A stretch of DNA of 64,000 bases, from the NCBI GenBank assembly GCA_947457195.1, contig CANGUU010000004.1:1-64000 (forward strand), written 5' to 3'. Below the pieces are notes generated by a model. That model saw nothing but the letters and a program-made list of their open reading frames with translations, made no database searches and was not told where the DNA came from. The translations under genes were made by a program, and so were the position numbers. Source of the DNA: Gammaproteobacteria bacterium. Its GTDB lineage: Bacteria; Pseudomonadota; Gammaproteobacteria; Pseudomonadales; Pseudohongiellaceae. This document shows positions 1 through 64,000 of this stretch, piece by piece (position 1 is the first letter of the stretch; the number at the start of each line of letters is the position of its first letter).

Positions 1-126
1 GCCTGCAGCGGACTCCTTATGCACTCTGCCCGGTGTGTCTGTTGGCCCTTGTCACAAGGCCTGCATTCACAACCCGTTCTTTCTACTTTTGTTGTTGTTC
101 TTGTCTGTTGTCGAAGCAGAAGTACG
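1..126 (-). ncRNA. crcZ: CrcZ-like Hfq/Crc-titrating small RNA, 5' part only
   Basis: No protein gene is visible between cbrB and the left edge. Read on the minus strand, about 12 nt after a -24/-12 promoter, the transcript contains an uninterrupted run of five AAN triplets (positions 102-87, AAGAACAACAACAAAA). This is the CA motif bound by Hfq/Crc in Pseudomonas CrcZ. A short stem CCTTG-TGA-CAAGG follows near positions 60-48. CrcZ of Pseudomonas lies at the same place, directly downstream of cbrB, and is transcribed from a CbrB/sigma-54 promoter. The RNA runs off the window, so its length, remaining CA motifs and terminator are unseen. The name rests on position, promoter and motif, not on alignment. 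Confidence 0.72.
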
Positions 127-136
127 AAGTACATGC

Positions 137-152
137 AGCAGCATTTGTGCCA
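137..152 (-). promoter_or_regulatory. Sigma-54 (-24/-12) promoter of the crcZ-like RNA
   Basis: The minus strand reads TGGCAC-N5-CTGCT, with GG and GC separated by exactly 10 bp, against the RpoN consensus TGGCAC-N5-TTGCW. Predicted transcription start is near position 126. RpoN itself is encoded at 15879-17414, and the activator CbrB is the gene just upstream. Confidence 0.8.
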
Positions 153-235
153 AGTTGGCGTGGCAATTATTTTTGTTTTTTTTCAAAGGGTTGCAGGCAA
201 GGCTGCTCAACCATTGGGCAATTGTGCAACTAATT

Positions 236-283
236 TGTTACGAAAGTGCCTGAATTGTGTTACCGCGCGAGTAACAGGTAACC
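236..283 (-). promoter_or_regulatory. Probable CbrB enhancer (upstream activating sites)
   Basis: Four copies of one half-site lie here: TGTTAC at 236-241, TGTTAC at 258-263 paired with GTAACA at 271-276 (perfect palindrome, 7-nt spacer), and GTAACC at 278-283. The block lies about 85-145 bp upstream of the sigma-54 promoter, a normal enhancer distance, and abuts the cbrB stop codon. TGTTAC/GTAACA is, from memory, the recognition half-site described for CbrB in Pseudomonas putida. Confidence 0.75.
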
Positions 284-287
284 GCCA

Positions 288-1676
288 TCAGCTGGTTTTT
301 TTCTTGCGAGGAATCTCGAAGCGCTGGCGCCGCTCCCACAGGCACTTGCGGCTGATGCCAAGTTTCTTTGCCAGTTCCGTCTCGTTCATCTGCTCCTGGT
401 GTTCGAGCACGAAGCGCTGGAAATAATCCTGCAGGGACAGGTCTTCGGCAGGATCGGACTCGATGGCCAGCGTGCTGCTGTCCGGCTTGGACACAGCCCC
501 TTCCGGCGGCTGACTGTCGATACGCACCAATTCCACGTCGAGTCCCAGCAGATCAATGGCGACTTCGTCTGTTTCCGAGAGTATCGCCGCCCGTTCTACC
601 GCGTTTTCCAGTTCCCGCACGTTGCCGGGCCACGGGTAGGTGGTGATGGCCTGGATGGCGTCCGCGCTGTACTGCATGGGGCTGCGGCCCAGACGGTGGC
701 AGGTGTTGACGAGGATGCGCTCGGCGAGTTCGAGAATGTCGTTGCCGCGCTCCCGCAGCGGCGGGATTTGCAGCGGCATGACGTTGATGCGGTAAAAAAG
801 GTCCTCGCGGAAGCGTCCTTCGCGAACGAATTGCTTGAGATCGCGGTGGGTGGCAGCGACCAGCCTTACATCGACGCGCTGCGACTGCACCGACCCCACC
901 TTGCGGATTTCGTGTTCCTGCAGCACCCGCAGCAGTCTGGCCTGGGCCTCCAGCGGCAGCTCGCCGATTTCGTCGAGGAAGAGCGTGCCATTGTCGGCCG
1001 CCTCGATCAGTCCGGTACGGGTGTTGGTGGCGCCAGTGAAAGCGCCTTTCTCATGGCCGAACAATTCCGACTCGATGAGGTTTTCGGGGATGGCAGCGCA
1101 GTTGACGGAAATAAGATTGGCGGCCCGCCGTGAACTGGCCTCATGCAGGGCTCGCGCGACCAGTTCCTTGCCGGTTCCCGATTCACCCTGGATCAGTACC
1201 GAGGAGGTGGTTTGCGCCACTTTGCGTATTCTGCGGAACAGCTCCTGCATGGCCGGACAGCTGCCCACCATACCCGGTACGGGCTCCTCGCCCGGGCGCG
1301 GGTTACGACGGCTGCGGTTTTGCTGCTTCAACCCGCTGCCGAGTACCCGTTCCAGGGTACTGAGCAACTCCTCGTGCTCGAAGGGCTTGGCGATGTAATC
1401 GACTGCGCCCACCTTCATGGAGTCGATGGCGCTGCGCAGACTGGCGTAGCTGGTCATGATCAGCACTGGCGTGGGCGTGCGTTTGATCAGCTCCGTGCCC
1501 GGCAGTCCTGGCAGGCGCAGGTCACTGATGATGGCGTCGAAACCATCAAGGTCGAACTGATCGCTGGCCTCCTGCACGCTGCCGGCTTCGGAGACGCGAT
1601 AGCCATTGCGCTCCAGCAGTCGCCGGAGCGCGGTGCGAATCACATCTTCATCTTCGACCAGGAGGACGTTGGGCAT
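288..1676 (-). CDS. cbrB: CbrB, sigma-54-dependent NtrC-family response regulator
   Basis: A 462-residue three-domain activator. The N-terminal receiver domain has the acidic pocket (VEDED near residue 8) and phospho-acceptor D52 in SDLRLPG. The central AAA+ domain carries Walker A GESGTGKE and the GAFTGA loop that contacts sigma-54, so it should activate RpoN promoters. The C-terminal Fis-type helix-turn-helix contains [16 protein letters not shown]. It follows cbrA with a 55-nt gap; the two form a two-component system which in Pseudomonas controls carbon/nitrogen balance and drives the RNA CrcZ. A matching enhancer and promoter lie immediately downstream. The dksA-gluQ-cbrX-cbrA-cbrB order supports CbrB over NtrC. 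Confidence 0.93.
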
Positions 1677-1731
1677 GCGGGCGATGGCGAGGGGCGGGGC
1701 AACCCCACGGGGGTCAACCGGCTGGAACCTG

Positions 1732-4677
1732 TCACTCTGTTACCAAACTGCCCGGATCATAACAGGGAAAAGTAACAATCACGCAAGTGCCTTTACCATT
1801 TGACCCACCCTCCGGAGGGCTTTCGATCTGCACGCTGCCGCCCAGATCCGTCACGAGGCGGTGTACCAGCGCCAGCCCGAGGCCCGTTCCCTGCCCGGGG
1901 TCCTTGGTGGTAAAGAAGGGATCGAACACACGCTCCAGCAGCGCGGCCGGGATGCCGCAGCCCTCATCGGTCACTTGCCAACGTACCAGCGCACCCTCCT
2001 GCCGCGACGACACCTCGATCCGCGTCCCAGCCGCACTCGCCTGCTGGGCATTGGTCAACAGGTTCAGCAGGACCTGCAGCAGGGGCTGGTAGCTGGCCTT
2101 GATGGTCAGACCCTCGCAGCAGGCATTGACCAGATCGATGTGCTGTTCGTTGTTCCCGAGCCGCAGCAGCGTGAATGCTTCTGCCGTGAGCGTATGCAGA
2201 TCGACCATCTCGGGGCGCAGAGCGGCGGTGGCAACCCCGCGGTGGGAGAAGCGCAGCAAGGCCTCGGTGATGGACGCTATGCGCCGAGTCTGACCCAGTA
2301 TCTGCTCCGCCACTTCCCGGATATCGGCCTGCGGATATTCGTCCCGCAGATTTTGTGCGAGGCAGGCGATGCCGGTGACCGGATTGCCGATTTCGTGCGC
2401 CACCCCGGCTGCCAGACGCCCGATCGAGTTCAGCCGGTCCGTATGGGCCAGTTCGTTTTCCATGAGGATGGTGTCCGTGCGGTCTTCTACCAGCAGCAAC
2501 TGCCCACTGCTGCCGCTGGTCGGTGCCCTGCCGGCACCGACTTGCAAAAACGCCTTGTGCAGGCTGAGCCAACGTGTCTTGCCGTCGAGCGTCAGGGGCT
2601 GTCGATCCTGCTTGGCGGCGGGGTCCCGCAGGAAGCGATCGAGCAGCCAACCCCACGGGGCCGGCAAGGCCGCAGGCCGCAGGCCCAGCGCCGCCGCGTC
2701 GGGGATGCCGGTGATGCGCCCCATCAGCCCGTTCCACAGCACCACGTGTCCACCCTCGTCGAGCTCACAAACCCCCAGCGGGAGATTCAACAGCGTCTGC
2801 CGGTACTGCCGCCTGAGAGAGTCGAGATCGAGCGCGATGCCGCTGAGGTTGACCGGCCAGGCATCGAGGCCCTGCTCCAGCCAACGACGTGCTTCACTGG
2901 ACGTCGTGGTCGATTTGCCCGAAAGCGGCACGGCCGTCTCCACGAGGTGATTGGCCAGCGATGGACCGAGCAGGGCCGACAGGTTCGCCTCGAGTCTGTT
3001 GCGCAGTTGCAGCAGTGCAAAGGGTCGCGATTCGTCTCGCTGGAGGCGGAGGTCCTGCAAGGCCTGCAGGACTTCCCGCTCTGCCGCTTCGTCGCCCAGC
3101 ATCGCCGCAAGACCATTCACGAAATCAGTCACCGAGCGGATCTTGAGCGGTCCCTGTACCGGCAGCTGGTTGCCTTGCGCGCAGAGTCGAGCAGCCTGCC
3201 GCTCCTCCGGCCTCGTGCTCGTGGTCAACGACACCAGCAGCAGCAACGACAGGTTGACCAACAGTGAGGCGCCACCGACTTCGGTCCAGCGCAGCGGCAC
3301 GAACAACAGAGGAGGGTCCAGGCCCAGTCGACTGGAGACATAGGGCAGCACGCCCATGAGAAACCAGACCAGTAGACCGCCCAGCAAACCCGAGATGAAG
3401 CCCTTGGCGTTGGCGGCCGGCCAGTAGAGCAGCGTGATCAGGCCGGGCAGGAACTGCAGACAGGCGATCAGGGAAATCGATCCGATATTCACCACGGCGC
3501 GCTCGCCGGCAATGGCAAGGTAGAGCAGGTAGCCCATCCCGAGTATGCCGCCGAGCAACAGCCGTCGCTGCCGCAGCAGCCAGGGGTAAAGGGCAACGCC
3601 CACCGGTGGCGGCCTTACCCGCAGCAGCACGTGGTTCATCACCATGGTCGCCAGGGCCACCGCGACCACTACACTGATACCCGTTGCTGCCGCGAGACCG
3701 CCGGTGAAATAGAGCAGGGTCACGGCTGGCGCCTGCGCCGCGAGACCAAGCTGCAGCGCAGTGAATTGCGGATTACCGGCACCGCCGAGCCGTTCGTTCG
3801 CCCACAAGATCGGCAGCACCGGCAGGCTCGCCAGCAGCAGGTAGAGCGGCACGGCCCAACTGGCGGTGCGCAGGTCACCCGGTCCGCGATTTTCGTGGAA
3901 CAGCAGGTGGAACACCTGCGGCATGGCCACGGCGGATGTGAAGAACAGCAGGATGAGAATGTTGGTTGCGTCCTCCAGGAAGGAAAGCTCGAGACGGGTG
4001 GTCTCCGGTGACTGGTCATTCAGCCACTCCTGCAAGGCGCCGAAGCCACCGAAGATTGCGTACACGGCAAAGCCGCCCATCAGCAGCAGCATCAGCAGTT
4101 TGAATGCTCCCTCAAAGGCAAGACCGGTCAGCAGAGCTGCGTTCGGCTCCCGACCGCTGACATCCGAACTGCCGAAGCGCAGGGCAAAGACCAGCACGAA
4201 CAGCAGGAATCCCAGCGTCAGCCACGCGGAGGGCAGTCCGGGCGAAAGCAGCGCGGCACTGGAGGCGAGCGTAAGGTTTTGCATCGCGAGCAGGGGAAGG
4301 ACGCAGATCAAGAGTACAACGGTGGTGAGCGTGCCGGCCCAGGCGCTGCGAAAGCGGAACGCAAACAGATCCGCCAGCGAGGCCAGCTGGAATCGCTTGG
4401 TGATACGCAGCAGGGGTTGCAGCAGGAAGGGCGAGAGCAAGAAAGCGATGGAATACCCGAGGTAGTAGGCATTGAAGCCTAAGCCGCGGCTGTCGGCTGA
4501 AATGAAGGCCGTGTAGAACGCCCAGGTACTGAGGACGACGCCGAGCGCGAGAACGTAGGTCGCGCGGTGCCGCAGCAGAGCCAGTGGCAGCGCGCCGCGT
4601 TCGGCCAGCCAGGCCACCGCAAAAAACAGGCTCAGATAAACACCGCCGGCAGTGACCAGTGTACCGGGCTCAAACAT
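1732..4677 (-). CDS. cbrA: CbrA, sensor histidine kinase with sodium/solute-symporter-type membrane domain
   Basis: 981 residues from the ATG at 4677, chosen because its N-terminus (MFEPGTLV, then a hydrophobic helix) fits and it overlaps the preceding small ORF by 8 nt; an ATG at 4719 is the alternative. The first ~500 residues form many hydrophobic helices of an SLC5/SSS-type transporter. A STAC-like linker, a PAS segment ([16 protein letters not shown]) and the kinase core follow: H761 in [11 protein letters not shown] box [12 protein letters not shown] boxes DEGCGIP and GTGLGLAL. In Pseudomonas, CbrA transports histidine and phosphorylates CbrB. The kinase residues look intact; the sensed signal cannot be read from sequence. 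Confidence 0.93.
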
Positions 4678-4831
4678 CGTCGTCGGCACCGGCGCGGTGA
4701 AAGGCGGCCACCATGCCAATCAGCATCAGCGCTCCAAGGTATGGGGCGAACCAGACCGTCGACGCCGGCAGTGCATTGAGGCTGCCTACGGTAACGAGCA
4801 GCACGATCAGGAGCAGGAGTGGGCGCGTCAT
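4670..4831 (-). CDS. cbrX: CbrX-like small membrane protein, translationally coupled to cbrA
   Basis: A 53-residue ORF starting MTRPLLLLIV, with two hydrophobic segments (about residues 3-20 and 28-44) and a short acidic end. Its stop codon overlaps the cbrA start by 8 nt (ATGTTTGA), a typical coupling arrangement. A small ORF called cbrX occupies exactly this position in Pseudomonas and is reported to be coupled to cbrA translation. Size, position and overlap agree; I did not align sequences. An in-frame upstream ATG at 4900 would overlap gluQ, so the start at 4831 is preferred. Confidence 0.7.
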   Translation of the reverse strand: MTRPLLLLIVLLVTVGSLNALPASTVWFAPYLGALMLIGMVAAFHRAGADDDV

Positions 4832-4912
4832 CAGCAAGACCCGGCAGTGGTTGGCGACTGAAGGCCGGCGCCGCCATCTTAGCAGCATTCTGGCAGGCAA
4901 CCGTTGGAGGCC

Positions 4913-5818
4913 TTACTCGCGCAATTCCCTTCGGCTGGCCAGTCGCGCCGGTTGCCAATGCGCGATCGCCCATTCCAGTTGCTGCTGCACGGGAGCCGCA
5001 AGCAACTCGGCCGGCGGAGACTGCTGAAGGTAAGTGAGAGCACGCCCCAGCACCGTGTGCGGTGGCAGCGCATCCACCGCTGCGGCCAGTTGCTGTTTGC
5101 CCAGTTTCTGGCCCGCTGCGTTGACGAGCAGCGGAACATGCGCGTAGCGCAGGGCCGGCAGTCCAAGACACTGCTGCAGAAAACGCTGTCTCGGAGTCGA
5201 ATCGAGCAGATCGCTGCCTCGCACCACGTCGCTGATGTTCTGCCAGCCGTCATCCACGACCACGGCCAACTGGTAGGCGAACAAGCCGTCTTTGCGGCGT
5301 ACCACGAAATCGCCGACGTCCACGTCGAGGTGCTGCTCGAACAGCCCTTGCAGGCGATCCGTTACGCCGAGGCGGACAGAGGGGACGCGGCAGCGGAGCG
5401 CGCCCGGCCCATCGATCGCGTACTGCCGCGCGCGGCAGGTTCCGGGGTAGGTCTGCTGATCGGCCAGTTCCGTGCGGGAGCAGCGGCAGCAATACAGCAG
5501 ATCAGCGGCGCGCAAGTGCCGCAGCGCTTCTGCATAGGCTGGCAAGCGCTTGCTCTGGAAACAGACGGATTCGTCCCAGTGCAGTCCCAAGCGTTCTAGG
5601 GTATGCAGGATGCTGTCAGCAGCCCCTGGAACTTCCCGCGGAGGATCGAGATCTTCCATGCGCAGCAGCCACTGGCCTTTCTGGTGGCGCGCATCCAGGA
5701 AACTTGCCAGCGCCGCCAGCACCGAGCCCATGTGCAGGGGCCCGGTCGGCGAGGGCGCGAAGCGTCCGCGGTAATCCGCGGTCCCACTGCGAGTCGCGGT
5801 AGCGGTCTGCTCAGGCAC
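4913..5818 (-). CDS. gluQ: Glutamyl-Q tRNA(Asp) synthetase
   Basis: 301 residues resembling the catalytic half of glutamyl-tRNA synthetase without its anticodon-binding domain. The class I HIGH-type signature appears as [11 protein letters not shown] near residue 25, followed by the RMEDLDPPR region; cysteines in CCRCSRTE and GTC form the expected zinc site. GluQRS activates glutamate without tRNA and attaches it to queuosine at position 34 of tRNA(Asp). The start overlaps the dksA stop by 8 nt, so the two are probably co-transcribed, as in Pseudomonas and E. coli. Confidence 0.95.
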
Positions 5819-6863
5819 CGCCGATCTGCTTTTCCTTGATCTCGTCGAGGGTCTTGCAGTCGATGCACTTGTTGGCGGTGGGGCGCGCCTCGAGGCGGCG
5901 AATACCGATCTCGACTCCGCAGGTTTCGCAGTAGCCGTAATCGTCGTTGGCGATGGCCTCGATTGTGCTGTCGATCTTCTTGATCAGCCGACGCTCGCGG
6001 TCACGGGTCCGCAGTTCCAGACTGAATTCTTCTTCGAGCGTGGCGCGGTCTGCCGGATCGGGTGGATTGGCGGCTTCGTCCTGCATGTGGTGTACCGTGC
6101 GATCGACTTCTTGCATCAATTCATCGCGCCAGTGCAGCAGGATTTTGCGGAAGTGGTCTTTCTGGCGGTCGTTCATGTACTCCTCGCCCTTGTCCATGAC
6201 GTAGGGAACGAAGCCCTTGGTGGCCGCCTGGAGAGGGGAGGCCATGCCTTCACCCGGGCTGGGTGGGGTCACGGGCACTGCCTTGGGCTTCGCCTTGGGG
6301 GCGGCAGCCTTCACGGGAGTGGGAGGTGGTGTCGGTTTACTGCTCATAATCGGAATGCTGGTCTTCGCTGGAGTGGTGGTTGCCGCAGCAGGGCTCTTGT
6401 CTCCGGTAGTTTTGCCACCGGAAACCACTGCTGCTGGGGTTGAGGTCTTGGGCGCAGGGACTGACGTGGGCGCCTTCACGGGTTTGGCAGGTGGTGCCTT
6501 GACGACCTTCTGCGCGGCCTTGACGGGTGGAGTCGCTTTCTTGGCGGGCGACTTCTTGACTGGCGATTGTTTTAGCGGTGCTTTGCCGACAGCCGCCTTC
6601 TTGGCAGGGACGGTCTTGCCCTTGGGTTTGGCCTTCCCAGCAAGGGTGCTTTTGGCGGCAGGTCCAATTTTGCCCTTTGGCTTCTTGGCTGCCTTGGCAT
6701 TCTTCGGCGCTGGCCGCTGGGGCGTTGCTTTTGCTTTGACCTTCACCGCGCTGCCCGCCTTCGGTTTGCTGGCTTTCTTGACGCTGGCAGTGACTTTCTT
6801 GCTGGTAGTCTTCTTGTTCGGTTTAGCACCGGTGGATTTTTTTCCAGTCTTCGTAGTCGCCAT
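5811..6863 (-). CDS. dksA: DksA, RNA polymerase-binding regulator with a histone H1-like N-terminal extension
   Basis: The last ~144 residues match DksA closely: GEEYMN start of the globular part, coiled-coil tip DPADRA with both acidic residues, and the zinc finger C312-x2-C315-x17-C333-x2-C336. DksA binds the RNA polymerase secondary channel and works with ppGpp on rRNA and amino-acid promoters. The first ~206 residues are an added low-complexity tail of Lys, Ala, Pro and Thr with repeated KKxxxKK and PAKKA-like motifs, resembling histone H1/AlgP-like proteins. Typical DksA is about 150 residues. ATG codons inside the frame (one just before MASPLQ) could give a short form, but the tail is open and strongly biased in composition, so the long form is called. 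Confidence 0.92.
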
Positions 6864-6915
6864 TGTGGGTACCTTGCTGAATGAAAGGCTGACAGTCGTT
6901 ATCGCCGGACCATGC

Positions 6916-6935
6916 TTCAGTTCAAACGAACTGAA
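6916..6935. repeat. Perfect palindrome in the dksA 5' region
   Basis: TTCAGTTC and GAACTGAA are separated by AAAC, 53-72 nt upstream of the dksA start codon. No T-run follows on either strand, so it is not an obvious terminator. It could be an operator or a leader hairpin. The rest of the 214-bp gap 6864-7077 shows no gene. Confidence 0.5.
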
Positions 6936-7077
6936 CCCGGATTCAAGAACGGCCGCACGCTATCAGATTCCGTTTTGCTCTGCCAGAACTGCACCGTTAA
7001 GGGCGAAGCACCGAGAAACCAGCCGTGGATCGGCCGGGTGACACGCCAGCGGAAGCGCGGTGCTGGTACCGGTTTTC

Positions 7078-7452
7078 TCAGTTTTCCCCGCTTGCCGGCG
7101 GCGGAAGTTCGGCTGCGTCGACGACTATGTCGCCGCCCTCGATCGTGCTGGAAATGCACCACAGGGAGTCGCCCCGGCAGGGGCCGCTGACGCAGGCACC
7201 ATTCTGGGGCAGGAACAGGGCTCCATGGGTAAGGCACTGCAGGTGCTTGTGCTGCGGATCCCAGAGCAGGTCGTCGTACCAGGTCAGAGGAATACCGAGG
7301 TGGGGGCAGCGGTTGAGATAGACCTGTACGGCGTCGCTGTCGGCCCTGTATACCATCAGACTGCGGGCACCAAGTTGTACCAGCCGAGCCTCACCGACTT
7401 CCAACGAGTCGAGCCGACACAGGGGCAGCAGGGAACCGTCAGCCGAGGGCAT
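7078..7452 (-). CDS. Small Rieske [2Fe-2S] ferredoxin-like protein
   Basis: 124 residues with one Rieske cluster motif: C49-x-H51 in CPHLG and C73-x2-H76 in CLTHGA, spacing typical of the two Cys/two His ligands. There is no membrane segment, signal peptide or catalytic domain, so it is a soluble electron carrier or accessory rather than a whole dioxygenase. Its ATG at 7452 lies inside the end of the upstream PLP-enzyme gene (14-nt overlap), so the two are probably co-translated. The redox partner is not apparent. Confidence 0.85.
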   Translation of the reverse strand: MPSADGSLLPLCRLDSLEVGEARLVQLGARSLMVYRADSDAVQVYLNRCPHLGIPLTWYDDLLWDPQHKHLQCLTHGALFLPQNGACVSGPCRGDSLWCISSTIEGGDIVVDAAELPPPASGEN

Positions 7453-8668
7453 GGGCGAAATCCGCCAGCAGGTCGGCCGTGTCTTCTATCCCGACCGCAA
7501 AGCGCACCATCGAATCGGCGATACCCATCGAGGCGCGACGCTCAGGCCCCATCTCCCAGAAAATCGTGTGCGCCACCGGAATGCCGAGGCTACGGGTGTC
7601 GCCGAGATTGCTCGAGGTCACCACCAGATCGAGGGTGTTGAGGAAGTCGAAGCAGTCCACGCCGTCTGCCAGTTCGATGCTGAACAGGGCTCCGAACTTG
7701 CGGAACAGCCGGGCCGCGCGGGCGTACTGGGCATGCTGGGCGAGGCCGGGATAGAAAACCTTCCTCACCTTCGGATGTTGCTGGCAGTACTCCGCCAGCG
7801 CCATGGCGTTGTCGCAGGCTTTGTCCATGCGCAGCCCCAGTGTGTCGGCGCCAACGGAAATGTGGTGGGCGGCCTCCGGCCCGAGCGAGCCCCCGAGGTC
7901 GCGCAGGCCCTTTTTGCGGATCTGCTGCAGTCCCCACAGTCGCGTGTCGGCCACCTTGTAGGTCGGGTACAGGTTCGGAAAGCGCGTCCAGTCGAACTTG
8001 CCGGTATCCGTAACCGCACCCGCCAGCGCATTGCCATGGCCACCTATGTATTTGGTGAGCGCGTTGATCACCAGACCGGCGCCGACGGTGGCAGGGCGGA
8101 ACAGCCAGGGCGACGTCATGGTGTTGTCGACGATGTAGAGCAGTCCGCGTTGCTGGCACAGCTCGCCGATCCCCTCGAGATCGACTATCTGCGTTGCCGG
8201 ATTCGCGATGGTTTCCGCAAACACCAGCCGGGTGTTTGCTTTGAGCGCCGCCTCGACGGCCGCGACACCGGTCGCATCCACGAAACTGACCTCGATGCCG
8301 AAGTTCTGCAGCGTACCGAGGAAGCTGTTGGTATTGCCGAACAGGAACGAGCTCGCCACCACGTGGTCGCCAGACCTGAGCAGCGAGAGCATGGTTGCCG
8401 TGATGGCGGCCATGCCGGTCGCAAAGCAGATGGAGCCGACACCCTGCTCCATGCCGGTCACTTTGCGCGCCAGGGTCTCCACGGTCGGGTTGCTCTGACG
8501 GCCATAGGAGTAACCACTCTTGCGGCCCTGGAACACGGCGGCGATTTCACGCGCATCCTCGTAACCAAAGGCAACAGAGGTGTGTATCGGCTTGTGAAGT
8601 ACGCCGTGCTCGGGTTTTTCGCGTCGATCCGCGTGCAGGCTTTCAGTCGTGAATTGGTGCTTGCTCAT
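7439..8668 (-). CDS. Cystathionine gamma-synthase family PLP enzyme (O-acylhomoserine-type)
   Basis: 409 residues of the Cys/Met-metabolism PLP family. Visible features: YSYGRQSNPT near residue 54, cofactor-stacking loop FATGMAAI near 82, VDNTMTSP near 180, and Schiff-base K206 in NALTKYIGG. Such enzymes join O-acetyl- or O-succinylhomoserine to a sulfur donor, or run related gamma-replacement chemistry; the exact substrate cannot be set from sequence. The frame stays open for 184 further codons upstream, but that stretch is low-complexity and lies across a divergent promoter region, so the ATG at 8668 (MSKHQF) is used. It overlaps the following Rieske gene. Confidence 0.85.
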   Translation of the reverse strand: MSKHQFTTESLHADRREKPEHGVLHKPIHTSVAFGYEDAREIAAVFQGRKSGYSYGRQSNPTVETLARKVTGMEQGVGSICFATGMAAITATMLSLLRSGDHVVASSFLFGNTNSFLGTLQNFGIEVSFVDATGVAAVEAALKANTRLVFAETIANPATQIVDLEGIGELCQQRGLLYIVDNTMTSPWLFRPATVGAGLVINALTKYIGGHGNALAGAVTDTGKFDWTRFPNLYPTYKVADTRLWGLQQIRKKGLRDLGGSLGPEAAHHISVGADTLGLRMDKACDNAMALAEYCQQHPKVRKVFYPGLAQHAQYARAARLFRKFGALFSIELADGVDCFDFLNTLDLVVTSSNLGDTRSLGIPVAHTIFWEMGPERRASMGIADSMVRFAVGIEDTADLLADFAHALG

Positions 8669-8867
8669 CGAGGCACGTCCGTCGGCATAGGCGCGCATGA
8701 TAGCGCTGTCCCATGCGGCGGCTCCAGTTGCCCGCTTCCGCCAATCGACGTGGCTGCCGCCGGCGCACGGCTGGGCAGTGGGCCAGTCTGCCGAGTTTGC
8801 GGTGCCCGTGCGCCCAAGATGAGCTACCATGCGCGCGACCCGCAGATTGGTGTGAGGAACCGTCACT

Positions 8868-9500
8868 ATGCTGCTCCGCTTGCTGCTCCCCCTCGTTCTG
8901 CTCTCCTTGCTTGCCGCCTGTGCTTCCACATCGCCGCAGACCGACAACGCGGCGGTGCAGAATGCCGCCGTCGATGCCGAACGCGAGGCGGCACGCCAGC
9001 GTGAAGAGCAGCTGGCTCGCCAGCAGCAGGAGGCTCGGGCGGAGGCGGCGCGGGTAGCCGAGATTGCCGCCAGAGCCACGGCCGCAGCCGCCGAGCTGGA
9101 ACGGCGGGAGCGTGAAGCCGCTGCAGCCACACGACGTTCCGCGTCTGGGTCCCCCTCTTCGGCCGGCGCCTCCGGCAACCCGTCGACCCGCAGCGGTGGG
9201 CAGCCAGCGGCATCGACCAACGCGGATCAACAGCGCATCGCCGAGCTCAGGGCGCGTATTGCCGCGACCAAGGCAGAAGCCTCCCGGCTGGAGGGCGCCA
9301 ACACTGCGCTGCGCGAGGCGATTGTGGCTGCCGAGGCGCTGATTGCCACCATGACCGCAGAACAGGAAAAGTACGCCAATCTCGATACGGCTACGGGGGC
9401 CACCGCGCAGCCGCTGGCGAAGTCCCGCATCGACGAGCTGACCGCCGAGGTACAGCGCCTGCGGGCAGAGGCTGAAGCGCTGGCCAGACCTGCTCCCTGA
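8868..9500 (+). CDS. Coiled-coil lipoprotein of unknown function
   Basis: 210 residues. The first 18 form a lipoprotein signal ending in the lipobox LAAC, so the mature protein should be lipid-anchored at C18. Residues ~30-85 are Ala/Glu/Arg/Gln-rich and helical. A Ser/Gly/Pro-rich linker follows, and ~120-205 form a second heptad-like helical stretch. It is therefore probably a periplasmic coiled-coil protein. I do not recognise the family. It is divergent from the PLP-enzyme gene and 145 bp before hppA. Confidence 0.7.
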   Translation: MLLRLLLPLVLLSLLAACASTSPQTDNAAVQNAAVDAEREAARQREEQLARQQQEARAEAARVAEIAARATAAAAELERREREAAAATRRSASGSPSSAGASGNPSTRSGGQPAASTNADQQRIAELRARIAATKAEASRLEGANTALREAIVAAEALIATMTAEQEKYANLDTATGATAQPLAKSRIDELTAEVQRLRAEAEALARPAP

Positions 9501-9535
9501 AGATTGCCCAAGCCACGCGACCCCCGGTTTCGGCT

Positions 9536-9564
9536 TTAACCGCAACGAGGGGCTGTGCTAAAGT
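9536..9564 (+). promoter_or_regulatory. Candidate sigma-70 promoter of hppA
   Basis: TTAACC, a 17-nt spacer and TAAAGT, 82 bp before the hppA start. The -10 is reasonable and the -35 weak. Confidence 0.4.
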
Positions 9565-9645
9565 CGCGCCGCGTTTTTCCGCCAGAAACCACCTTCCAGA
9601 ACAATAACGTTCTTCGCTTTTCTGACTTACCGGGAGATTAACTGC

Positions 9646-11805
9646 ATGGCAGGTTCCACACTATTGATCATTGCGCTGTCCCTGTTCGGGTTGGCGGTTG
9701 CCTACTTCTACATGCGCAAGGTGACAGCGATCCCTCTGGACCTTGGGCTGAACAAGGAAGACAGCGACAGACTCAAGGCCATCCACGGTGCCATCGCCGA
9801 AGGGGCCATGGCGTTCCTCAAGCAGGAATACCGCGTGCTGCTGTGGTTCATGCTGGCGTTCGCCGTCGTGATCGGACTGTTGACCGACAACCATGAAACC
9901 GTCGGTACCAATGAGGGCTGGTTCACGGCGCTGGCCTTCGTGTTTGGCGCAGCCATCTCCATCCTTTCCGGGTATATCGGCATGAAAGTGGCGACCGCCG
10001 GCAATGCCCGTACCACGGTCAGCGCCCGCAACGGCCTTGCCGATGCCTTCGTGGTGGCCATCAATTCCGGCGCGGTCATGGGCTTTGCGCTGGTGAGCCT
10101 CGCTACGCTCGGCATGATCCTCATTTACCTGTTCATGAAGAATGTGCTGCCGGCAGACGTCCCGAACAACGTGTTGATGGAAGTCATTGCCGGCTTTGGG
10201 CTCGGGGGATCGACCATCGCGCTGTTCGCCCGCGTGGGTGGCGGCATTTTTACCAAGGCAGCCGACGTGGGTGCCGATCTGGTGGGCAAAGTAGAAAAAG
10301 GCATTCCGGAGGATGATCCGCGTAACCCGGCGGTGATCGCCGACAATGTGGGCGACAACGTGGGCGATGTGGCCGGTATGGGTGCCGACCTCTTCGGCTC
10401 CTGCGCGGAAAGCACCTGTGCCGCGCTGGTGATCAGTGCAATCGCCTTTGCGGCCGACATCGATGCCATGCTCTACCCGATCATGATCACGGCCGTGGGC
10501 ATCGTGATCAGTCTCGTCACCAAGATCATCACCCATATGCTGGTGACGGTCAGTGACGAGACCAAAGTCGGCAAGGCGCTCAAGATGCTGCTGGGGCTGT
10601 CGACCGTTCTGATGGTCATCGTCATGTACTTTGTGACCACGGCCATGATCCCGGCCCAGTTCGAGATCAACGGTGCCTCCTACACGGCCATGGGTGTCTA
10701 CTACTGCTTCCTCGCGGGTCTGCTGGCCGGTCTGGCCGTGGGCTTCCTGACCGAGTACTACACCTCGGGTGACTACGCGCCCGTGAAGGAAGTCGCCAAA
10801 GCCTGCGAAACTGGGGCAGCCACCAACATCATTTTCGGTCTGGCGCTCGGCTACAGGAGCACCGTGCTGCCCTATATCGCCATCGGCATCGCCATCTTCG
10901 TGTCGTGGCAGTTGGCCGGCATGTATGGCATTGCCATCGCCTCGATCGGCATGCTCGGAACCCTCGTGATCGCCCTGACGATCGATGCCTATGGCCCGGT
11001 GGCCGACAATGCCGGAGGCATTGCCGAGATGACCGGACTCGACAAGGAAGTGCGTCGCCGCACCGACATTCTCGATGCGGCTGGCAACACGACGGCTGCC
11101 ATCGGCAAGGGCTTTGCGATCGGTGCCGCTATCCTCACCTCTCTGGCGCTGTTCGGCGCCTTCATCACGCACTCCGAGAACCTGATGCGGTCCCTGCCCG
11201 AGTACGGGGCAGACTACATCCTCACCAATGACATCACGCTGCTTGATCCCATGGTCTATACCAGCCTGTTCATTGGTGCGGTGCTGCCGTTCCTGTTCTC
11301 GGCCATGACGATGAAGAGCGTGGGCTCGGCTGCCTTCGACATGATCGAAGAAGTGCGTCGCCAGTTCCGGACCATCCCTGGCCTGATGGAAGGCACCGGT
11401 CGCCCCGAGTACGGCACCTGTGTGGCCATCTCCACCCAGGCTGCCCTGCGTGAAATGATTGCGCCTGGCATTCTCATCATCGGCACGCCACTGGCAGCAG
11501 GGTTCCTGTTCGGTGTGCAGGCCGTGGCCGGCATCCTGGCGGGCTCGCTGGTGGCTGGCGGTGTATTGGCCATCTCGTCGTCGAACAGTGGCGGCGCTTG
11601 GGACAATGCCAAGAAATACATCGAGAAAGGCCACATGGGTGGCAAAGGCTCCGACAGTCACAAGGCAGCCGTGGTCGGCGATACGGTCGGTGATCCGCTG
11701 AAGGACACCTCCGGCCCCTCGCTCAACATCCTGATCAAGCTATCGGCGATCCTGAGCCTGGTGTTCGCGCCTTTCTTCGTGAACTTCGGCGGCATTCTGC
11801 TCTGA
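9646..11805 (+). CDS. hppA: Membrane-bound ion-translocating pyrophosphatase
   Basis: 719 residues, the usual length, with about 16 hydrophobic helices. The substrate/magnesium site [11 protein letters not shown] and the acidic motif DNVGDNVGD are intact. It hydrolyses pyrophosphate in the cytoplasm and uses the energy to pump H+ and/or Na+ outward. The motif [10 protein letters not shown] has Ala at residue 484; K+-independent members have Lys there, so this one is predicted to belong to the K+-dependent group. The pumped ion is not determined. It is a single-gene unit with its own promoter candidate and a strong terminator. Confidence 0.97.
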
Positions 11806-11831
11806 AGCGCGTGCCCGTTGCGTAACGTGAA

Positions 11832-11858
11832 AGGGGGCTCCGGCCCCCTTTTTTTTGT
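11832..11858 (+). terminator. Rho-independent terminator after hppA
   Basis: GGGGGC-TCCG-GCCCCC stem followed by eight T residues, 27 bp after the hppA stop. Confidence 0.93.
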
Positions 11859-11930
11859 TGCAAGGATCTTTCTCCTTTCACGCACAGCGCTCTCTTTCGA
11901 GGCGCCCACTCCTCTCGAGGATCTTTTCCC

Positions 11931-12779
11931 ATGGCAACTTCCAGAGTCACTCCCTCACTCAGCGCCAACCTGCGCCAGATCAGCCATATCGTGGTGGTTG
12001 CTTCGGGTAAAGGGGGCGTCGGCAAGTCGACGACTGCAGTGAATCTCGCCCTCGCGCTGCATCGCCAAGGGGCCAAGGTCGGTCTGTTCGATGCCGACAT
12101 CTACGGGCCCAGCCAACCGCTCATGTTGGGCGTAGCCGGGCTGCGACCACAGATCGTCAATGGCAACCAGATGCTTCCCATCACCGCACACGGCATCAAG
12201 TGCAATTCCGTTGGCTTCCTGGTGGATGACGATCAGGCAATGGCGCTACGTGGACCCATGGTCGTCGGCGCGTTCAACCAGATTCTGAACGACACCCAGT
12301 GGGGGCAACTCGATTATCTCGTGGTGGATATGCCGCCTGGTACCGGTGACATCCAGTTGAGCCTGGCACAGTCGGTACCGGTAACCGGCGCTGTGATCGT
12401 GACCACGCCCCAGGATGTCGCGCTGCTCGATGCCAAGCGTGGTATCGAGATGTTCCGCAAGGTGCGCGTTCCGATCCTGGGCGTGGTGGAAAACATGGGC
12501 ATCCATGTCTGCAGCCAGTGCGGGCACAGCGAGCACGTCTTCGGCGAGGGCGGCGCTGACCGCATTGCACACGCCTATGGCGTGGAAGTGCTGGGTTCGC
12601 TCCCGCTTGACGGCAGCATTCGCGCTCAGTGTGACGCCGGGACCCCGGCTGTTGCCATCGATCCCGAGGGGCGTGTCGGTCAGATTTATGCGCGGATCGC
12701 TCGCCGGGTTGCCGACCAGTTGTTGGGTGTTGCACCGCCGCAGGCAGGCTTTCCCAACATCAGCGTCAGCGATGATTGA
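11931..12779 (+). CDS. apbC: ApbC/Mrp-type iron-sulfur cluster carrier ATPase
   Basis: 282 residues of the MinD/Mrp P-loop family. The deviant Walker A GKGGVGKST lies near residue 26, switch motif DADIYGPSQP follows, and the cluster-binding CSQC near residue 194 is the CxxC that identifies Mrp/ApbC/Nbp35. It holds and transfers [4Fe-4S] clusters to apoproteins. Unlike E. coli Mrp it lacks the N-terminal DUF59/MIP18 domain. It is preceded by the hppA terminator and therefore has its own promoter; it converges with darP. Confidence 0.92.
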   Translation: MATSRVTPSLSANLRQISHIVVVASGKGGVGKSTTAVNLALALHRQGAKVGLFDADIYGPSQPLMLGVAGLRPQIVNGNQMLPITAHGIKCNSVGFLVDDDQAMALRGPMVVGAFNQILNDTQWGQLDYLVVDMPPGTGDIQLSLAQSVPVTGAVIVTTPQDVALLDAKRGIEMFRKVRVPILGVVENMGIHVCSQCGHSEHVFGEGGADRIAHAYGVEVLGSLPLDGSIRAQCDAGTPAVAIDPEGRVGQIYARIARRVADQLLGVAPPQAGFPNISVSDD

Positions 12780-12788
12780 GTCGCGACT

Positions 12789-13307
12789 TCAGACGCCGAG
12801 CGTGTCTCGCAGGTAGCGAAACAGTTTGCGCGCAGTCGGCGGCGCCTCCGACTGCTCCATTTCCTTGCGCGTCTGCCGCAGCAACTGGCCGAGCTGCTTT
12901 GCATCGAGTTCGGGATGGCGCAGCAGTGCCTGCTGCAAGATCTCGGCATCCCCTTGCAGTAGTTGGTCTCGCAGGTCTTCGAGCCGGTGGAAACGGCGTT
13001 TTTCCAGCTCGACGTTGAGATTGAGCTGTTGATGGATGCGCGCGATGGTGGCTTCGTCCAAGTCACGCATGAGCCGGCCGATGAACTGTCGCTGGCGTCG
13101 CTCGGCACCGTGCTTGTCCGGCAGTCGCTGATATTCCTGCAGTGCCAGCAGCAGCGGCTCGGGTAGCTGGCACTTCTGCAACAATTGGGGTCTTGCCTGT
13201 GTGAGTTGCTGGCCGAGGTTCTGCAGCGCGGTGGATTCCCGCTTGCGTTGGCTTTTGCTGGGTTTCAGTCCTTCTTCCGGGACGGACGGCCGCTGTGTGC
13301 TACGCAT
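12789..13307 (-). CDS. darP: DarP (YjgA), ribosome maturation/association protein
   Basis: 172 residues, highly charged and helical, without membrane segments. The SKSQRKRE motif near the N-terminus and the DKHGAERRQRQFIGRLMR block are typical of DUF615/YjgA. The family binds late 50S precursors and assists assembly at the peptidyl-transferase centre. It lies 18 nt after mgtE, last in the rpoN-rapZ-ptsO-mgtE-darP run, and converges with apbC. Confidence 0.92.
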   Translation of the reverse strand: MRSTQRPSVPEEGLKPSKSQRKRESTALQNLGQQLTQARPQLLQKCQLPEPLLLALQEYQRLPDKHGAERRQRQFIGRLMRDLDEATIARIHQQLNLNVELEKRRFHRLEDLRDQLLQGDAEILQQALLRHPELDAKQLGQLLRQTRKEMEQSEAPPTARKLFRYLRDTLGV

Positions 13308-13325
13308 GGCGAGGTTTCGCAGGAT

Positions 13326-14690
13326 TCAATAGAAAAGAGAGGCAAGGCCAAGGAACGACAGAAAACCCACCGAATCGGTGATCGTCGTCAGTGCCATGCT
13401 GCCCGCCAGGGCCGGGTCTATGCCGAAGGACTTCATCAGTAACGGCAGTGCCGCCCCGGACAGGGCGGCGGTAATCATGTTGATGATCAGCGCGGAGGCG
13501 AACAGCAGGCTGAGCAAGGAGTCACTGAACCACCAGTGGGCAATCAGACCGCCCAGTCCCGCCAGCAGCAAGCCGTTGAGTATGCCCACGCTCACCTCTC
13601 GCTGCAGCAGCCACCAGGCATTGGCGCGTCCTACCTGGCCCAGTGCCATGCTGCGTACCACGAGCGTGAGCGTCTGGTTGCCGGCCACACCGCCCATGTT
13701 GGCCACGACGGTCATCAAAACAGCCAGGGCCACAACCTGATCGATGGTCTGGGAAAACTGGTTGATGACCAGGGATGCCAAAAAGGCCATGGACAGGTTG
13801 ATGCCCAGCCAGACGACACGGTTGCGCAGTGTCCGGACCACCGGGGCAAAAGTGTCTTCGTCATCGCCGAGTCCAGCCATGCTCTTGATGGAGTGATCGG
13901 TTTCCTCGCGGATGACGTCGACGATGTCGTCAATGGTTATGCGGCCGAGTAACTTTCCGGCATCGTCCACCACTGGCGCGGAAACCCAGTCCATGCGCTC
14001 GAATCTGTTGGCGACGTCCTGCTGGTCCATGCTGACCGGGATCGCCTCGAAGTCCGTCTCCATGATGTCTTGCACGGTTTTTTCCGGATCAGACACCAGC
14101 AGTTTGCGCAGCGGCAGCACACCCACGAGATGATCGTTGCGATCGACGACCCACAGACTGTCCGTCATCTCGGGAATTTCGTCGTGTCGGCGCAGGTAAC
14201 GCAGCACCACTTCCACACTGTGGTTGCGCCGGACGGTGATCGTATCGGTATTGAGAAGCCCACCGGCACTATCCTCCGGATAGGACAGCACCGTCTCCAG
14301 ACGATTGCGATCCTGATCACGCATGGCGCCCAGGACTTGCTGGATGACCTGCTCGGGCAGCGCCTGCAGGATATCGGCGCGATCGTCGGTATCGAGACCT
14401 GCCGTCAAGGTGGCGACTTCGGCGGGACTCAGCTTAGTGAGAATGTCTGCCTGCAGGTCGATGTTCAGGTAGTTGAGGACTTCACCCTCGTTCTCCCTGT
14501 CGACCAGTTTCCACAGTACTTCACGCGTCGGAGAGGGTGAAGACTCCAGCAGATGGGCGATGGTCGGTGCGGGCAGATGATTGAGCATCCGGCGAACCTG
14601 TACCAAGCCGCCGGCCTCTAGCGCATCGGTGAGGGCCAGCAGGTGATCCTGGGTGTGTTCCGCGTCGTCCTTGAGGGGAAAGTCGTTCAC
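13326..14690 (-). CDS. mgtE: MgtE-family magnesium channel/transporter
   Basis: 454 residues with a GTG start. The N-terminal helical MgtE domain (about 30-130) is followed by paired CBS domains (about 135-255) that sense magnesium and gate the pore, a connecting helix, and five membrane helices from about residue 285. The signature NMGGVAGNQTLTL in the membrane part and the conserved C-terminal helix with ITDSVGFLSFLGLA are present. It lies 10 nt after ptsO in the same operon. Confidence 0.95.
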   Translation of the reverse strand: MNDFPLKDDAEHTQDHLLALTDALEAGGLVQVRRMLNHLPAPTIAHLLESSPSPTREVLWKLVDRENEGEVLNYLNIDLQADILTKLSPAEVATLTAGLDTDDRADILQALPEQVIQQVLGAMRDQDRNRLETVLSYPEDSAGGLLNTDTITVRRNHSVEVVLRYLRRHDEIPEMTDSLWVVDRNDHLVGVLPLRKLLVSDPEKTVQDIMETDFEAIPVSMDQQDVANRFERMDWVSAPVVDDAGKLLGRITIDDIVDVIREETDHSIKSMAGLGDDEDTFAPVVRTLRNRVVWLGINLSMAFLASLVINQFSQTIDQVVALAVLMTVVANMGGVAGNQTLTLVVRSMALGQVGRANAWWLLQREVSVGILNGLLLAGLGGLIAHWWFSDSLLSLLFASALIINMITAALSGAALPLLMKSFGIDPALAGSMALTTITDSVGFLSFLGLASLFY

Positions 14691-14700
14691 GCGTTCGGCA

Positions 14701-14967
14701 CTAGTCTTCGCCGAAGCGCTGGTCGATCAGGAGACGAATCGCCTCGAGCGCTGCCTGTTCATCGGCGCCGTCCAGCACGAGTTGCAACACGCTGCCGAGC
14801 GGAGCTGCCAGCAGCATGAGGGACAGGATGCTCTTGGCATCGACCATGCGCTCGTCGGTACCGAGCTGAATCTGGCTCTTGAAGCGCGAGGCCGTGGCCA
14901 CCAGCTTTGCTGCCGCACGTGCGTGCAAACCGGCTTTGTTGGGGACTGTGATGGTGGTGCTGATCAT
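14701..14967 (-). CDS. ptsO: NPr (PtsO), phosphocarrier of the nitrogen PTS
   Basis: 88 residues, standard HPr size. The phosphorylated histidine is H15 in NKAGLHARAA, and the second signature DAKSIL with its Ser is near residue 45. NPr accepts phosphate from EI-Ntr (PtsP) and passes it to EIIA-Ntr (PtsN). It is 9 nt after rapZ, the usual neighbour, but ptsN is not in this cluster. Confidence 0.95.
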   Translation of the reverse strand: MISTTITVPNKAGLHARAAAKLVATASRFKSQIQLGTDERMVDAKSILSLMLLAAPLGSVLQLVLDGADEQAALEAIRLLIDQRFGED

Positions 14968-14976
14968 GCGCGCGGG

Positions 14977-15831
14977 TCAGGCCAGTTCTTTGTGGCGAAC
15001 GTGGGCATTATAACCGCAGGCCTGAAAATGCCTGCGGAGTTTTTCGCAGAGGTAAACCGAGCGATGCTGCCCGCCCGTGCAGCCGATCGATACCGTGATG
15101 TAGCTGCGGTTGTTGGCTTGGAAGCGGGGTAACCAGCGCTCGAGGAAAGACCGGATATCGTCGTACATCTGCAGCACTTCCGGCTGCGCCTCGAGATACT
15201 TGATCACAGGTTCATCCAGTCCACTGTGGCACCGCAGCTCTTCATCCCAGAAAGGATTTGGCAGGCAGCGGGCGTCGTAGACCATGTCCGTATCCACCGG
15301 CACGCCATATTTGAAGCCGAAGGACTGGAACTGCAGTGCCATGCCGTCCCCGTCGTTTTCGGCCACGCGGTTCTTGACGAGATCGCGCAGCTGGTGGAGC
15401 GAAAAAGTGCTGGTATTGATAGTGAGGTCTGCCAGCGTCGCTATCGGCTCGAGCAGGGTGCGTTCCTGGCTGATGGCTTCGAGCAGGCTGAGATGGTTGC
15501 TCGTGAGCGGATGCTTACGGCGAGTCTCGCTGAAGCGCTTGATCAGTATCTTGTCTTCGGCATCGAGGAAGATGATCTGCGGTTTGATCGACTGGTCCAG
15601 CAGGCTCTGGTGAATCTGCGGAAAATTGCGGAGATCCTCGGCGATGTTGCGTGCGTCGATGCTGACAGCGACTTTCTCCAGCGGCAGCTGCTGGCTGCTC
15701 AGTCGCTGGGCCAGCACGGCCAACATGCTGGCCGGAATGTTGTCTACGCAGTAATACCCCAGGTCCTCGAGCAGATGTAGACAGGAGGTCTTGCCGGAAC
15801 CGGAGCGGCCGCTGACGACGATGAGTTTCAT
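14977..15831 (-). CDS. rapZ: RapZ, nucleotide-binding RNase adapter protein
   Basis: 284 residues from the ATG at 15831, which has AAGGGG just upstream; an 80-codon extension of the frame has no family character. The N-terminal P-loop GRSGSGKTS and VDNIP signature are followed by the C-terminal RNA-binding part with SIGCTGGQHRSVY near residue 245. In E. coli RapZ delivers the RNA GlmZ to RNase E and so controls glucosamine-6-phosphate synthesis. It begins 47 nt after rpoN, where hpf and ptsN would normally intervene. Confidence 0.96.
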   Translation of the reverse strand: MKLIVVSGRSGSGKTSCLHLLEDLGYYCVDNIPASMLAVLAQRLSSQQLPLEKVAVSIDARNIAEDLRNFPQIHQSLLDQSIKPQIIFLDAEDKILIKRFSETRRKHPLTSNHLSLLEAISQERTLLEPIATLADLTINTSTFSLHQLRDLVKNRVAENDGDGMALQFQSFGFKYGVPVDTDMVYDARCLPNPFWDEELRCHSGLDEPVIKYLEAQPEVLQMYDDIRSFLERWLPRFQANNRSYITVSIGCTGGQHRSVYLCEKLRRHFQACGYNAHVRHKELA

Positions 15832-15878
15832 GCGCTTCCCCTTGTGCCTGTGCCAGTCACTCCTCGCCGAAGTCACCT

Positions 15879-17414
15879 TCAGAGCAGCTGCTTTCTCTCG
15901 TTGGATGGGGCAATACCCAGAGATTCCCGATACTTGGCGATGGTTCGGCGTGCCACGCGGATGCCCTGCTCGGCGAGCACGTCGGCGATCTTGCTGTCGC
16001 TGAGCGGTCTGCGCGCATTTTCTGCGTCCACCAGCTTCTTGATGATGGCGCGAATGGCCGTGGATGAGCACTCGCCACCTGCATCGGTGTCGACATGGCT
16101 CGAGAAGAAGTACTTCAGTTCGTAGATGCCGCGTGGTGTATGCATGTATTTCTGGGTAGTCACGCGGGAAATCGTCGATTCGTGCATGCTCACCGCATCG
16201 GCGATGTCGCGCAGCACCAGCGGCTTCATGGCTTCTTCACCGAAGTCCAGAAAGTTGCGTTGGTGCTCGACGATCTTGCTCGCCACCTTCAGCAGTGTTT
16301 CATTGCGGCTCTGCAGGCTCTTGATGAACCATCGGGCTTCTTGCAGGCTGTCTCGCAGGAACGCGCTGTCGCCCTCGCGTCCCCGACCTGCCAGCGCGGC
16401 ATAGGTGGGGTTCACCCGCAGGCGCGGCGCCGTGTCGGGATTCAGTTCGACACGCCAACGACCATTTTCCTTTTTCACGAAGACATCCGGGATCACGTAG
16501 TTGGTTTCGGTCGCGGTGATTTCGGATCCCGGGCGGGGATTGAGTTCGAGGATGATGTCGAGGGCTACCTTGAGATCCTGCTCCCTGATGCGCAGTCGCC
16601 GCACGATGGTGTTGTAGTCGTGACTGGCCAGCTGCGGCAGGAAGTCGGCGATGACGAGGGCAGCGGTCGCGACGCCCGGCGCAGCGGCGTCCCGCTGCCT
16701 GAGCTGGATGGAGAGACACTCCCTCAGGTCGCGGTAGCCAACGCCAACCGGATCGAACTGCTGCAGGCGATGCAGAACGGCGAGTACTTCGTCTTCTTCG
16801 ACATCGACGAGGCCCTGCTCGTTGTTGAGACCGCTCACAATGGCCTCCAGCGTGAGCGTGAGCAAACCATTGCCGTCGATGGCATCGATCAGCGTGGTCG
16901 CGATCAGCCGGTCGCGCGGGGACATGGGTGTCAGATTCAATTGCCACAGCAGGTGATCCTGCAGGGTCTGCCCGACGCTGTTGCGGGCCTCGAAATCGCC
17001 GGGCGAGTCATCGCTGTCGTTGCTGGTGCTGCCGCTGCCTACCGGCTGGTTATCGACGTAAATGTCATCCCAGGACGTATCCACCGACAGGTCGTCGGGG
17101 ATATCGTCGTTGCTCCAGTCTTCGCCGCTGCTGAAGTCACCTGCATCACGGCTGTCTTCCCCTTCGCCGGTGCCGCTGTCGCCGAAGTCGCTGCCGCCTT
17201 GCTCGCCGCCGCCGGTGTCGTCGTTGCTGCCTCCACTGCGGAACTCGTCGTTATCGACATCCTCCTCGATTTCCAGCATCGGGTTGGATTCCAGCGCTTC
17301 CTGGATCTCCAACTGCAGGTCCAGCGTCGACAGTTGCAGCAGCTTGATCGCCTGCTGCAACTGAGGCGTCATGGCGAGCTGTTGCCCCAATTTGAGCTGC
17401 AGGGAAAGTTTCAT
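15879..17414 (-). CDS. rpoN: RNA polymerase sigma-54 factor
   Basis: 511 residues. Region I is Gln/Leu-rich ([22 protein letters not shown]) and receives the activator signal; region II is strongly acidic (Asp/Gly/Ser-rich, about 50-130). Core-binding and DNA-binding domains follow, ending with the RpoN box [10 protein letters not shown] that recognises the -24 element. The start at 17414 is set by the conserved [11 protein letters not shown]-terminus. It follows lptB with a 91-nt gap. A clear target in this window is the crcZ promoter at 137-152. Confidence 0.98.
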
Positions 17415-17505
17415 TGCGCGGCGGATGCCTGTGCTGAGCCGGGTTGATCTGCTGCACGCGAATTCGGGTGCGGGCGGGATGTTAGCAAAACCCGTGCCGG
17501 GTTCT

Positions 17506-18237
17506 CTACATGCGGAAATTGTCGCCGAGGTAGACCGCTTTGACCTGCGGATGTTGGAGGATTGCTGCCGGGCTGCCCTCGGCAAGAATGCGCCCCGCAT
17601 TCACGATGTAGGCGTATTCGCAGAGGTCCAGCGTTTCCCGCACGTTGTGGTCGGTGATCAACAGGCCGATGCCGCGCTGACTGAGACCCCGCACGATGTG
17701 CTTGATTTCGTTGACTGAGATGGGGTCGACGCCGGCAAACGGCTCATCCAGCAACAGGAATGCCGGATTGCTCGCCAGCGCGCGGGCTATTTCCACGCGT
17801 CTGCGCTCGCCGCCTGAAAGGCTCATGCCCAGTGACTGGCGCAGCGGCGCGAGCCCGAACTCCTGCAGCAGGGTCTCCAGTTCGGCCTGTCGCCCCGCCA
17901 CATCGAGGTCCGCGCGCGTCTCGAGGATGGCGAGGATGTTGTCAGCCACGCTCAGCTTGCGAAAAACCGACGCTTCCTGCGGTAGATAGCCGATGCCGTG
18001 GCGGGCTCGCTCGTGCATGGGAGCTGCCGAAAGATCCGTGTCATCCAGCAGGACCTGCCCGCCATCTGCCGGCACGAGACCGATGATCATATAGAAACAG
18101 GTCGTCTTGCCGGCTCCGTTGGGTCCGAGCAGGCCGACGATCTGGCCGCTGCGCAGGGCCAGCGACGCATCAGCCACGACCTGCCGGCCGCGATAACGCT
18201 TGGCGAGGTGGCGAACCTCCAGCCGGTGGGAGCTCAC
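17506..18237 (-). CDS. lptB: LptB, ATPase of the LPS transport machine
   Basis: 243 residues. Walker [11 protein letters not shown]-loop [12 protein letters not shown] signature [15 protein letters not shown], Walker [13 protein letters not shown] and switch His in LITDHNVRE are all present. LptB powers extraction of lipopolysaccharide from the inner membrane by LptB2FGC. The start overlaps the lptA stop by 4 nt, so the genes are translationally coupled. Confidence 0.98.
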
Positions 18238-18746
18238 GGGGTTTCTGGCCTCGACTGCAGGTTCATGCGCACGCGCCCGCCGTTTGGCGAGCCTTCGAAG
18301 GTCGCCTTGTGCGTGGTGAGATCGTATTCGATGCGGTGACTCTGACCTTCGCGCCCTTCCTGCCGAAAGGTGGCGTCCTGCTCGATCACCAGCAACTGCT
18401 TGACGTTGTCGAGCAGGATGGAAGCCCCACTGGCGTGTACCACTGCCTGGTCGCTGGCGGGCTGCTGGGCAAAGCTGGCCGGAGTGCCGGTCGCGTGCAC
18501 CGACCGCAATTCCTGCTCTGCCTCGACGATCCTGATGGTGAGGCCGCTGATGCGCAGCGAACCTTGGGTAATCACAGCGGGTTTATCTTCGGTACCCTTG
18601 AACAGCGTGACCCCGGATTCTTCGAACTCTGCCGAGGCGGCGTCCACTTCGACAGGCTGCTCGGCATCTTCCGGCAGCGACCAGACAGCACATGAGGCAG
18701 TGAGCAGCAGCAGGCTGAGCCAGCGGGCTGGCCGGTTATGGAGCAT
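18234..18746 (-). CDS. lptA: LptA, periplasmic LPS-transport bridge protein
   Basis: 170 residues with a signal peptide of about 23. The mature part is one OstA/LptA beta-jellyroll domain: [13 protein letters not shown] at its start, then [14 protein letters not shown] and alternating strands to the C-terminus. It polymerises or bridges between LptC and LptD. Overlaps of 11 nt with lptC and 4 nt with lptB put it in a tight operon. Confidence 0.93.
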
Positions 18747-19329
18747 AGCGTCCTCGCACGTCGGAAAGCAGGGTCAGGCGATGACTGGCAAGGTCCAGCT
18801 GCAGGCCAATACTCTGCAGGCTGGCTGTCGCAGTCACGACGGTTGCTGGCGCGGTGGTGCTGGCAAGCCGTCTGGCCGGCACCACCAGCAACGAGTCACT
18901 GCGAATCTGCAGGAATTGTCGGGCCTCGGGCTGGTTGTGCAGATCCACGCTGCCGATCAACTGCAGTGTGTCTTCGTCGGCCTTCACGTCCAGGCGGCCG
19001 CGCTCGGCGCTCGCCAGCCACGACTCAGCATCTTCGGCGAGCCAGAACAGGCGGGGTGCCAGCAGATCCGCATGATCGTCTTCGGGAAAGTGGGTATAGC
19101 GCTCGGCTTCCAGCCGGTATTGCAGCGTACCGTCGGCGGCAAAGCGATGTGTCAGCATACCCGTCAGGTAGTAGTCGTAGGGGGCACTCAACTCGGCGAC
19201 CAAGGCGTTTGGCGGCGCGGGCGCCTCGCTGCAGGCTGCCAGCAGAGAACACGCCAACAGCGAGAGCCACGTTCCAGGCCCCGGGCCTGTCGCTTTGCCG
19301 GGCGCTTGCCGTTGAGGAGGAGACCGCAT
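18736..19329 (-). CDS. lptC: LptC, LPS-transport protein, with a lipobox-like N-terminus
   Basis: 197 residues from the ATG at 19329; an ATG at 19353 that overlaps the kdsD stop is equally possible. The periplasmic part has the LptC pattern: APYDYYLTGM, then LQYRLEAERYTHFPEDD, then repeated beta strands. LptC normally has one N-terminal membrane helix. Here the hydrophobic stretch is short and ends in LAAC, which fits a lipoprotein cleavage site. It directly follows kdsD; the kdsC phosphatase gene that usually separates them is absent. Confidence 0.88.
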   Translation of the reverse strand: MRSPPQRQAPGKATGPGPGTWLSLLACSLLAACSEAPAPPNALVAELSAPYDYYLTGMLTHRFAADGTLQYRLEAERYTHFPEDDHADLLAPRLFWLAEDAESWLASAERGRLDVKADEDTLQLIGSVDLHNQPEARQFLQIRSDSLLVVPARRLASTTAPATVVTATASLQSIGLQLDLASHRLTLLSDVRGRYAP

Positions 19330-19342
19330 GCGCGTGCTTCCC

Positions 19343-20314
19343 TCAGACCACATTGGCGCGCAGCAGATCGTGCATGGTCACCACGCCAGCCAAGGCACCG
19401 TCCTCGGCCAGTACAACCAGGCTATAGACGGCGCGTTCCTGCATGATGCGAGCTGCTTCGGAGGCAAGTGCACCCCGCGGGATGGCTTTGAAGGTAGCGG
19501 TCATGACCTCGGCCATCGCCGTCTGGTAGATGTCGATATGGCGATCGAGAACGCGGCGCAGATCACCGTCCGTGAAGACCCCATACAACGTGCCGGCCGC
19601 ATCGACCACGGTGGTCATCCCAAGCTTCTTGCCGGAAATCTCCAGCAGCGCCTCAATGATGGGGGTATCCGGCGCCACTTTTGGAATGTCTGCCCCTGCA
19701 TGCATGACATCCGCCACCTTCAGCAGCAGTCGTCGCCCGATATTGCCGCCGGGGTGGGAAAAGGCAAAATCCTCACTGGTGAATCCGCGCGCTTCAAGCA
19801 GCGCCATGGCGAGTGCATCGCCGAGGGCAAGGGCAACCGTCGTGCTGGTCGTGGGTGCCAGGCCCAAGGGACAGGCTTCCTTGACGACGCCGGCATCGAG
19901 AGACACGTCGGACGCCATGGCCAACTCCGACTCCGGGTTGCCGGTGATGCTGACCAGTGCCACCCCCTTGCGCTTGAGAATGGGCAGAAGGGAAAGCAAT
20001 TCGGAGGTGTTGCCGGAATTCGACAGGGCCAGCACGACGTCACCACGGGTCACCATGCCGATGTCGCCGTGACTGGCCTCGGCCGGGTGCACGAAGTAGG
20101 CCGGGGTCCCCGTGCTCGCCAGCGTGGCCGCCAACTTGTTTGCGATGTGCCCGGACTTACCCATGCCCATCACGACCACGCGACCTTGGCAGCCGAGCAG
20201 CAATTCACAAGCGCGCACGAAGGTGGCGTCGAGTCGATCATGCAGTCGCGTCAGCGCATCCCGTTCCAGCAGGATGGTGTCTCGGGCGGTCTTCAGCAGG
20301 GAATCGGCAGTCAT
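19343..20314 (-). CDS. kdsD: D-arabinose 5-phosphate isomerase
   Basis: 323 residues from the ATG at 20314. An N-terminal SIS domain (GMGKSGHIANK, then ALSNSGNTSELL) carries the isomerase site and two C-terminal CBS domains follow from about 205. It converts ribulose 5-phosphate to arabinose 5-phosphate, the first step of the KDO pathway for lipopolysaccharide. It heads the lpt-rpoN run and is divergent from ibaG across 193 bp. Confidence 0.96.
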   Translation of the reverse strand: MTADSLLKTARDTILLERDALTRLHDRLDATFVRACELLLGCQGRVVVMGMGKSGHIANKLAATLASTGTPAYFVHPAEASHGDIGMVTRGDVVLALSNSGNTSELLSLLPILKRKGVALVSITGNPESELAMASDVSLDAGVVKEACPLGLAPTTSTTVALALGDALAMALLEARGFTSEDFAFSHPGGNIGRRLLLKVADVMHAGADIPKVAPDTPIIEALLEISGKKLGMTTVVDAAGTLYGVFTDGDLRRVLDRHIDIYQTAMAEVMTATFKAIPRGALASEAARIMQERAVYSLVVLAEDGALAGVVTMHDLLRANVV

Positions 20315-20507
20315 GGGACAGAGGCTGGAAAGGCGTCGGCAGTGTAAGCGAAAAGGCCCGGACAGCACACCTGCCGAGGTCGCTGCAGGCCCTGCGCCAT
20401 GCTGGGACCTCAGTGACCTTTGCGGTAGACTTTGCCGGTCATGTCTGCGACATGCCTCATCCATCCGCTCCTGCATTGCAGGGCACATCCACGTTCGAGA
20501 AGTCGAC

Positions 20508-20753
20508 ATGGCAATGCAAAATTCAGCGCTTTCCCTCGAGCTGTCCACGGCTTTCCCCGGCGCCAAGGTCGCGGTCAGCGGTGGGGACGGCAAGTATCAG
20601 GTTCATGTCGTTTCGTCGGAGTTTGCCGGACTCAACAGGGTCAAGCGCCAGCAAGCCGTCTACCGAGTAGTCAACGCCCACATCCAGAGCGGGGCTATTC
20701 ACGCCATCAACATGCTGCTGCAAACCCCAGAAGAGCACGCGCAGGAAAACTGA
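20508..20753 (+). CDS. ibaG: IbaG, BolA-family protein
   Basis: 81 residues of the BolA/IbaG fold (FPGAKVAVSGGDGKYQVHVVS, then RVKRQQAVYRVVNAHI with the conserved His, ending INMLLQTPEE). IbaG pairs with monothiol glutaredoxin in iron-sulfur handling and acid stress. The start at 20508 (MAMQN) is used; ATG 20514 is also in frame. It sits 42 bp before murA, its conserved neighbour, but the mlaFEDCB genes that normally precede it are missing. Confidence 0.92.
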   Translation: MAMQNSALSLELSTAFPGAKVAVSGGDGKYQVHVVSSEFAGLNRVKRQQAVYRVVNAHIQSGAIHAINMLLQTPEEHAQEN

Positions 20754-22061
<1,308 letters not shown>

Positions 22062-22077
22062 GACCGGATTTCCCCGC

Positions 22078-22725
22078 ATGTCCCCTGCCAAGCTTGTCAT
22101 CGCCCTGACCAAAGGCCGGATTCTCGATGAGGTACTGCCGCTGCTCGAGCAGGCCGGTGTCACCCCGCAAGAAGACATCCGCAACAGTCGCAAACTGCTG
22201 TTCGACAGCAATCTTCCCAATGTCAGGCTGATGGTAATCCGGGGCTCCGATGTGCCTACCTATGTCGAACTTGGCAGTGCCGACATCGGCATCGCCGGCA
22301 AGGACATGATCCTCGAGTACGGCTCACAGGGTTTCTACGAGCCGCTGGACCTGAAGCTCGCCCGCTGCCGCCTGATGACCGCCGCCGCCGTCGGGGCCAG
22401 ACTGGATGGGCCTCGACTACGGGTTGCCAGCAAGTTCGTGAACATAGCAAAGCGCTTTTTCGCCGAGCAGGGACGACAGGTCGACATCATCAAATTGAAC
22501 GGCGCGCTCGAGCTGGCCCCGTTGATGGGGCTTGCTGACTGCATCGTCGATATCGTGGACACGGGCAAGACCCTGAAAGCGCACGGGCTGGAATCCCGCG
22601 ACTGGATCGCCGATGTCAGTACGCGCGTCATCGTCAATCGCGCCGCCATGAAGATCAAACATGCCGAGGTGCAGGCGCTCTTGCAGCGGCTGCAACAGGC
22701 CGTAGAACGCCAACAAGTCGTCTGA
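22078..22725 (+). CDS. hisG: ATP phosphoribosyltransferase, short (HisZ-dependent) form
   Basis: 215 residues, which marks the short HisG that lacks the C-terminal regulatory domain and needs HisZ for activity. The N-terminus reads [19 protein letters not shown], and the PRPP-binding region [13 protein letters not shown] is clear. It catalyses the first step of histidine synthesis. It starts 16 bp after murA and 11 bp before hisD, probably one transcript. No hisZ is present in this window. Confidence 0.96.
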
Positions 22726-22736
22726 AGCTTTTCACC

Positions 22737-24050
22737 ATGAGCAATGCAGTCAAGTTCCTCGATGCCGAGGCGGCTGGTTTTCACCAGGAGCTGAAGCGGG
22801 CCCTGGCCTTCGAAAGCGTCGTTTCGGAAGACGTCGAGCGGCGCGTCCGCGAGATCATCACCGATGTGCGCACGCGGGGTGATGCGGCGGTGTTACATTG
22901 GACCGCCACCTTCGACCGGCTGGCGGTGGATTCCGTCGCGGCCCTGCAGGTCAGCCCCGAGCGTATGCAGACTGCGCTGGCGCGGCTGCCCGCTGCGCAG
23001 AACGCGGCGTTGAGGCAAGCGGCCGAGCGGATAAGACGCTACCACGAGCACCAGTTGCAGCACTCCTGGCGCTACCGTGAAGAGGACGGCTCGAGCTTTG
23101 GGCAGCAGATCACCGCGCTCGATCGCGTGGGCATGTATGTACCGGGCGGCAAGGCCAGTTATCCGTCCACCGTGCTGATGGATGCCATCCCCGCCAGGGT
23201 TGCCGGCGTCGGGGAAATCATTGCGACTTTGCCGACGCCTGCCGGCGTGGTGAACGATCTGGTCCTGGCGGCCCTCGCCCTCGCCGGCGTCGACAAAGTA
23301 TTCACCATCGGTGGCGCTCAGGCCGTGGCTGCGCTGGCCTACGGTACGGCAACCGTGCCGGCCGTCGACAAGATCGTAGGCCCCGGCAACCTGTTCGTTG
23401 CCACGGCCAAGAAGGCGGTGTTCGGACAGGTGGGTATCGACATGGTAGCGGGGCCCTCGGAAATTCTCGTGATTGCCGACGGATCGACAGACCCGGATTG
23501 GATTGCCATGGATCTGTTTTCGCAGGCCGAGCATGACGAGGATGCGCAGGCCATTCTGGTGAGCCCTGATGCGGCCTTTCTCGCCAAGGTCGCAGAAAGT
23601 GTGGCCCGCTTGCTGCCGGGGATGTCACGGCGCAGCATCATCGAGACGTCCCTGCAGCGACGAGGCCTTTTCATCAAGGTGCCCGACGTTGCCGCAGCTG
23701 CGGAGGTTTGCAATCTGGTGGCGCCGGAACACGTTGAACTGGCAGTTGCCGATCCGGAAGCATTGCTGCCTTCGATCCGACATGCCGGCGCCATCTTCAT
23801 GGGCAGCCACACCTCGGAAGCACTGGGCGACTACTGTGCCGGGCCGAGTCACGTTCTGCCGACCTCAGGGACGGCGCGCTTCTCGTCTGCCTTGGGCGTC
23901 TATGACTTCCAGAAGCGCTCGTCAGTGATCTTCTGCTCACCGCAGACGGCAAGGGCCCTGGCCCGGCCAACGTCGGTGCTGGCGCACGCCGAGGGCCTCA
24001 CCGCGCACGCCCGCTCGGCGGAGTTGCGTGATCCGGACTGGAAGGGTTAA
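22737..24050 (+). CDS. hisD: Histidinol dehydrogenase
   Basis: 437 residues. [15 protein letters not shown], the HisD signature around [15 protein letters not shown], zinc-site region [10 protein letters not shown] and C-terminal [16 protein letters not shown] are present. It oxidises L-histidinol to histidine in two NAD-dependent steps. Its TAA shares TTAA (24047-24050) with the stop of the convergent protease gene. hisC, the usual next gene in Pseudomonas, is absent. Confidence 0.97.
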
Positions 24051-25333
24051 GGGTCGCTCGGCCCGGAATTGGCGTCGTTACTTTCACCGCGAGTGGCATC
24101 GCCCGACGGCGTTCCGCCAGTGCCTGTCGGCACCGGACCGGTTTCCAACGAATCCGCGATGCGCTCGACACCGGAAAAGCTCGGTCTTCCCACGCCGAGG
24201 ATCACCGGGATCTGCACGGTCTCTCCACCTCTGAAGATCTCCAGCACCATCAACTTGCCTGCGGGACTGTTGCGGATCATGGCCAGGGCCTTGTTGGTCT
24301 CGGCCCGATCCGTATCGTCGACGATACGAATCTTTTCTCCATCGACTCCGGTCATGACGTCCCCGGGGCGCAGGCCCGCCTTGTCGGCCGGACTGTTGGG
24401 TGTGACTTCGTTGATGATGAAGCCCTGCACTGCCGTGCCAAACGCCTCAAGACCGCGTTGGGGCGAAAGGGCATTGGTGTCCACCCCCAGATAGCCGCTG
24501 GTACTGGTTGCGAGGTACTCATCCAGCAAGGCCAGCGCCTGACTGGCTGGAATCGCGAAACTGATTCCCTCCGAGCCGCCCGACTCCGAAACGATGGTCG
24601 AATTGATGCCCACCAGGTTGCCGTCGATGTCGATCAGGGCGCCGCCGGAGTTGCCAGGGTTGATGGCCGCGTCGGTCTGGATCACGAAGCTGTCGTCACG
24701 CCGCCAGAGAGCACTGATGATGCCAAAGCTCACCGACTGACCGATGTTGCGTGGATTGCCGATGGCTAGCACCACATCCCCGACCTCGAGGGCCCCGTCA
24801 TCCACCTGGCTCAGGGACGGCAGGTTCTCCCCGTCGATCTTGAGAACGGCCAGATCGTTGGTTTCATCGAGCGCTACCAGCGTTCCCTCAAGTTCGCGCT
24901 GGTCGCTGAGCGTGACCGTGATGTCCTGATGGATGGTCCGGTTGGCATCCTCCCCGAAGAAGACGTGGTAGCTGGTCACCACATAGCCCGCCGCATTGAC
25001 GATCACGCCGGACCCCAGACTGCTGACGTCGTCCGGTACCGTATCGGCCTGCAGGTAGGGAGAAAAGGGCGACACCCGCCTCAACACCGTGCGCTCCACC
25101 GTATTTTTCGAGTTGATGCTCACAACGGCTGGAGCGGCCTTCTTGATGGCAGAACTGAACGAGATACCAGCCGGGGCCGCCGGGGCGAACTCTGGGTCGC
25201 CAGACCCCTGCAGCGACAAAAGGGCATAGAGTGTAGGAAAGCGGCTCAAGGCCACGGGAGCCAGGATCAGCGCGAGGGCGAAGACCAGGCCGGCCAGGGC
25301 AGGCCAAAGGACATAAGCAAACACCTTGTTCAT
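24047..25333 (-). CDS. DegS/AlgW-like membrane-anchored serine protease with one PDZ domain
   Basis: 428 residues. One N-terminal membrane helix (about 8-30) anchors a periplasmic trypsin-like domain with the triad His in TSYHVFF, Asp in [11 protein letters not shown] and Ser in NPGNSGGAL. One PDZ domain (about 283-390) follows, then a ~30-residue Gly/Ser/Thr/Asp-rich tail. DegS/AlgW cleaves the anti-sigma factor RseA/MucA when misfolded porins bind the PDZ domain. The single PDZ and the position after hisGD, where Pseudomonas carries algW, favour this over DegP/DegQ. The Tyr before the catalytic His and the tail are slightly unusual. Confidence 0.9.
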
Positions 25334-25364
25334 GCAGAGCGGCCGCGTCGCTGGTAAGGTCGGC

Positions 25365-25372
25365 AGTATAAT
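25365..25372. promoter_or_regulatory. Overlapping -10 boxes of divergent promoters (degS-like / yciH)
   Basis: The plus strand has a perfect TATAAT at 25367-25372; the minus strand has TATACT at 25370-25365. The gap between the two divergent genes is only 71 bp. No good -35 is visible for either direction. Confidence 0.4.
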
Positions 25373-25404
25373 CCCGGGCTACTGCCACCGTCATTTGTCT
25401 GCCC

Positions 25405-25761
25405 ATGTCTGCCAATACCCGTAGCGTCTTTTCCACTGCCGCTGGACGCCTTTGCCCCGACTGTGGTCAGCCAGTCGCGCACTGTCGCTGTGCCGACAGG
25501 CGCGCGCAGCAAGTGCGTGGGGACGGGGTGGTGCGCATCCATCGTGAAACCAAGGGGCGTGGTGGCAAGGGAGTCACACTCATCAAGGGACTTGCGCTCA
25601 ACGAAGCAGACCTGAAAGCGATGGCCACACGCATGAAGCAGCACTGTGGCACGGGCGGCACCGTGAAGGACGGCGTCATCGAGATTCAGGGTGACAACCG
25701 CGAGCATCTGCTGGCCTGGCTGGCAGAGCAGGGCATCAAGGCAAAACTGGCTGGTGGATGA
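25405..25761 (+). CDS. yciH: YciH, SUI1/eIF1-family translation factor homologue
   Basis: 118 residues. A short N-terminal Cys cluster (CPDCGQPVAHCRC) is followed by the SUI1 domain with ETKGRGGKGVTLIKGL and GTGGTVKDGVIEIQGD. Bacterial YciH resembles eIF1 and can affect start-codon selection. The Cys-rich head is normal for the bacterial group. It is 31 bp before the DUF1244 gene. Confidence 0.9.
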   Translation: MSANTRSVFSTAAGRLCPDCGQPVAHCRCADRRAQQVRGDGVVRIHRETKGRGGKGVTLIKGLALNEADLKAMATRMKQHCGTGGTVKDGVIEIQGDNREHLLAWLAEQGIKAKLAGG

Positions 25762-25792
25762 ACAGGCGCTATACGCCTACGGAGGGCTTTGC

Positions 25793-26107
25793 ATGGTTGA
25801 TCGGACGGTGGTTGAGGCAGCGGTGTTTCGGCGTTTGCTGGAGCACCTCGACGCGCGGCCTGACGTACAGAACATCGATTTGATGAATCTGGCCGGGTTT
25901 TGCCGCAACTGCCTGGCGAAATGGTACGCCGCTGCGGCGATGGAGCAGGGTGAGTCCCTGACCTATGAGCAGGCCCGTGAACTGGTCTACGGCATGCCCT
26001 ACGACGCGTGGAAGGCGCTGCACCAGACGGCGGCCACGCCCGCACAGCAGGCGGCGTTTGCGCAGTCAGCGGCGGCGGCGTCACTGCAGCATGAGCAAAA
26101 GGGGTAG
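25793..26107 (+). CDS. DUF1244 family protein
   Basis: 104 residues from an ATG with GGAGG about 10 bp upstream. The conserved DUF1244 core NLAGFCRNCLAKWY (about residues 34-47) and GMPYDAWKALHQ are visible. The paired cysteines suggest metal binding, but no function is established. It probably shares a transcript with yciH. The C-terminal 20 residues are Ala/Gln-rich and likely disordered. Confidence 0.82.
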   Translation: MVDRTVVEAAVFRRLLEHLDARPDVQNIDLMNLAGFCRNCLAKWYAAAAMEQGESLTYEQARELVYGMPYDAWKALHQTAATPAQQAAFAQSAAAASLQHEQKG

Positions 26108-26207
26108 GGCAGCGAGCCCTGACGGAACTCGGCTCACGCTGCAATCGCGCTCCACGAAGCCGCTCATGCCAGCTGCAGACCGCCGCTTGCTCAAGCGCGC
26201 TGCATGA

Positions 26208-26495
26208 TCAGGCTGGCACAAAGCGGGCAGGTTGGATCTCGACGCTTTCCCAGACGCGGCCTGTGACATAAGGGTCTCGTTGCAGGCAGGCTTCCAGCGT
26301 GACCCGGTCCGGAAAGTCAACGTGCAGAGTCGAGCCAATCATCTTGCCGCTGTCGTCAAGAATCGCACCCCCACTCAGGAACTGCTGATTGGCGATCAGC
26401 TGGCGAACGCCGGCGAGATGGGCTTCTCGGTTGGCCATACGGCGGGCCAAGGCACCCTCATCGGTGTGGTCGAGGGCAGTCACGACAAAGTGCAT
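26208..26495 (-). CDS. YciI-like protein
   Basis: 95 residues of the YciI/YCII ferredoxin-like fold: MHFVVTALDHTDEGALARR, a central HLAGVRQLIANQQFLSGGAI and DPYVTGRVWESVEIQPA at the end. Members are small dimers, some with a His-Asp pair proposed for hydrolase or isomerase chemistry. Its start is 3 bp after the aldehyde dehydrogenase stop, so it is likely in that operon and may act on the same substrate; this is inference only. Confidence 0.8.
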   Translation of the reverse strand: MHFVVTALDHTDEGALARRMANREAHLAGVRQLIANQQFLSGGAILDDSGKMIGSTLHVDFPDRVTLEACLQRDPYVTGRVWESVEIQPARFVPA

Positions 26496-26498
26496 GGG

Positions 26499-27944
26499 TC
26501 AGGCTTCGCTGATGTATTTGGTGATCAGGCAGGCGTCGAGTCCCTCGATGCCTTCTTCGCTGCCATGGCCGCTTTCCTTCACACCCCCAAAGGGTGACTC
26601 CGGCACTGAGATGGCAAACGTATTCAGCCCCAGCATGCCGGTCTCGATGCGCTCTCCCAGCAGTTTCAGGCGCTTGCCGTTTTCGGTGAAGGCGAACGCA
26701 GCCAGACCGTAGGGCAGACGATTGGCCTGCTCCACCACGGCATCGAACTCGTCGAAGGGGTTGAGCAAGGCCACCGGGCCAAAGGGCTCCTCGTTCATGA
26801 TGCGTGCCGAGTCGGGTAAATCCGACAGGACAGTGGGTCGGTAAAAAAAGCCAGGCCCCGGAATCGACTCGCCGCCGGTGTGGAGCGTAGCTCCCTGCTG
26901 TACCGCCTCCTGGATCAAGGCGTGCACGGCCTCGCGCCGACGGGCGTGGATGAGCGGGCCCATGCCGATGGTATCGTCCAGCGGGTCCCCGACCCGTACC
27001 CTGCCGATACGGGCCACGAAGCCCTCGACGAACTTCGCGTACAGGGAACGGTGGATGTAGTAGCGCGTGGGAGAAACGCACACTTGGCCACCGTTGCGGC
27101 ATTTGGCCGTGACGCAGAGATCCAGTACATGCTCGAGATTGACATCATCGAAGACCAAAACCGGACCATGCCCGCCCAGTTCCATGGTGGTGCGAATCAT
27201 TCGTTCGGCGCAGATCTTCATGAGTTCCTTGCCGACCGGAATCGATCCGGTGAAGGACAGTTTGCGGATCACACCGGAGCGCAGCAGGTAGGGGCACACC
27301 TCCGAGGGTACGCCGAAGACCAGATTGACCACACCGTCCGGCACGCCGGCTTCTTGCAGGGCCTTGGCCATCAGGATGGCAGAGGCCGGTGTGTCCTCAG
27401 CGGCCTTCAGCACACAGGAACAGCCCGCGCCAAGGGCAGCACCCAGCTTGCGTGCCGGGTTTCCCTGCGGGAAGTTCCACGGCGTGAACGCCGCGACGGG
27501 TCCAATAGGCTCCTTGACCACAAGTAGTCGGGTGCCGGGTTGTCGCTGGGGTAGCACGCGACCATAGGCTCGCCGACCTTCCTCCGCGTACCATTCCAGT
27601 ACTTCGGTGGCCATGTGCAGTTCGATGCGGGATTGTGCGATCGGTTTGCCGGATTCCAGCGTGGCCACTGTCGTGACTCTTTCACCGTCTGCCTTGAGCA
27701 GTTCGGCGGCTTTGCGCAGTATCTCGCCGCGTTTTTCCGGCATGAAACTGCGCCAGACCCGGAAACCCTTTTGGGCTGCGGCAATCGCGCGATCGAGATC
27801 TGCCTGCGTGGCATGAGGCAGTTCCCCAAGGACTTCGCCTGTGGCGGGATTGAGCACCGGCTCCGTCTTGCGGCTGCCCCGGGAGATCCACTCACCATCG
27901 ATGAACAGCTGCAGTTCCGGGTAAAGGTGGTGTGGGCCGGACAT
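26499..27944 (-). CDS. NAD(P)-dependent aldehyde dehydrogenase (succinate-semialdehyde dehydrogenase type)
   Basis: 481 residues. Rossmann loop FTGSIPVG near 230, general base Glu in MELGGHGPV, nucleophile Cys in NGGQVCVSPTRYY near 285 and EEPFGPVALL near 380 are all present. The sequence is closest in style to the GabD/succinate-semialdehyde group, but the substrate is not readable. The ATG at 27944 begins a normal-length protein; the 52 preceding codons have no family character. It is divergent from the ligW-like gene across 146 bp, which hints at a shared pathway. Confidence 0.85.
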   Translation of the reverse strand: MSGPHHLYPELQLFIDGEWISRGSRKTEPVLNPATGEVLGELPHATQADLDRAIAAAQKGFRVWRSFMPEKRGEILRKAAELLKADGERVTTVATLESGKPIAQSRIELHMATEVLEWYAEEGRRAYGRVLPQRQPGTRLLVVKEPIGPVAAFTPWNFPQGNPARKLGAALGAGCSCVLKAAEDTPASAILMAKALQEAGVPDGVVNLVFGVPSEVCPYLLRSGVIRKLSFTGSIPVGKELMKICAERMIRTTMELGGHGPVLVFDDVNLEHVLDLCVTAKCRNGGQVCVSPTRYYIHRSLYAKFVEGFVARIGRVRVGDPLDDTIGMGPLIHARRREAVHALIQEAVQQGATLHTGGESIPGPGFFYRPTVLSDLPDSARIMNEEPFGPVALLNPFDEFDAVVEQANRLPYGLAAFAFTENGKRLKLLGERIETGMLGLNTFAISVPESPFGGVKESGHGSEEGIEGLDACLITKYISEA

Positions 27945-28039
27945 GGGACTGAACTCCTGCGCGCTGCCGCTTTTCGAGGCCGCGTATGATCCACCAAACC
28001 GCGGTAGCGGGCAAAACCTTTCCGGCCGGCCCAGGGACT

Positions 28040-28052
28040 GGCATATCATGCC
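28040..28052. promoter_or_regulatory. Candidate operator between the aldehyde dehydrogenase and ligW-like genes
   Basis: Inverted repeat GGCAT-ATC-ATGCC in the 146-bp divergent spacer, 38 bp before the ligW-like start. It contains a TATCAT that could also be a -10 box. Support is symmetry and position only. Confidence 0.35.
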
Positions 28053-28090
28053 GCCATTTTGATTTCCCTTAGCCTTTGCCGGAGTCCACC

Positions 28091-29134
28091 ATGTCAACAA
28101 TCCCGTTCAGCACGCAGTACAAGCGCATCGCCACCGAAGAGGCATTTGCTCCTGCGGACCTCATCGACCGCTATCGCAAGCTCTACGAAAGTCATGAATT
28201 GAATGACCCGGGTTTCGACAGTCTGTGGGGCTTCTACTCCTCTTCGAAGGCGGCGCGACCGACCTTCATCCGCGAGAAGTTGGCCGATCTCGACGCGGGC
28301 CGCATCGCCGACATGGATGCCACCGGCGTCGACCATCAGATCATTGCGCTCACTTCGCCGGGCGTACAGGTTTTCGATCGTGCGACAGCGCTGTCCCTTG
28401 CGCGGGAATGCAATGATGTGCTGGAGGCGGCCGTGCGCAGGCATCCCACCCGCTTCACCGGCATGATCGCCATCGCTCCGCAGGCCCCCGAGCAGGCCGC
28501 AGCCGAGTTGCAGCGCTGCAAGGCCGTCGGATTCCGCGGCATCATCATCAACTCCCACACGATGGGCGAGTATCTGTCCGATACCAAGTTCTGGCCCATC
28601 TTCGAGGCGGCAGAGGCCTTGGACCTGCCGATCTATCTCCACCCCAACACGCCGCCCAAGAGCATGATCGGGCCGATGGTCGATGCGGGTCTCGACGGAG
28701 CGATCTTCGGTTTCGGTGTCGAGACAGGATTCCACCTTCTGCGCATCATCGTAGCTGGCGTATTCGATCGTTTCCCGCGACTGCAGATCATCGTCGGTCA
28801 CATGGGCGAGGCCTTGCCCTACTGGCTCTATCGTCTTGAGTACATGCACGCTGCCGGTGTGCGCGCCGCCCGCTACGAGAGCATGAAGCCGTTGCAGAAA
28901 AAGATCGGGGACTACCTGCGTGAGAACGTCTACATCACCAACAGCGGGGTTGCGTGGGAACCTGCCATCAAGTTCGCCCAGCAGATCGTCGGTGTTGATC
29001 GTGTCATGTACGCCATGGACTACCCCTACCAATACACGCCACAAGAAGTCATCGACCTAGACAACATGCAGATGGATCTCGCGGACAAGCGGGCGTTCTA
29101 CCAGACGGTGGCGGAACGGGTCTTCAAGCTCTGA
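28091..29134 (+). CDS. ligW: LigW-like 5-carboxyvanillate decarboxylase (amidohydrolase superfamily)
   Basis: 347 residues of the amidohydrolase-2/ACMSD decarboxylase group. It resembles LigW across its length as I recall it: RIATEEAF with the metal-site Glu, RIADMDATG, LTSPGVQ, INSHTMG, IYLHPN with a metal His, DGAIFGFGVETGFHLLR, GHMGEALPYWLYR and VMYAMDYPYQY with the catalytic Asp. LigW removes the 5-carboxyl of 5-carboxyvanillate, a biphenyl-lignin intermediate, giving vanillate. A gamma-resorcylate-type decarboxylase is the main alternative. An upstream TTG is possible, but ATG 28091 has GGAG nearby. No ligXYZ genes are in this window. Confidence 0.85.
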   Translation: MSTIPFSTQYKRIATEEAFAPADLIDRYRKLYESHELNDPGFDSLWGFYSSSKAARPTFIREKLADLDAGRIADMDATGVDHQIIALTSPGVQVFDRATALSLARECNDVLEAAVRRHPTRFTGMIAIAPQAPEQAAAELQRCKAVGFRGIIINSHTMGEYLSDTKFWPIFEAAEALDLPIYLHPNTPPKSMIGPMVDAGLDGAIFGFGVETGFHLLRIIVAGVFDRFPRLQIIVGHMGEALPYWLYRLEYMHAAGVRAARYESMKPLQKKIGDYLRENVYITNSGVAWEPAIKFAQQIVGVDRVMYAMDYPYQYTPQEVIDLDNMQMDLADKRAFYQTVAERVFKL

Positions 29135-29181
29135 GGATCTGCACGGCATCAACCGAAAGTTAGCTTTGCCGGCTACTGCTA

Positions 29182-29198
29182 GTTGGAGGCAATCCAAC
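29182..29198. promoter_or_regulatory. Candidate operator upstream of the XRE regulator
   Basis: Inverted repeat GTTGGA-N5-TCCAAC, 38 bp before the regulator start. A second, imperfect CCA/TGG repeat follows at 29195-29210. Symmetry and position suggest autoregulation. Confidence 0.4.
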
Positions 29199-29236
29199 CA
29201 TCATTGGTGGCCTCGTAAACTTTTGGTTGTGACTTC

Positions 29237-29662
29237 ATGACATTGCGAACAGTGCACGAAGGTTTCACTGAGCGCTTCAAGCTTGCATTAGTCGAGGCTG
29301 GCTACGACAAGTATAAGTTGCGTGAACTGGCCGCGCTGTTCGAGGTCTCGCCGCAGGCCGTCAAGAAGTGGCGTTCCGGTGATTCCATGCCAAAAGCCGA
29401 GCGCATGCCCCTCGTCGCACAAAAACTCGGAGTGCGTCGCGCTTGGTTGTTCGATAGCGAATTGCCGATGCGTGTAGTGGCTGGCGTGGGCAACGCAGCG
29501 GAGGGTTATGCCGTGCCCTCTATCAGTATCTCCGGGAAGGAAGAGAACCTACTGATGCAGTTTCGGCTCCTGCCGAGCACGTTGCAGATGCACTTCCTCG
29601 GTATATTTGATGAGTTGGCCGGTCATAAGCTGGCCGAGCAGGCGCCGCAGGAGCAGGGCTAA
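29237..29662 (+). CDS. XRE/Cro-CI-type helix-turn-helix regulator
   Basis: 141 residues. The N-terminal helix-turn-helix (about residues 10-65) contains KLRELAALFEVSPQAVKKWRSG, like phage-type repressors. The rest lacks the Ala-Gly cleavage site and Ser/Lys dyad of LexA/CI proteases. The C-terminal ~35 residues form a predicted helix and a Gln/Glu-rich end. It lies between the ligW-like gene and a convergent aldehyde dehydrogenase; targets are unknown. Confidence 0.75.
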   Translation: MTLRTVHEGFTERFKLALVEAGYDKYKLRELAALFEVSPQAVKKWRSGDSMPKAERMPLVAQKLGVRRAWLFDSELPMRVVAGVGNAAEGYAVPSISISGKEENLLMQFRLLPSTLQMHFLGIFDELAGHKLAEQAPQEQG

Positions 29663-29688
29663 TCCCGGTCTTCCTGCTCCAAAAAACA

Positions 29689-29713
29689 AGGGGCCCGCAG
29701 GCCCCTGGTTTTT
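29689..29713. terminator. Bidirectional rho-independent terminator
   Basis: Stem AGGGGCC-CGCA-GGCCCCT with TTTTT after it on the plus strand and an A6 run before it (T-run on the minus strand). It separates the convergent XRE and aldehyde dehydrogenase genes. Confidence 0.85.
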
Positions 29714-29728
29714 CCTGCAGACGCAGCC

Positions 29729-31174
29729 TCAGAACGGATACTTGTTCTGACCGGTCTGGATGGTGATCCACTTCAGTTCGGTCATTTCGTCTATCGAGAA
29801 GTGTCCACCTTCCCGGCCATAACCACTGTCCTTGACGCCACCAAACGGGATGACCGGCTCGTCGCGTACGCTTGGCCCGTTGATGTGGACGGCACCAGCT
29901 TCGAGCCCCTCTGAAAGCGCGATGGCCTTCTGCAGGTCGTTGGTGATGACGGCCGACGACAGACCGTAGTCTGCATCATTGGCCAGCGCCATGGCGTGCT
30001 GGTAATCATTGGCCTTGATTACCGAGGCTACCGGACCGAAGCACTCGGTACGGAAAATACTCATGGATGGGGTGATGTCGGCGACCACGGTCGGCTCGAA
30101 CACGTTGCCCGAGAAGTTGCCACCGGTCAGCAGTCGTGCGCCCTGGGCCACGGCCTTGTCGACCTGCTCCTTGATGAATGGGCCTTGGGTGGTGCGGATG
30201 AGCGGACCAACGATCAAGCCAGGTTCGCGCGGATTGCTGCCAAATTTGATGCCGGCCACCTTGGCTTTGAATTTCTCGCAGAACTGATCGTAGATGCCGG
30301 CCTCGACAATCACGCGTGAACCGGTCATGCAGATCTGGCCCTGGTGCATGAAGTTGCTGAAGGCTGCGGTATTGACCGCGTAGTCGACATCGGCGTCATT
30401 GAGGACGACGATGGGATTCTTGCCACCCATCTCCAGTGCGAAGCGCTTGCCGTTGGCTGCTGCTTTGGCGCCGACCTGCCAGCCCACCTTGCTCGAACCG
30501 GTGAAGGTAACGAAACGCACGCGCTTGTCGGTGATGAGGCCGTCGCCGAGTTCGGCACCGATGGCGGGAATGACATTCACCACGCCGGGCGGGAATCCTG
30601 CATCGCGGAACAGTTCACCGATCTTGAGGCCGATGACCGGGGTCATTTCGGAGGGCTTGAGAATCACGGTGTTGCCGGCCGCCAGGGCGAAACCGATCTT
30701 GCGGATACCGAGCAGCAGCGGGAAGTTGAACGGCGCGATGGCCAGCACCACGCCGAGCGGGCGACGGATGCAGTAGGACTTCACACCCGGGTAGTCCGAA
30801 AGGTAGGTCTCACCCTTCACACGACGGCACTCACCGGCCATCGAACGCAGGAAGCCCGGCGTGTGGTGGGTTTCGTAGCCTGCCTTCAGTAGCGTAGAGC
30901 CGGCTTCGTCGATGAGTACGTCCTGCAATTCCTTGGCGCGCTCCTCCAATACTTCGGCCACGCGGATCAGCATTTTTTCGCGTGCACCCGGTGCGACGTT
31001 CTTCCAGGTCTCAAAAGCCTTGGACGAAGAGGCAAGAATCTTCTCGACATCGGCCTTGCCGGCATTCTGAACGCGCGCGTAAACGGTATTGGTCGCAGGA
31101 TTCATGTCGTCGGTATAAACCCCCGAAGCCGACGGGGTATAAGCGTTGTCAATGAACAGTTGGTACTCTTGCAT
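29729..31174 (-). CDS. Aldehyde dehydrogenase, benzaldehyde/vanillin dehydrogenase-like
   Basis: 481 residues from the ATG at 31174, which has GGAG 9-10 bp upstream; ATG 31186 is the alternative. Catalytic features: FTGSSKVG, Glu in LEMGGKNP, nucleophile Cys in HQGQICMTGSR and ECFGPVASV. The C-terminal half resembles aromatic (benzaldehyde, vanillin) dehydrogenases. With a LigW-like enzyme nearby, oxidation of vanillin or a related aldehyde to the acid is a reasonable guess, not a demonstration. Upstream lie 238 bp (31175-31412) with no gene. Confidence 0.82.
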   Translation of the reverse strand: MQEYQLFIDNAYTPSASGVYTDDMNPATNTVYARVQNAGKADVEKILASSSKAFETWKNVAPGAREKMLIRVAEVLEERAKELQDVLIDEAGSTLLKAGYETHHTPGFLRSMAGECRRVKGETYLSDYPGVKSYCIRRPLGVVLAIAPFNFPLLLGIRKIGFALAAGNTVILKPSEMTPVIGLKIGELFRDAGFPPGVVNVIPAIGAELGDGLITDKRVRFVTFTGSSKVGWQVGAKAAANGKRFALEMGGKNPIVVLNDADVDYAVNTAAFSNFMHQGQICMTGSRVIVEAGIYDQFCEKFKAKVAGIKFGSNPREPGLIVGPLIRTTQGPFIKEQVDKAVAQGARLLTGGNFSGNVFEPTVVADITPSMSIFRTECFGPVASVIKANDYQHAMALANDADYGLSSAVITNDLQKAIALSEGLEAGAVHINGPSVRDEPVIPFGGVKDSGYGREGGHFSIDEMTELKWITIQTGQNKYPF

Positions 31175-31412
31175 GGCGGACTCCATAACGAGTTTGGGTC
31201 GTGAGTGAGAGGGCTGGGTATCTGGAACAGCGCCGTTGACGGCATCTGAGACAGTGACAGCTTCAGCATTGCCGTCAGTACTGCCATCAGCATGCGTGTC
31301 TCTGACGCTGTGGCCAGCGACCAGCGAGCGTTCAAACGCTGCCGTAACTTACCGGAACGGCCCTTGCCAAGGCAATCGGATAACTTGCCCAAGAGAGATC
31401 GCCATCGGCGAG

Positions 31413-33110
31413 TCAATCGAGAGTTATCGATTGGGTAGCACGAACGGCCCAGAGCCGTGCGCGGGACGGCAGGAACGTCGCCAGCAATTTCAGCGCGGTG
31501 ACCAATCGCCGCTGCTGACCGGTGGTGCTGGCCGCCAGCAGCAATTCATGCCCGTTCCAGCAATGCAGTCCCTGGCCGAACAATTGCAGCAACGGGTACG
31601 CGCCACCATCGGCTTGGGAAAGTTCCTCTTTGGGCAAGGACAACAAGTGCTCGGCGCGCTGCAACAGCAGTCCGCGGATTTCGCTCCACGCCGTGACGAA
31701 CGGCGTTTGCCCGACTGCCATTGTGGCATCGATGCGGCGCAGGAGTTCTTTGAAGCAGCGACCGCCATCGCCGACCAGTTTGCGCCGCTGCAGGTCCAGC
31801 GCCTGGATACCGCTGGTGCCTTCGTAAATGGCTGCCACGCGAATGTCGCGGGCCAGTCGCTCCATGGGGTAGTCACTGGTATAGCCGTACCCACCCATGA
31901 CCTGTATACCGGTGTTGGCGACCGTGAAGGCTGTCTCTGCATTGCAGGTTTTGGCGATGGGCAGAATGAACTCCGCCAATTGCTGGTGCAGTGACGCCTC
32001 TGCCGGCGAGCTGCTCTGCAGCAGGACTGCCTGATCGAACAAGCCGGCGATTCGCAGCGCCAGACTTCTCGCCAACTCACTCTCTGCCGTCATCTCCAGC
32101 AGCATCCGCCGCACGTCGGCATGTTGCACGATGGCAACCGCCGGTTGCTGCGACGACCCGCCCTGCGGTCGTTCGGCTGCATAGCGCCAAGCCTGCAGTG
32201 TGGCGGCATTGGCTGTAGCGGCGCCCTGAACGGCCACGGCAAGTCGCATGGCATTCATCATGACGAACAGGGCCTGCAGACCTTTGCCCAAGGTGCCGAT
32301 CAACTCGCCGCGAGCCTCATCGAATTCGAGCACGCAGGTGGGCGAAGCGTGCAGCCCCATCTTGTGTTCCAGACGTGCCACCCGGGTGCCATTGCCGGTA
32401 CCGTCCCGGAGTTTTGGCACGGCAAAAAGGCTGAGTCCCCGCGATCCCGCTTCGGCACCCGGCGTACGCGCGAGCACCAGATGGAGAATCTCGGCGGTGG
32501 CATCGTGATCTCCGTAGGAAATCCAGATCTTGGTGCCCTGCAGCAGGTAGGAGCCGTCGCTGCTTGGTGTCGCCAGCGTGCGGATACGGCCTACGTCGGA
32601 TCCTGCCTGCGGCTCACTGATCACGATGGTGCTGGCGAGAGTGCCCGCCAACAGTCCCGGTAGCCAGCGGGCCTTCTGCTCTTCGCTGGCGGACTGCAGA
32701 AGCGCCAGAGCGGCGCAGCGCAAATTAATGAACAGCATGCCCAGGGCAAGGTTCGCGCCGTCGCAGAGTTCCTGGACTGCACATTGCACCGCCAGGGGCA
32801 GTCCCAGACCTCCGATGTCCATGGGCAGACCGACGCCAGGAAAGCCCAGCCCAACCCATTCCGAGTAGACAGCACGGCTGCCCTCGGGCAAGCAGACCGC
32901 CCCTGCTGCCAAGGTGCAGCCCTGACGATCGCCGGTGGCCGCCAAGGGCAGCAGTCGATCCTCCGCAAAGCAGGCTGCCGCCTCGAGCAGCGCTCGAACG
33001 GTCGCTTCATCTGCATGCCCGTATGCAGCAGTGCCCTCCCAGATCGGCAGGCCACCGAGATGTTGCAGCTGAAACAGAAGGGATTCGCTTTGGTCGTTGA
33101 GATAGGTCAT
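31413..33110 (-). CDS. Long-form acyl-CoA dehydrogenase
   Basis: 565 residues, about 180 longer than classic acyl-CoA dehydrogenases, because of an extra C-terminal helical domain as in DmdC/FadE-like members. FAD/substrate motifs VISEPQAGSDVG near 160, TKIWISYGDHD near 190, HKMGLHASPTC near 240 and the C-terminal signature QVMGGYGYTSDYPMERLARD near 400 with YEGTSGIQ are clear. It oxidises an acyl-CoA thioester at the alpha-beta bond; the chain or ring substrate is unknown. The start at 33110 is used because the 26 upstream codons are unrelated. Confidence 0.88.
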   Translation of the reverse strand: MTYLNDQSESLLFQLQHLGGLPIWEGTAAYGHADEATVRALLEAAACFAEDRLLPLAATGDRQGCTLAAGAVCLPEGSRAVYSEWVGLGFPGVGLPMDIGGLGLPLAVQCAVQELCDGANLALGMLFINLRCAALALLQSASEEQKARWLPGLLAGTLASTIVISEPQAGSDVGRIRTLATPSSDGSYLLQGTKIWISYGDHDATAEILHLVLARTPGAEAGSRGLSLFAVPKLRDGTGNGTRVARLEHKMGLHASPTCVLEFDEARGELIGTLGKGLQALFVMMNAMRLAVAVQGAATANAATLQAWRYAAERPQGGSSQQPAVAIVQHADVRRMLLEMTAESELARSLALRIAGLFDQAVLLQSSSPAEASLHQQLAEFILPIAKTCNAETAFTVANTGIQVMGGYGYTSDYPMERLARDIRVAAIYEGTSGIQALDLQRRKLVGDGGRCFKELLRRIDATMAVGQTPFVTAWSEIRGLLLQRAEHLLSLPKEELSQADGGAYPLLQLFGQGLHCWNGHELLLAASTTGQQRRLVTALKLLATFLPSRARLWAVRATQSITLD

Positions 33111-33308
33111 GGAGTGACAGGGACAGTTCCGGCGGTGAATTGGGCCGGGATCCGAGAAATCCGGCACCGGCCAATCATAGAAAACCAATGCATGTTATTG
33201 TGAAAGTCCGCAGGCTTGCAGTACTTTGGATACTCCTTTTTCTAGCACCGTGGCCCCTTGGTTTCGCCGCTGTGTACCGCTGCCGAGTTCCGTACCGAGG
33301 TTTCCCTG

Positions 33309-35375
33309 ATGTCAATGCCGTACAGATCCCCGCTGACTTTGGCACTCCTGCTGACCCAGATACCTGGGTCGTTGCTGGCACAGCAAAACACCCTCGAGTC
33401 CATCGTGGTGACCGCCGACCGGCGCCAGACCACCTTGCGCGATGTTTCCGCCAGTGTTTTTTCCGTGGGCGCTGCCGATCTCAATGCCATTCGCCCCACC
33501 CATCTGAACGAGGCGCTGGCAAGGGTGCCCGGAACATGGATCAGTCGTGGCAACGGGCAGGAAAGTCTGACAGCAATCCGCTCTCCGGTGCTTTCCGGAG
33601 CCGGTAGTTGTGGTGCCTTCCAAATGGCTCAGGACGGTATTCCGCTACGCGCCACCGGGTTCTGCAACGTCAATCAGATGTTCGAGGCCAACAGCGAACA
33701 GGCTGGCACGGTCGAAGTCATCCGAGGCCCCGGCAGCATTCTCTACGGTGCCAACGCCTTGCATGGCGCCATCAACGTCATCAGCGATCCGATCGCCGTG
33801 GACCCCGCGTCCAGCATCGCCTACGAGGCCGGACCGCACGACTACAACAGGGTCCGCGGCACCAGCAGCGCAACCTATGGTTCTCAGGGTTACCGCGTGT
33901 CCTTCAACGGCACGTCCGATGGCGGTTACAAGGATGATTCGGGATTCGATCAGCAGAAACTCAGCCTCCAGCATCGCTACACCGCAGAAGGACTGACCGT
34001 GACCAGCGCTTTGCACTTCACGAACCTCAATCAGGAAACTGCCGGGTTCATTCAGGGCAAAGATGCCTACAAGAACGATGCGTTCAAGCGTCTCAACCCC
34101 AACCCGGAAGCGTTTCGTGATGCCAGTTCCTGGCGTCTCAGCAGCCGTGTCGACTGGCAGACCCGCTTCGGTTCCGTCACCGTCACGCCCTACTACCGCA
34201 AGACCGAGATGGAATTCCTGCAGCATTTCCTTCCCGGCGTGCCCCTTGAGGAGAATGGTCAGGAATCCTTCGGGTTGATGACCATGGCCAGCGGTGACGT
34301 GGCGCGACTGCGCTGGCAGGCCGGTGTCGACCTGGAGACCACCGAGGGCTATCTGCGTGAGACACAGAGCGCCCCGGCCGTGGGTTCGCCCGTGATCGTT
34401 GCTACCATTCCGGTGGGAAAACACTACGATTTCACGGTTGATGCAGAGCTCATCTCACCCTACGCACAGTTGAAATTCGATCTGACGCAAGCTGACCAGA
34501 TCAACATAGGGTTCCGATACGAAATGCTGGGGTACGACTACGACAACCTCATGTTGACTGGCCGTACGAAGGACAATGGTGTGCCCTGCACCAATGGTGG
34601 CTGCCGCTTCAACCGACCGGCCGATCGCTCGGATGACTATGACAACCATTCGCTGCAGCTCGGCTGGATACATGACCTGCCGGATGGCACCCAGATCTAT
34701 GCCAACGCGGCACGAGCGTTCCGTGCTCCAGATACCAACGAGATCTATCGTTTGCAGGGCAGCCAAAACGTTGCCGATCTCGGTTCCGAGCGCGCAATCA
34801 GCTATGAGCTGGGTTTGCGTGGCGTGTTGCAGGACCTGAACTATGCCGTGGCGCTTTACGACATGGACAAGGAAAATGTCATCATCCAGGACAGCAACAG
34901 GATCAATATCAGCGGAGCGCAGACCCGCCATAGGGGCCTGGAAGTCAACGGGGACTACCGTATCACCGACAGCCTCTCGCTGACGGTAGCCGCCAGCTAC
35001 GCCATTCACACCTACGAGGGGAACGTCAATCCATCTGCCGTGAAGCTCGCGGGCCTCGACATCGACACCGCCCCACGCATGACCGGCAGCGCACAGCTTC
35101 GCTGGAGCATCCGTGAAGGTCGCAACCTGGAGTTGGAGTGGATCCACATGGGCAAGTACTTCACCGATGAGCTCAACACGGCCCGATACCCCGGGCACGA
35201 TCTGGTGAACTTGCGTTATCAGGCCGACTTCAGCCGCAACTGGTTCTACGGCGCCAACGTCACCAATCTGCTCGACACGGACTACGCCGAGCGTGCCGAC
35301 ATTGCCTTTGGCACCGACCGCTATTTTGTGGGCGAACCGCGCAGCCTGTTCGTGATGGTGGGCCACCGGTTTTAA
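33309..35375 (+). CDS. TonB-dependent outer-membrane receptor
   Basis: 688 residues with a signal peptide (about 1-24, ending LLAQ), a TonB-box-like ESIVVTA, the plug domain (about 35-150, containing VEVIRGPGSILYGANALHGAINVIS) and a 22-strand barrel ending in Phe (MVGHRF). There is no N-terminal STN domain, so it does not signal through an anti-sigma factor. Plug cysteines (GSCGAF and GFCN) may form a disulfide. Substrate unknown; its place in a catabolic segment suggests an aromatic or other organic compound rather than a siderophore, but that is inference. It is divergent from the acyl-CoA dehydrogenase. Confidence 0.9.
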   Translation: MSMPYRSPLTLALLLTQIPGSLLAQQNTLESIVVTADRRQTTLRDVSASVFSVGAADLNAIRPTHLNEALARVPGTWISRGNGQESLTAIRSPVLSGAGSCGAFQMAQDGIPLRATGFCNVNQMFEANSEQAGTVEVIRGPGSILYGANALHGAINVISDPIAVDPASSIAYEAGPHDYNRVRGTSSATYGSQGYRVSFNGTSDGGYKDDSGFDQQKLSLQHRYTAEGLTVTSALHFTNLNQETAGFIQGKDAYKNDAFKRLNPNPEAFRDASSWRLSSRVDWQTRFGSVTVTPYYRKTEMEFLQHFLPGVPLEENGQESFGLMTMASGDVARLRWQAGVDLETTEGYLRETQSAPAVGSPVIVATIPVGKHYDFTVDAELISPYAQLKFDLTQADQINIGFRYEMLGYDYDNLMLTGRTKDNGVPCTNGGCRFNRPADRSDDYDNHSLQLGWIHDLPDGTQIYANAARAFRAPDTNEIYRLQGSQNVADLGSERAISYELGLRGVLQDLNYAVALYDMDKENVIIQDSNRINISGAQTRHRGLEVNGDYRITDSLSLTVAASYAIHTYEGNVNPSAVKLAGLDIDTAPRMTGSAQLRWSIREGRNLELEWIHMGKYFTDELNTARYPGHDLVNLRYQADFSRNWFYGANVTNLLDTDYAERADIAFGTDRYFVGEPRSLFVMVGHRF

Positions 35376-35418
35376 TTCGGGGTGGCGACTGCGCCAAACA
35401 ATTTGGGATCAAAAAAAA

Positions 35419-35450
35419 GCCTCGGAACTAAACTGCGTTTCCGAGGCCTT
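35419..35450. terminator. Rho-independent terminator after the TonB receptor
   Basis: GCCTCGGAA and TTCCGAGGC form a 9-bp stem around an 11-nt loop. It is preceded by A8 and followed by CTTT, so it may work on both strands. Confidence 0.8.
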
Positions 35451-35717
35451 TCAGAGGGGACTGTCAGCATCCGCTGTCCAAAGAACCTGCGGCCTCATGG
35501 CCAGAGATCACTTGGAAAGAGAATCTGAGCTTCACCCTGCGAATCGAGCTTCTTTCTTCACTGGCACTGCACCTTGCAGCGTTTGGCGCTCAAGTCCTGA
35601 ATGACGCGAAGTCTCTCCTGCTTCTTCGCGAATCTCGGACCTCTCTGGTCGAACCGAACAGTACGGTAGGAATGCTACAAGCCAAAAACGCTACGGTCAA
35701 CCCCCGCGGTGCGGCGA

Positions 35718-35747
35718 TTAACAGTTTTTGCCTTTTTGGCATAAGAT
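35718..35747 (+). promoter_or_regulatory. Candidate promoter and operator of the TetR gene
   Basis: TTAACA, an 18-nt spacer and TAAGAT lie 39 bp before the start codon. Inside the spacer, TGCC-TTTTT-GGCA (35729-35741) is a small palindrome placed where a repressor would block RNA polymerase. Confidence 0.4.
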
Positions 35748-35785
35748 GCGGGCATTCCCGAGTTTCACCGCAGGATTCCTTCCAG

Positions 35786-36445
35786 ATGACAGAGTCGGCA
35801 TCAGTCCCGGCATCAGGACCCGTTCTCAGGCAGCGCAGCGTGGACAAGCGCGAGGAAGTTCTGGATATCGCCAGCGAAAACTTTCTGAGCAAGGGTTTTG
35901 ACGGCACCAGCATCAACGTGATGGCGCGAGATGCGGGTATCTCCAAGGAATCGATCTACCGCTATTTTGGCAGTAAGGAAGACCTGTTCCTGGCTGTCGT
36001 TGAGCGCGAATTGTCGGTTTACCGCAAAGGAATGCTGGAGACGTCCAATTATTACCAAGGGGAGTCCATGCGGGACGCGCTGAGAATCGTCGCGGAATCA
36101 ACGCTCAAGGTAGCCTCGGATTCCCGCACGCTTTCCCTGCGCCGCCTGGTGTTCCAGATGGCAGCGCATGGCTCCAAGGTGGGCAACCATTACTTCATGG
36201 CGGGACCGGACATCGCCTACAAGAATCTCGTACAGCTGTTCGACTATTACAAACCATCTTCGGACTTCGGCGTCGATCAGTTGAGTCGCTACTTCATCGG
36301 CATGGTCCTGCACCGGACCATGTTGATGCGAGAGTGTGGCGTGCTGGAGCCGCTGTCGGACGAGGAGATTCGCGACCGCTGCTCTCAGGCAGTAAACGAT
36401 TTTCTGCTGGCCTTTTGCCCGCGCCTGGTAAACGCAGGCGGCTGA
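35786..36445 (+). CDS. TetR-family transcriptional regulator
   Basis: 219 residues from the ATG at 35786. The N-terminal helix-turn-helix (about 20-65) reads LDIASENFLSKGFDGTSINVMARDAGISKESIYRYFGSKEDLF split over the usual three helices. The C-terminal ligand-binding half is helical with an AefR/YbiH-like look (SLRRLVFQMAAHG). It follows the TonB receptor on the same strand and converges with cysNC; it could control the catabolic segment. Confidence 0.88.
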   Translation: MTESASVPASGPVLRQRSVDKREEVLDIASENFLSKGFDGTSINVMARDAGISKESIYRYFGSKEDLFLAVVERELSVYRKGMLETSNYYQGESMRDALRIVAESTLKVASDSRTLSLRRLVFQMAAHGSKVGNHYFMAGPDIAYKNLVQLFDYYKPSSDFGVDQLSRYFIGMVLHRTMLMRECGVLEPLSDEEIRDRCSQAVNDFLLAFCPRLVNAGG

Positions 36446-36469
36446 AGCCGACGTCTCCGCTGCCTTGCG

Positions 36470-38368
36470 TCAGAGGAGCTTGCGCGCGTGCAGCAGTTCC
36501 ATCACGGCATCGATGCACTCCGCCACTCCAAGCCGATCGGTGGCCAGCTCAAGGTCCGCGTCGTCCGGGACTTCGAAAGGAAATGAGACGCCCGGGACCG
36601 CCGCAGACGCCTTCACGGCATCGGCGGCATAAAGACCACTCGGGTCACGTTGCCGGCAGGTGTCCAGTGGGGCCGTCAGGTGTACGAGCAAGCAGTTCTC
36701 TCGACCTATGACAGCAAGGGCGTTCGCTCTCGCTTCGGCACTGGCTGCCACGAATGCAGCGGCGCAGATGAAACCGGAGTCGTTGAGATACCTCGCGAGG
36801 TGAGCGCCTCGACGAAGATTCTCTGCGCGATCCGCGGCGCCGTGACCGAGATCCCGGCTCAGTCCCAACCGCAGTCCTTTGCCATCCAGCACTGTGGATA
36901 CACGACCCATGTCGAACAGGCGACGCTCGAGCGCATGGGCCAAGGTTGACTTGCCTGCGCCGGAGAGACCGACAAACAGCACAGTAGCCGGCTGCTGCCC
37001 ATAACGCGCCACCCGCTCTGCCGGCGTGACGTGCCCTGATCGCTCCCTGTGAAGGTGGCCCCTGCCGCCGCTGCTTTCGATCATGCCGGCACCGACGGTC
37101 ACGTTAGTAAGCCGGTCGATCACGATGAAAGCACCGGTGCTGCGATTACTACGGTAGGAATCGAAGTTCAGAGGCTGGCTGAGCACGATCTCGCAGAGGG
37201 CAATTTCGTTCAGTGCCAATGAGGGTGCTGGCAGCCTTTCCAGTGAATTCACATCTACCTTGTGATGAATGGCCGACACCTGCCCGCTGCTCACCTTGCT
37301 CGTATGCTTGAAGTCATAGAGCTTCCCGGGGAGCATGGGCTCCTCACTCATCCAGACCAAGGTGGCGGTCAGGGTATCGCGGGAGAGCGGAAGGTTGTCC
37401 CCATGCACCAGCATGTCCCCACGACTGATGTCGATCTCGTCTTCCAGCGTGAGGGTCACCGCCAGCGGCGGGAAGGCGGTCTCCAATTCCTCATCGTAGG
37501 TAACGATGGATTTGACGCGGCTTGTTTTGCCCGAAGGCAATACGGTAACGGTATCCCCCTTGCGCACCACGCCCGAGGCAACAGTGCCGCAGTAACCGCG
37601 GAAATTGAGGTTCGGGCGGTTGACGTACTGCACCGGAAAGCGAAAGTCCTCGAAGTTCTTGTCCGCGGCGATTTTGACGTTTTCCAGCATATGCATGAGG
37701 GTAGGCCCGGAGTACCAGGGCATCTGGGTACTGGCATTCACCACGTTGTCGCCGTTGAGCGCCGAAATCGGAATGAAGGTCAGGTCGCCGGTTTCCAGGT
37801 CTGCCGTGAACGCCAGATAGTCCATCTTGATGCGCTCAAAAACCGCCTGGTCGTGGCCCATGAGATCCATCTTGTTGATGGCAACGATGAGGTGGCGTAT
37901 GCCCAGTAATGACGCGATGAACGTATGGCGCCGTGTCTGGGTCATCACCCCGTACCTCGCATCGATGAGGATGATGGCCAATTCACAATTGGAAGCGCCG
38001 GTCGCCATGTTGCGCGTGTACTGCTCATGGCCCGGCGTATCGGCGATGATGAACTTGCGTTTCGCGGTCGAGAAATAGCGGTAGGCAACATCGATGGTGA
38101 TACCTTGCTCCCGCTCTGCCTGTAAACCGTCGGTCAGCAGGGCGAGATCCACCTTGTCGCCCGTAGTGCCAGACTTGACGCTGTCTGACTTTATGGCGGA
38201 AAGCTGGTCCTCGTAGATCATCTTGGTGTCGTAAAGCAGCCTGCCGATCAGAGTGCTCTTGCCGTCATCCACGCTTCCGCAGGTCAATAGTCGCAGAAGT
38301 TCCTTGCGCTCATGCTGCGCGAGGTACGCGTTGATGTCGGTGCTGATGAGATCGGACTGATGCGACAT
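36470..38368 (-). CDS. cysNC: CysNC: sulfate adenylyltransferase large subunit fused to APS kinase
   Basis: 632 residues. The N-terminal GTPase (residues ~1-450) has G1 [15 protein letters not shown]3 [17 protein letters not shown] and G4 NKMDL; with CysD it makes adenosine 5'-phosphosulfate. The C-terminal ~185 residues are an APS-kinase domain with P-loop GLSGAGKST that makes PAPS. In that domain the usual DGDN and FISPF motifs appear as DGKG and FVAAS; Pseudomonas CysNC, as I recall, also departs from the E. coli form there. The start follows cysD by 77 bp. Confidence 0.94.
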
Positions 38369-38445
38369 TGTGATTCCTGTCTTGCGGCGCCGTGCGCCAG
38401 AGTATGACGAAAAGAAACCTTGCAGCGCCGGGCGCCAGAAAGTGC

Positions 38446-39354
38446 CTAAAAGTAACCTTCGCGCTTCTTCTGCTCCATCGAGCCGGCCTGGTCGCTGTCG
38501 ATGAGGCGACCTTGTCGCTCCGAGGTGGTCGCCAGCAGCATTTCCTGAATGATTTCTGGCAGCGTAGTGGCCTGCGACTCGATGGCGCCGGTGAGGGGGT
38601 AGCACCCTAGGGTACGGAAACGGACCATTTGGTTGCGCAGATTCTTGCGAAACTCCGGCGGAACACGCTCGTCGTTCAGCATGATGGTCACCCCCTCGTA
38701 GTCGATGACCGGCCGTTCCTTGGCAAAATACAGGGCGGGGATCTCTATGTTGTTGAGATGGATGTATTGCCACACATCCAATTCCGTCCAGTTCGACAGG
38801 GGGAATACGCGAATGCTTTCACCTTTGTTGATCTTGCCGTTGTACAGGCTCCAGAGTTCCGGTCGCTGGTTTTTCGGGTCCCACGTATGGTTCTTGTCGC
38901 GAAAGGAGAACACGCGTTCCTTGGCACGGGATTTTTCTTCGTCACGACGGGCGCCTCCAAATGCGGCATCGAACTGGTACTTGTTCAAGGCCTGCTTCAG
39001 CGCCTGGGTTTTCATGATGTCCGTGTGCTTCGCACTACCATAACTGAACGGATTCACACCGGCTTTGACGCCTTCCTCGTTGATATGCACGATCAGATCG
39101 AAGCCATGCTTGCGGGCAAGGTTGTCCCGGAATTCGATCATCTCCCGGAACTTCCACGTCGTGTCCACGTGGAGCAGCGGGAAGGGTAGCCGACCGGGGT
39201 AGAACGCCCTGAGCGCGAGGCTCAGCATGACAGCCGAGTCCTTGCCGATCGAATACAGCATGACAGGACGCTCGAACTCGGCGGCAACCTCCCGAATGAT
39301 GTGGATACTTTCGGCTTCGAGCTGTCTCAGGTGTGTCAGTTGATGGTTTGTCAT
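38446..39354 (-). CDS. cysD: Sulfate adenylyltransferase small subunit
   Basis: 302 residues of the PAPS-reductase/ATP-pyrophosphatase fold: [12 protein letters not shown] (PP-loop) near 33, [27 protein letters not shown], and the C-terminal [15 protein letters not shown] and KKREGYF typical of CysD. It condenses ATP and sulfate with energy from CysN GTP hydrolysis. It leads the cysD-cysNC operon. Confidence 0.97.
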
Positions 39355-39453
39355 GCTTTTCTTCAGGGTTGCAGGAAAAGTGGAAAGCGCGCTTCCGCAG
39401 TGGGCCGAGCAGCCCCTGACTGTTGGGGCTCGCCGGAATGCTGCGCGGCAATG

Positions 39454-39882
39454 CTACCGACGGAACAGCTCGGGATCGGCCCGATCGGCTTCCTTGTCAT
39501 CGGGCAGAGCGTCGGGGTTTGCATAGTCCAGGGGCGGATGGTCCGGACGCAGCGACGTGGTCCGACGCAAGTCTCCGGACTCCAATTCGAGCGGCACTGC
39601 GGCAACTTGCTTGGCGATGTGATCGGGGCAAAGCACTTCGGCACCACTGGCGATGTGCTGGAAAACATCCCGGTAGCTGCGCGTCAAGTTGTTGAAGAGC
39701 ACCACCGAATCCGTGAAGTGGTGATTCACTTGCGCCTTGTAGGATTCGTGCGCACTGGATAACTCCTGCAGCTGGGCCTCGAGCCTCTGTACGCGGATCT
39801 CGTCGGATCCGAACATCTTGAAGAGCAGGGCACCGGCAAGCGCCCCTACCAGCAAACTGCCCAAGCCAATTAAGAAAATCAT
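39454..39882 (-). CDS. YhcB/ZapG-like membrane protein (DUF1043)
   Basis: 142 residues from the ATG at 39882. One N-terminal membrane helix (IGLGSLLVGALAGALLF) precedes a helical, coiled-coil cytoplasmic part with VQRLEAQLQELSSAHESYKAQVNHHFTDSVVLFNNLTRSYRDV, split here across ~45 residues of the DUF1043 core. The C-terminal 45 residues are polar and likely disordered. YhcB/ZapG links envelope growth and division. Its place beside rplM-rpsI is as in E. coli. A TTG at 39930 would extend the N-terminus by 16 residues. Confidence 0.82.
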   Translation of the reverse strand: MIFLIGLGSLLVGALAGALLFKMFGSDEIRVQRLEAQLQELSSAHESYKAQVNHHFTDSVVLFNNLTRSYRDVFQHIASGAEVLCPDHIAKQVAAVPLELESGDLRRTTSLRPDHPPLDYANPDALPDDKEADRADPELFRR

Positions 39883-39942
39883 CAGGAAAACCAGTTGGAT
39901 GGCGCGAGGCCAGGTAAAAACCGGCCGCAATTATACCGAGAT

Positions 39943-40015
39943 TCATCACCAGCGCTGCGGCTCGGTTCCCGTGGCTTTGCAATGGCGCCTGCAGAGCGCC
40001 GAGGCTGGTGAATGA
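39943..40015. repeat. Imperfect inverted repeat with inner hairpin between yhcB and rplM
   Basis: CACCAGC (39947-39953) pairs with GCTGGTG (40004-40010), extended by TCAT/ATGA with one bulge; inside lies GGCGC-N7-GCGCC at 39984-40000. It precedes the rplM promoter and lies in the yhcB 5' region. Function unknown. Confidence 0.45.
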
Positions 40016-40045
40016 CCGCCGCGCCGAGGCAAGTTTGGGGCATGC

Positions 40046-40074
40046 TTGCCTATCCTTTGCTCGGTGGGTAGAAT
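40046..40074 (+). promoter_or_regulatory. Sigma-70 promoter of rplM-rpsI
   Basis: TTGCCT, 17-nt spacer and TAGAAT. The start would be near 40082, leaving a ~108-nt leader before rplM; in E. coli this leader region is the site of autoregulation of the operon. Confidence 0.72.
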
Positions 40075-40189
40075 TCGCGCCCCTGAATCCGGCTTGTCAA
40101 CCGTTGGCGCGTGTGGCAGCAGGGACCCCGGCTCCGAGCCGCGTTAGGCTGAGTCATTTCGAAGAATTGTCTGTACCTGGAACGCATCA

Positions 40190-40618
40190 ATGAAAACCTA
40201 TTCCGCCAAGAAGGAAACTGCCCAGAATGACTGGTACGTCGTTGACGCCGCCGGTCAGACCCTCGGGCGTCTGGCAGCCGAGATAGCCCATCGCCTGCGT
40301 GGCAAACACAAACCCGAATACACGCCTCACGTTGATACCGGCGACTACATCGTCGTTATCAATGCGGAGAAGGTCACCGTAACCGGCACCAAGGCCCGCA
40401 CCAAGATGTACCACCGGCACTCGACCTATCCGGGGGGACACAAGACTCAGAGCTTTCGCGAGTTGATCCAGCGCTCACCCGAGGACGCCATCATGTTGGC
40501 CGTCAAAGGAATGGTGCCTCGCACTCCACTGGGCCGTGACATGATGCGCAAGCTCAAGATCTACGCCGGTGGCCAGCATCCGCACGCAGCCCAGCAACCA
40601 GCCCAGCTTTCTTTCTAA
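40190..40618 (+). CDS. rplM: 50S ribosomal protein L13
   Basis: 142 residues, the standard length. MKTYSAKK at the start, [19 protein letters not shown] and the C-terminal MLPRTPLG-like block ([20 protein letters not shown]) are typical. It binds 23S rRNA early in 50S assembly and pairs with rpsI 18 bp downstream. Confidence 0.98.
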
Positions 40619-40636
40619 TTATTCGGACCCAGCAAC

Positions 40637-41029
40637 ATGGCCGCCTCCCAGTATTACGGAACCGGACGTCGCAAGACCTCCACCGCCCGCGTGTTCATCA
40701 CTCCGGGCACCGGCAACATCACCATAAACAACCGCACCATCGAAAACTTCTTTGGGCGTGAAGTAGCGCGCATGATCGTGCGCCAGCCACTGGAGCTCAT
40801 TGGGGCGACCGACAAATTCGACATCCAGATCACGGTCGCTGGCGGTGGCAGTTTCGGGCAGGCAGGGGCGATCCGCCACGGCTTGACCCGCGCCCTCATC
40901 GAGTACGACGAAGGCAATCGGTCGCTGCTGCGGAAATCGGGCTTCGTTACTCGCGACTCGCGCGAGGTGGAGCGCAAGAAGGTTGGTCTGCGTAAGGCCC
41001 GCAAGCGTCCGCAGTACTCCAAGCGCTGA
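40637..41029 (+). CDS. rpsI: 30S ribosomal protein S9
   Basis: 130 residues. [16 protein letters not shown] at the N-terminus, the [19 protein letters not shown] signature and the C-terminal tail KRPQYSKR, which reaches the P-site tRNA, are intact. It is followed by a strong terminator. Confidence 0.98.
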
Positions 41030-41059
41030 TCCCCTACAGGCGGGAAGCGCAGCAAGAGC

Positions 41060-41091
41060 GCCGAAACCTTCCGGGTTTCGGCGTTTTTTTT
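41060..41091 (+). terminator. Rho-independent terminator after rpsI
   Basis: GCCGAAACC-TTCC-GGGTTTCGGC stem followed by T8, 31 bp after the rpsI stop. Confidence 0.93.
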
Positions 41092-41228
41092 GGGGTAACT
41101 TCCGTGTTGCCAGTTCTCGGTGCAGTGTGCTTTTTCTTGAATGAAATCCTTGATTTGATTACGATGCGCGCGGCCTTTTCACCGGTGTTATCTCCCCTGT
41201 TTCTTGGGGCAAATTTAGGAGACGTTTC

Positions 41229-41831
41229 GTGAATGACGGCACTGCAAACAAGAGCCGCAGACGCTTTTTGATCGGCGCCACGACAGCAGTGAGTGCCGTC
41301 GGGGGTGTTGGTGCGGCGGTACCTTTCGTCGGTTCGTGGAATCCCAGTGCCAAAGCCTTGGCGGCCGGGGCGCCTATCACAATCGACATCAGCCGTCTGG
41401 AGCCGGGCGAGTTGTTGGGTCCTATGCCAGCCTGGCGCGGTCAGCCCGTGTTCGTCATGCGGCGCGACGAAACCACGCTGTCGAACCTGAAGGAACACAC
41501 GGCTCACTTGGCAGATCCGGCGTCGGAAAAACCCGACCAGCAGCCAGACTACGCACAGAACGAGTTTCGCTCCAGAAAGCCGGAATTGATGGTGCTGGTG
41601 GGTATATGCACGCATCTCGGCTGCTCCCCGCAGTTGTTTGCCGAAGTTCAGCCACAGGATTTCGATGCGGATTGGCGCGGCGGCTTTTTCTGCCCCTGCC
41701 ACGGCTCCAAGTTCGACCTCGCGGGGCGCGTCTACTCCGGGGTACCTGCGCCGGACAACCTGCGGGTACCGCCTCACTACTTCGTAAATGACAACGTCAT
41801 CGTCATTGGTCTTGACTCGGAGAATTCCTGA
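41229..41831 (+). CDS. petA: Ubiquinol-cytochrome c reductase, Rieske iron-sulfur subunit
   Basis: 200 residues with a GTG start and AGGAG ribosome-binding site. The N-terminal SRRRFLIG and following hydrophobic helix form an uncleaved Tat-type anchor. The cluster ligands are C127-x-H129 in CTHLGC and C155-x2-H158 in CPCHGS, with the extra cysteines of the disulfide. It carries electrons from ubiquinol to cytochrome c1 in the bc1 complex. Its stop overlaps the next gene by one base. Confidence 0.97.
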   Translation: MNDGTANKSRRRFLIGATTAVSAVGGVGAAVPFVGSWNPSAKALAAGAPITIDISRLEPGELLGPMPAWRGQPVFVMRRDETTLSNLKEHTAHLADPASEKPDQQPDYAQNEFRSRKPELMVLVGICTHLGCSPQLFAEVQPQDFDADWRGGFFCPCHGSKFDLAGRVYSGVPAPDNLRVPPHYFVNDNVIVIGLDSENS

Positions 41832-43837
41832 TGGCCGGCAGTGATCACAACAATGCGAAACCGCAGTTGACCGGCCTGCTGGGCTGGATCAATGAACGTC
41901 TGCCGATCGTGCAGGCGTATGAAAAGCATATGAGCCAGTACTACGCCCCGAAGAATTTCAACATCTGGTACGTATTCGGTGTGCTTTCGATGGTCGTGCT
42001 GGTGAATCAGTTGCTGACGGGCATCTGGTTGACGATGAACTTTAATACCAGCGCCGAAGGCGCCTTTGCGTCGGTCGAGTACATCATGCGGGACGTCGAC
42101 TATGGCTGGATCCTGCGTTACATGCACTCGACGGGTGCCTCCGCCTTCTTCGTGGTGGTCTACCTCCACATGTTCCGCGGGCTCATGTACGGCTCCTACA
42201 AAAAGCCGCGGGAACTGATCTGGATCCTCGGAATGACCATTTACCTGGTGCTGATGGCCGAGGGTTTCATGGGCTATGTATTGCCTTGGGGGCAAATGTC
42301 CTACTGGGGTGCCAATGTGATCGTCGGCTTGTTCGGTGCGATACCGGTGATCGGTCCGGATCTGATGACGTGGATCCAGGGGGACTTCCTCATTTCGGGC
42401 GCTACCCTTAACCGCTTTTTCGCCCTCCATGTGGTGGCTCTGCCGCTGGCGTTGGTGGGTCTGGTGTTCCTGCACATACTCGCCTTGCACGAAGTCGGGT
42501 CCAATAATCCAGACGGTGTGGAGATCAAGAAGAACAAGGATCCGGTCACCGGTTTGCCTTTGGATGGTATTCGCTTCCACCCGTACTACACCGTGCATGA
42601 CCTGGTCGCCATCATCATCTTTCTGGCGGTATTCTCGTTCGTGATCTTTTTCACCCCTGAAGGCGGTGGCTACTTCCTCGAACATGCCAACTTCGAGGAA
42701 GCGAATAATCTCAAGACGCCCGAACACATCGCGCCGGTCTGGTACTTCACACCGTTCTACTCGATGTTGCGGGCTTGCACGTACCCGCTGTTCGGTATCG
42801 ATGCCAAGGTGTGGGGGCTTGTGACTATGGCGTCCGCCATCGCCATTCTGTTCGTGTTGCCGTGGCTCGATCGCAGCCCCGTGAAGTCCATGCGCTACAA
42901 GGGCTGGTATAGCCGCATCGGTCTGCTGCTCTTCGTTGTCAGCTTCATCATTCTTGGCGTGTTGGGCACCAAGATTGCGACCGAGGCGCGTACCACGCTG
43001 GCGCAGATCTGCACTCTGTACTACTTCGCATTCTTCCTCAGCATGCCGTGGTACACGAGAAAGGAGCAGACTGGTACTCCACCGGCGCGACTGACGGGCC
43101 GCTTCATCTCCATTCCACAGTTGCTGCTAGCCCTAGTCCTTATCGCTGGTCTGACGATCCTGCCGTTGATGGCGGTCGGTGCCGAATCGGAGGCTACGCT
43201 TCCTCACTATGAGTCCAATCTGGAAGACAAGGCATCCCTACAGTCCGGAGCCACCACTTTCGTCAATTACTGCATGGGCTGCCATGGCGCCCGGTTCTCG
43301 CGTTACCAGCGCGTTGCCAGTGATCTGGGGATACCGGAGGAACTGGCCGAAGAGTTTTTCCTCTTCGATTCCGACGCGGCAATCGGCGATCTCATGGAAA
43401 GCTCCATGCCGGAAGAGCAGGCCAAGAACTGGTTCGGCGTAGCGCCGCCCGATCTCACGCTGGTGGCCCGGGTTCGGGGCTCCGACTGGCTCTATGGGTA
43501 TCTGAAGGGTTTTTACCAGGATCCCTCCAGACCATTTGGTGTCAACAATGTCGTGTTCCGCAATGTCGGCATGCCTCATGTGCTGGGAAATCTGCAGGGC
43601 GAGCAGCGCTGCGCAGACGAGGCCTGTACGGCGCTTGCCCCTGTGGAAGGCACCGGTACGCTGAGTGCGGAGCAGTTCGATAAGGTCGTCTACGACCTAG
43701 TGAACTTTCTGACCTACCTTGGGGAGCCCGCCGCCCTCCATCGTGAGCGGATCGGCATCTATGTGCTGTTTTTCCTCGCGTTCCTGTTTGTATTCGCCTA
43801 CATGCTGAATCGCGAATACTGGAAAGACGTTCATTAA
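41831..43837 (+). CDS. petBC: Fused cytochrome b and cytochrome c1 of the bc1 complex
   Basis: One uninterrupted 668-residue frame. Residues ~1-430 are cytochrome b: eight-odd membrane helices, haem His pairs (RYMHSTGAS/VVYLHMFRG and RFFALHVVALP/VFLHILAL), and the quinol-site PEW variant PEHIAPVWYFTPFY. Residues ~435-455 form a hydrophobic stretch ending AVGAES that looks like an internal signal peptide. Then comes cytochrome c1 with haem motif CMGCH at 481-485 and a C-terminal membrane anchor. Pseudomonas has separate petB and petC. A fused precursor cut into two is known for Bradyrhizobium FbcH, and the same processing is inferred here. Confidence 0.94.
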   Translation: MAGSDHNNAKPQLTGLLGWINERLPIVQAYEKHMSQYYAPKNFNIWYVFGVLSMVVLVNQLLTGIWLTMNFNTSAEGAFASVEYIMRDVDYGWILRYMHSTGASAFFVVVYLHMFRGLMYGSYKKPRELIWILGMTIYLVLMAEGFMGYVLPWGQMSYWGANVIVGLFGAIPVIGPDLMTWIQGDFLISGATLNRFFALHVVALPLALVGLVFLHILALHEVGSNNPDGVEIKKNKDPVTGLPLDGIRFHPYYTVHDLVAIIIFLAVFSFVIFFTPEGGGYFLEHANFEEANNLKTPEHIAPVWYFTPFYSMLRACTYPLFGIDAKVWGLVTMASAIAILFVLPWLDRSPVKSMRYKGWYSRIGLLLFVVSFIILGVLGTKIATEARTTLAQICTLYYFAFFLSMPWYTRKEQTGTPPARLTGRFISIPQLLLALVLIAGLTILPLMAVGAESEATLPHYESNLEDKASLQSGATTFVNYCMGCHGARFSRYQRVASDLGIPEELAEEFFLFDSDAAIGDLMESSMPEEQAKNWFGVAPPDLTLVARVRGSDWLYGYLKGFYQDPSRPFGVNNVVFRNVGMPHVLGNLQGEQRCADEACTALAPVEGTGTLSAEQFDKVVYDLVNFLTYLGEPAALHRERIGIYVLFFLAFLFVFAYMLNREYWKDVH

Positions 43838-43862
43838 TTCATTGCAGGATTGAGGATCTCCC

Positions 43863-44498
43863 ATGGGAGTTGTCACCAAACGCTCGTCCATGCTCTTTTA
43901 CTCGGACGGTTCGAACCAGTTCAGTCATCGCGTCCGCATCGTACTGGCGGAAAAGGGCGTTACGGTTGAGATCGTGGATGTCGATATCTACGACAAGCCG
44001 GAAGATCTCGCCGTACTGAATCCATACAACAGCCTGCCCACGCTGGTGGATCGTGACTTGGTGCTGTATGAACCCAACATCATGATGGAATACCTCGACG
44101 AGCGCTTCCCGCACCCGCCGTTGTTCCCCGTGTACCCGGTAGCGCGTGCACAGAGCCGCCTGTGGATCTATCGCATAGACCGCGACTGGAGCCATTTAGT
44201 CGAAAAGCTGCAGGCTGAGGAAGGCACGGCAGCCGAGCTGGACAAGGCCCGCAAGGAACTGCGCGAAAGCATAATCTCGGTTTCTCCCATCTTTGCAGAG
44301 AAGCCGTTCTTCATGAGTGATGAGTTCACCATCGTGGATTGCTGTGTATTTCCCATTCTCTGGCGTCTGCCCGAGATCGGTATTCGATTGCCGGAGACCA
44401 AGGCAACCAAGCCACTGCTGGATTACCGTGCACGCCTGATGGAACGCGAGTCCATCAGGTTGAGTCTGTCGGAACAGGAAAAAGAAATGCGCTCTTGA
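43863..44498 (+). CDS. sspA: Stringent starvation protein A
   Basis: 211 residues of the glutathione-S-transferase fold without the catalytic Ser/Cys: MLFYSDGSNQFSHRVRIVLAEKGV then NPYNSLPTLVDRDLVLYEPNIMMEYLDERFPHPPL. SspA binds RNA polymerase and alters sigma-70 promoter use in starvation. It follows the bc1 genes by 25 bp, the conserved order, and precedes sspB. Confidence 0.96.
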   Translation: MGVVTKRSSMLFYSDGSNQFSHRVRIVLAEKGVTVEIVDVDIYDKPEDLAVLNPYNSLPTLVDRDLVLYEPNIMMEYLDERFPHPPLFPVYPVARAQSRLWIYRIDRDWSHLVEKLQAEEGTAAELDKARKELRESIISVSPIFAEKPFFMSDEFTIVDCCVFPILWRLPEIGIRLPETKATKPLLDYRARLMERESIRLSLSEQEKEMRS

Positions 44499-44535
44499 GG
44501 GGCGCCGTGTCTTCATTGTCGGAGGGCTCGACCGC

Positions 44536-44949
44536 ATGCCGATGACCACTCACCGGCCCTACCTCGTTAGAGCGCTCAACGAGTGGATTCTCGACAACAA
44601 CTGTACGCCCTACCTCCTGGTCAATGCCTTCGAGAAGGGTGTGGAAGTGCCGCAAAACTACGTCAAGGACGGCCAGATCGTTCTCAACATCTCGCCTGTC
44701 GCTGTGCAGGGTCTCGTCATTACCAACGCAGGCATCGAATTCAATGGTCGTTTTGGCGGTATTCCCACACGCGTTTATGTGCCAACCGCAGCAGTCATGG
44801 GCATCTATGCGCGGGAAAACGGACAGGGAATGATCTTTGATCGTGACGAAAACAACCCCGACCCACCGCCGCCAGCGGATGAAGTGGCTGATCCTGCCGG
44901 TGATTTGCCAAAACCCAAGAACAAGCCCTCCCTGCGAGTGGTCAAATAG
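44536..44949 (+). CDS. sspB: SspB, ClpXP adaptor for ssrA-tagged proteins
   Basis: 137 residues. The substrate-binding domain (RPYLVRALNEWILDN, YLLVNA, GRFGGIPTRVYVP, GIYARENGQGM) occupies ~1-100. A Pro/Asp-rich flexible linker follows, and the tail KPSLRVVK matches the ClpX-binding XB motif. It brings ssrA-tagged stalled-ribosome products to ClpXP. Confidence 0.96.
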   Translation: MPMTTHRPYLVRALNEWILDNNCTPYLLVNAFEKGVEVPQNYVKDGQIVLNISPVAVQGLVITNAGIEFNGRFGGIPTRVYVPTAAVMGIYARENGQGMIFDRDENNPDPPPPADEVADPAGDLPKPKNKPSLRVVK

Positions 44950-44989
44950 CCCACCGCGCGGCTGATCGCCAAACTCTCAACGACAGCGT

Positions 44990-46173
<1,184 letters not shown>

Positions 46174-46242
46174 TTAGCGGAATCTGTGTCGGGTCTCCAT
46201 GCTGCATGGGCAATGACACGCCCTGACTTCTCTCGGGGCCAC

Positions 46243-46620
46243 TCAATAGAAGGCTCCGCGGATCCAGGTGATGTTGCCCGCATCACTGCCCTCCATGCCG
46301 ATGACATCGAAGCGACAGGGTTGTCGGGCCAGCAGTGGATGGCGCGAGAGAAAGAAACGTGCGGCATCGCGTATGCGCCGTTGCTTCTGGTGATCCACGG
46401 TACTGTGCGCCCTGCCGTAGCAGGTACTTCGGCGATAACGCACTTCGGTGAACACCACGGTGCCGTGATGGAGCAGCACGAGGTCGATCTCGCCCAGCCG
46501 GCAGCGCACGTTGCGAGCCAGCAATTCCAGTCCCCTCGCCTCGAGAAACTGCAGGGCCAGTGCTTCGAAGCACTGGCCCTTGGCTTGCCGCCACGCGGAT
46601 CGTGGGGTCTTTTCTGCCAT
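46243..46620 (-). CDS. yraN: UPF0102 protein YraN, nuclease-like fold
   Basis: 125 residues. The endonuclease-like core shows GQCFEALALQFLEARGLELLARN, then GEIDLVLLHHGTVVFTEVRYR with the Asp...Glu-x-(K/R) pattern of restriction-type folds (here EVR, not EVK). Function of the family is not settled. It lies 24 nt after lpoA. Confidence 0.9.
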   Translation of the reverse strand: MAEKTPRSAWRQAKGQCFEALALQFLEARGLELLARNVRCRLGEIDLVLLHHGTVVFTEVRYRRSTCYGRAHSTVDHQKQRRIRDAARFFLSRHPLLARQPCRFDVIGMEGSDAGNITWIRGAFY

Positions 46621-46644
46621 GGTTCCTCCGTGAACCTTGCTTGC

Positions 46645-48480
46645 TCAGGGCGCGGTCGTGATCAGTCCGTCCGAGATCGTTGCCCAACTCAATTGCCTGA
46701 CGATGTTGCGATTGGGTCCAAGGCGCAACAGGCCGCTGACGCCTGGAATGCTGGCGCTCGCGCTCGACTCCAGCAGCCGCAGCCGAGGGTAGAGACGGAA
46801 AGCGTCGATGCCGAAGGCTTGGAGACGCAGGGTGGTCGCTGTGCTCATCGGAAACAGCTGGCGCGCGCGCCCCACGTCCCCGCTGACGCCCAACAACCAG
46901 GGACTTTCACCGAAATACACGCTGTTCAGATCCCGGTCGTCGGTCTGTCGTGCAACGCCGGAATACACGTCCTGACTGGCGTATACCGGTATGTCGCCGG
47001 CAAAGAGATAGGCCAGACTCGGCACGATCTGGCGACCGGCCGCCGGTGCGGCCAGCAGCAGGATGTAGTCGATGTCCTGACGGCGCCGCTGCTCAGTCAC
47101 CAGCGAGCGACCCAACAGATCTTCGAGGCGCTCGCTGCGCTGGCTGCTCTCGTCGAGCAGCAGCATTCGGCTGATGCTGTCCGTGTAGTTCTCTTGGTAG
47201 CTGTCGATGACGGCGATGCGGCCGCCGAGCGCGGTCCACGTCTCCCGAAAAGCCTCGCGCTTGCGCATGAAGAGCTCGGTTTCCGCGGAGTCGGGCGGGC
47301 TGAAGATTGCTACGTAGCGATGTCCATCGTCCCAGGCTTTGGCGGCAAGCTGCCGCGCTTCGTCTTCTGGTGACAGTGCAAAAAGATAGAGCTGAGGGGA
47401 CGACGGGGCCTGACCTTCCACATTGTTCAGGGCCAAAGTCGGCACACCCAGATCGGCTTCACCGTGCAAGGTCGCTACGTGTTGCTTGGCCAGCGGACCA
47501 ATGATCAGCTGAGCTCCGTCGCTGCGGGCCTGCCGGTGCAACTGCAGAATATCAGTCACGTCGGTGGTGTCGTAGAACTTGACCACCGGTACCTGACCGC
47601 CCAGCTCCTGCAGCGAAAAGTAAGCACTCATGAAGGCATCCCGTACGATGGCACCGGCATTGGTGCCAAAAGGCAGCAGCAGCGCGATCTGCCGGGGTCG
47701 CTCTCTGGCAAGGGTCTCCAAGAGCTCCATCTGCGGTGGTAGCACCTGGGCGGCGGGGTGCGATGCCCAGCCGGCCCGCCAGCGCTGCAGCTCGATCAGC
47801 TGCCGGTCCAGATCGTTACCGAACGAGCGCGCCACCAAAGCAAGTTCGTACCAGCCACGCACTGTGGCATTGGTAGCCGTCGCCGCCAGGGACTGAAGTT
47901 GCTGCTGGGGCAGGGTGGCCAGTGCCTGCCAGATGCGGTCGTGATTCGTTCTTTGCTGGGCCGCCGACAGCAGCGCATCGAGGGAGATGCGCTCGAGCGC
48001 GCTGACCAGCATCGCACCATTGGCCTCCTGCGCGAGCGCGCGCACTTCGTGGAAGCGGATCTGCAAGGCCGTGGGCAGCGTGTCTGGATTGGGGAGGCCC
48101 TCCCCCTGGAGAGCGAGCAAAGCTTCGCGGGGGAGGTTGCGATCAAGTGCCAGTTCGGCGCGCAGGATCGCCAGTTCCATTGTCTGTAGAGGGTTCAGAG
48201 CAGCCTGAAAGATCCGGTCGAGGGCGTCGCTCGCTGAATTGAGGTCGCCGTCGGCGCGATGCAGGGATGCCGCCTCCATCAGCAGGGGGACCGCCTCGGT
48301 CGGCGTCAGGCTGGCCGCCAGTGTGACCAGATCCTCGGCGGTGGGTGGCAGCAACGGCACGACGTCCACCACCGGCGGCAGCGGGGGCTGTGGGCCGGTG
48401 CTGGTCGAATTGCAAGCTGCCAGCAGCACGCTGCCGGCAAGGCAGACGAGGCGCAGCGAGGCCACGGAACAAGTGAGCAT
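46645..48480 (-). CDS. lpoA: LpoA, outer-membrane lipoprotein activator of penicillin-binding protein 1a
   Basis: 611 residues from the ATG at 48480; the signal ends in LAAC (Cys 23). An N-terminal helical TPR-like domain (~40-260) precedes a periplasmic-binding-protein-like domain (IALLLPFGTNAGAIVRDAFMSAYF near 265, LIIGPLAKQHV, and so on). LpoA reaches through the peptidoglycan to stimulate PBP1a. Its place between rsmI (divergent side) and yraN is conserved. An earlier start at 48549 would bury the signal peptide and is rejected. Confidence 0.92.
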   Translation of the reverse strand: MLTCSVASLRLVCLAGSVLLAACNSTSTGPQPPLPPVVDVVPLLPPTAEDLVTLAASLTPTEAVPLLMEAASLHRADGDLNSASDALDRIFQAALNPLQTMELAILRAELALDRNLPREALLALQGEGLPNPDTLPTALQIRFHEVRALAQEANGAMLVSALERISLDALLSAAQQRTNHDRIWQALATLPQQQLQSLAATATNATVRGWYELALVARSFGNDLDRQLIELQRWRAGWASHPAAQVLPPQMELLETLARERPRQIALLLPFGTNAGAIVRDAFMSAYFSLQELGGQVPVVKFYDTTDVTDILQLHRQARSDGAQLIIGPLAKQHVATLHGEADLGVPTLALNNVEGQAPSSPQLYLFALSPEDEARQLAAKAWDDGHRYVAIFSPPDSAETELFMRKREAFRETWTALGGRIAVIDSYQENYTDSISRMLLLDESSQRSERLEDLLGRSLVTEQRRRQDIDYILLLAAPAAGRQIVPSLAYLFAGDIPVYASQDVYSGVARQTDDRDLNSVYFGESPWLLGVSGDVGRARQLFPMSTATTLRLQAFGIDAFRLYPRLRLLESSASASIPGVSGLLRLGPNRNIVRQLSWATISDGLITTAP

Positions 48481-48611
48481 GCGGTAAGCGATGAGGAGGA
48501 CTGCTGGCAGTATAGCCCATGCTGCGCCCCGCTTCCGGGCCGTGGACATTCAGCAAGTCCACAGCGCTGTGGCAAGATGGCGGCCCGATTCACGCACGGA
48601 CCATCACGACC

Positions 48612-49184
48612 ATGGCCCTTACTGCCTCCCGCATGCTGCCTCTCGGCACGCTCGCTCCTGATTTTCGCCTGACCGCGACCGATGGTCAGCCGTACTCCCT
48701 GGCGTCGTTTGCATCTGCGCGCGCGCTACTGGTCATGTTCATCTGCAATCATTGCCCCTTCGTCAAGCATGTGCGTACGGAACTCGTAGCGCTTGGTCGT
48801 GACTACCGGCAGGATGGGCTCGCCGTCATCGCCATCAATAGCAATGACACGCAGGCCTACCCGGCCGACGACATGGATCACATGCGACAGGAAGTGGGTG
48901 CGGCCGGCTACGAATTCCCCTATGTGCTCGATGAATCCCAGTCGGTGGCGCAAGCCTATGCGGCGGCCTGCACCCCCGACTTCTTCCTTTTCGATGCCGG
49001 CAGAAGACTGGTGTATCGAGGACAGTTGGACGGGAGCCGGCCTGGCAACCAGATTCCCGTGACCGGGCAGGACCTGCGTAGGGCCATCGCTGCCGCGCTG
49101 ACTGGCACCGCCCAGAACCCCGAGCAAAAACCCAGCATCGGCTGCAACATCAAGTGGCGGGCTGGCAACGAGCCTGCTCCATGA
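48612..49184 (+). CDS. AhpC/TSA-type thioredoxin-fold protein
   Basis: 190 residues from ATG 48612. APDFRLTATDGQPYSL begins a thioredoxin/peroxiredoxin fold; the active-site motif is CNHCPFVKHV (a CxxC). No signal peptide is seen, so it is likely cytoplasmic. This family is often annotated thioredoxin family or alkyl-hydroperoxide-like; substrate unknown. C-terminal IGCNIKW is conserved in the group. Its stop overlaps the rsmI start (ATGA). Confidence 0.85.
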   Translation: MALTASRMLPLGTLAPDFRLTATDGQPYSLASFASARALLVMFICNHCPFVKHVRTELVALGRDYRQDGLAVIAINSNDTQAYPADDMDHMRQEVGAAGYEFPYVLDESQSVAQAYAAACTPDFFLFDAGRRLVYRGQLDGSRPGNQIPVTGQDLRRAIAAALTGTAQNPEQKPSIGCNIKWRAGNEPAP

Positions 49185-50023
49185 GCGGTACCCTCTACAT
49201 CGTGGCCACACCCATCGGTAACCTCGCCGACCTGTCGGCGCGTGCGCGCGCAGTACTGCAGAGGGCCGATCTCATTGCCGTGGAGGACACGCGCCACAGC
49301 GGTCGCCTGCTGCAGGAGATCGGCACGCGCGCCGCCCTGCTCTCCTGCCATGAGCACAACGAAGCGCAGCGCACCGAGGTCATTCTGTCGCGCGTGCAGC
49401 AGGGCGACACCGTGGCCCTGATTTCCGATGCCGGTACGCCGCTGATCTCCGATCCCGGTTTCGTGCTAGTGCGCGAGGCCCATCGCCGCGGGCTGAAGGT
49501 GGTGCCGGTGCCCGGACCCAGTGCCCTTATCGCGGCACTCAGTTGCGCCGGGTTGGCAACCGACCGCTTCGTTTTCGAGGGCTTCCTGCCCGCCAAGGCC
49601 GGCGCGCGTCAGCGGCGCTTGGCGGAGCTGGCCAGCGAGACGCGCACGCTGGTTTTTTACGAGGCTCCGCATCGCATCCTCGCCTGCTTGGCGGACCTCT
49701 GCGACAGCTTTGGTACCGCGCGTGACGCCACGCTGGCCCGTGAGTTGACCAAGACCTACGAAACACTGGTACATGGCACGCTGCAGTCGCTGCATGATCT
49801 GCTTCAGCGCGACGAAAACCAGCAAAAGGGTGAAATCGTGCTGGTGGTGGCGGGAACGGCAAGGCGGGAACAAGCACTGGATGCCGCGGCCGAGCACACC
49901 TTGCGCATCCTGCTGGAGGATTTGCCGCTCAAGCAGGCAGCCTCGCTGGCAGCTCGCCTGACGGGCCTGAAGAAAAACCTGCTCTACGATGTGGCGCTCG
50001 GCTGGCAGTCGGGCAAAGTTTGA
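49181..50023 (+). CDS. rsmI: 16S rRNA (cytidine1402-2'-O)-methyltransferase
   Basis: 280 residues of the tetrapyrrole-methylase fold. GTLYIVATPIGNLADLSARA at the start, the SAM-binding LISDAGTPLISDPGF and PGPSALIAALSCAGL are the RsmI signatures. It methylates the ribose of C1402 in the ribosomal P site together with RsmH, whose gene is at 51379. Confidence 0.97.
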   Translation: MSGTLYIVATPIGNLADLSARARAVLQRADLIAVEDTRHSGRLLQEIGTRAALLSCHEHNEAQRTEVILSRVQQGDTVALISDAGTPLISDPGFVLVREAHRRGLKVVPVPGPSALIAALSCAGLATDRFVFEGFLPAKAGARQRRLAELASETRTLVFYEAPHRILACLADLCDSFGTARDATLARELTKTYETLVHGTLQSLHDLLQRDENQQKGEIVLVVAGTARREQALDAAAEHTLRILLEDLPLKQAASLAARLTGLKKNLLYDVALGWQSGKV

Positions 50024-50060
50024 GTGGCAAGCAACGGTGTTTGCCGTACCATGGCGGCAA

Positions 50061-50426
50061 GGAGTCAGCCAGACAATCGCTGTGCAGCATTTGCATGCTG
50101 CAGGGAGGAAAGTCCGGGCTCCACAGAGCAAAGTGCCAGGTAACGCCTGGGGGGCGTGAGCCCACGGAAAGTGCAACAGAAAGATACCGCCCGGTGTTGT
50201 GTCGCTTGCGATGCGACGCTGTGGTAAGGGTGAAATGGTGCGGTAAGAGCGCACCGCGTGCGTGGTAACACGGCACGGCTAGGCAAACCCCACTTGGAGC
50301 AAGGCCAAATAGGAATCCACTCGGTGTGGCTCGCATCGGATTCGGGTAGGCTGCTTGAGGTGGCTGGCAACAGCCATCCCAGATGAATGATTGTCCTCGA
50401 CAGAACCCGGCTTATCGGCTGACTCC
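50061..50426 (+). ncRNA. rnpB: RNase P RNA, bacterial class A
   Basis: 366 nt. Ends pair perfectly: GGAGTCAGCC (50061-50070) with GGCTGACTCC (50417-50426), forming helix P1. The conserved P3-P4 signature GAGGAAAGTCCGGGCTCC is at 50105-50122, ACAGAAA lies near 50177, and the 3' P4 strand with ACAGAACCCGGCTTA is at 50400-50414. It processes tRNA 5' ends. Placement between rsmI and mraZ is the usual one. Confidence 0.97.
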
Positions 50427-50650
50427 CCCTTTTCCCCTTGGCGTACGCCGCCTGCCCCTCGCGTCTATGCTCAGCTCCGGCGAAAAAGTGAGCGCCCCAA
50501 CCCTGCTGCTTTCTGCCACCAATCTTGAGGACTTACTTTAAGTTCTCCCCCTATTGGTTTGTATTAGTTTGAAAATATTTTTCTTGGGAATCGTGCTGCT
50601 GCGGGAGCGGTCGACACAAGAATTTTCCAATAAAAACAATGAAATAGAGC

Positions 50651-50680
50651 TTGCCAGAATTTCCTCCACTCCTTTATAGT
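50651..50680 (+). promoter_or_regulatory. Sigma-70 promoter of mraZ (Pmra)
   Basis: TTGCCA, 18-nt spacer and TATAGT. The start would be near 50687, immediately ahead of the MraZ boxes. Confidence 0.65.
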
Positions 50681-50689
50681 GCCGTCAAG

Positions 50690-50724
50690 TGGTGAGCTGT
50701 GGGTATTGTGTGGAGGATTGTGGA
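50690..50724 (+). promoter_or_regulatory. MraZ operator: four TGG direct repeats
   Basis: TGGT at 50690, TGGG at 50700, TGGA at 50711 and TGGA at 50721, spaced 10, 11 and 10 bp. MraZ of E. coli binds TGGGN repeats at 10-bp period next to its own promoter. Here the boxes lie just after the predicted start, so MraZ would repress the whole cluster. Confidence 0.75.
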
Positions 50725-50852
50725 AAACGCGTTGTCGTCTTTCGCAAATTCCGCCGCCGACTTGCCATCTACGAATAAAAACAGTCGAGCGACCGCCGGC
50801 GCAGGGCTCCTGAGTCCGGGCCGCGAACTCGATCTTGCATCGTTGCCGGTGA

Positions 50853-51323
50853 ATGAGGGTGGATGACGTGCTGCTGACTGGTCAGCAAGCCACAACGCTG
50901 GATAGCAAGGGGCGCCTGGCGATCCCTGCGCGCTATCGCGCCCTGCTCGAAGAAGGCTGCGAAGGTCGACTCAAGGTCACCGTCAACCACGATCGCGAAT
51001 GCCTTCTGATCTATCCCATCCAGGAATACGACCAGCGCGCGCAGCTCATCAACAAGCTCAGCGACTTCGATCCGCTGGAGCGTCGGCTCAAGCTGATGTT
51101 CATCGGGCACGCCTTCGACATGGACATGGATGCCAACGCCCGCGTGCTGGTGCCTTCCACCCTGCGCGAGCTGGTGGGGATCGAGCGAGACGTGGTGCTG
51201 GTCGGCCAGCATCACAAGCTGGAGCTGTGGGATGCAGCTGCCTGGACGCGCAAGCTGGATTCCTTGTTCAGCATCGGATCGGCCGTTGGGGTCTCGGAAA
51301 AGCTCAGAAGTCTGTCGCTCTGA
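50853..51323 (+). CDS. mraZ: MraZ, transcriptional repressor of the dcw cluster
   Basis: 156 residues with two SpoVT/AbrB-like halves: TTLDSKGRLAIPARYR near 14 and DANARVLVPSTLRELVGI near 93, each carrying the DxxGR-type turn. MraZ forms a ring and binds TGGGN repeats. The start is uncertain by a few codons: ATG 50853 lacks a strong ribosome-binding site and GTG 50859 is in frame. The N-terminus is ~7 residues longer than the usual MF(R)GA form. Confidence 0.95.
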   Translation: MRVDDVLLTGQQATTLDSKGRLAIPARYRALLEEGCEGRLKVTVNHDRECLLIYPIQEYDQRAQLINKLSDFDPLERRLKLMFIGHAFDMDMDANARVLVPSTLRELVGIERDVVLVGQHHKLELWDAAAWTRKLDSLFSIGSAVGVSEKLRSLSL

Positions 51324-51378
51324 TGCATGGGGCTGCGCTGCAGCAGATGCCGGTGTCGTGCCACAACGGAGTGAAAGG

Positions 51379-52341
51379 GTGGAAGCAGGAGATTTTCGGC
51401 ACGTCAGCGTGCTGCTGCACGAGGCAGTCGCGGCACTGGTGACCGATCCTGAGGGTTGTTACGTCGACGGCACATTCGGTCGCGGCGGTCACAGCCGACT
51501 GTTGCTGGAGCATCTGGGCCCGCAGGCCAGGTTGCTGGTAATGGACAAGGACCCGGCTGCCATCGTGGTGGCGAGAGAGTTACAGGCAGTGGACCCGCGG
51601 GTGAGCGTTTGGCACGGAAGTTTTCGTGAGTTGCCGGAGGCCCTGGCGGCACAGGGGATGGCGGCTGCGCGGGGCGTATTGCTGGACCTCGGGGTTTCGT
51701 CGCCACAACTCGACGATGCCGACCGGGGTTTCAGCTTCAGCAAGGACGGACCGCTGGACATGCGCATGGACAGTCGCGGTGGTGTCACGGCCGCGCAGTG
51801 GCTGATGCAGGTGGGAGAGCAGGAATTGGCTGACGTGTTGTACCAGTATGGCGAGGAAAAGCACGCACGGCGCATGGCAAGAGCCATCGTGGCGGCGAGG
51901 GCGGTCACGCCTTTGACCAGCACTTTGCAACTCGCCGAAATCGTCAAGCGCGCCAATCCTGCCTGGGAACGTCACAAGCATCCGGCGACGCGTGCCTTCC
52001 AGGCAATACGCATTTATATCAATCAGGAGTTGGCGGATCTCGAGGCAGCGCTGCCGCGGATCGTCGACACACTGCTACCTGCAAGCCGTCTGGTGGTCAT
52101 CAGCTTTCACTCGCTGGAAGACCGGATCGTGAAGCGCTTCTTCCAGCACGAGGCCAAGGGCGATGACTTTCCGCCGGGTGTGCCAGTGACCGTGGCAGAC
52201 CTGAAGCCGCGTCTGCGGCTCGTGGGCAAGCCGCTGCTCGGTGGCGCTGAGGCAGAAAAGGACAACGTGAGAGCCCGCAGCGCTGTCATGCGCGTGGCGG
52301 AAAAGCTGGACACACAGCCTTTGGAGCGGATGCGACCATGA
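51379..52341 (+). CDS. rsmH: 16S rRNA (cytosine1402-N4)-methyltransferase
   Basis: 320 residues from the GTG at 51379 (GGAG 8-11 bp upstream), which begins just before the conserved HVSVLLHEAV. The SAM motif DGTFGRGGHSR, LLDLGVSSPQLDDADRGFSF and C-terminal ISFHSLEDRIVKRFF are typical. It methylates C1402 on N4, complementing RsmI. The frame is open further upstream, but into mraZ. Confidence 0.95.
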   Translation: MEAGDFRHVSVLLHEAVAALVTDPEGCYVDGTFGRGGHSRLLLEHLGPQARLLVMDKDPAAIVVARELQAVDPRVSVWHGSFRELPEALAAQGMAAARGVLLDLGVSSPQLDDADRGFSFSKDGPLDMRMDSRGGVTAAQWLMQVGEQELADVLYQYGEEKHARRMARAIVAARAVTPLTSTLQLAEIVKRANPAWERHKHPATRAFQAIRIYINQELADLEAALPRIVDTLLPASRLVVISFHSLEDRIVKRFFQHEAKGDDFPPGVPVTVADLKPRLRLVGKPLLGGAEAEKDNVRARSAVMRVAEKLDTQPLERMRP

Positions 52342-52661
52342 ACCTCGCAGACATCACCGCTTGGGCGAACCAGCAGCAAGTACAGACCCGCCAACGTTAC
52401 TGGATAACCTTTTTTGTCCTGTTGGCCAGTCTGACGGCAACAGCGCTCGCTGTGGTCTTCAGCACCTACACCACGCGCCACCTGCTGAATGGCCTGCAAC
52501 AAGTCGTACAGGAGCAGAATCGGCTGCAGGTGGAGTGGGGGCAGTTGCTGCTGGAGCAGAGCAGCCTGGTGGCCCAGGGCCAGATCGAGGAGATCGCCAT
52601 CAGTCGGCTCGGGATGGAAGTACCGGCCATGGACAAAGTCGTGGTGTTCGCCCGTGACTAA
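52338..52661 (+). CDS. ftsL: Cell-division protein FtsL
   Basis: 107 residues: a short cytoplasmic part, one membrane helix (about 24-44, WITFFVLLASLTATALAVVF), and a periplasmic leucine-zipper-like coiled coil (VQEQNRLQVEWGQLLLEQS). It forms the FtsQLB complex that activates FtsWI. It overlaps rsmH by 4 nt and ftsI by 8 nt. Confidence 0.93.
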   Translation: MNLADITAWANQQQVQTRQRYWITFFVLLASLTATALAVVFSTYTTRHLLNGLQQVVQEQNRLQVEWGQLLLEQSSLVAQGQIEEIAISRLGMEVPAMDKVVVFARD

Positions 52662-54444
52662 GTCGCCCAAACCCCTGCAGCAGCCTGTCTGGAGATTGGG
52701 CCTCGTGTTCGGCTTATGCCTCGCCCTTCTCACGGCTATCGGCTGGAAAGTGGCCGATCTGCAGGTGCTCAACAACGATGTGCTGCAGCGCGAAGGGGAT
52801 GCGCGCTCTACACGTAACGAGGCCATCATCGCCACGCGAGGCAACATCGTCGATCGCCATGGTGAGCCACTGGCGCTCAGCACGCCCGTGCTGTCGCTGT
52901 GGATGAATCCCCAGGAAGTGCTGGAAAACCCCGAGCAGAGCCGTTTGCTGCTGGACGTGTTTGCCGAGCTGGAGCTCGAGCCCTCGCAGTGGCTCGAGCG
53001 CATACGCGACAACGCCGACCGCGAGTTCATGTACCTGAAGCGTCGCATGCCGCCGGCGGAGGCTGAGGCCATCCTCGACCGCGGCATCAAGGGACTCTAT
53101 GGTCAGGAGGAGTACAAGCGCTTCTACCCCATGGGTGAGGCTGGCGTACACCTCGTCGGGCTGACGGACAACGACGAAATCGGTCAGGAGGGGCTCGAAT
53201 TAGCCTATGAGGACTGGCTGAAAGGAACGCCGGGCAGCCGTCGTGTGGTCAAGGACCGTATCGGTAGACTCGTGCGGGACCTCGGTGTGATGACCGCGGC
53301 AGTACCCGGCAACGAGCTTGTGCTCAGCATCGATTCCAGGTTGCAGTACCTCGCCTACAAGGCACTCAAGGAGGCCGTGACGCTCCGCCGCGCCAAAGCC
53401 GGTACGGCAACCGTGCTTGATGCACGCAGTGGCGAGGTGCTCGCCATGGTCAGCCAACCGTCGTGGAATCCCAACAATCGTGCCAGTCGCAACGAGAGTG
53501 GCCTCGTCAACCGTGCCATGATCGATTTGCTTGAGCCAGGCTCTACTGTCAAGACCTTCACCGTGACTGCGGCACTCGAGAGCGGCAAGTTCGACACCTC
53601 CTCCATCATCGAAACCAGTCCAGGCTATGTAGTCGTCGATCGCCGAGTCCTCAAGGACCCGGTCAACTATGGGCCTTCCTCTCTGGCCCGCATCATCGCC
53701 AAATCCAGCCAGGTGGGCGCTTCCAAGATCGGGCTCGAAATCGGCCACGACGCCATGCTGGATGTGCTGAAGCGCGTCGGCTTCGGGGAAAACATAGGAA
53801 CGGGATTTCCTGGTGAAGTGGCCGGCATGCTGCCGGTGCACGCGCGTTGGAGTCGTGGTGAAACGGCCTCGCTGGCCTATGGCTATGGCTTCCAGGTCAC
53901 GCCTCTGCAGTTGGCGCAGGCCTATCTCGTCTATGCGAACCGCGGGCTACGCAAGCCGATTTCCCTGCTGAAGGTGGACGGCCCCGTGGAGGGGTATCGC
54001 GTTGTCGACCAGAGCATAGCCAGCGCCGTGGTCGGCATGCTGGAAGGCGTGGTCAGCAAGGAGATGGGCGGCACCGGTGTACGGGCCAACATCCCGTCCT
54101 ACCGGGTAGCCGGCAAGAGTGGCACCACCTGGCTGTACGTGCCTGGCCGTGGCTACGACAACCGCAATTACATCTCCCACTTCGCCGGTTTTGCACCAGT
54201 GGAAAATCCGCGGGTCGTGGTCGTCGTTTCCATTCAGCAGCCACAAGGGGAAGAGGTCGGCGGCGGGCAGGTAGCGGCTCCGGTCTTTTCGCAGATCGCC
54301 GCCGGCGCCATGCGCATACTCGACGTGCCGCCCCCTGCGGTGGTGCTTGCCGACGTGCAGGCGCTTCCCGCTCCCCTGCTGGACAATGAATTGCCGGAAA
54401 CGCTGCCGGTCGAAACTGCCACAGAGGAGGACGTGGTCCAATGA
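52654..54444 (+). CDS. ftsI: FtsI (PBP3), septal peptidoglycan transpeptidase
   Basis: 596 residues from the GTG at 52654, which overlaps the ftsL stop by 8 nt. A short cytoplasmic tail and membrane helix (~12-30) precede the non-catalytic domain and the transpeptidase. The nucleophile Ser297 lies in STVK (SxxK), and KSGT at 488 is the third motif. The second motif, usually SxN, reads SSQ at 351-353. It crosslinks septal peptidoglycan with FtsW and is a beta-lactam target. Confidence 0.96.
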   Translation: MTKSPKPLQQPVWRLGLVFGLCLALLTAIGWKVADLQVLNNDVLQREGDARSTRNEAIIATRGNIVDRHGEPLALSTPVLSLWMNPQEVLENPEQSRLLLDVFAELELEPSQWLERIRDNADREFMYLKRRMPPAEAEAILDRGIKGLYGQEEYKRFYPMGEAGVHLVGLTDNDEIGQEGLELAYEDWLKGTPGSRRVVKDRIGRLVRDLGVMTAAVPGNELVLSIDSRLQYLAYKALKEAVTLRRAKAGTATVLDARSGEVLAMVSQPSWNPNNRASRNESGLVNRAMIDLLEPGSTVKTFTVTAALESGKFDTSSIIETSPGYVVVDRRVLKDPVNYGPSSLARIIAKSSQVGASKIGLEIGHDAMLDVLKRVGFGENIGTGFPGEVAGMLPVHARWSRGETASLAYGYGFQVTPLQLAQAYLVYANRGLRKPISLLKVDGPVEGYRVVDQSIASAVVGMLEGVVSKEMGGTGVRANIPSYRVAGKSGTTWLYVPGRGYDNRNYISHFAGFAPVENPRVVVVVSIQQPQGEEVGGGQVAAPVFSQIAAGAMRILDVPPPAVVLADVQALPAPLLDNELPETLPVETATEEDVVQ

Positions 54445-55979
54445 CCTCGGCCGTGCCTCTGTCTGTGTTGCTGCAGGGTATCTATCCACTGTCCGCTGGC
54501 CATGAGCGAGCAATCACCGGCCTGTCGCTCGATTCGCGCAAGGTGCAGAGTGGGGATCTGTTTCTCGCCTGCAAGGGCCGTCAGCTGGATGGTCGGCACT
54601 TCGTTGGCGCCGCCGTGGCCGCCGGTGCAGCGGCCGTGCTGGTCGAAGCCGACGAAGTCGACTGGTGCTGCGAAAGGCTGGAGCGCAGCGTACCGGTCCT
54701 CCCCGTCCTCAATCTCCACGATCAGCTCGCGGAACTGGCCGGCCGGTTTTTCGGCATGCCGGCCCGGCAGCTCTGCCTGATTGGCATTACCGGCACTAAT
54801 GGCAAGACCACCGTCTCCCAGCTGCTGGCTCAGGCGCTGCAAGCTGCAGGTCGGCGTGTTGCCGTCATCGGCACACTGGGCTACGGCCTGATTGATCAGC
54901 CGCTGACTGATCATGGTGCAGGACCCGGCACCACGCCAGACGCGGTGGAACTGCAACGCATCTTCGCTGCTCTGCGCGCCGAGGCCGTCGACACTGTGGT
55001 GATGGAAGTCTCGTCGCATGCGCTCGACCAGCAGCGGGTCGCCGTCACTGACTTCCAGATTGCCGTCTTTACCAATCTCAGTCATGACCATCTCGACTAT
55101 CACGGCAGCATGGAGGCCTATGGTGCGGCGAAGCAGAGGCTATTCACCGGGTCCGCGCTGCGCCTCGCCATGCTGAACGCCGATGACCCTTTCGTAGCCG
55201 CCACGGCGCGCCTGCTCGGCCCCGACGTCCAGTGTCTGCGCTGGAGCCTGCACGATCGCGCCGCCGACCTCTACGCCAGCGACATACGCCATGGACCTGC
55301 AGGCGTGGCGTTCCGCGTGCATACGCCGTGGGGTGATTTTTCGGTGCAGAGCCCACTGCTCGGAACCTTCAACATCAGCAATCTGCTGGCAGTGCTCGGC
55401 ACCTTGCTTGCCAGCATGGCAGCCGAACCTGGCTTCGACGCTGCGCATCTGGTGGCCAGTGTGGCTACCTTGGCTGGTGTCCGCGGCCGCATGCAGGCAC
55501 TCGGTAATTTCCCGGTGCTGACCGTCGTGGACTACGCCCACACGCCGGATGGGCTGGAAAAGGCCCTGCAGGCGCTGCGCGCGCATTGCCACGGCACGCT
55601 CTGGTGCGTCTTCGGCTGCGGGGGTAATCGCGACCGTGGTAAGCGCCCTCTGATGGGCGAAATTGCCGAACGTTACGCTGATCGCCTCGTGCTGACCGAC
55701 GACAACCCGCGTTTAGAGTCGTCATCAGAGATCCTTGCCGATATCCGTTCAGGTCTTGCCAGACCCGACGAGGCGGTGACGATTCCGGAGCGCGCCACGG
55801 CACTGGCCTACGCACTACGCGAAGCGACGCCGGGATCTGCTGTGTTGATCGCCGGCAAGGGCCACGAGGACCATCAGGAGATCGCCGGCGGCCGTTTGCC
55901 TTTCAGCGATGCAGAGCAGGCACTGAGCGTACTGCAGGAGCGCTTCGGATCGGGCGCGTTCGCGGAGGCAGCCCGATGA
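54441..55979 (+). CDS. murE: UDP-MurNAc-tripeptide synthetase (meso-diaminopimelate adding)
   Basis: 512 residues. Mur-ligase P-loop GITGTNGKTTVSQ near 115, central domain with EVSSHALDQQRV and NLSHDHLDYHGSM, and C-terminal DDNPR, the motif that selects meso-diaminopimelate over lysine. It adds the third residue of the stem peptide. ATGA overlap with ftsI. Confidence 0.97.
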   Translation: MTSAVPLSVLLQGIYPLSAGHERAITGLSLDSRKVQSGDLFLACKGRQLDGRHFVGAAVAAGAAAVLVEADEVDWCCERLERSVPVLPVLNLHDQLAELAGRFFGMPARQLCLIGITGTNGKTTVSQLLAQALQAAGRRVAVIGTLGYGLIDQPLTDHGAGPGTTPDAVELQRIFAALRAEAVDTVVMEVSSHALDQQRVAVTDFQIAVFTNLSHDHLDYHGSMEAYGAAKQRLFTGSALRLAMLNADDPFVAATARLLGPDVQCLRWSLHDRAADLYASDIRHGPAGVAFRVHTPWGDFSVQSPLLGTFNISNLLAVLGTLLASMAAEPGFDAAHLVASVATLAGVRGRMQALGNFPVLTVVDYAHTPDGLEKALQALRAHCHGTLWCVFGCGGNRDRGKRPLMGEIAERYADRLVLTDDNPRLESSSEILADIRSGLARPDEAVTIPERATALAYALREATPGSAVLIAGKGHEDHQEIAGGRLPFSDAEQALSVLQERFGSGAFAEAAR

Positions 55980-57349
55980 TGGGAGCGCTGCGATTGTCGG
56001 AGGTACGGTGCTTCACAGGCGGCGAGATACACGGCGCCGATGTCGCCTTCGACAAGGTCAGCACCGACACACGCACGCTCGAGGCCGGCGCCCTGTTCGT
56101 CGCCCTCAAAGGTCCGCACTTCGATGGCAACGAATTTGTCGCGCTGGCGGCAGAAAAGCAGGCCATCGCAGCGCTCGTGTCCGCACCGGTGGCAGCTCCG
56201 CTGCCTGTCCTGCAGGTGGCTGACACGCGCATCGCCCTCGGACTGCTCGGGCGAGAGAACCGTCTACGCTCCAAAGCCAGGGTCATTGCACTCACCGGCA
56301 GTCAGGGCAAGACCACAGTCAAGGAAATGACGGCGGCGATCCTGCGTGAGCAAGGTGCTGTGCTCAGCACAGAAGGCAACCTCAACAATGATTACGGCGT
56401 GCCATTGACCTTGCTGCGCATCGCACCGCCGCACCGCTTCGCTGTGGTGGAAATGGGTGCCAATGCCGGGGGTGAGATCGACTACACCACCCAGTTGGCG
56501 CTGCCGGATATCGCGCATATCACCTGCGTGGCCCCGACCCATGTCGAAGGCTTCGGTTCCCTGCAGGGTGTGGCGGAAGCCAAGGCCGAGCTCTGGCGAG
56601 GCCTGCGTCCGGGAGCCACGGCGGTATTGAACCTCGACGACCCGCTGGTGCTGCGCCAGTTCGTGGCACCGGCCGGCGTGAACGTGGTGACTTTGAGTGC
56701 CACCGGCTCCGCTGCTGCGGACTATCGGCTCAGCGGCTACCGCGATCTGGGTCTTGCCGGCTCGGCATTCACGCTGGTCGCGCCCCAAGGTGCAGTCAGC
56801 ATCGTGCTGCCTCTGCCGGGTCGTCACAACGCTGCCAACGCGCTGGCTGCTGCGGCCATGGCCTTGTTGGCCGGTGCCAGCCTGGCGAACGTGGCTGCTG
56901 CGCTTGGCCGCATGCAGAGCGTCAAGGGTCGATTGGTGACACTGACGGGTATTGCTGGAGCGGCAATCCTCGACGACAGCTACAACGCCAGTCCCGCGTC
57001 CTTCAAGGCCGCCATCGACGTGCTGGCCGGCCTGCCGGGCCTGCGGATCGTCGCTGCTGGCGACATGGCAGAACTCGGTGACTACGCCATCGAGGGGCAT
57101 CGTGAGGTTGGCGCCTATGCCCGCAGCAAGGGCATCGAACGGTTTTTTACGATTGGGCCGCTCATGCAACACGCGCTGGAGACATTTGGTGCGTGTGCCG
57201 ACAGCGCGGATACCCCCGCCTTACTGGCAGAGCGCCTGCGTCCGCTGCTGACACCCCACACCAGCGTGCTGGTCAAGGGCTCGCGCAGCGCAGGCATGGA
57301 GCGCCTCGTCAGGCTTCTCACCACCCACGATGGCGCTGCGGAGGACTGA
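55976..57349 (+). CDS. murF: UDP-MurNAc-tripeptide D-Ala-D-Ala ligase
   Basis: 457 residues. P-loop [14 protein letters not shown] near 108, [25 protein letters not shown], and C-terminal [15 protein letters not shown]. It attaches the D-Ala-D-Ala dipeptide made by Ddl, encoded at the end of this cluster. Two consecutive ATG codons begin the frame; the first overlaps the murE stop. Confidence 0.97.
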
Positions 57350-57350
57350 C

Positions 57351-58433
57351 ATGCTGCTGGAGCTTGCGAACTACCTCGCCCGTTTCAACAGTGACTTCCT
57401 GGTTTTCCAGTACCTCACTGTGCGCGGCATTCTGGGTGTACTGACCGCCCTCACACTGTCGCTGGTCATCGGTCCCACACTCATCCGGCGACTCACCTAC
57501 AGGAAGATCGGACAGGTCATCCGCGAGGACGGACCGCAGACCCACCTGGGCAAGGCCGGAACACCCACCATGGGGGGCGCCCTCATTCTCGTGAGCATTC
57601 TGGTGAGTTGCGTGCTGTGGTCCGATCTCGACAACCACTATGTCTGGGTGGTGATGCTGGTGACGGCCAGTTTTGGGGCAATCGGTTGGGTGGATGACTA
57701 TCGCAAGGTCTTCGAACGCAATCCGAGGGGACTGCCGGCACGCTGGAAATACCTGTGGCAGAGCGTTTTTGCTGCGCTCGCCGTGTTCTACCTGTTCGAC
57801 AGCGCAAGCTCACCGGCCGAAACCCAGCTATTCCTGCCGTTCTTCAAGGATTTCGCCTGGGACATGGGACTGCTCTACCTGCTGTTTGCCTACTTCATCG
57901 TCGTGGGGTTCAGCAATGCCGTGAACCTCACCGACGGTCTGGACGGTCTCGCCATCCTGCCCAGCGTGATGGTGGCCTCGGCGCTCGGCATCATGGCCTA
58001 CCTTACCGGCAACGTGGAATTCGCGACCTACCTCAACATTCCCTACATCGCCGGGACTGGCGAACTGGTGGTTTACTGCGGGGCGCTGGCCGGAGCAGGT
58101 CTCGGCTTCCTCTGGTTCAACACCTATCCCGCGCAGATCTTCATGGGTGATGTCGGCGCCCTGGCACTCGGCGCTGCGCTCGGCGTGATTGCGGTGATGA
58201 TCCGCCAGGAGATCGTGCTCGTCATCATGGGAGGCGTCTTCGTGATGGAGACCGTGTCGGTCATGCTGCAGGTGGCGTCGTTCAAGCTGACCGGCAAGCG
58301 ACTGTTTCGCATGGCGCCAATCCATCACCACTTCGAGCTGAAGGGCTGGCCCGAACCTCGCGTCATCGTCAGATTCTGGATCATCACGGTCATTCTCGTG
58401 CTGATCGGCCTTGCGACACTGAAGTTCAGGTGA
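57351..58433 (+). CDS. mraY: Phospho-MurNAc-pentapeptide transferase
   Basis: 360 residues with ten membrane helices. Catalytic motifs: [17 protein letters not shown] near 60, [13 protein letters not shown] near 187 and the C-terminal [15 protein letters not shown] (HHH) near 320. It transfers the precursor to undecaprenyl phosphate, giving lipid I. The ATG at 57351 is one base after the murF stop. Confidence 0.98.
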
Positions 58434-59782
58434 GCGCAACGATGCAACTTCCCGCGGGCACAACCCACCTGATCGTCGGACTTGGCAAGACTGGTCTGTC
58501 CTGTGCGCGATTCCTGCGTCGCCAGGGCATCCGGTTTGCCGCCGTCGACACGCGGGCCGAGCCGCCCGGGCTGGCGGCGTTTCGTGAGGAATTCCCCGAG
58601 GTTGCCGTGGAATGCGGGCCGCTGCAGGTCAGCACGCTCGCCGCTGCCGCTACCTTGGTGATGAGCCCGGGGGTCGACTTGCGGGAGCCAGCGGTGCGGG
58701 CTGCCATCGCCCAAGGGGCTGCAGTCACGGGCGACATCGATCTGTTTGCGCGTGCAACGACCGCACCCATCGTTGCCATCACGGGCTCCAATGCCAAAAG
58801 CACGGTAACCACGCTTGTGGGTGAAATGGCACGGGCGGCCGGCAGACGCGTTGCGGTCTGCGGCAACATCGGCACGCCGGCGCTCGACATGCTTGACGGT
58901 ACCCCCATCGACCTCGTGGTGATGGAGCTGTCGAGCTTCCAGCTGGAAACCACCCAGGCCCTCCGCGCCAAAGTCGCCACTGTCCTCAACATGAGCCCCG
59001 ACCATCTGGATCGCTATGACTCCATGCAGGCCTACCACGCGGCCAAGCACCGGATTTTCGAGGGTTGTGAGCAGGTCGTGATCAACCGTGAGGACGCACT
59101 GAGCCGTCCGCTGCTTGCCGCTGGAGTCCGCGCCCACAGCTTCGGTGTCCTGCCTGACGACAGCACAGAGTTCGGACTGGTTGAGCGACAGGGCGAAGCA
59201 TTCCTCGCCTACCGGCGCCAGCCGCTGCTGGCGGTTTCCGAGCTGCGAATAGCCGGACAACACAATGTCGCCAATGCCTTGGCTGCCCTCGCGCTGGGGT
59301 TTGCAGCGGGACTCGAATTCGCCCCCATGCTGGATGCCCTGCGCAGCTTTCCCGGCCTGCCACACCGCTGTCAGTGGGTGGCCACCCATGGCGGGGTGAG
59401 CTGGTACAACGATTCGAAGGGGACCAACGTCGGTGCTACCGTCGCAGCCATTCGCGGACTCGGTGCGAGACACAGGGTGGTGTTGCTGGCCGGCGGCCAA
59501 GGCAAGGGTGCCTCGTTCGCTGAGCTTGGGCCGGCGCTGGCCAAACAAGGACGACTGGCACTGCTGTTCGGCGAGGATGCCGAGCGGATTGCTGCTGCAT
59601 TGCAAGGGGTGGTCCCGCTGGAACGCGTGGCCGATCTCGCTGCCGCCGTGACCCGAGCCTACGAGCGCGCCGTTCCCGGTGATGTGGTGCTACTGTCACC
59701 CGCCTGCGCAAGCTTCGACATGTTCAGGAACTACGAGCATCGCGGCGACGTGTTCGTGCAACTGGTGAGGGCGCTGGGATGA
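58430..59782 (+). CDS. murD: UDP-MurNAc-alanine D-glutamate ligase
   Basis: 450 residues with GTG start overlapping the mraY stop (GTGA); ATG 58442 is a second candidate. [16 protein letters not shown] at the N-terminus, Mur P-loop [13 protein letters not shown] near 119, [23 protein letters not shown] and the C-terminal [11 protein letters not shown]. It adds D-glutamate to UDP-MurNAc-L-Ala. Confidence 0.97.
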
Positions 59783-60984
59783 GCACACTCACCATGCCCC
59801 ATACGCTGAGCCAACGGCACTACTACGGCGATCCCCTGCTGTTGACGCTGGCAGCGCTGCTGCTGGCCTTCGGACTGGTCATGATGACATCGGCGTCCAT
59901 CGAGATCGCCGTGCGGCAGGCAGGTGATCCATTTTACTTCTTCAAGCGGCAGTTCGCGTTCATGCTGCTCGGTCTCGCGCTCGGTGCCGTCGTGATCATG
60001 AACCCCATGCGACTGTGGTACCGCAGCAGTGTGCTGCTGCTTTTCCTCGCCTATGTCGCACTGGTCATGGTGCTGATCCCGGGGCTTGGCCGCACGGTGA
60101 ATGGCTCGACGCGCTGGATCGACTTGCCCGGCTTTTCCCTGCAGGCGTCCGAAGTGGCCAAGCTGTTCGTGATCGTGTTCACCGCCTGGTTCCTGAGTCG
60201 CCATCGTGAACTCGTGCGTTCTTCCATTGCCGGTTTCATCTACCCGCTGCTACTGATGTCACCAGTCGTGGCACTGCTGATGGTAGAGCCGGACTTCGGC
60301 GCTACCGTCGTGCTGTGCGGCGCAGTGCTCGGCATGCTGTTCCTCGGCGGCATCAGGTTGTTCTACCTGATTCTTGCCGCTGGCATCCTCGGGGGAGGTG
60401 GCTACCTCGCCATCGTCAACTCCGACTATCGACTCAACCGGCTGCTCACCTTCATGCAGACGCTGCAGAATCCCTTCAGCGACGAAGTCGTGTTCGGGTC
60501 CGGCTACCAGCTCGCGCAGGCTCTCATCGGCTTCGGGCGGGGAGAGTGGTTTGGCGTCGGACTCGGCAACAGCATCCAGAAGATCTACTTCCTGCCGGAG
60601 GCGCACACGGATTTCGTCCTGGCCATCATCGCCGAAGAATTGGGTCTGCTCAGCGTGCTGGTGCTGTTGCTGCTGTTCCTCGCCTTCATTGGACGCGCAC
60701 TCATGCTGTCACGTCGCAACGAGGAAAGCGGCCGACTGTTCGCGGCCTACCTGGGCTATGGCATCAGCCTGCTGTTTCTTGGCCAATTGCTGATCAATAC
60801 GGCGGTGAACGTCGGCCTGGTGCCCACCAAAGGACTGACCTTGCCCTTCCTCAGCTACGGGGGGTCCAGCCTCATCATGACGATCGTGATGGTGGCCGTG
60901 CTGCTGCGCATCGACATCGAGCATCATCTGTACGGCAATCCGCCGCGCGCCATGCCGGGTCGTCCAGTCGGGAGCTCCGCATGA
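59779..60984 (+). CDS. ftsW: FtsW, septal peptidoglycan polymerase (SEDS family)
   Basis: 401 residues with about ten membrane helices. NGSTRWIDLPGFSLQASEVAKLFVIVF near 108-134 (quoted in parts), VEPDFGATVVL with the SEDS acidic residue, LPEAHTDFVLAIIAEELGLL and the C-terminal GLTLPFLSYGGSSL are diagnostic. FtsW polymerises lipid II with FtsI. It overlaps murD and murG by 4 nt each. Confidence 0.97.
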   Translation: MSTLTMPHTLSQRHYYGDPLLLTLAALLLAFGLVMMTSASIEIAVRQAGDPFYFFKRQFAFMLLGLALGAVVIMNPMRLWYRSSVLLLFLAYVALVMVLIPGLGRTVNGSTRWIDLPGFSLQASEVAKLFVIVFTAWFLSRHRELVRSSIAGFIYPLLLMSPVVALLMVEPDFGATVVLCGAVLGMLFLGGIRLFYLILAAGILGGGGYLAIVNSDYRLNRLLTFMQTLQNPFSDEVVFGSGYQLAQALIGFGRGEWFGVGLGNSIQKIYFLPEAHTDFVLAIIAEELGLLSVLVLLLLFLAFIGRALMLSRRNEESGRLFAAYLGYGISLLFLGQLLINTAVNVGLVPTKGLTLPFLSYGGSSLIMTIVMVAVLLRIDIEHHLYGNPPRAMPGRPVGSSA

Positions 60985-62079
60985 GCGTCGCAGCGACCCA
61001 GACCGTTCTGATCATGGCGGGTGGCACCGGCGGTCATGTGTTTCCGGCACTGACGATCGCCGAGGAACTGCGGGCGCGTGGCAAGCGCGTCGAGTGGCTG
61101 GGCACCGAGGCGGGTGTCGAAGCCCGTGTGGTCAGCAGTGTCGGCATACCACTGCACTGCATCCAGGTCGCCGGCTTGCGCGGTCGTGGCGTACTGCGTC
61201 TGCTTGCTGCGCCCTTCACTTTGCTGCGGTCGCTGTTCCAGGCACTTCGACTGCTGCGACGCCTACAGCCCTGCTGCGTCCTCGGCATGGGGGGTTATGT
61301 CAGCGGTCCCGGCGGTCTGGCAGCCTGGCTGACGGGGCGCAAATTGCTCATCCATGAGCAGAATGCCGTCGCCGGTCTGGCCAACCGTCTCCTGTTTCCG
61401 CTGGCCACCGTGGTCATGGAGGCGTTTCCCGGCGCCTTTGGTCGCGCGGCGGCCAAACTGCAGCGCGTTGGCAACCCCGTGCGCGCCGGCTTGCTCGCCA
61501 TCTCCGGGCCCGAGCAACGCCTTGCCGGACGCCAGCGGCCGGCAACACTGCTGGTGGTGGGAGGCAGTCTCGGAGCGCAGATCTTCAACGAAACGCTGCC
61601 GGCGGCGCTCGCGCTGCTGCCGCTGGAACTGCGACCCTCGGTGCGACACCAATGCGGCCGAGGCAAGTTGCAGGCCACTCTGGCCGCCTACCGCGCTGCC
61701 GGTCTTGCCGTGGGTACCGGCATCGAGATCAGCGAGTTCATCGACGACATGGCAACTGCCTATGCCGATGCCGATCTGCTGCTCTGCCGTGCCGGTGCCA
61801 GTACGCTGGCCGAAGTCACTGCCATCGGTCTCGCGGCGGTCCTGGTCCCCTATCCCTACGCCACCGACGATCACCAGACCGCCAATGCCCAGGCCCTGGC
61901 CAAGGTCGGGGCAGCCGTATTGCTGCCACAGCAGCAGCTCACGCCGAACAGTCTCTGCACCGTACTTGCCGACCTGCTGGCAGAGCCGCAGCGATGCCTG
62001 CAGCTGGCCTGTGCCGCCCGTGCCCATGGGGCGCGGGATGCCGCGCGGCAGGCTGCCGATCTTTGCGAGGAGGCCTGTC

Positions 62080-62087
<8 letters not shown>
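60981..62087 (+). CDS. murG: MurG, lipid II-forming GlcNAc transferase
   Basis: 368 residues of GT-B fold: [19 protein letters not shown] near 12, [15 protein letters not shown] near 102, [12 protein letters not shown], and C-terminal [24 protein letters not shown] with the UDP-GlcNAc site. It converts lipid I to lipid II at the inner membrane. It overlaps ftsW by 4 nt and murC by 8 nt. Confidence 0.97.

Positions 62088-64000
<1,913 letters not shown>

Follow-up and report, generated by a model that had tools for sequence, protein, structure and literature searches.

The window, that is, the whole stretch of 64,000 nucleotides analysed here, begins at base 1 of contig C4 in an assembly of 139 contigs and opens with a regulatory locus read on the minus strand. 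The sensor kinase gene cbrA (1732..4719; 995 aa from the listed TTG start, with HisKA and HATPase_c domains) is followed by cbrB (288..1676), which encodes a sigma-54 response regulator of 462 aa with Response_reg and Sigma54_activat domains. CbrA aligns over residues 28-987 at 44% with the copy adjoining CbrB in Pseudomonas fildesensis (L097), and no SLC5/SSF Pfam match was found in it at 1e-3. The elements within positions 1-283 all lie downstream of cbrB on the minus strand. Named by the F/R scheme laid out in passages of PMC6296734, the predicted CbrB subsites comprise an imperfect F-type GGTTAC (278..283), a perfect F-type TGTTAC (271..276) and two R-type GTAACA copies (258..263 and 236..241), the second 16 nt beyond the first. 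Past an A-rich stretch comes the -24/-12 sigma-54 promoter TGGCACAAATGCTGC (138..152) with a GG-N10-GC arrangement. The inner F and R subsites are 7 nt apart and the outer GGTTAC stands 14 nt before the first GTAACA; in P. putida, according to the same passages, CbrB acts through an F and two R subsites spaced 12-16 nt and crcZ is transcribed by sigma-54 polymerase. The perfect pair at 7 nt and the promoter with 10-bp GG-GC spacing had both been pointed out in a preliminary description of this DNA and are present as described.

A transcript starting near position 126, as placed from the -12 element, would occupy 1..126 on the minus strand and continue on another contig, C22. The end of C22 matches window positions 1-343 over 343 bases with 3 mismatches and in the same orientation, so C22 is probably the left neighbour of the window. 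The last stretch of C22 (L003) runs from the end of cbrB through the entire intergenic region and pcnB, and the gene can thus be read on one contig, between cbrB and pcnB; its join to the window rests on the 343-base overlap. The predicted RNA is about 316 nt long in all. It carries a first A-rich cluster, AAGAACAACAACAAAA (window 88..102, minus strand; AAG AAC AAC AAC AAA, overlapping copies of AANAANAA), then a structured middle, a second cluster AAGAAGAACAA and a third AATAAGAAA (L003 7363-7373 and 7322-7329, outside the window), and it ends at the hairpin GACCCGGGGCCCAGGCCCCGGGTT with its T-run (L003 7288-7311, outside the window; dG -21.9), the RNA reaching L003 7281. Together the three clusters hold six overlapping AANAANAA matches. 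The pcnB gene (L003 5787-7151, outside the window; TIGR01942) starts about 130 nt past this intrinsic terminator on the same strand. Reading leftwards from position 1, which the preliminary description had proposed as a check, thus brought out two further A-rich clusters and a terminator ahead of pcnB. The five consecutive AAN triplets that it had set at the transcript start do exist, at 88-102, but the first of them lies about 24 nt into the predicted RNA. Positions 167-183, also A-rich, sit upstream of the promoter and outside the RNA.

A protein-coding gene across the region is unlikely. A sense frame of 112 aa runs along the RNA in this genome, but its opening lies ahead of the predicted transcript start, and antisense frames in the same copy are longer. 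In the seven other readable regions of the genus the longest sense frames have 39-107 aa and lie at other places; similarity to the 112-aa frame occurs only in short pieces, the best being 38 residues in L015 (E 3e-5). The RNA gives a folding z score of -2.44, with 2 of 100 shuffles equally good. Against the Rfam CrcZ model (RF01675) it scores 14.6 and 9.7 bits where the cut-off is 95, a threshold passed in just one of 37 genomes. The expectation that annotation would miss so short an RNA agrees with scores below that cut-off.

Elsewhere in the window, a single 668-aa frame (41831-43837, plus strand; b at residues 35-399, c1 at 466-666) fuses cytochrome b with cytochrome c1, and behind it lie a GST-fold gene, presumably sspA by its position, and then an SspB gene. 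A 767-aa frame on the minus strand (36470-38773) encodes a protein with both an EF-Tu-like GTPase and an APS kinase domain, an arrangement like that of CysNC. A class A RNase P RNA (344 bits) is found at 50061-50430 on the plus strand. The host had been judged not to be a Pseudomonas, and this agrees both with the fused cytochrome b-c1 and with the family grouping, in which the genome falls in f1 and not in f21. The latter was equated with Pseudomonadaceae on the strength of a Crc 86-92% identical to that of P. aeruginosa.

The motif content of the locus exceeds what base composition would give. The cbrB-pcnB region of L003 holds 10 AANAANAA motifs, six of them within the predicted RNA, against a mean of 0.78 and a maximum of 3 in 50 dinucleotide shuffles. 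Over 133 readable regions, a count that includes one Gilvimarinus locus twice (L096 and L209), 1664 motifs fall on the sense strand, 114 on the antisense strand and 186.5 in shuffled sequence. The promoter pattern TGGCAY-N6-TGC occurs in 107 of 125 cbrB-downstream regions of at least 200 nt, where shuffles lead one to expect 0.68 and the complementary strand yields 0. The shuffles and the strand asymmetry rule against chance A-richness as an explanation. Predicted CbrB sites mostly lie upstream of the promoter (243 over 22,196 b, whereas the 55,775 b downstream of it hold 36), and the first motif follows the -12 element at a median distance of 14 nt over the 107 promoters.

The genus of the host (g1) is represented by 11 genomes, in which eight regions are readable; two further loci run off their contigs and one was not fetched. 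Promoter, motif clusters and TGTTAC are kept in all eight readable regions, each of which exceeds its own shuffle maximum, and GTTAC stands at the place of the outer GGTTAC in 8/8 of the aligned regions. Mean column identity of the aligned RNA is only 53%. At the terminator 95% of the alignment cells are paired and 5 of the 11 pairs have changed on both sides; the covariation score of the terminator together with an invariant four-pair stem was reached by 0 of 500 shuffles, a control that leaves relatedness in place and takes its structure from the same alignment. The number of further pair types did not rise above the shuffles (366/500). In this genus the first motif stands 19-37 nt past the -12 element (overall median 14), and regions carry 3-11 motifs; nine loci of g4, in the same family, have 17-24. 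With 10 motifs, the region described here is also poorer than those of g6 relatives that have no strong Crc-like match (13-14, five loci) and than those of family f28. The observation of a CrcZ-type gene at window 1-283 is real as judged from the DNA, and a complete assembly of CbrA, CbrB, sigma-54 promoter and CrcZ-type gene is supported.

CbrB matches reached E<=1e-125 in 232 of the 293 order genomes and E<=1e-110 in 97 of the 99 family genomes; the weakest of them, in both sets, may be paralogues. CbrA pieces adjoin CbrB in 56 of 59 loci tested, the exceptions being L021, L022 and L035. For the order, 60 loci from 26 families outside f1 were picked for diversity from the best-scoring CbrB matches listed, leaving aside 13 families with weaker matches; L236, the sole f27 locus, ends before the stop codon, so that 59 readable loci in 25 families remained. 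The promoter is present in 52 of the 59, and promoter plus at least three motifs in 51, representing 22 of the 25 families. The layout of TGGCAY-N6-TGC and AANAANAA clusters behind cbrB is found in families including Pseudomonadaceae and Cellvibrionaceae. The supposition that the switch is an isolated oddity outside Pseudomonas does not hold, as the CrcZ-type gene is spread over the order.

The families that fall short do so in different ways: f7 has 13 motifs and no matching promoter, three loci of f8 lack a unit behind cbrB, and f9 has the promoter with two motifs. Single loci are missed in f2 (L217, at a contig end), f28 (L223, no motifs) and f38 (L257, 23 motifs and no matching promoter). 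Family f16 includes Gilvimarinus, the motif positions of L209 (G151) being those of L096. Within f1 itself promoter plus at least three motifs occur in 52 of 69 readable loci (70 with the present one included; L018 was unreadable). The misses include g2 (five loci with 0-4 motifs, none with a matching promoter), one subgroup of g5, one locus truncated at the end of its contig, and some in which motifs occur but the promoter pattern does not; g3 has 6-9 motifs in four loci. The g5 loci L073, L074, L076, L078, L079 and L081 leave a gap of only 26-135 nt between cbrB and pcnB, with no motifs and a more diverged CbrB. In one f8 genome, G030, which has no unit behind cbrB, a promoter with 13 motifs (L005) lies on a contig other than that of cbrB. 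In L215, L219, L234, L249 and L255 (families f45, f29, f38 and f6) two sigma-54 promoters stand in tandem between cbrB and pcnB with A-rich clusters after each, and these five of the 59 order loci apparently contain duplicated CrcZ genes. A separate scan of contigs with general AAA+ motifs gave 80 loci, among which only L095-L099 are CbrB-like by identity (62-64%), the rest reaching 47% or less; L095, from a Pseudomonadaceae MAG, and L099 show 0 and 1 motif in the stretch read.

The partner protein of the Pseudomonas system was searched for in the same genomes. With P. aeruginosa Crc as query, the host genome returns only an ExoIII (E 3e-33, 29%) and no Crc, and only two Exo_endo_phos proteins were found in it, the ExoIII, whose residues are intact, and a nuclease-like protein of 474 aa. 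For the genus as a whole, too, the count comes to an ExoIII alone. Neither this genome nor the 10 others of the genus that were searched contains a detectable Crc, and among the 99 family genomes no match better than 1e-36 occurs in g1 (11 genomes), g2 (6) or g3 (5). A Crc hidden by an assembly gap is unlikely, since 0 of the 11 genomes of the genus give a match at E<=1e-48 and six of them are at least 99% complete. The remainder of the family has strong matches, 67 in 66 genomes, all of g4-g7 (1e-55 to 1e-84). Thirty of these 67, from 29 of the 66 genomes, were read and the remaining 37 were not fetched; all 30 have the intact catalytic set EDNDDH. Equating every strong match with Crc was therefore rejected, the 30 read in f1 being intact exonucleases. 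In a tree of 76 rows, 24 degenerate proteins from 20 families, including Pseudomonadaceae, form one clade (support 100/99), and the 52 intact rows, with all 30 from f1, fall outside it. The tree omits L326 (the second Gilvimarinus match) and L315 (G286), for which there was no tblastn piece, and L281 sits on a long branch. On these sequences Crc is a clade of exonucleases that have lost their catalytic activity. Among the Crc-like loci L263-L323, several families possess a degenerate Crc alongside an intact exonuclease from its wider family. The data suggest an origin of Crc in a duplication with loss of catalysis.

Family f28 offers a second case. Its genome G249 has no Crc match at 1e-3, G286 only one at 2e-11, and G125 one at E<=1e-48 that is intact; their CrcZ regions hold 26, 28 and 33 motifs, respectively. 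In the CbrB tree f1 and f28 stand apart, and as that tree is unrooted it does not distinguish loss of Crc from its recruitment after the split. The preliminary description had the same Hfq/Crc switch at work here, a reading that is not supported: Crc was found neither in this genome nor in the 10 others of the genus searched.

The host hfq gene is intact, and over residues 1-73 the protein closely resembles P. aeruginosa Hfq, Y25 included; the Y25D variant of the latter fails to bind CrcZ, according to the part of PMC4063720 available. In a 17% sample of the host genome the A-rich motif precedes an ORF ATG in 2 of 108 cases against 41 of 1056 controls and is not enriched; the same test on a Pseudomonadaceae genome gave 13/100 against 62/948, so that even the positive control is raised only about twofold. 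With pyrimidines at N the counts are 1/23 against 7/125 in the host and 4/22 against 12/140 in G204. A start-codon profile found 7 of 383 genes in the host (control mean 5, range 2-7) and 5 of 279 in G204 (control mean 2.1, range 0-7). Whole-genome counts over 18 genomes of AACAACAA paired with ATG and, as comparison, with GTA came to 12/10 in the host, 142/87 in four genomes of its genus together, 116/42 in three Pseudomonadaceae, 59/32 and 76/27 in f28, and 37/40 in Gilvimarinus. As Gilvimarinus has both CrcZ and Crc and shows no excess, this test does not discriminate.

The reading that we consider probable is that the locus produces a CbrAB-controlled CrcZ-type RNA serving as a decoy for Hfq without Crc. 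CbrA would activate CbrB under poor carbon supply, and CbrB bound to the TGTTAC/GTAACA subsites would drive sigma-54 RNA polymerase at the -24/-12 promoter. The product would be a terminated RNA of about 316 nt whose three AAN clusters would bind the distal face of Hfq and withhold it from other RNAs. The decoy would act on Hfq alone because no Crc was found in the genome or genus. In P. aeruginosa, as reported in the available part of PMC4063720, CrcZ binds the distal face of Hfq, Hfq being the main repressor and Crc ancillary. Transcription, control by CbrB, binding to Hfq and an effect on carbon use are all inferred here from the DNA. The anatomy, complete and in the expected order from cbrA and cbrB through sites, promoter, A-rich RNA and terminator to pcnB, argues for a decoy, as does its conservation (8/8 regions of the genus; 51/59 loci from 25 other families). 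So do the placement of motifs after the -12 element and of CbrB sites upstream, the compensatory terminator changes, Y25 of Hfq and the 26 and 28 motifs of the f28 genomes with no Crc-clade match. Counted against it are the Rfam score, the missing Crc, the few or missing motifs in g2 and L223 and the 112-aa frame along the RNA. Arguing against full function are a motif count below that of relatives, the greater distance to the first motif and start codons with no excess of A-rich motifs.

An alternative is an RNA in decay, still made with little or no regulatory effect after selection on it had weakened without Crc in g1-g3. Motifs are indeed fewer in g1 and g3 than in g4, g2 has at most four and no matching promoter, and the sampled host genes show no target enrichment. 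Yet all readable regions of the genus keep the promoter and TGTTAC and exceed their shuffle maxima, the terminator has changed in a compensatory manner, and two f28 genomes without a Crc-clade match are rich in motifs; decay is rather unlikely. That the RNA works with an unrelated or very diverged substitute for Crc is quite improbable: Crc strengthens repression by Hfq in Pseudomonas, according to the accessible portions of PMC5815094 and PMC8266614, so a partner might be needed, but only two Exo_endo_phos proteins were found in the genome, the intact ExoIII and the 474-aa nuclease-like one. The proximity and common strand of pcnB might make the region a CbrB-controlled pcnB leader with no separate RNA. 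A strong terminator conserved through compensatory changes ahead of pcnB and the G030 unit lying away from cbrB both speak against such a leader, which is highly improbable.

On a wider scale, it is a tentative proposal, a little short of an even chance, that CbrAB-CrcZ-Hfq is ancestral to Pseudomonadales sensu lato, that Hfq alone operates in at least two lineages (f1 and f28), and that Crc was lost or recruited after the split. If this were true, CrcZ, as the half that came first, would be more central to the system than Crc. Lineages with CrcZ and without Crc are a natural experiment on the contribution that Crc makes beside Hfq, and through them one can test whether a decoy for Hfq is enough to run carbon catabolite control.

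The available text of a 2022 review (PMC8871633) calls CbrAB and its synteny unique to Pseudomonadaceae and names Pseudomonas and Azotobacter as the only hosts, and that of PMC6296734 calls CbrAB exclusive of Pseudomonads; as far as genes and sites go, the present data disagree with both on distribution. The accessible portion of PMC8266614 yielded no term on distribution. Among the papers listed by a search of the open-access journal literature, none dealt with CrcZ beyond Pseudomonadaceae; in the texts available, none linked CrcZ with Cellvibrio or Marinobacter, and Halomonas had incidental mentions in two.

CrcY and CrcX of Pseudomonas are separate loci. They are likewise CbrB- and sigma-54-dependent RNAs with CA motifs, and five of the 59 order loci have tandem units. 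The host ExoIII and P. aeruginosa Crc (PDB 4jg3) are both members of the wider exonuclease III family, but this ExoIII, the nearest protein in the genome, is intact and 29% identical to Crc. CrcZ of P. aeruginosa measures 407 nt and has six A-rich stretches, as given in the part of PMC4063720 available, compared with about 316 nt and three clusters here, and perfect F-R spacing in the five Pseudomonadaceae loci shown is 14-16 nt compared with 7 nt. Relative to CrcZ of Pseudomonas and Azotobacter (RF01675), the gene differs in its Rfam score, far below the cut-off, and in that no Crc was found in its genome. It shares with them its place directly behind cbrB, the CbrB subsites, the sigma-54 promoter, the A-rich motifs, the terminator and pcnB as the next gene, which is also found behind all four f21 loci.
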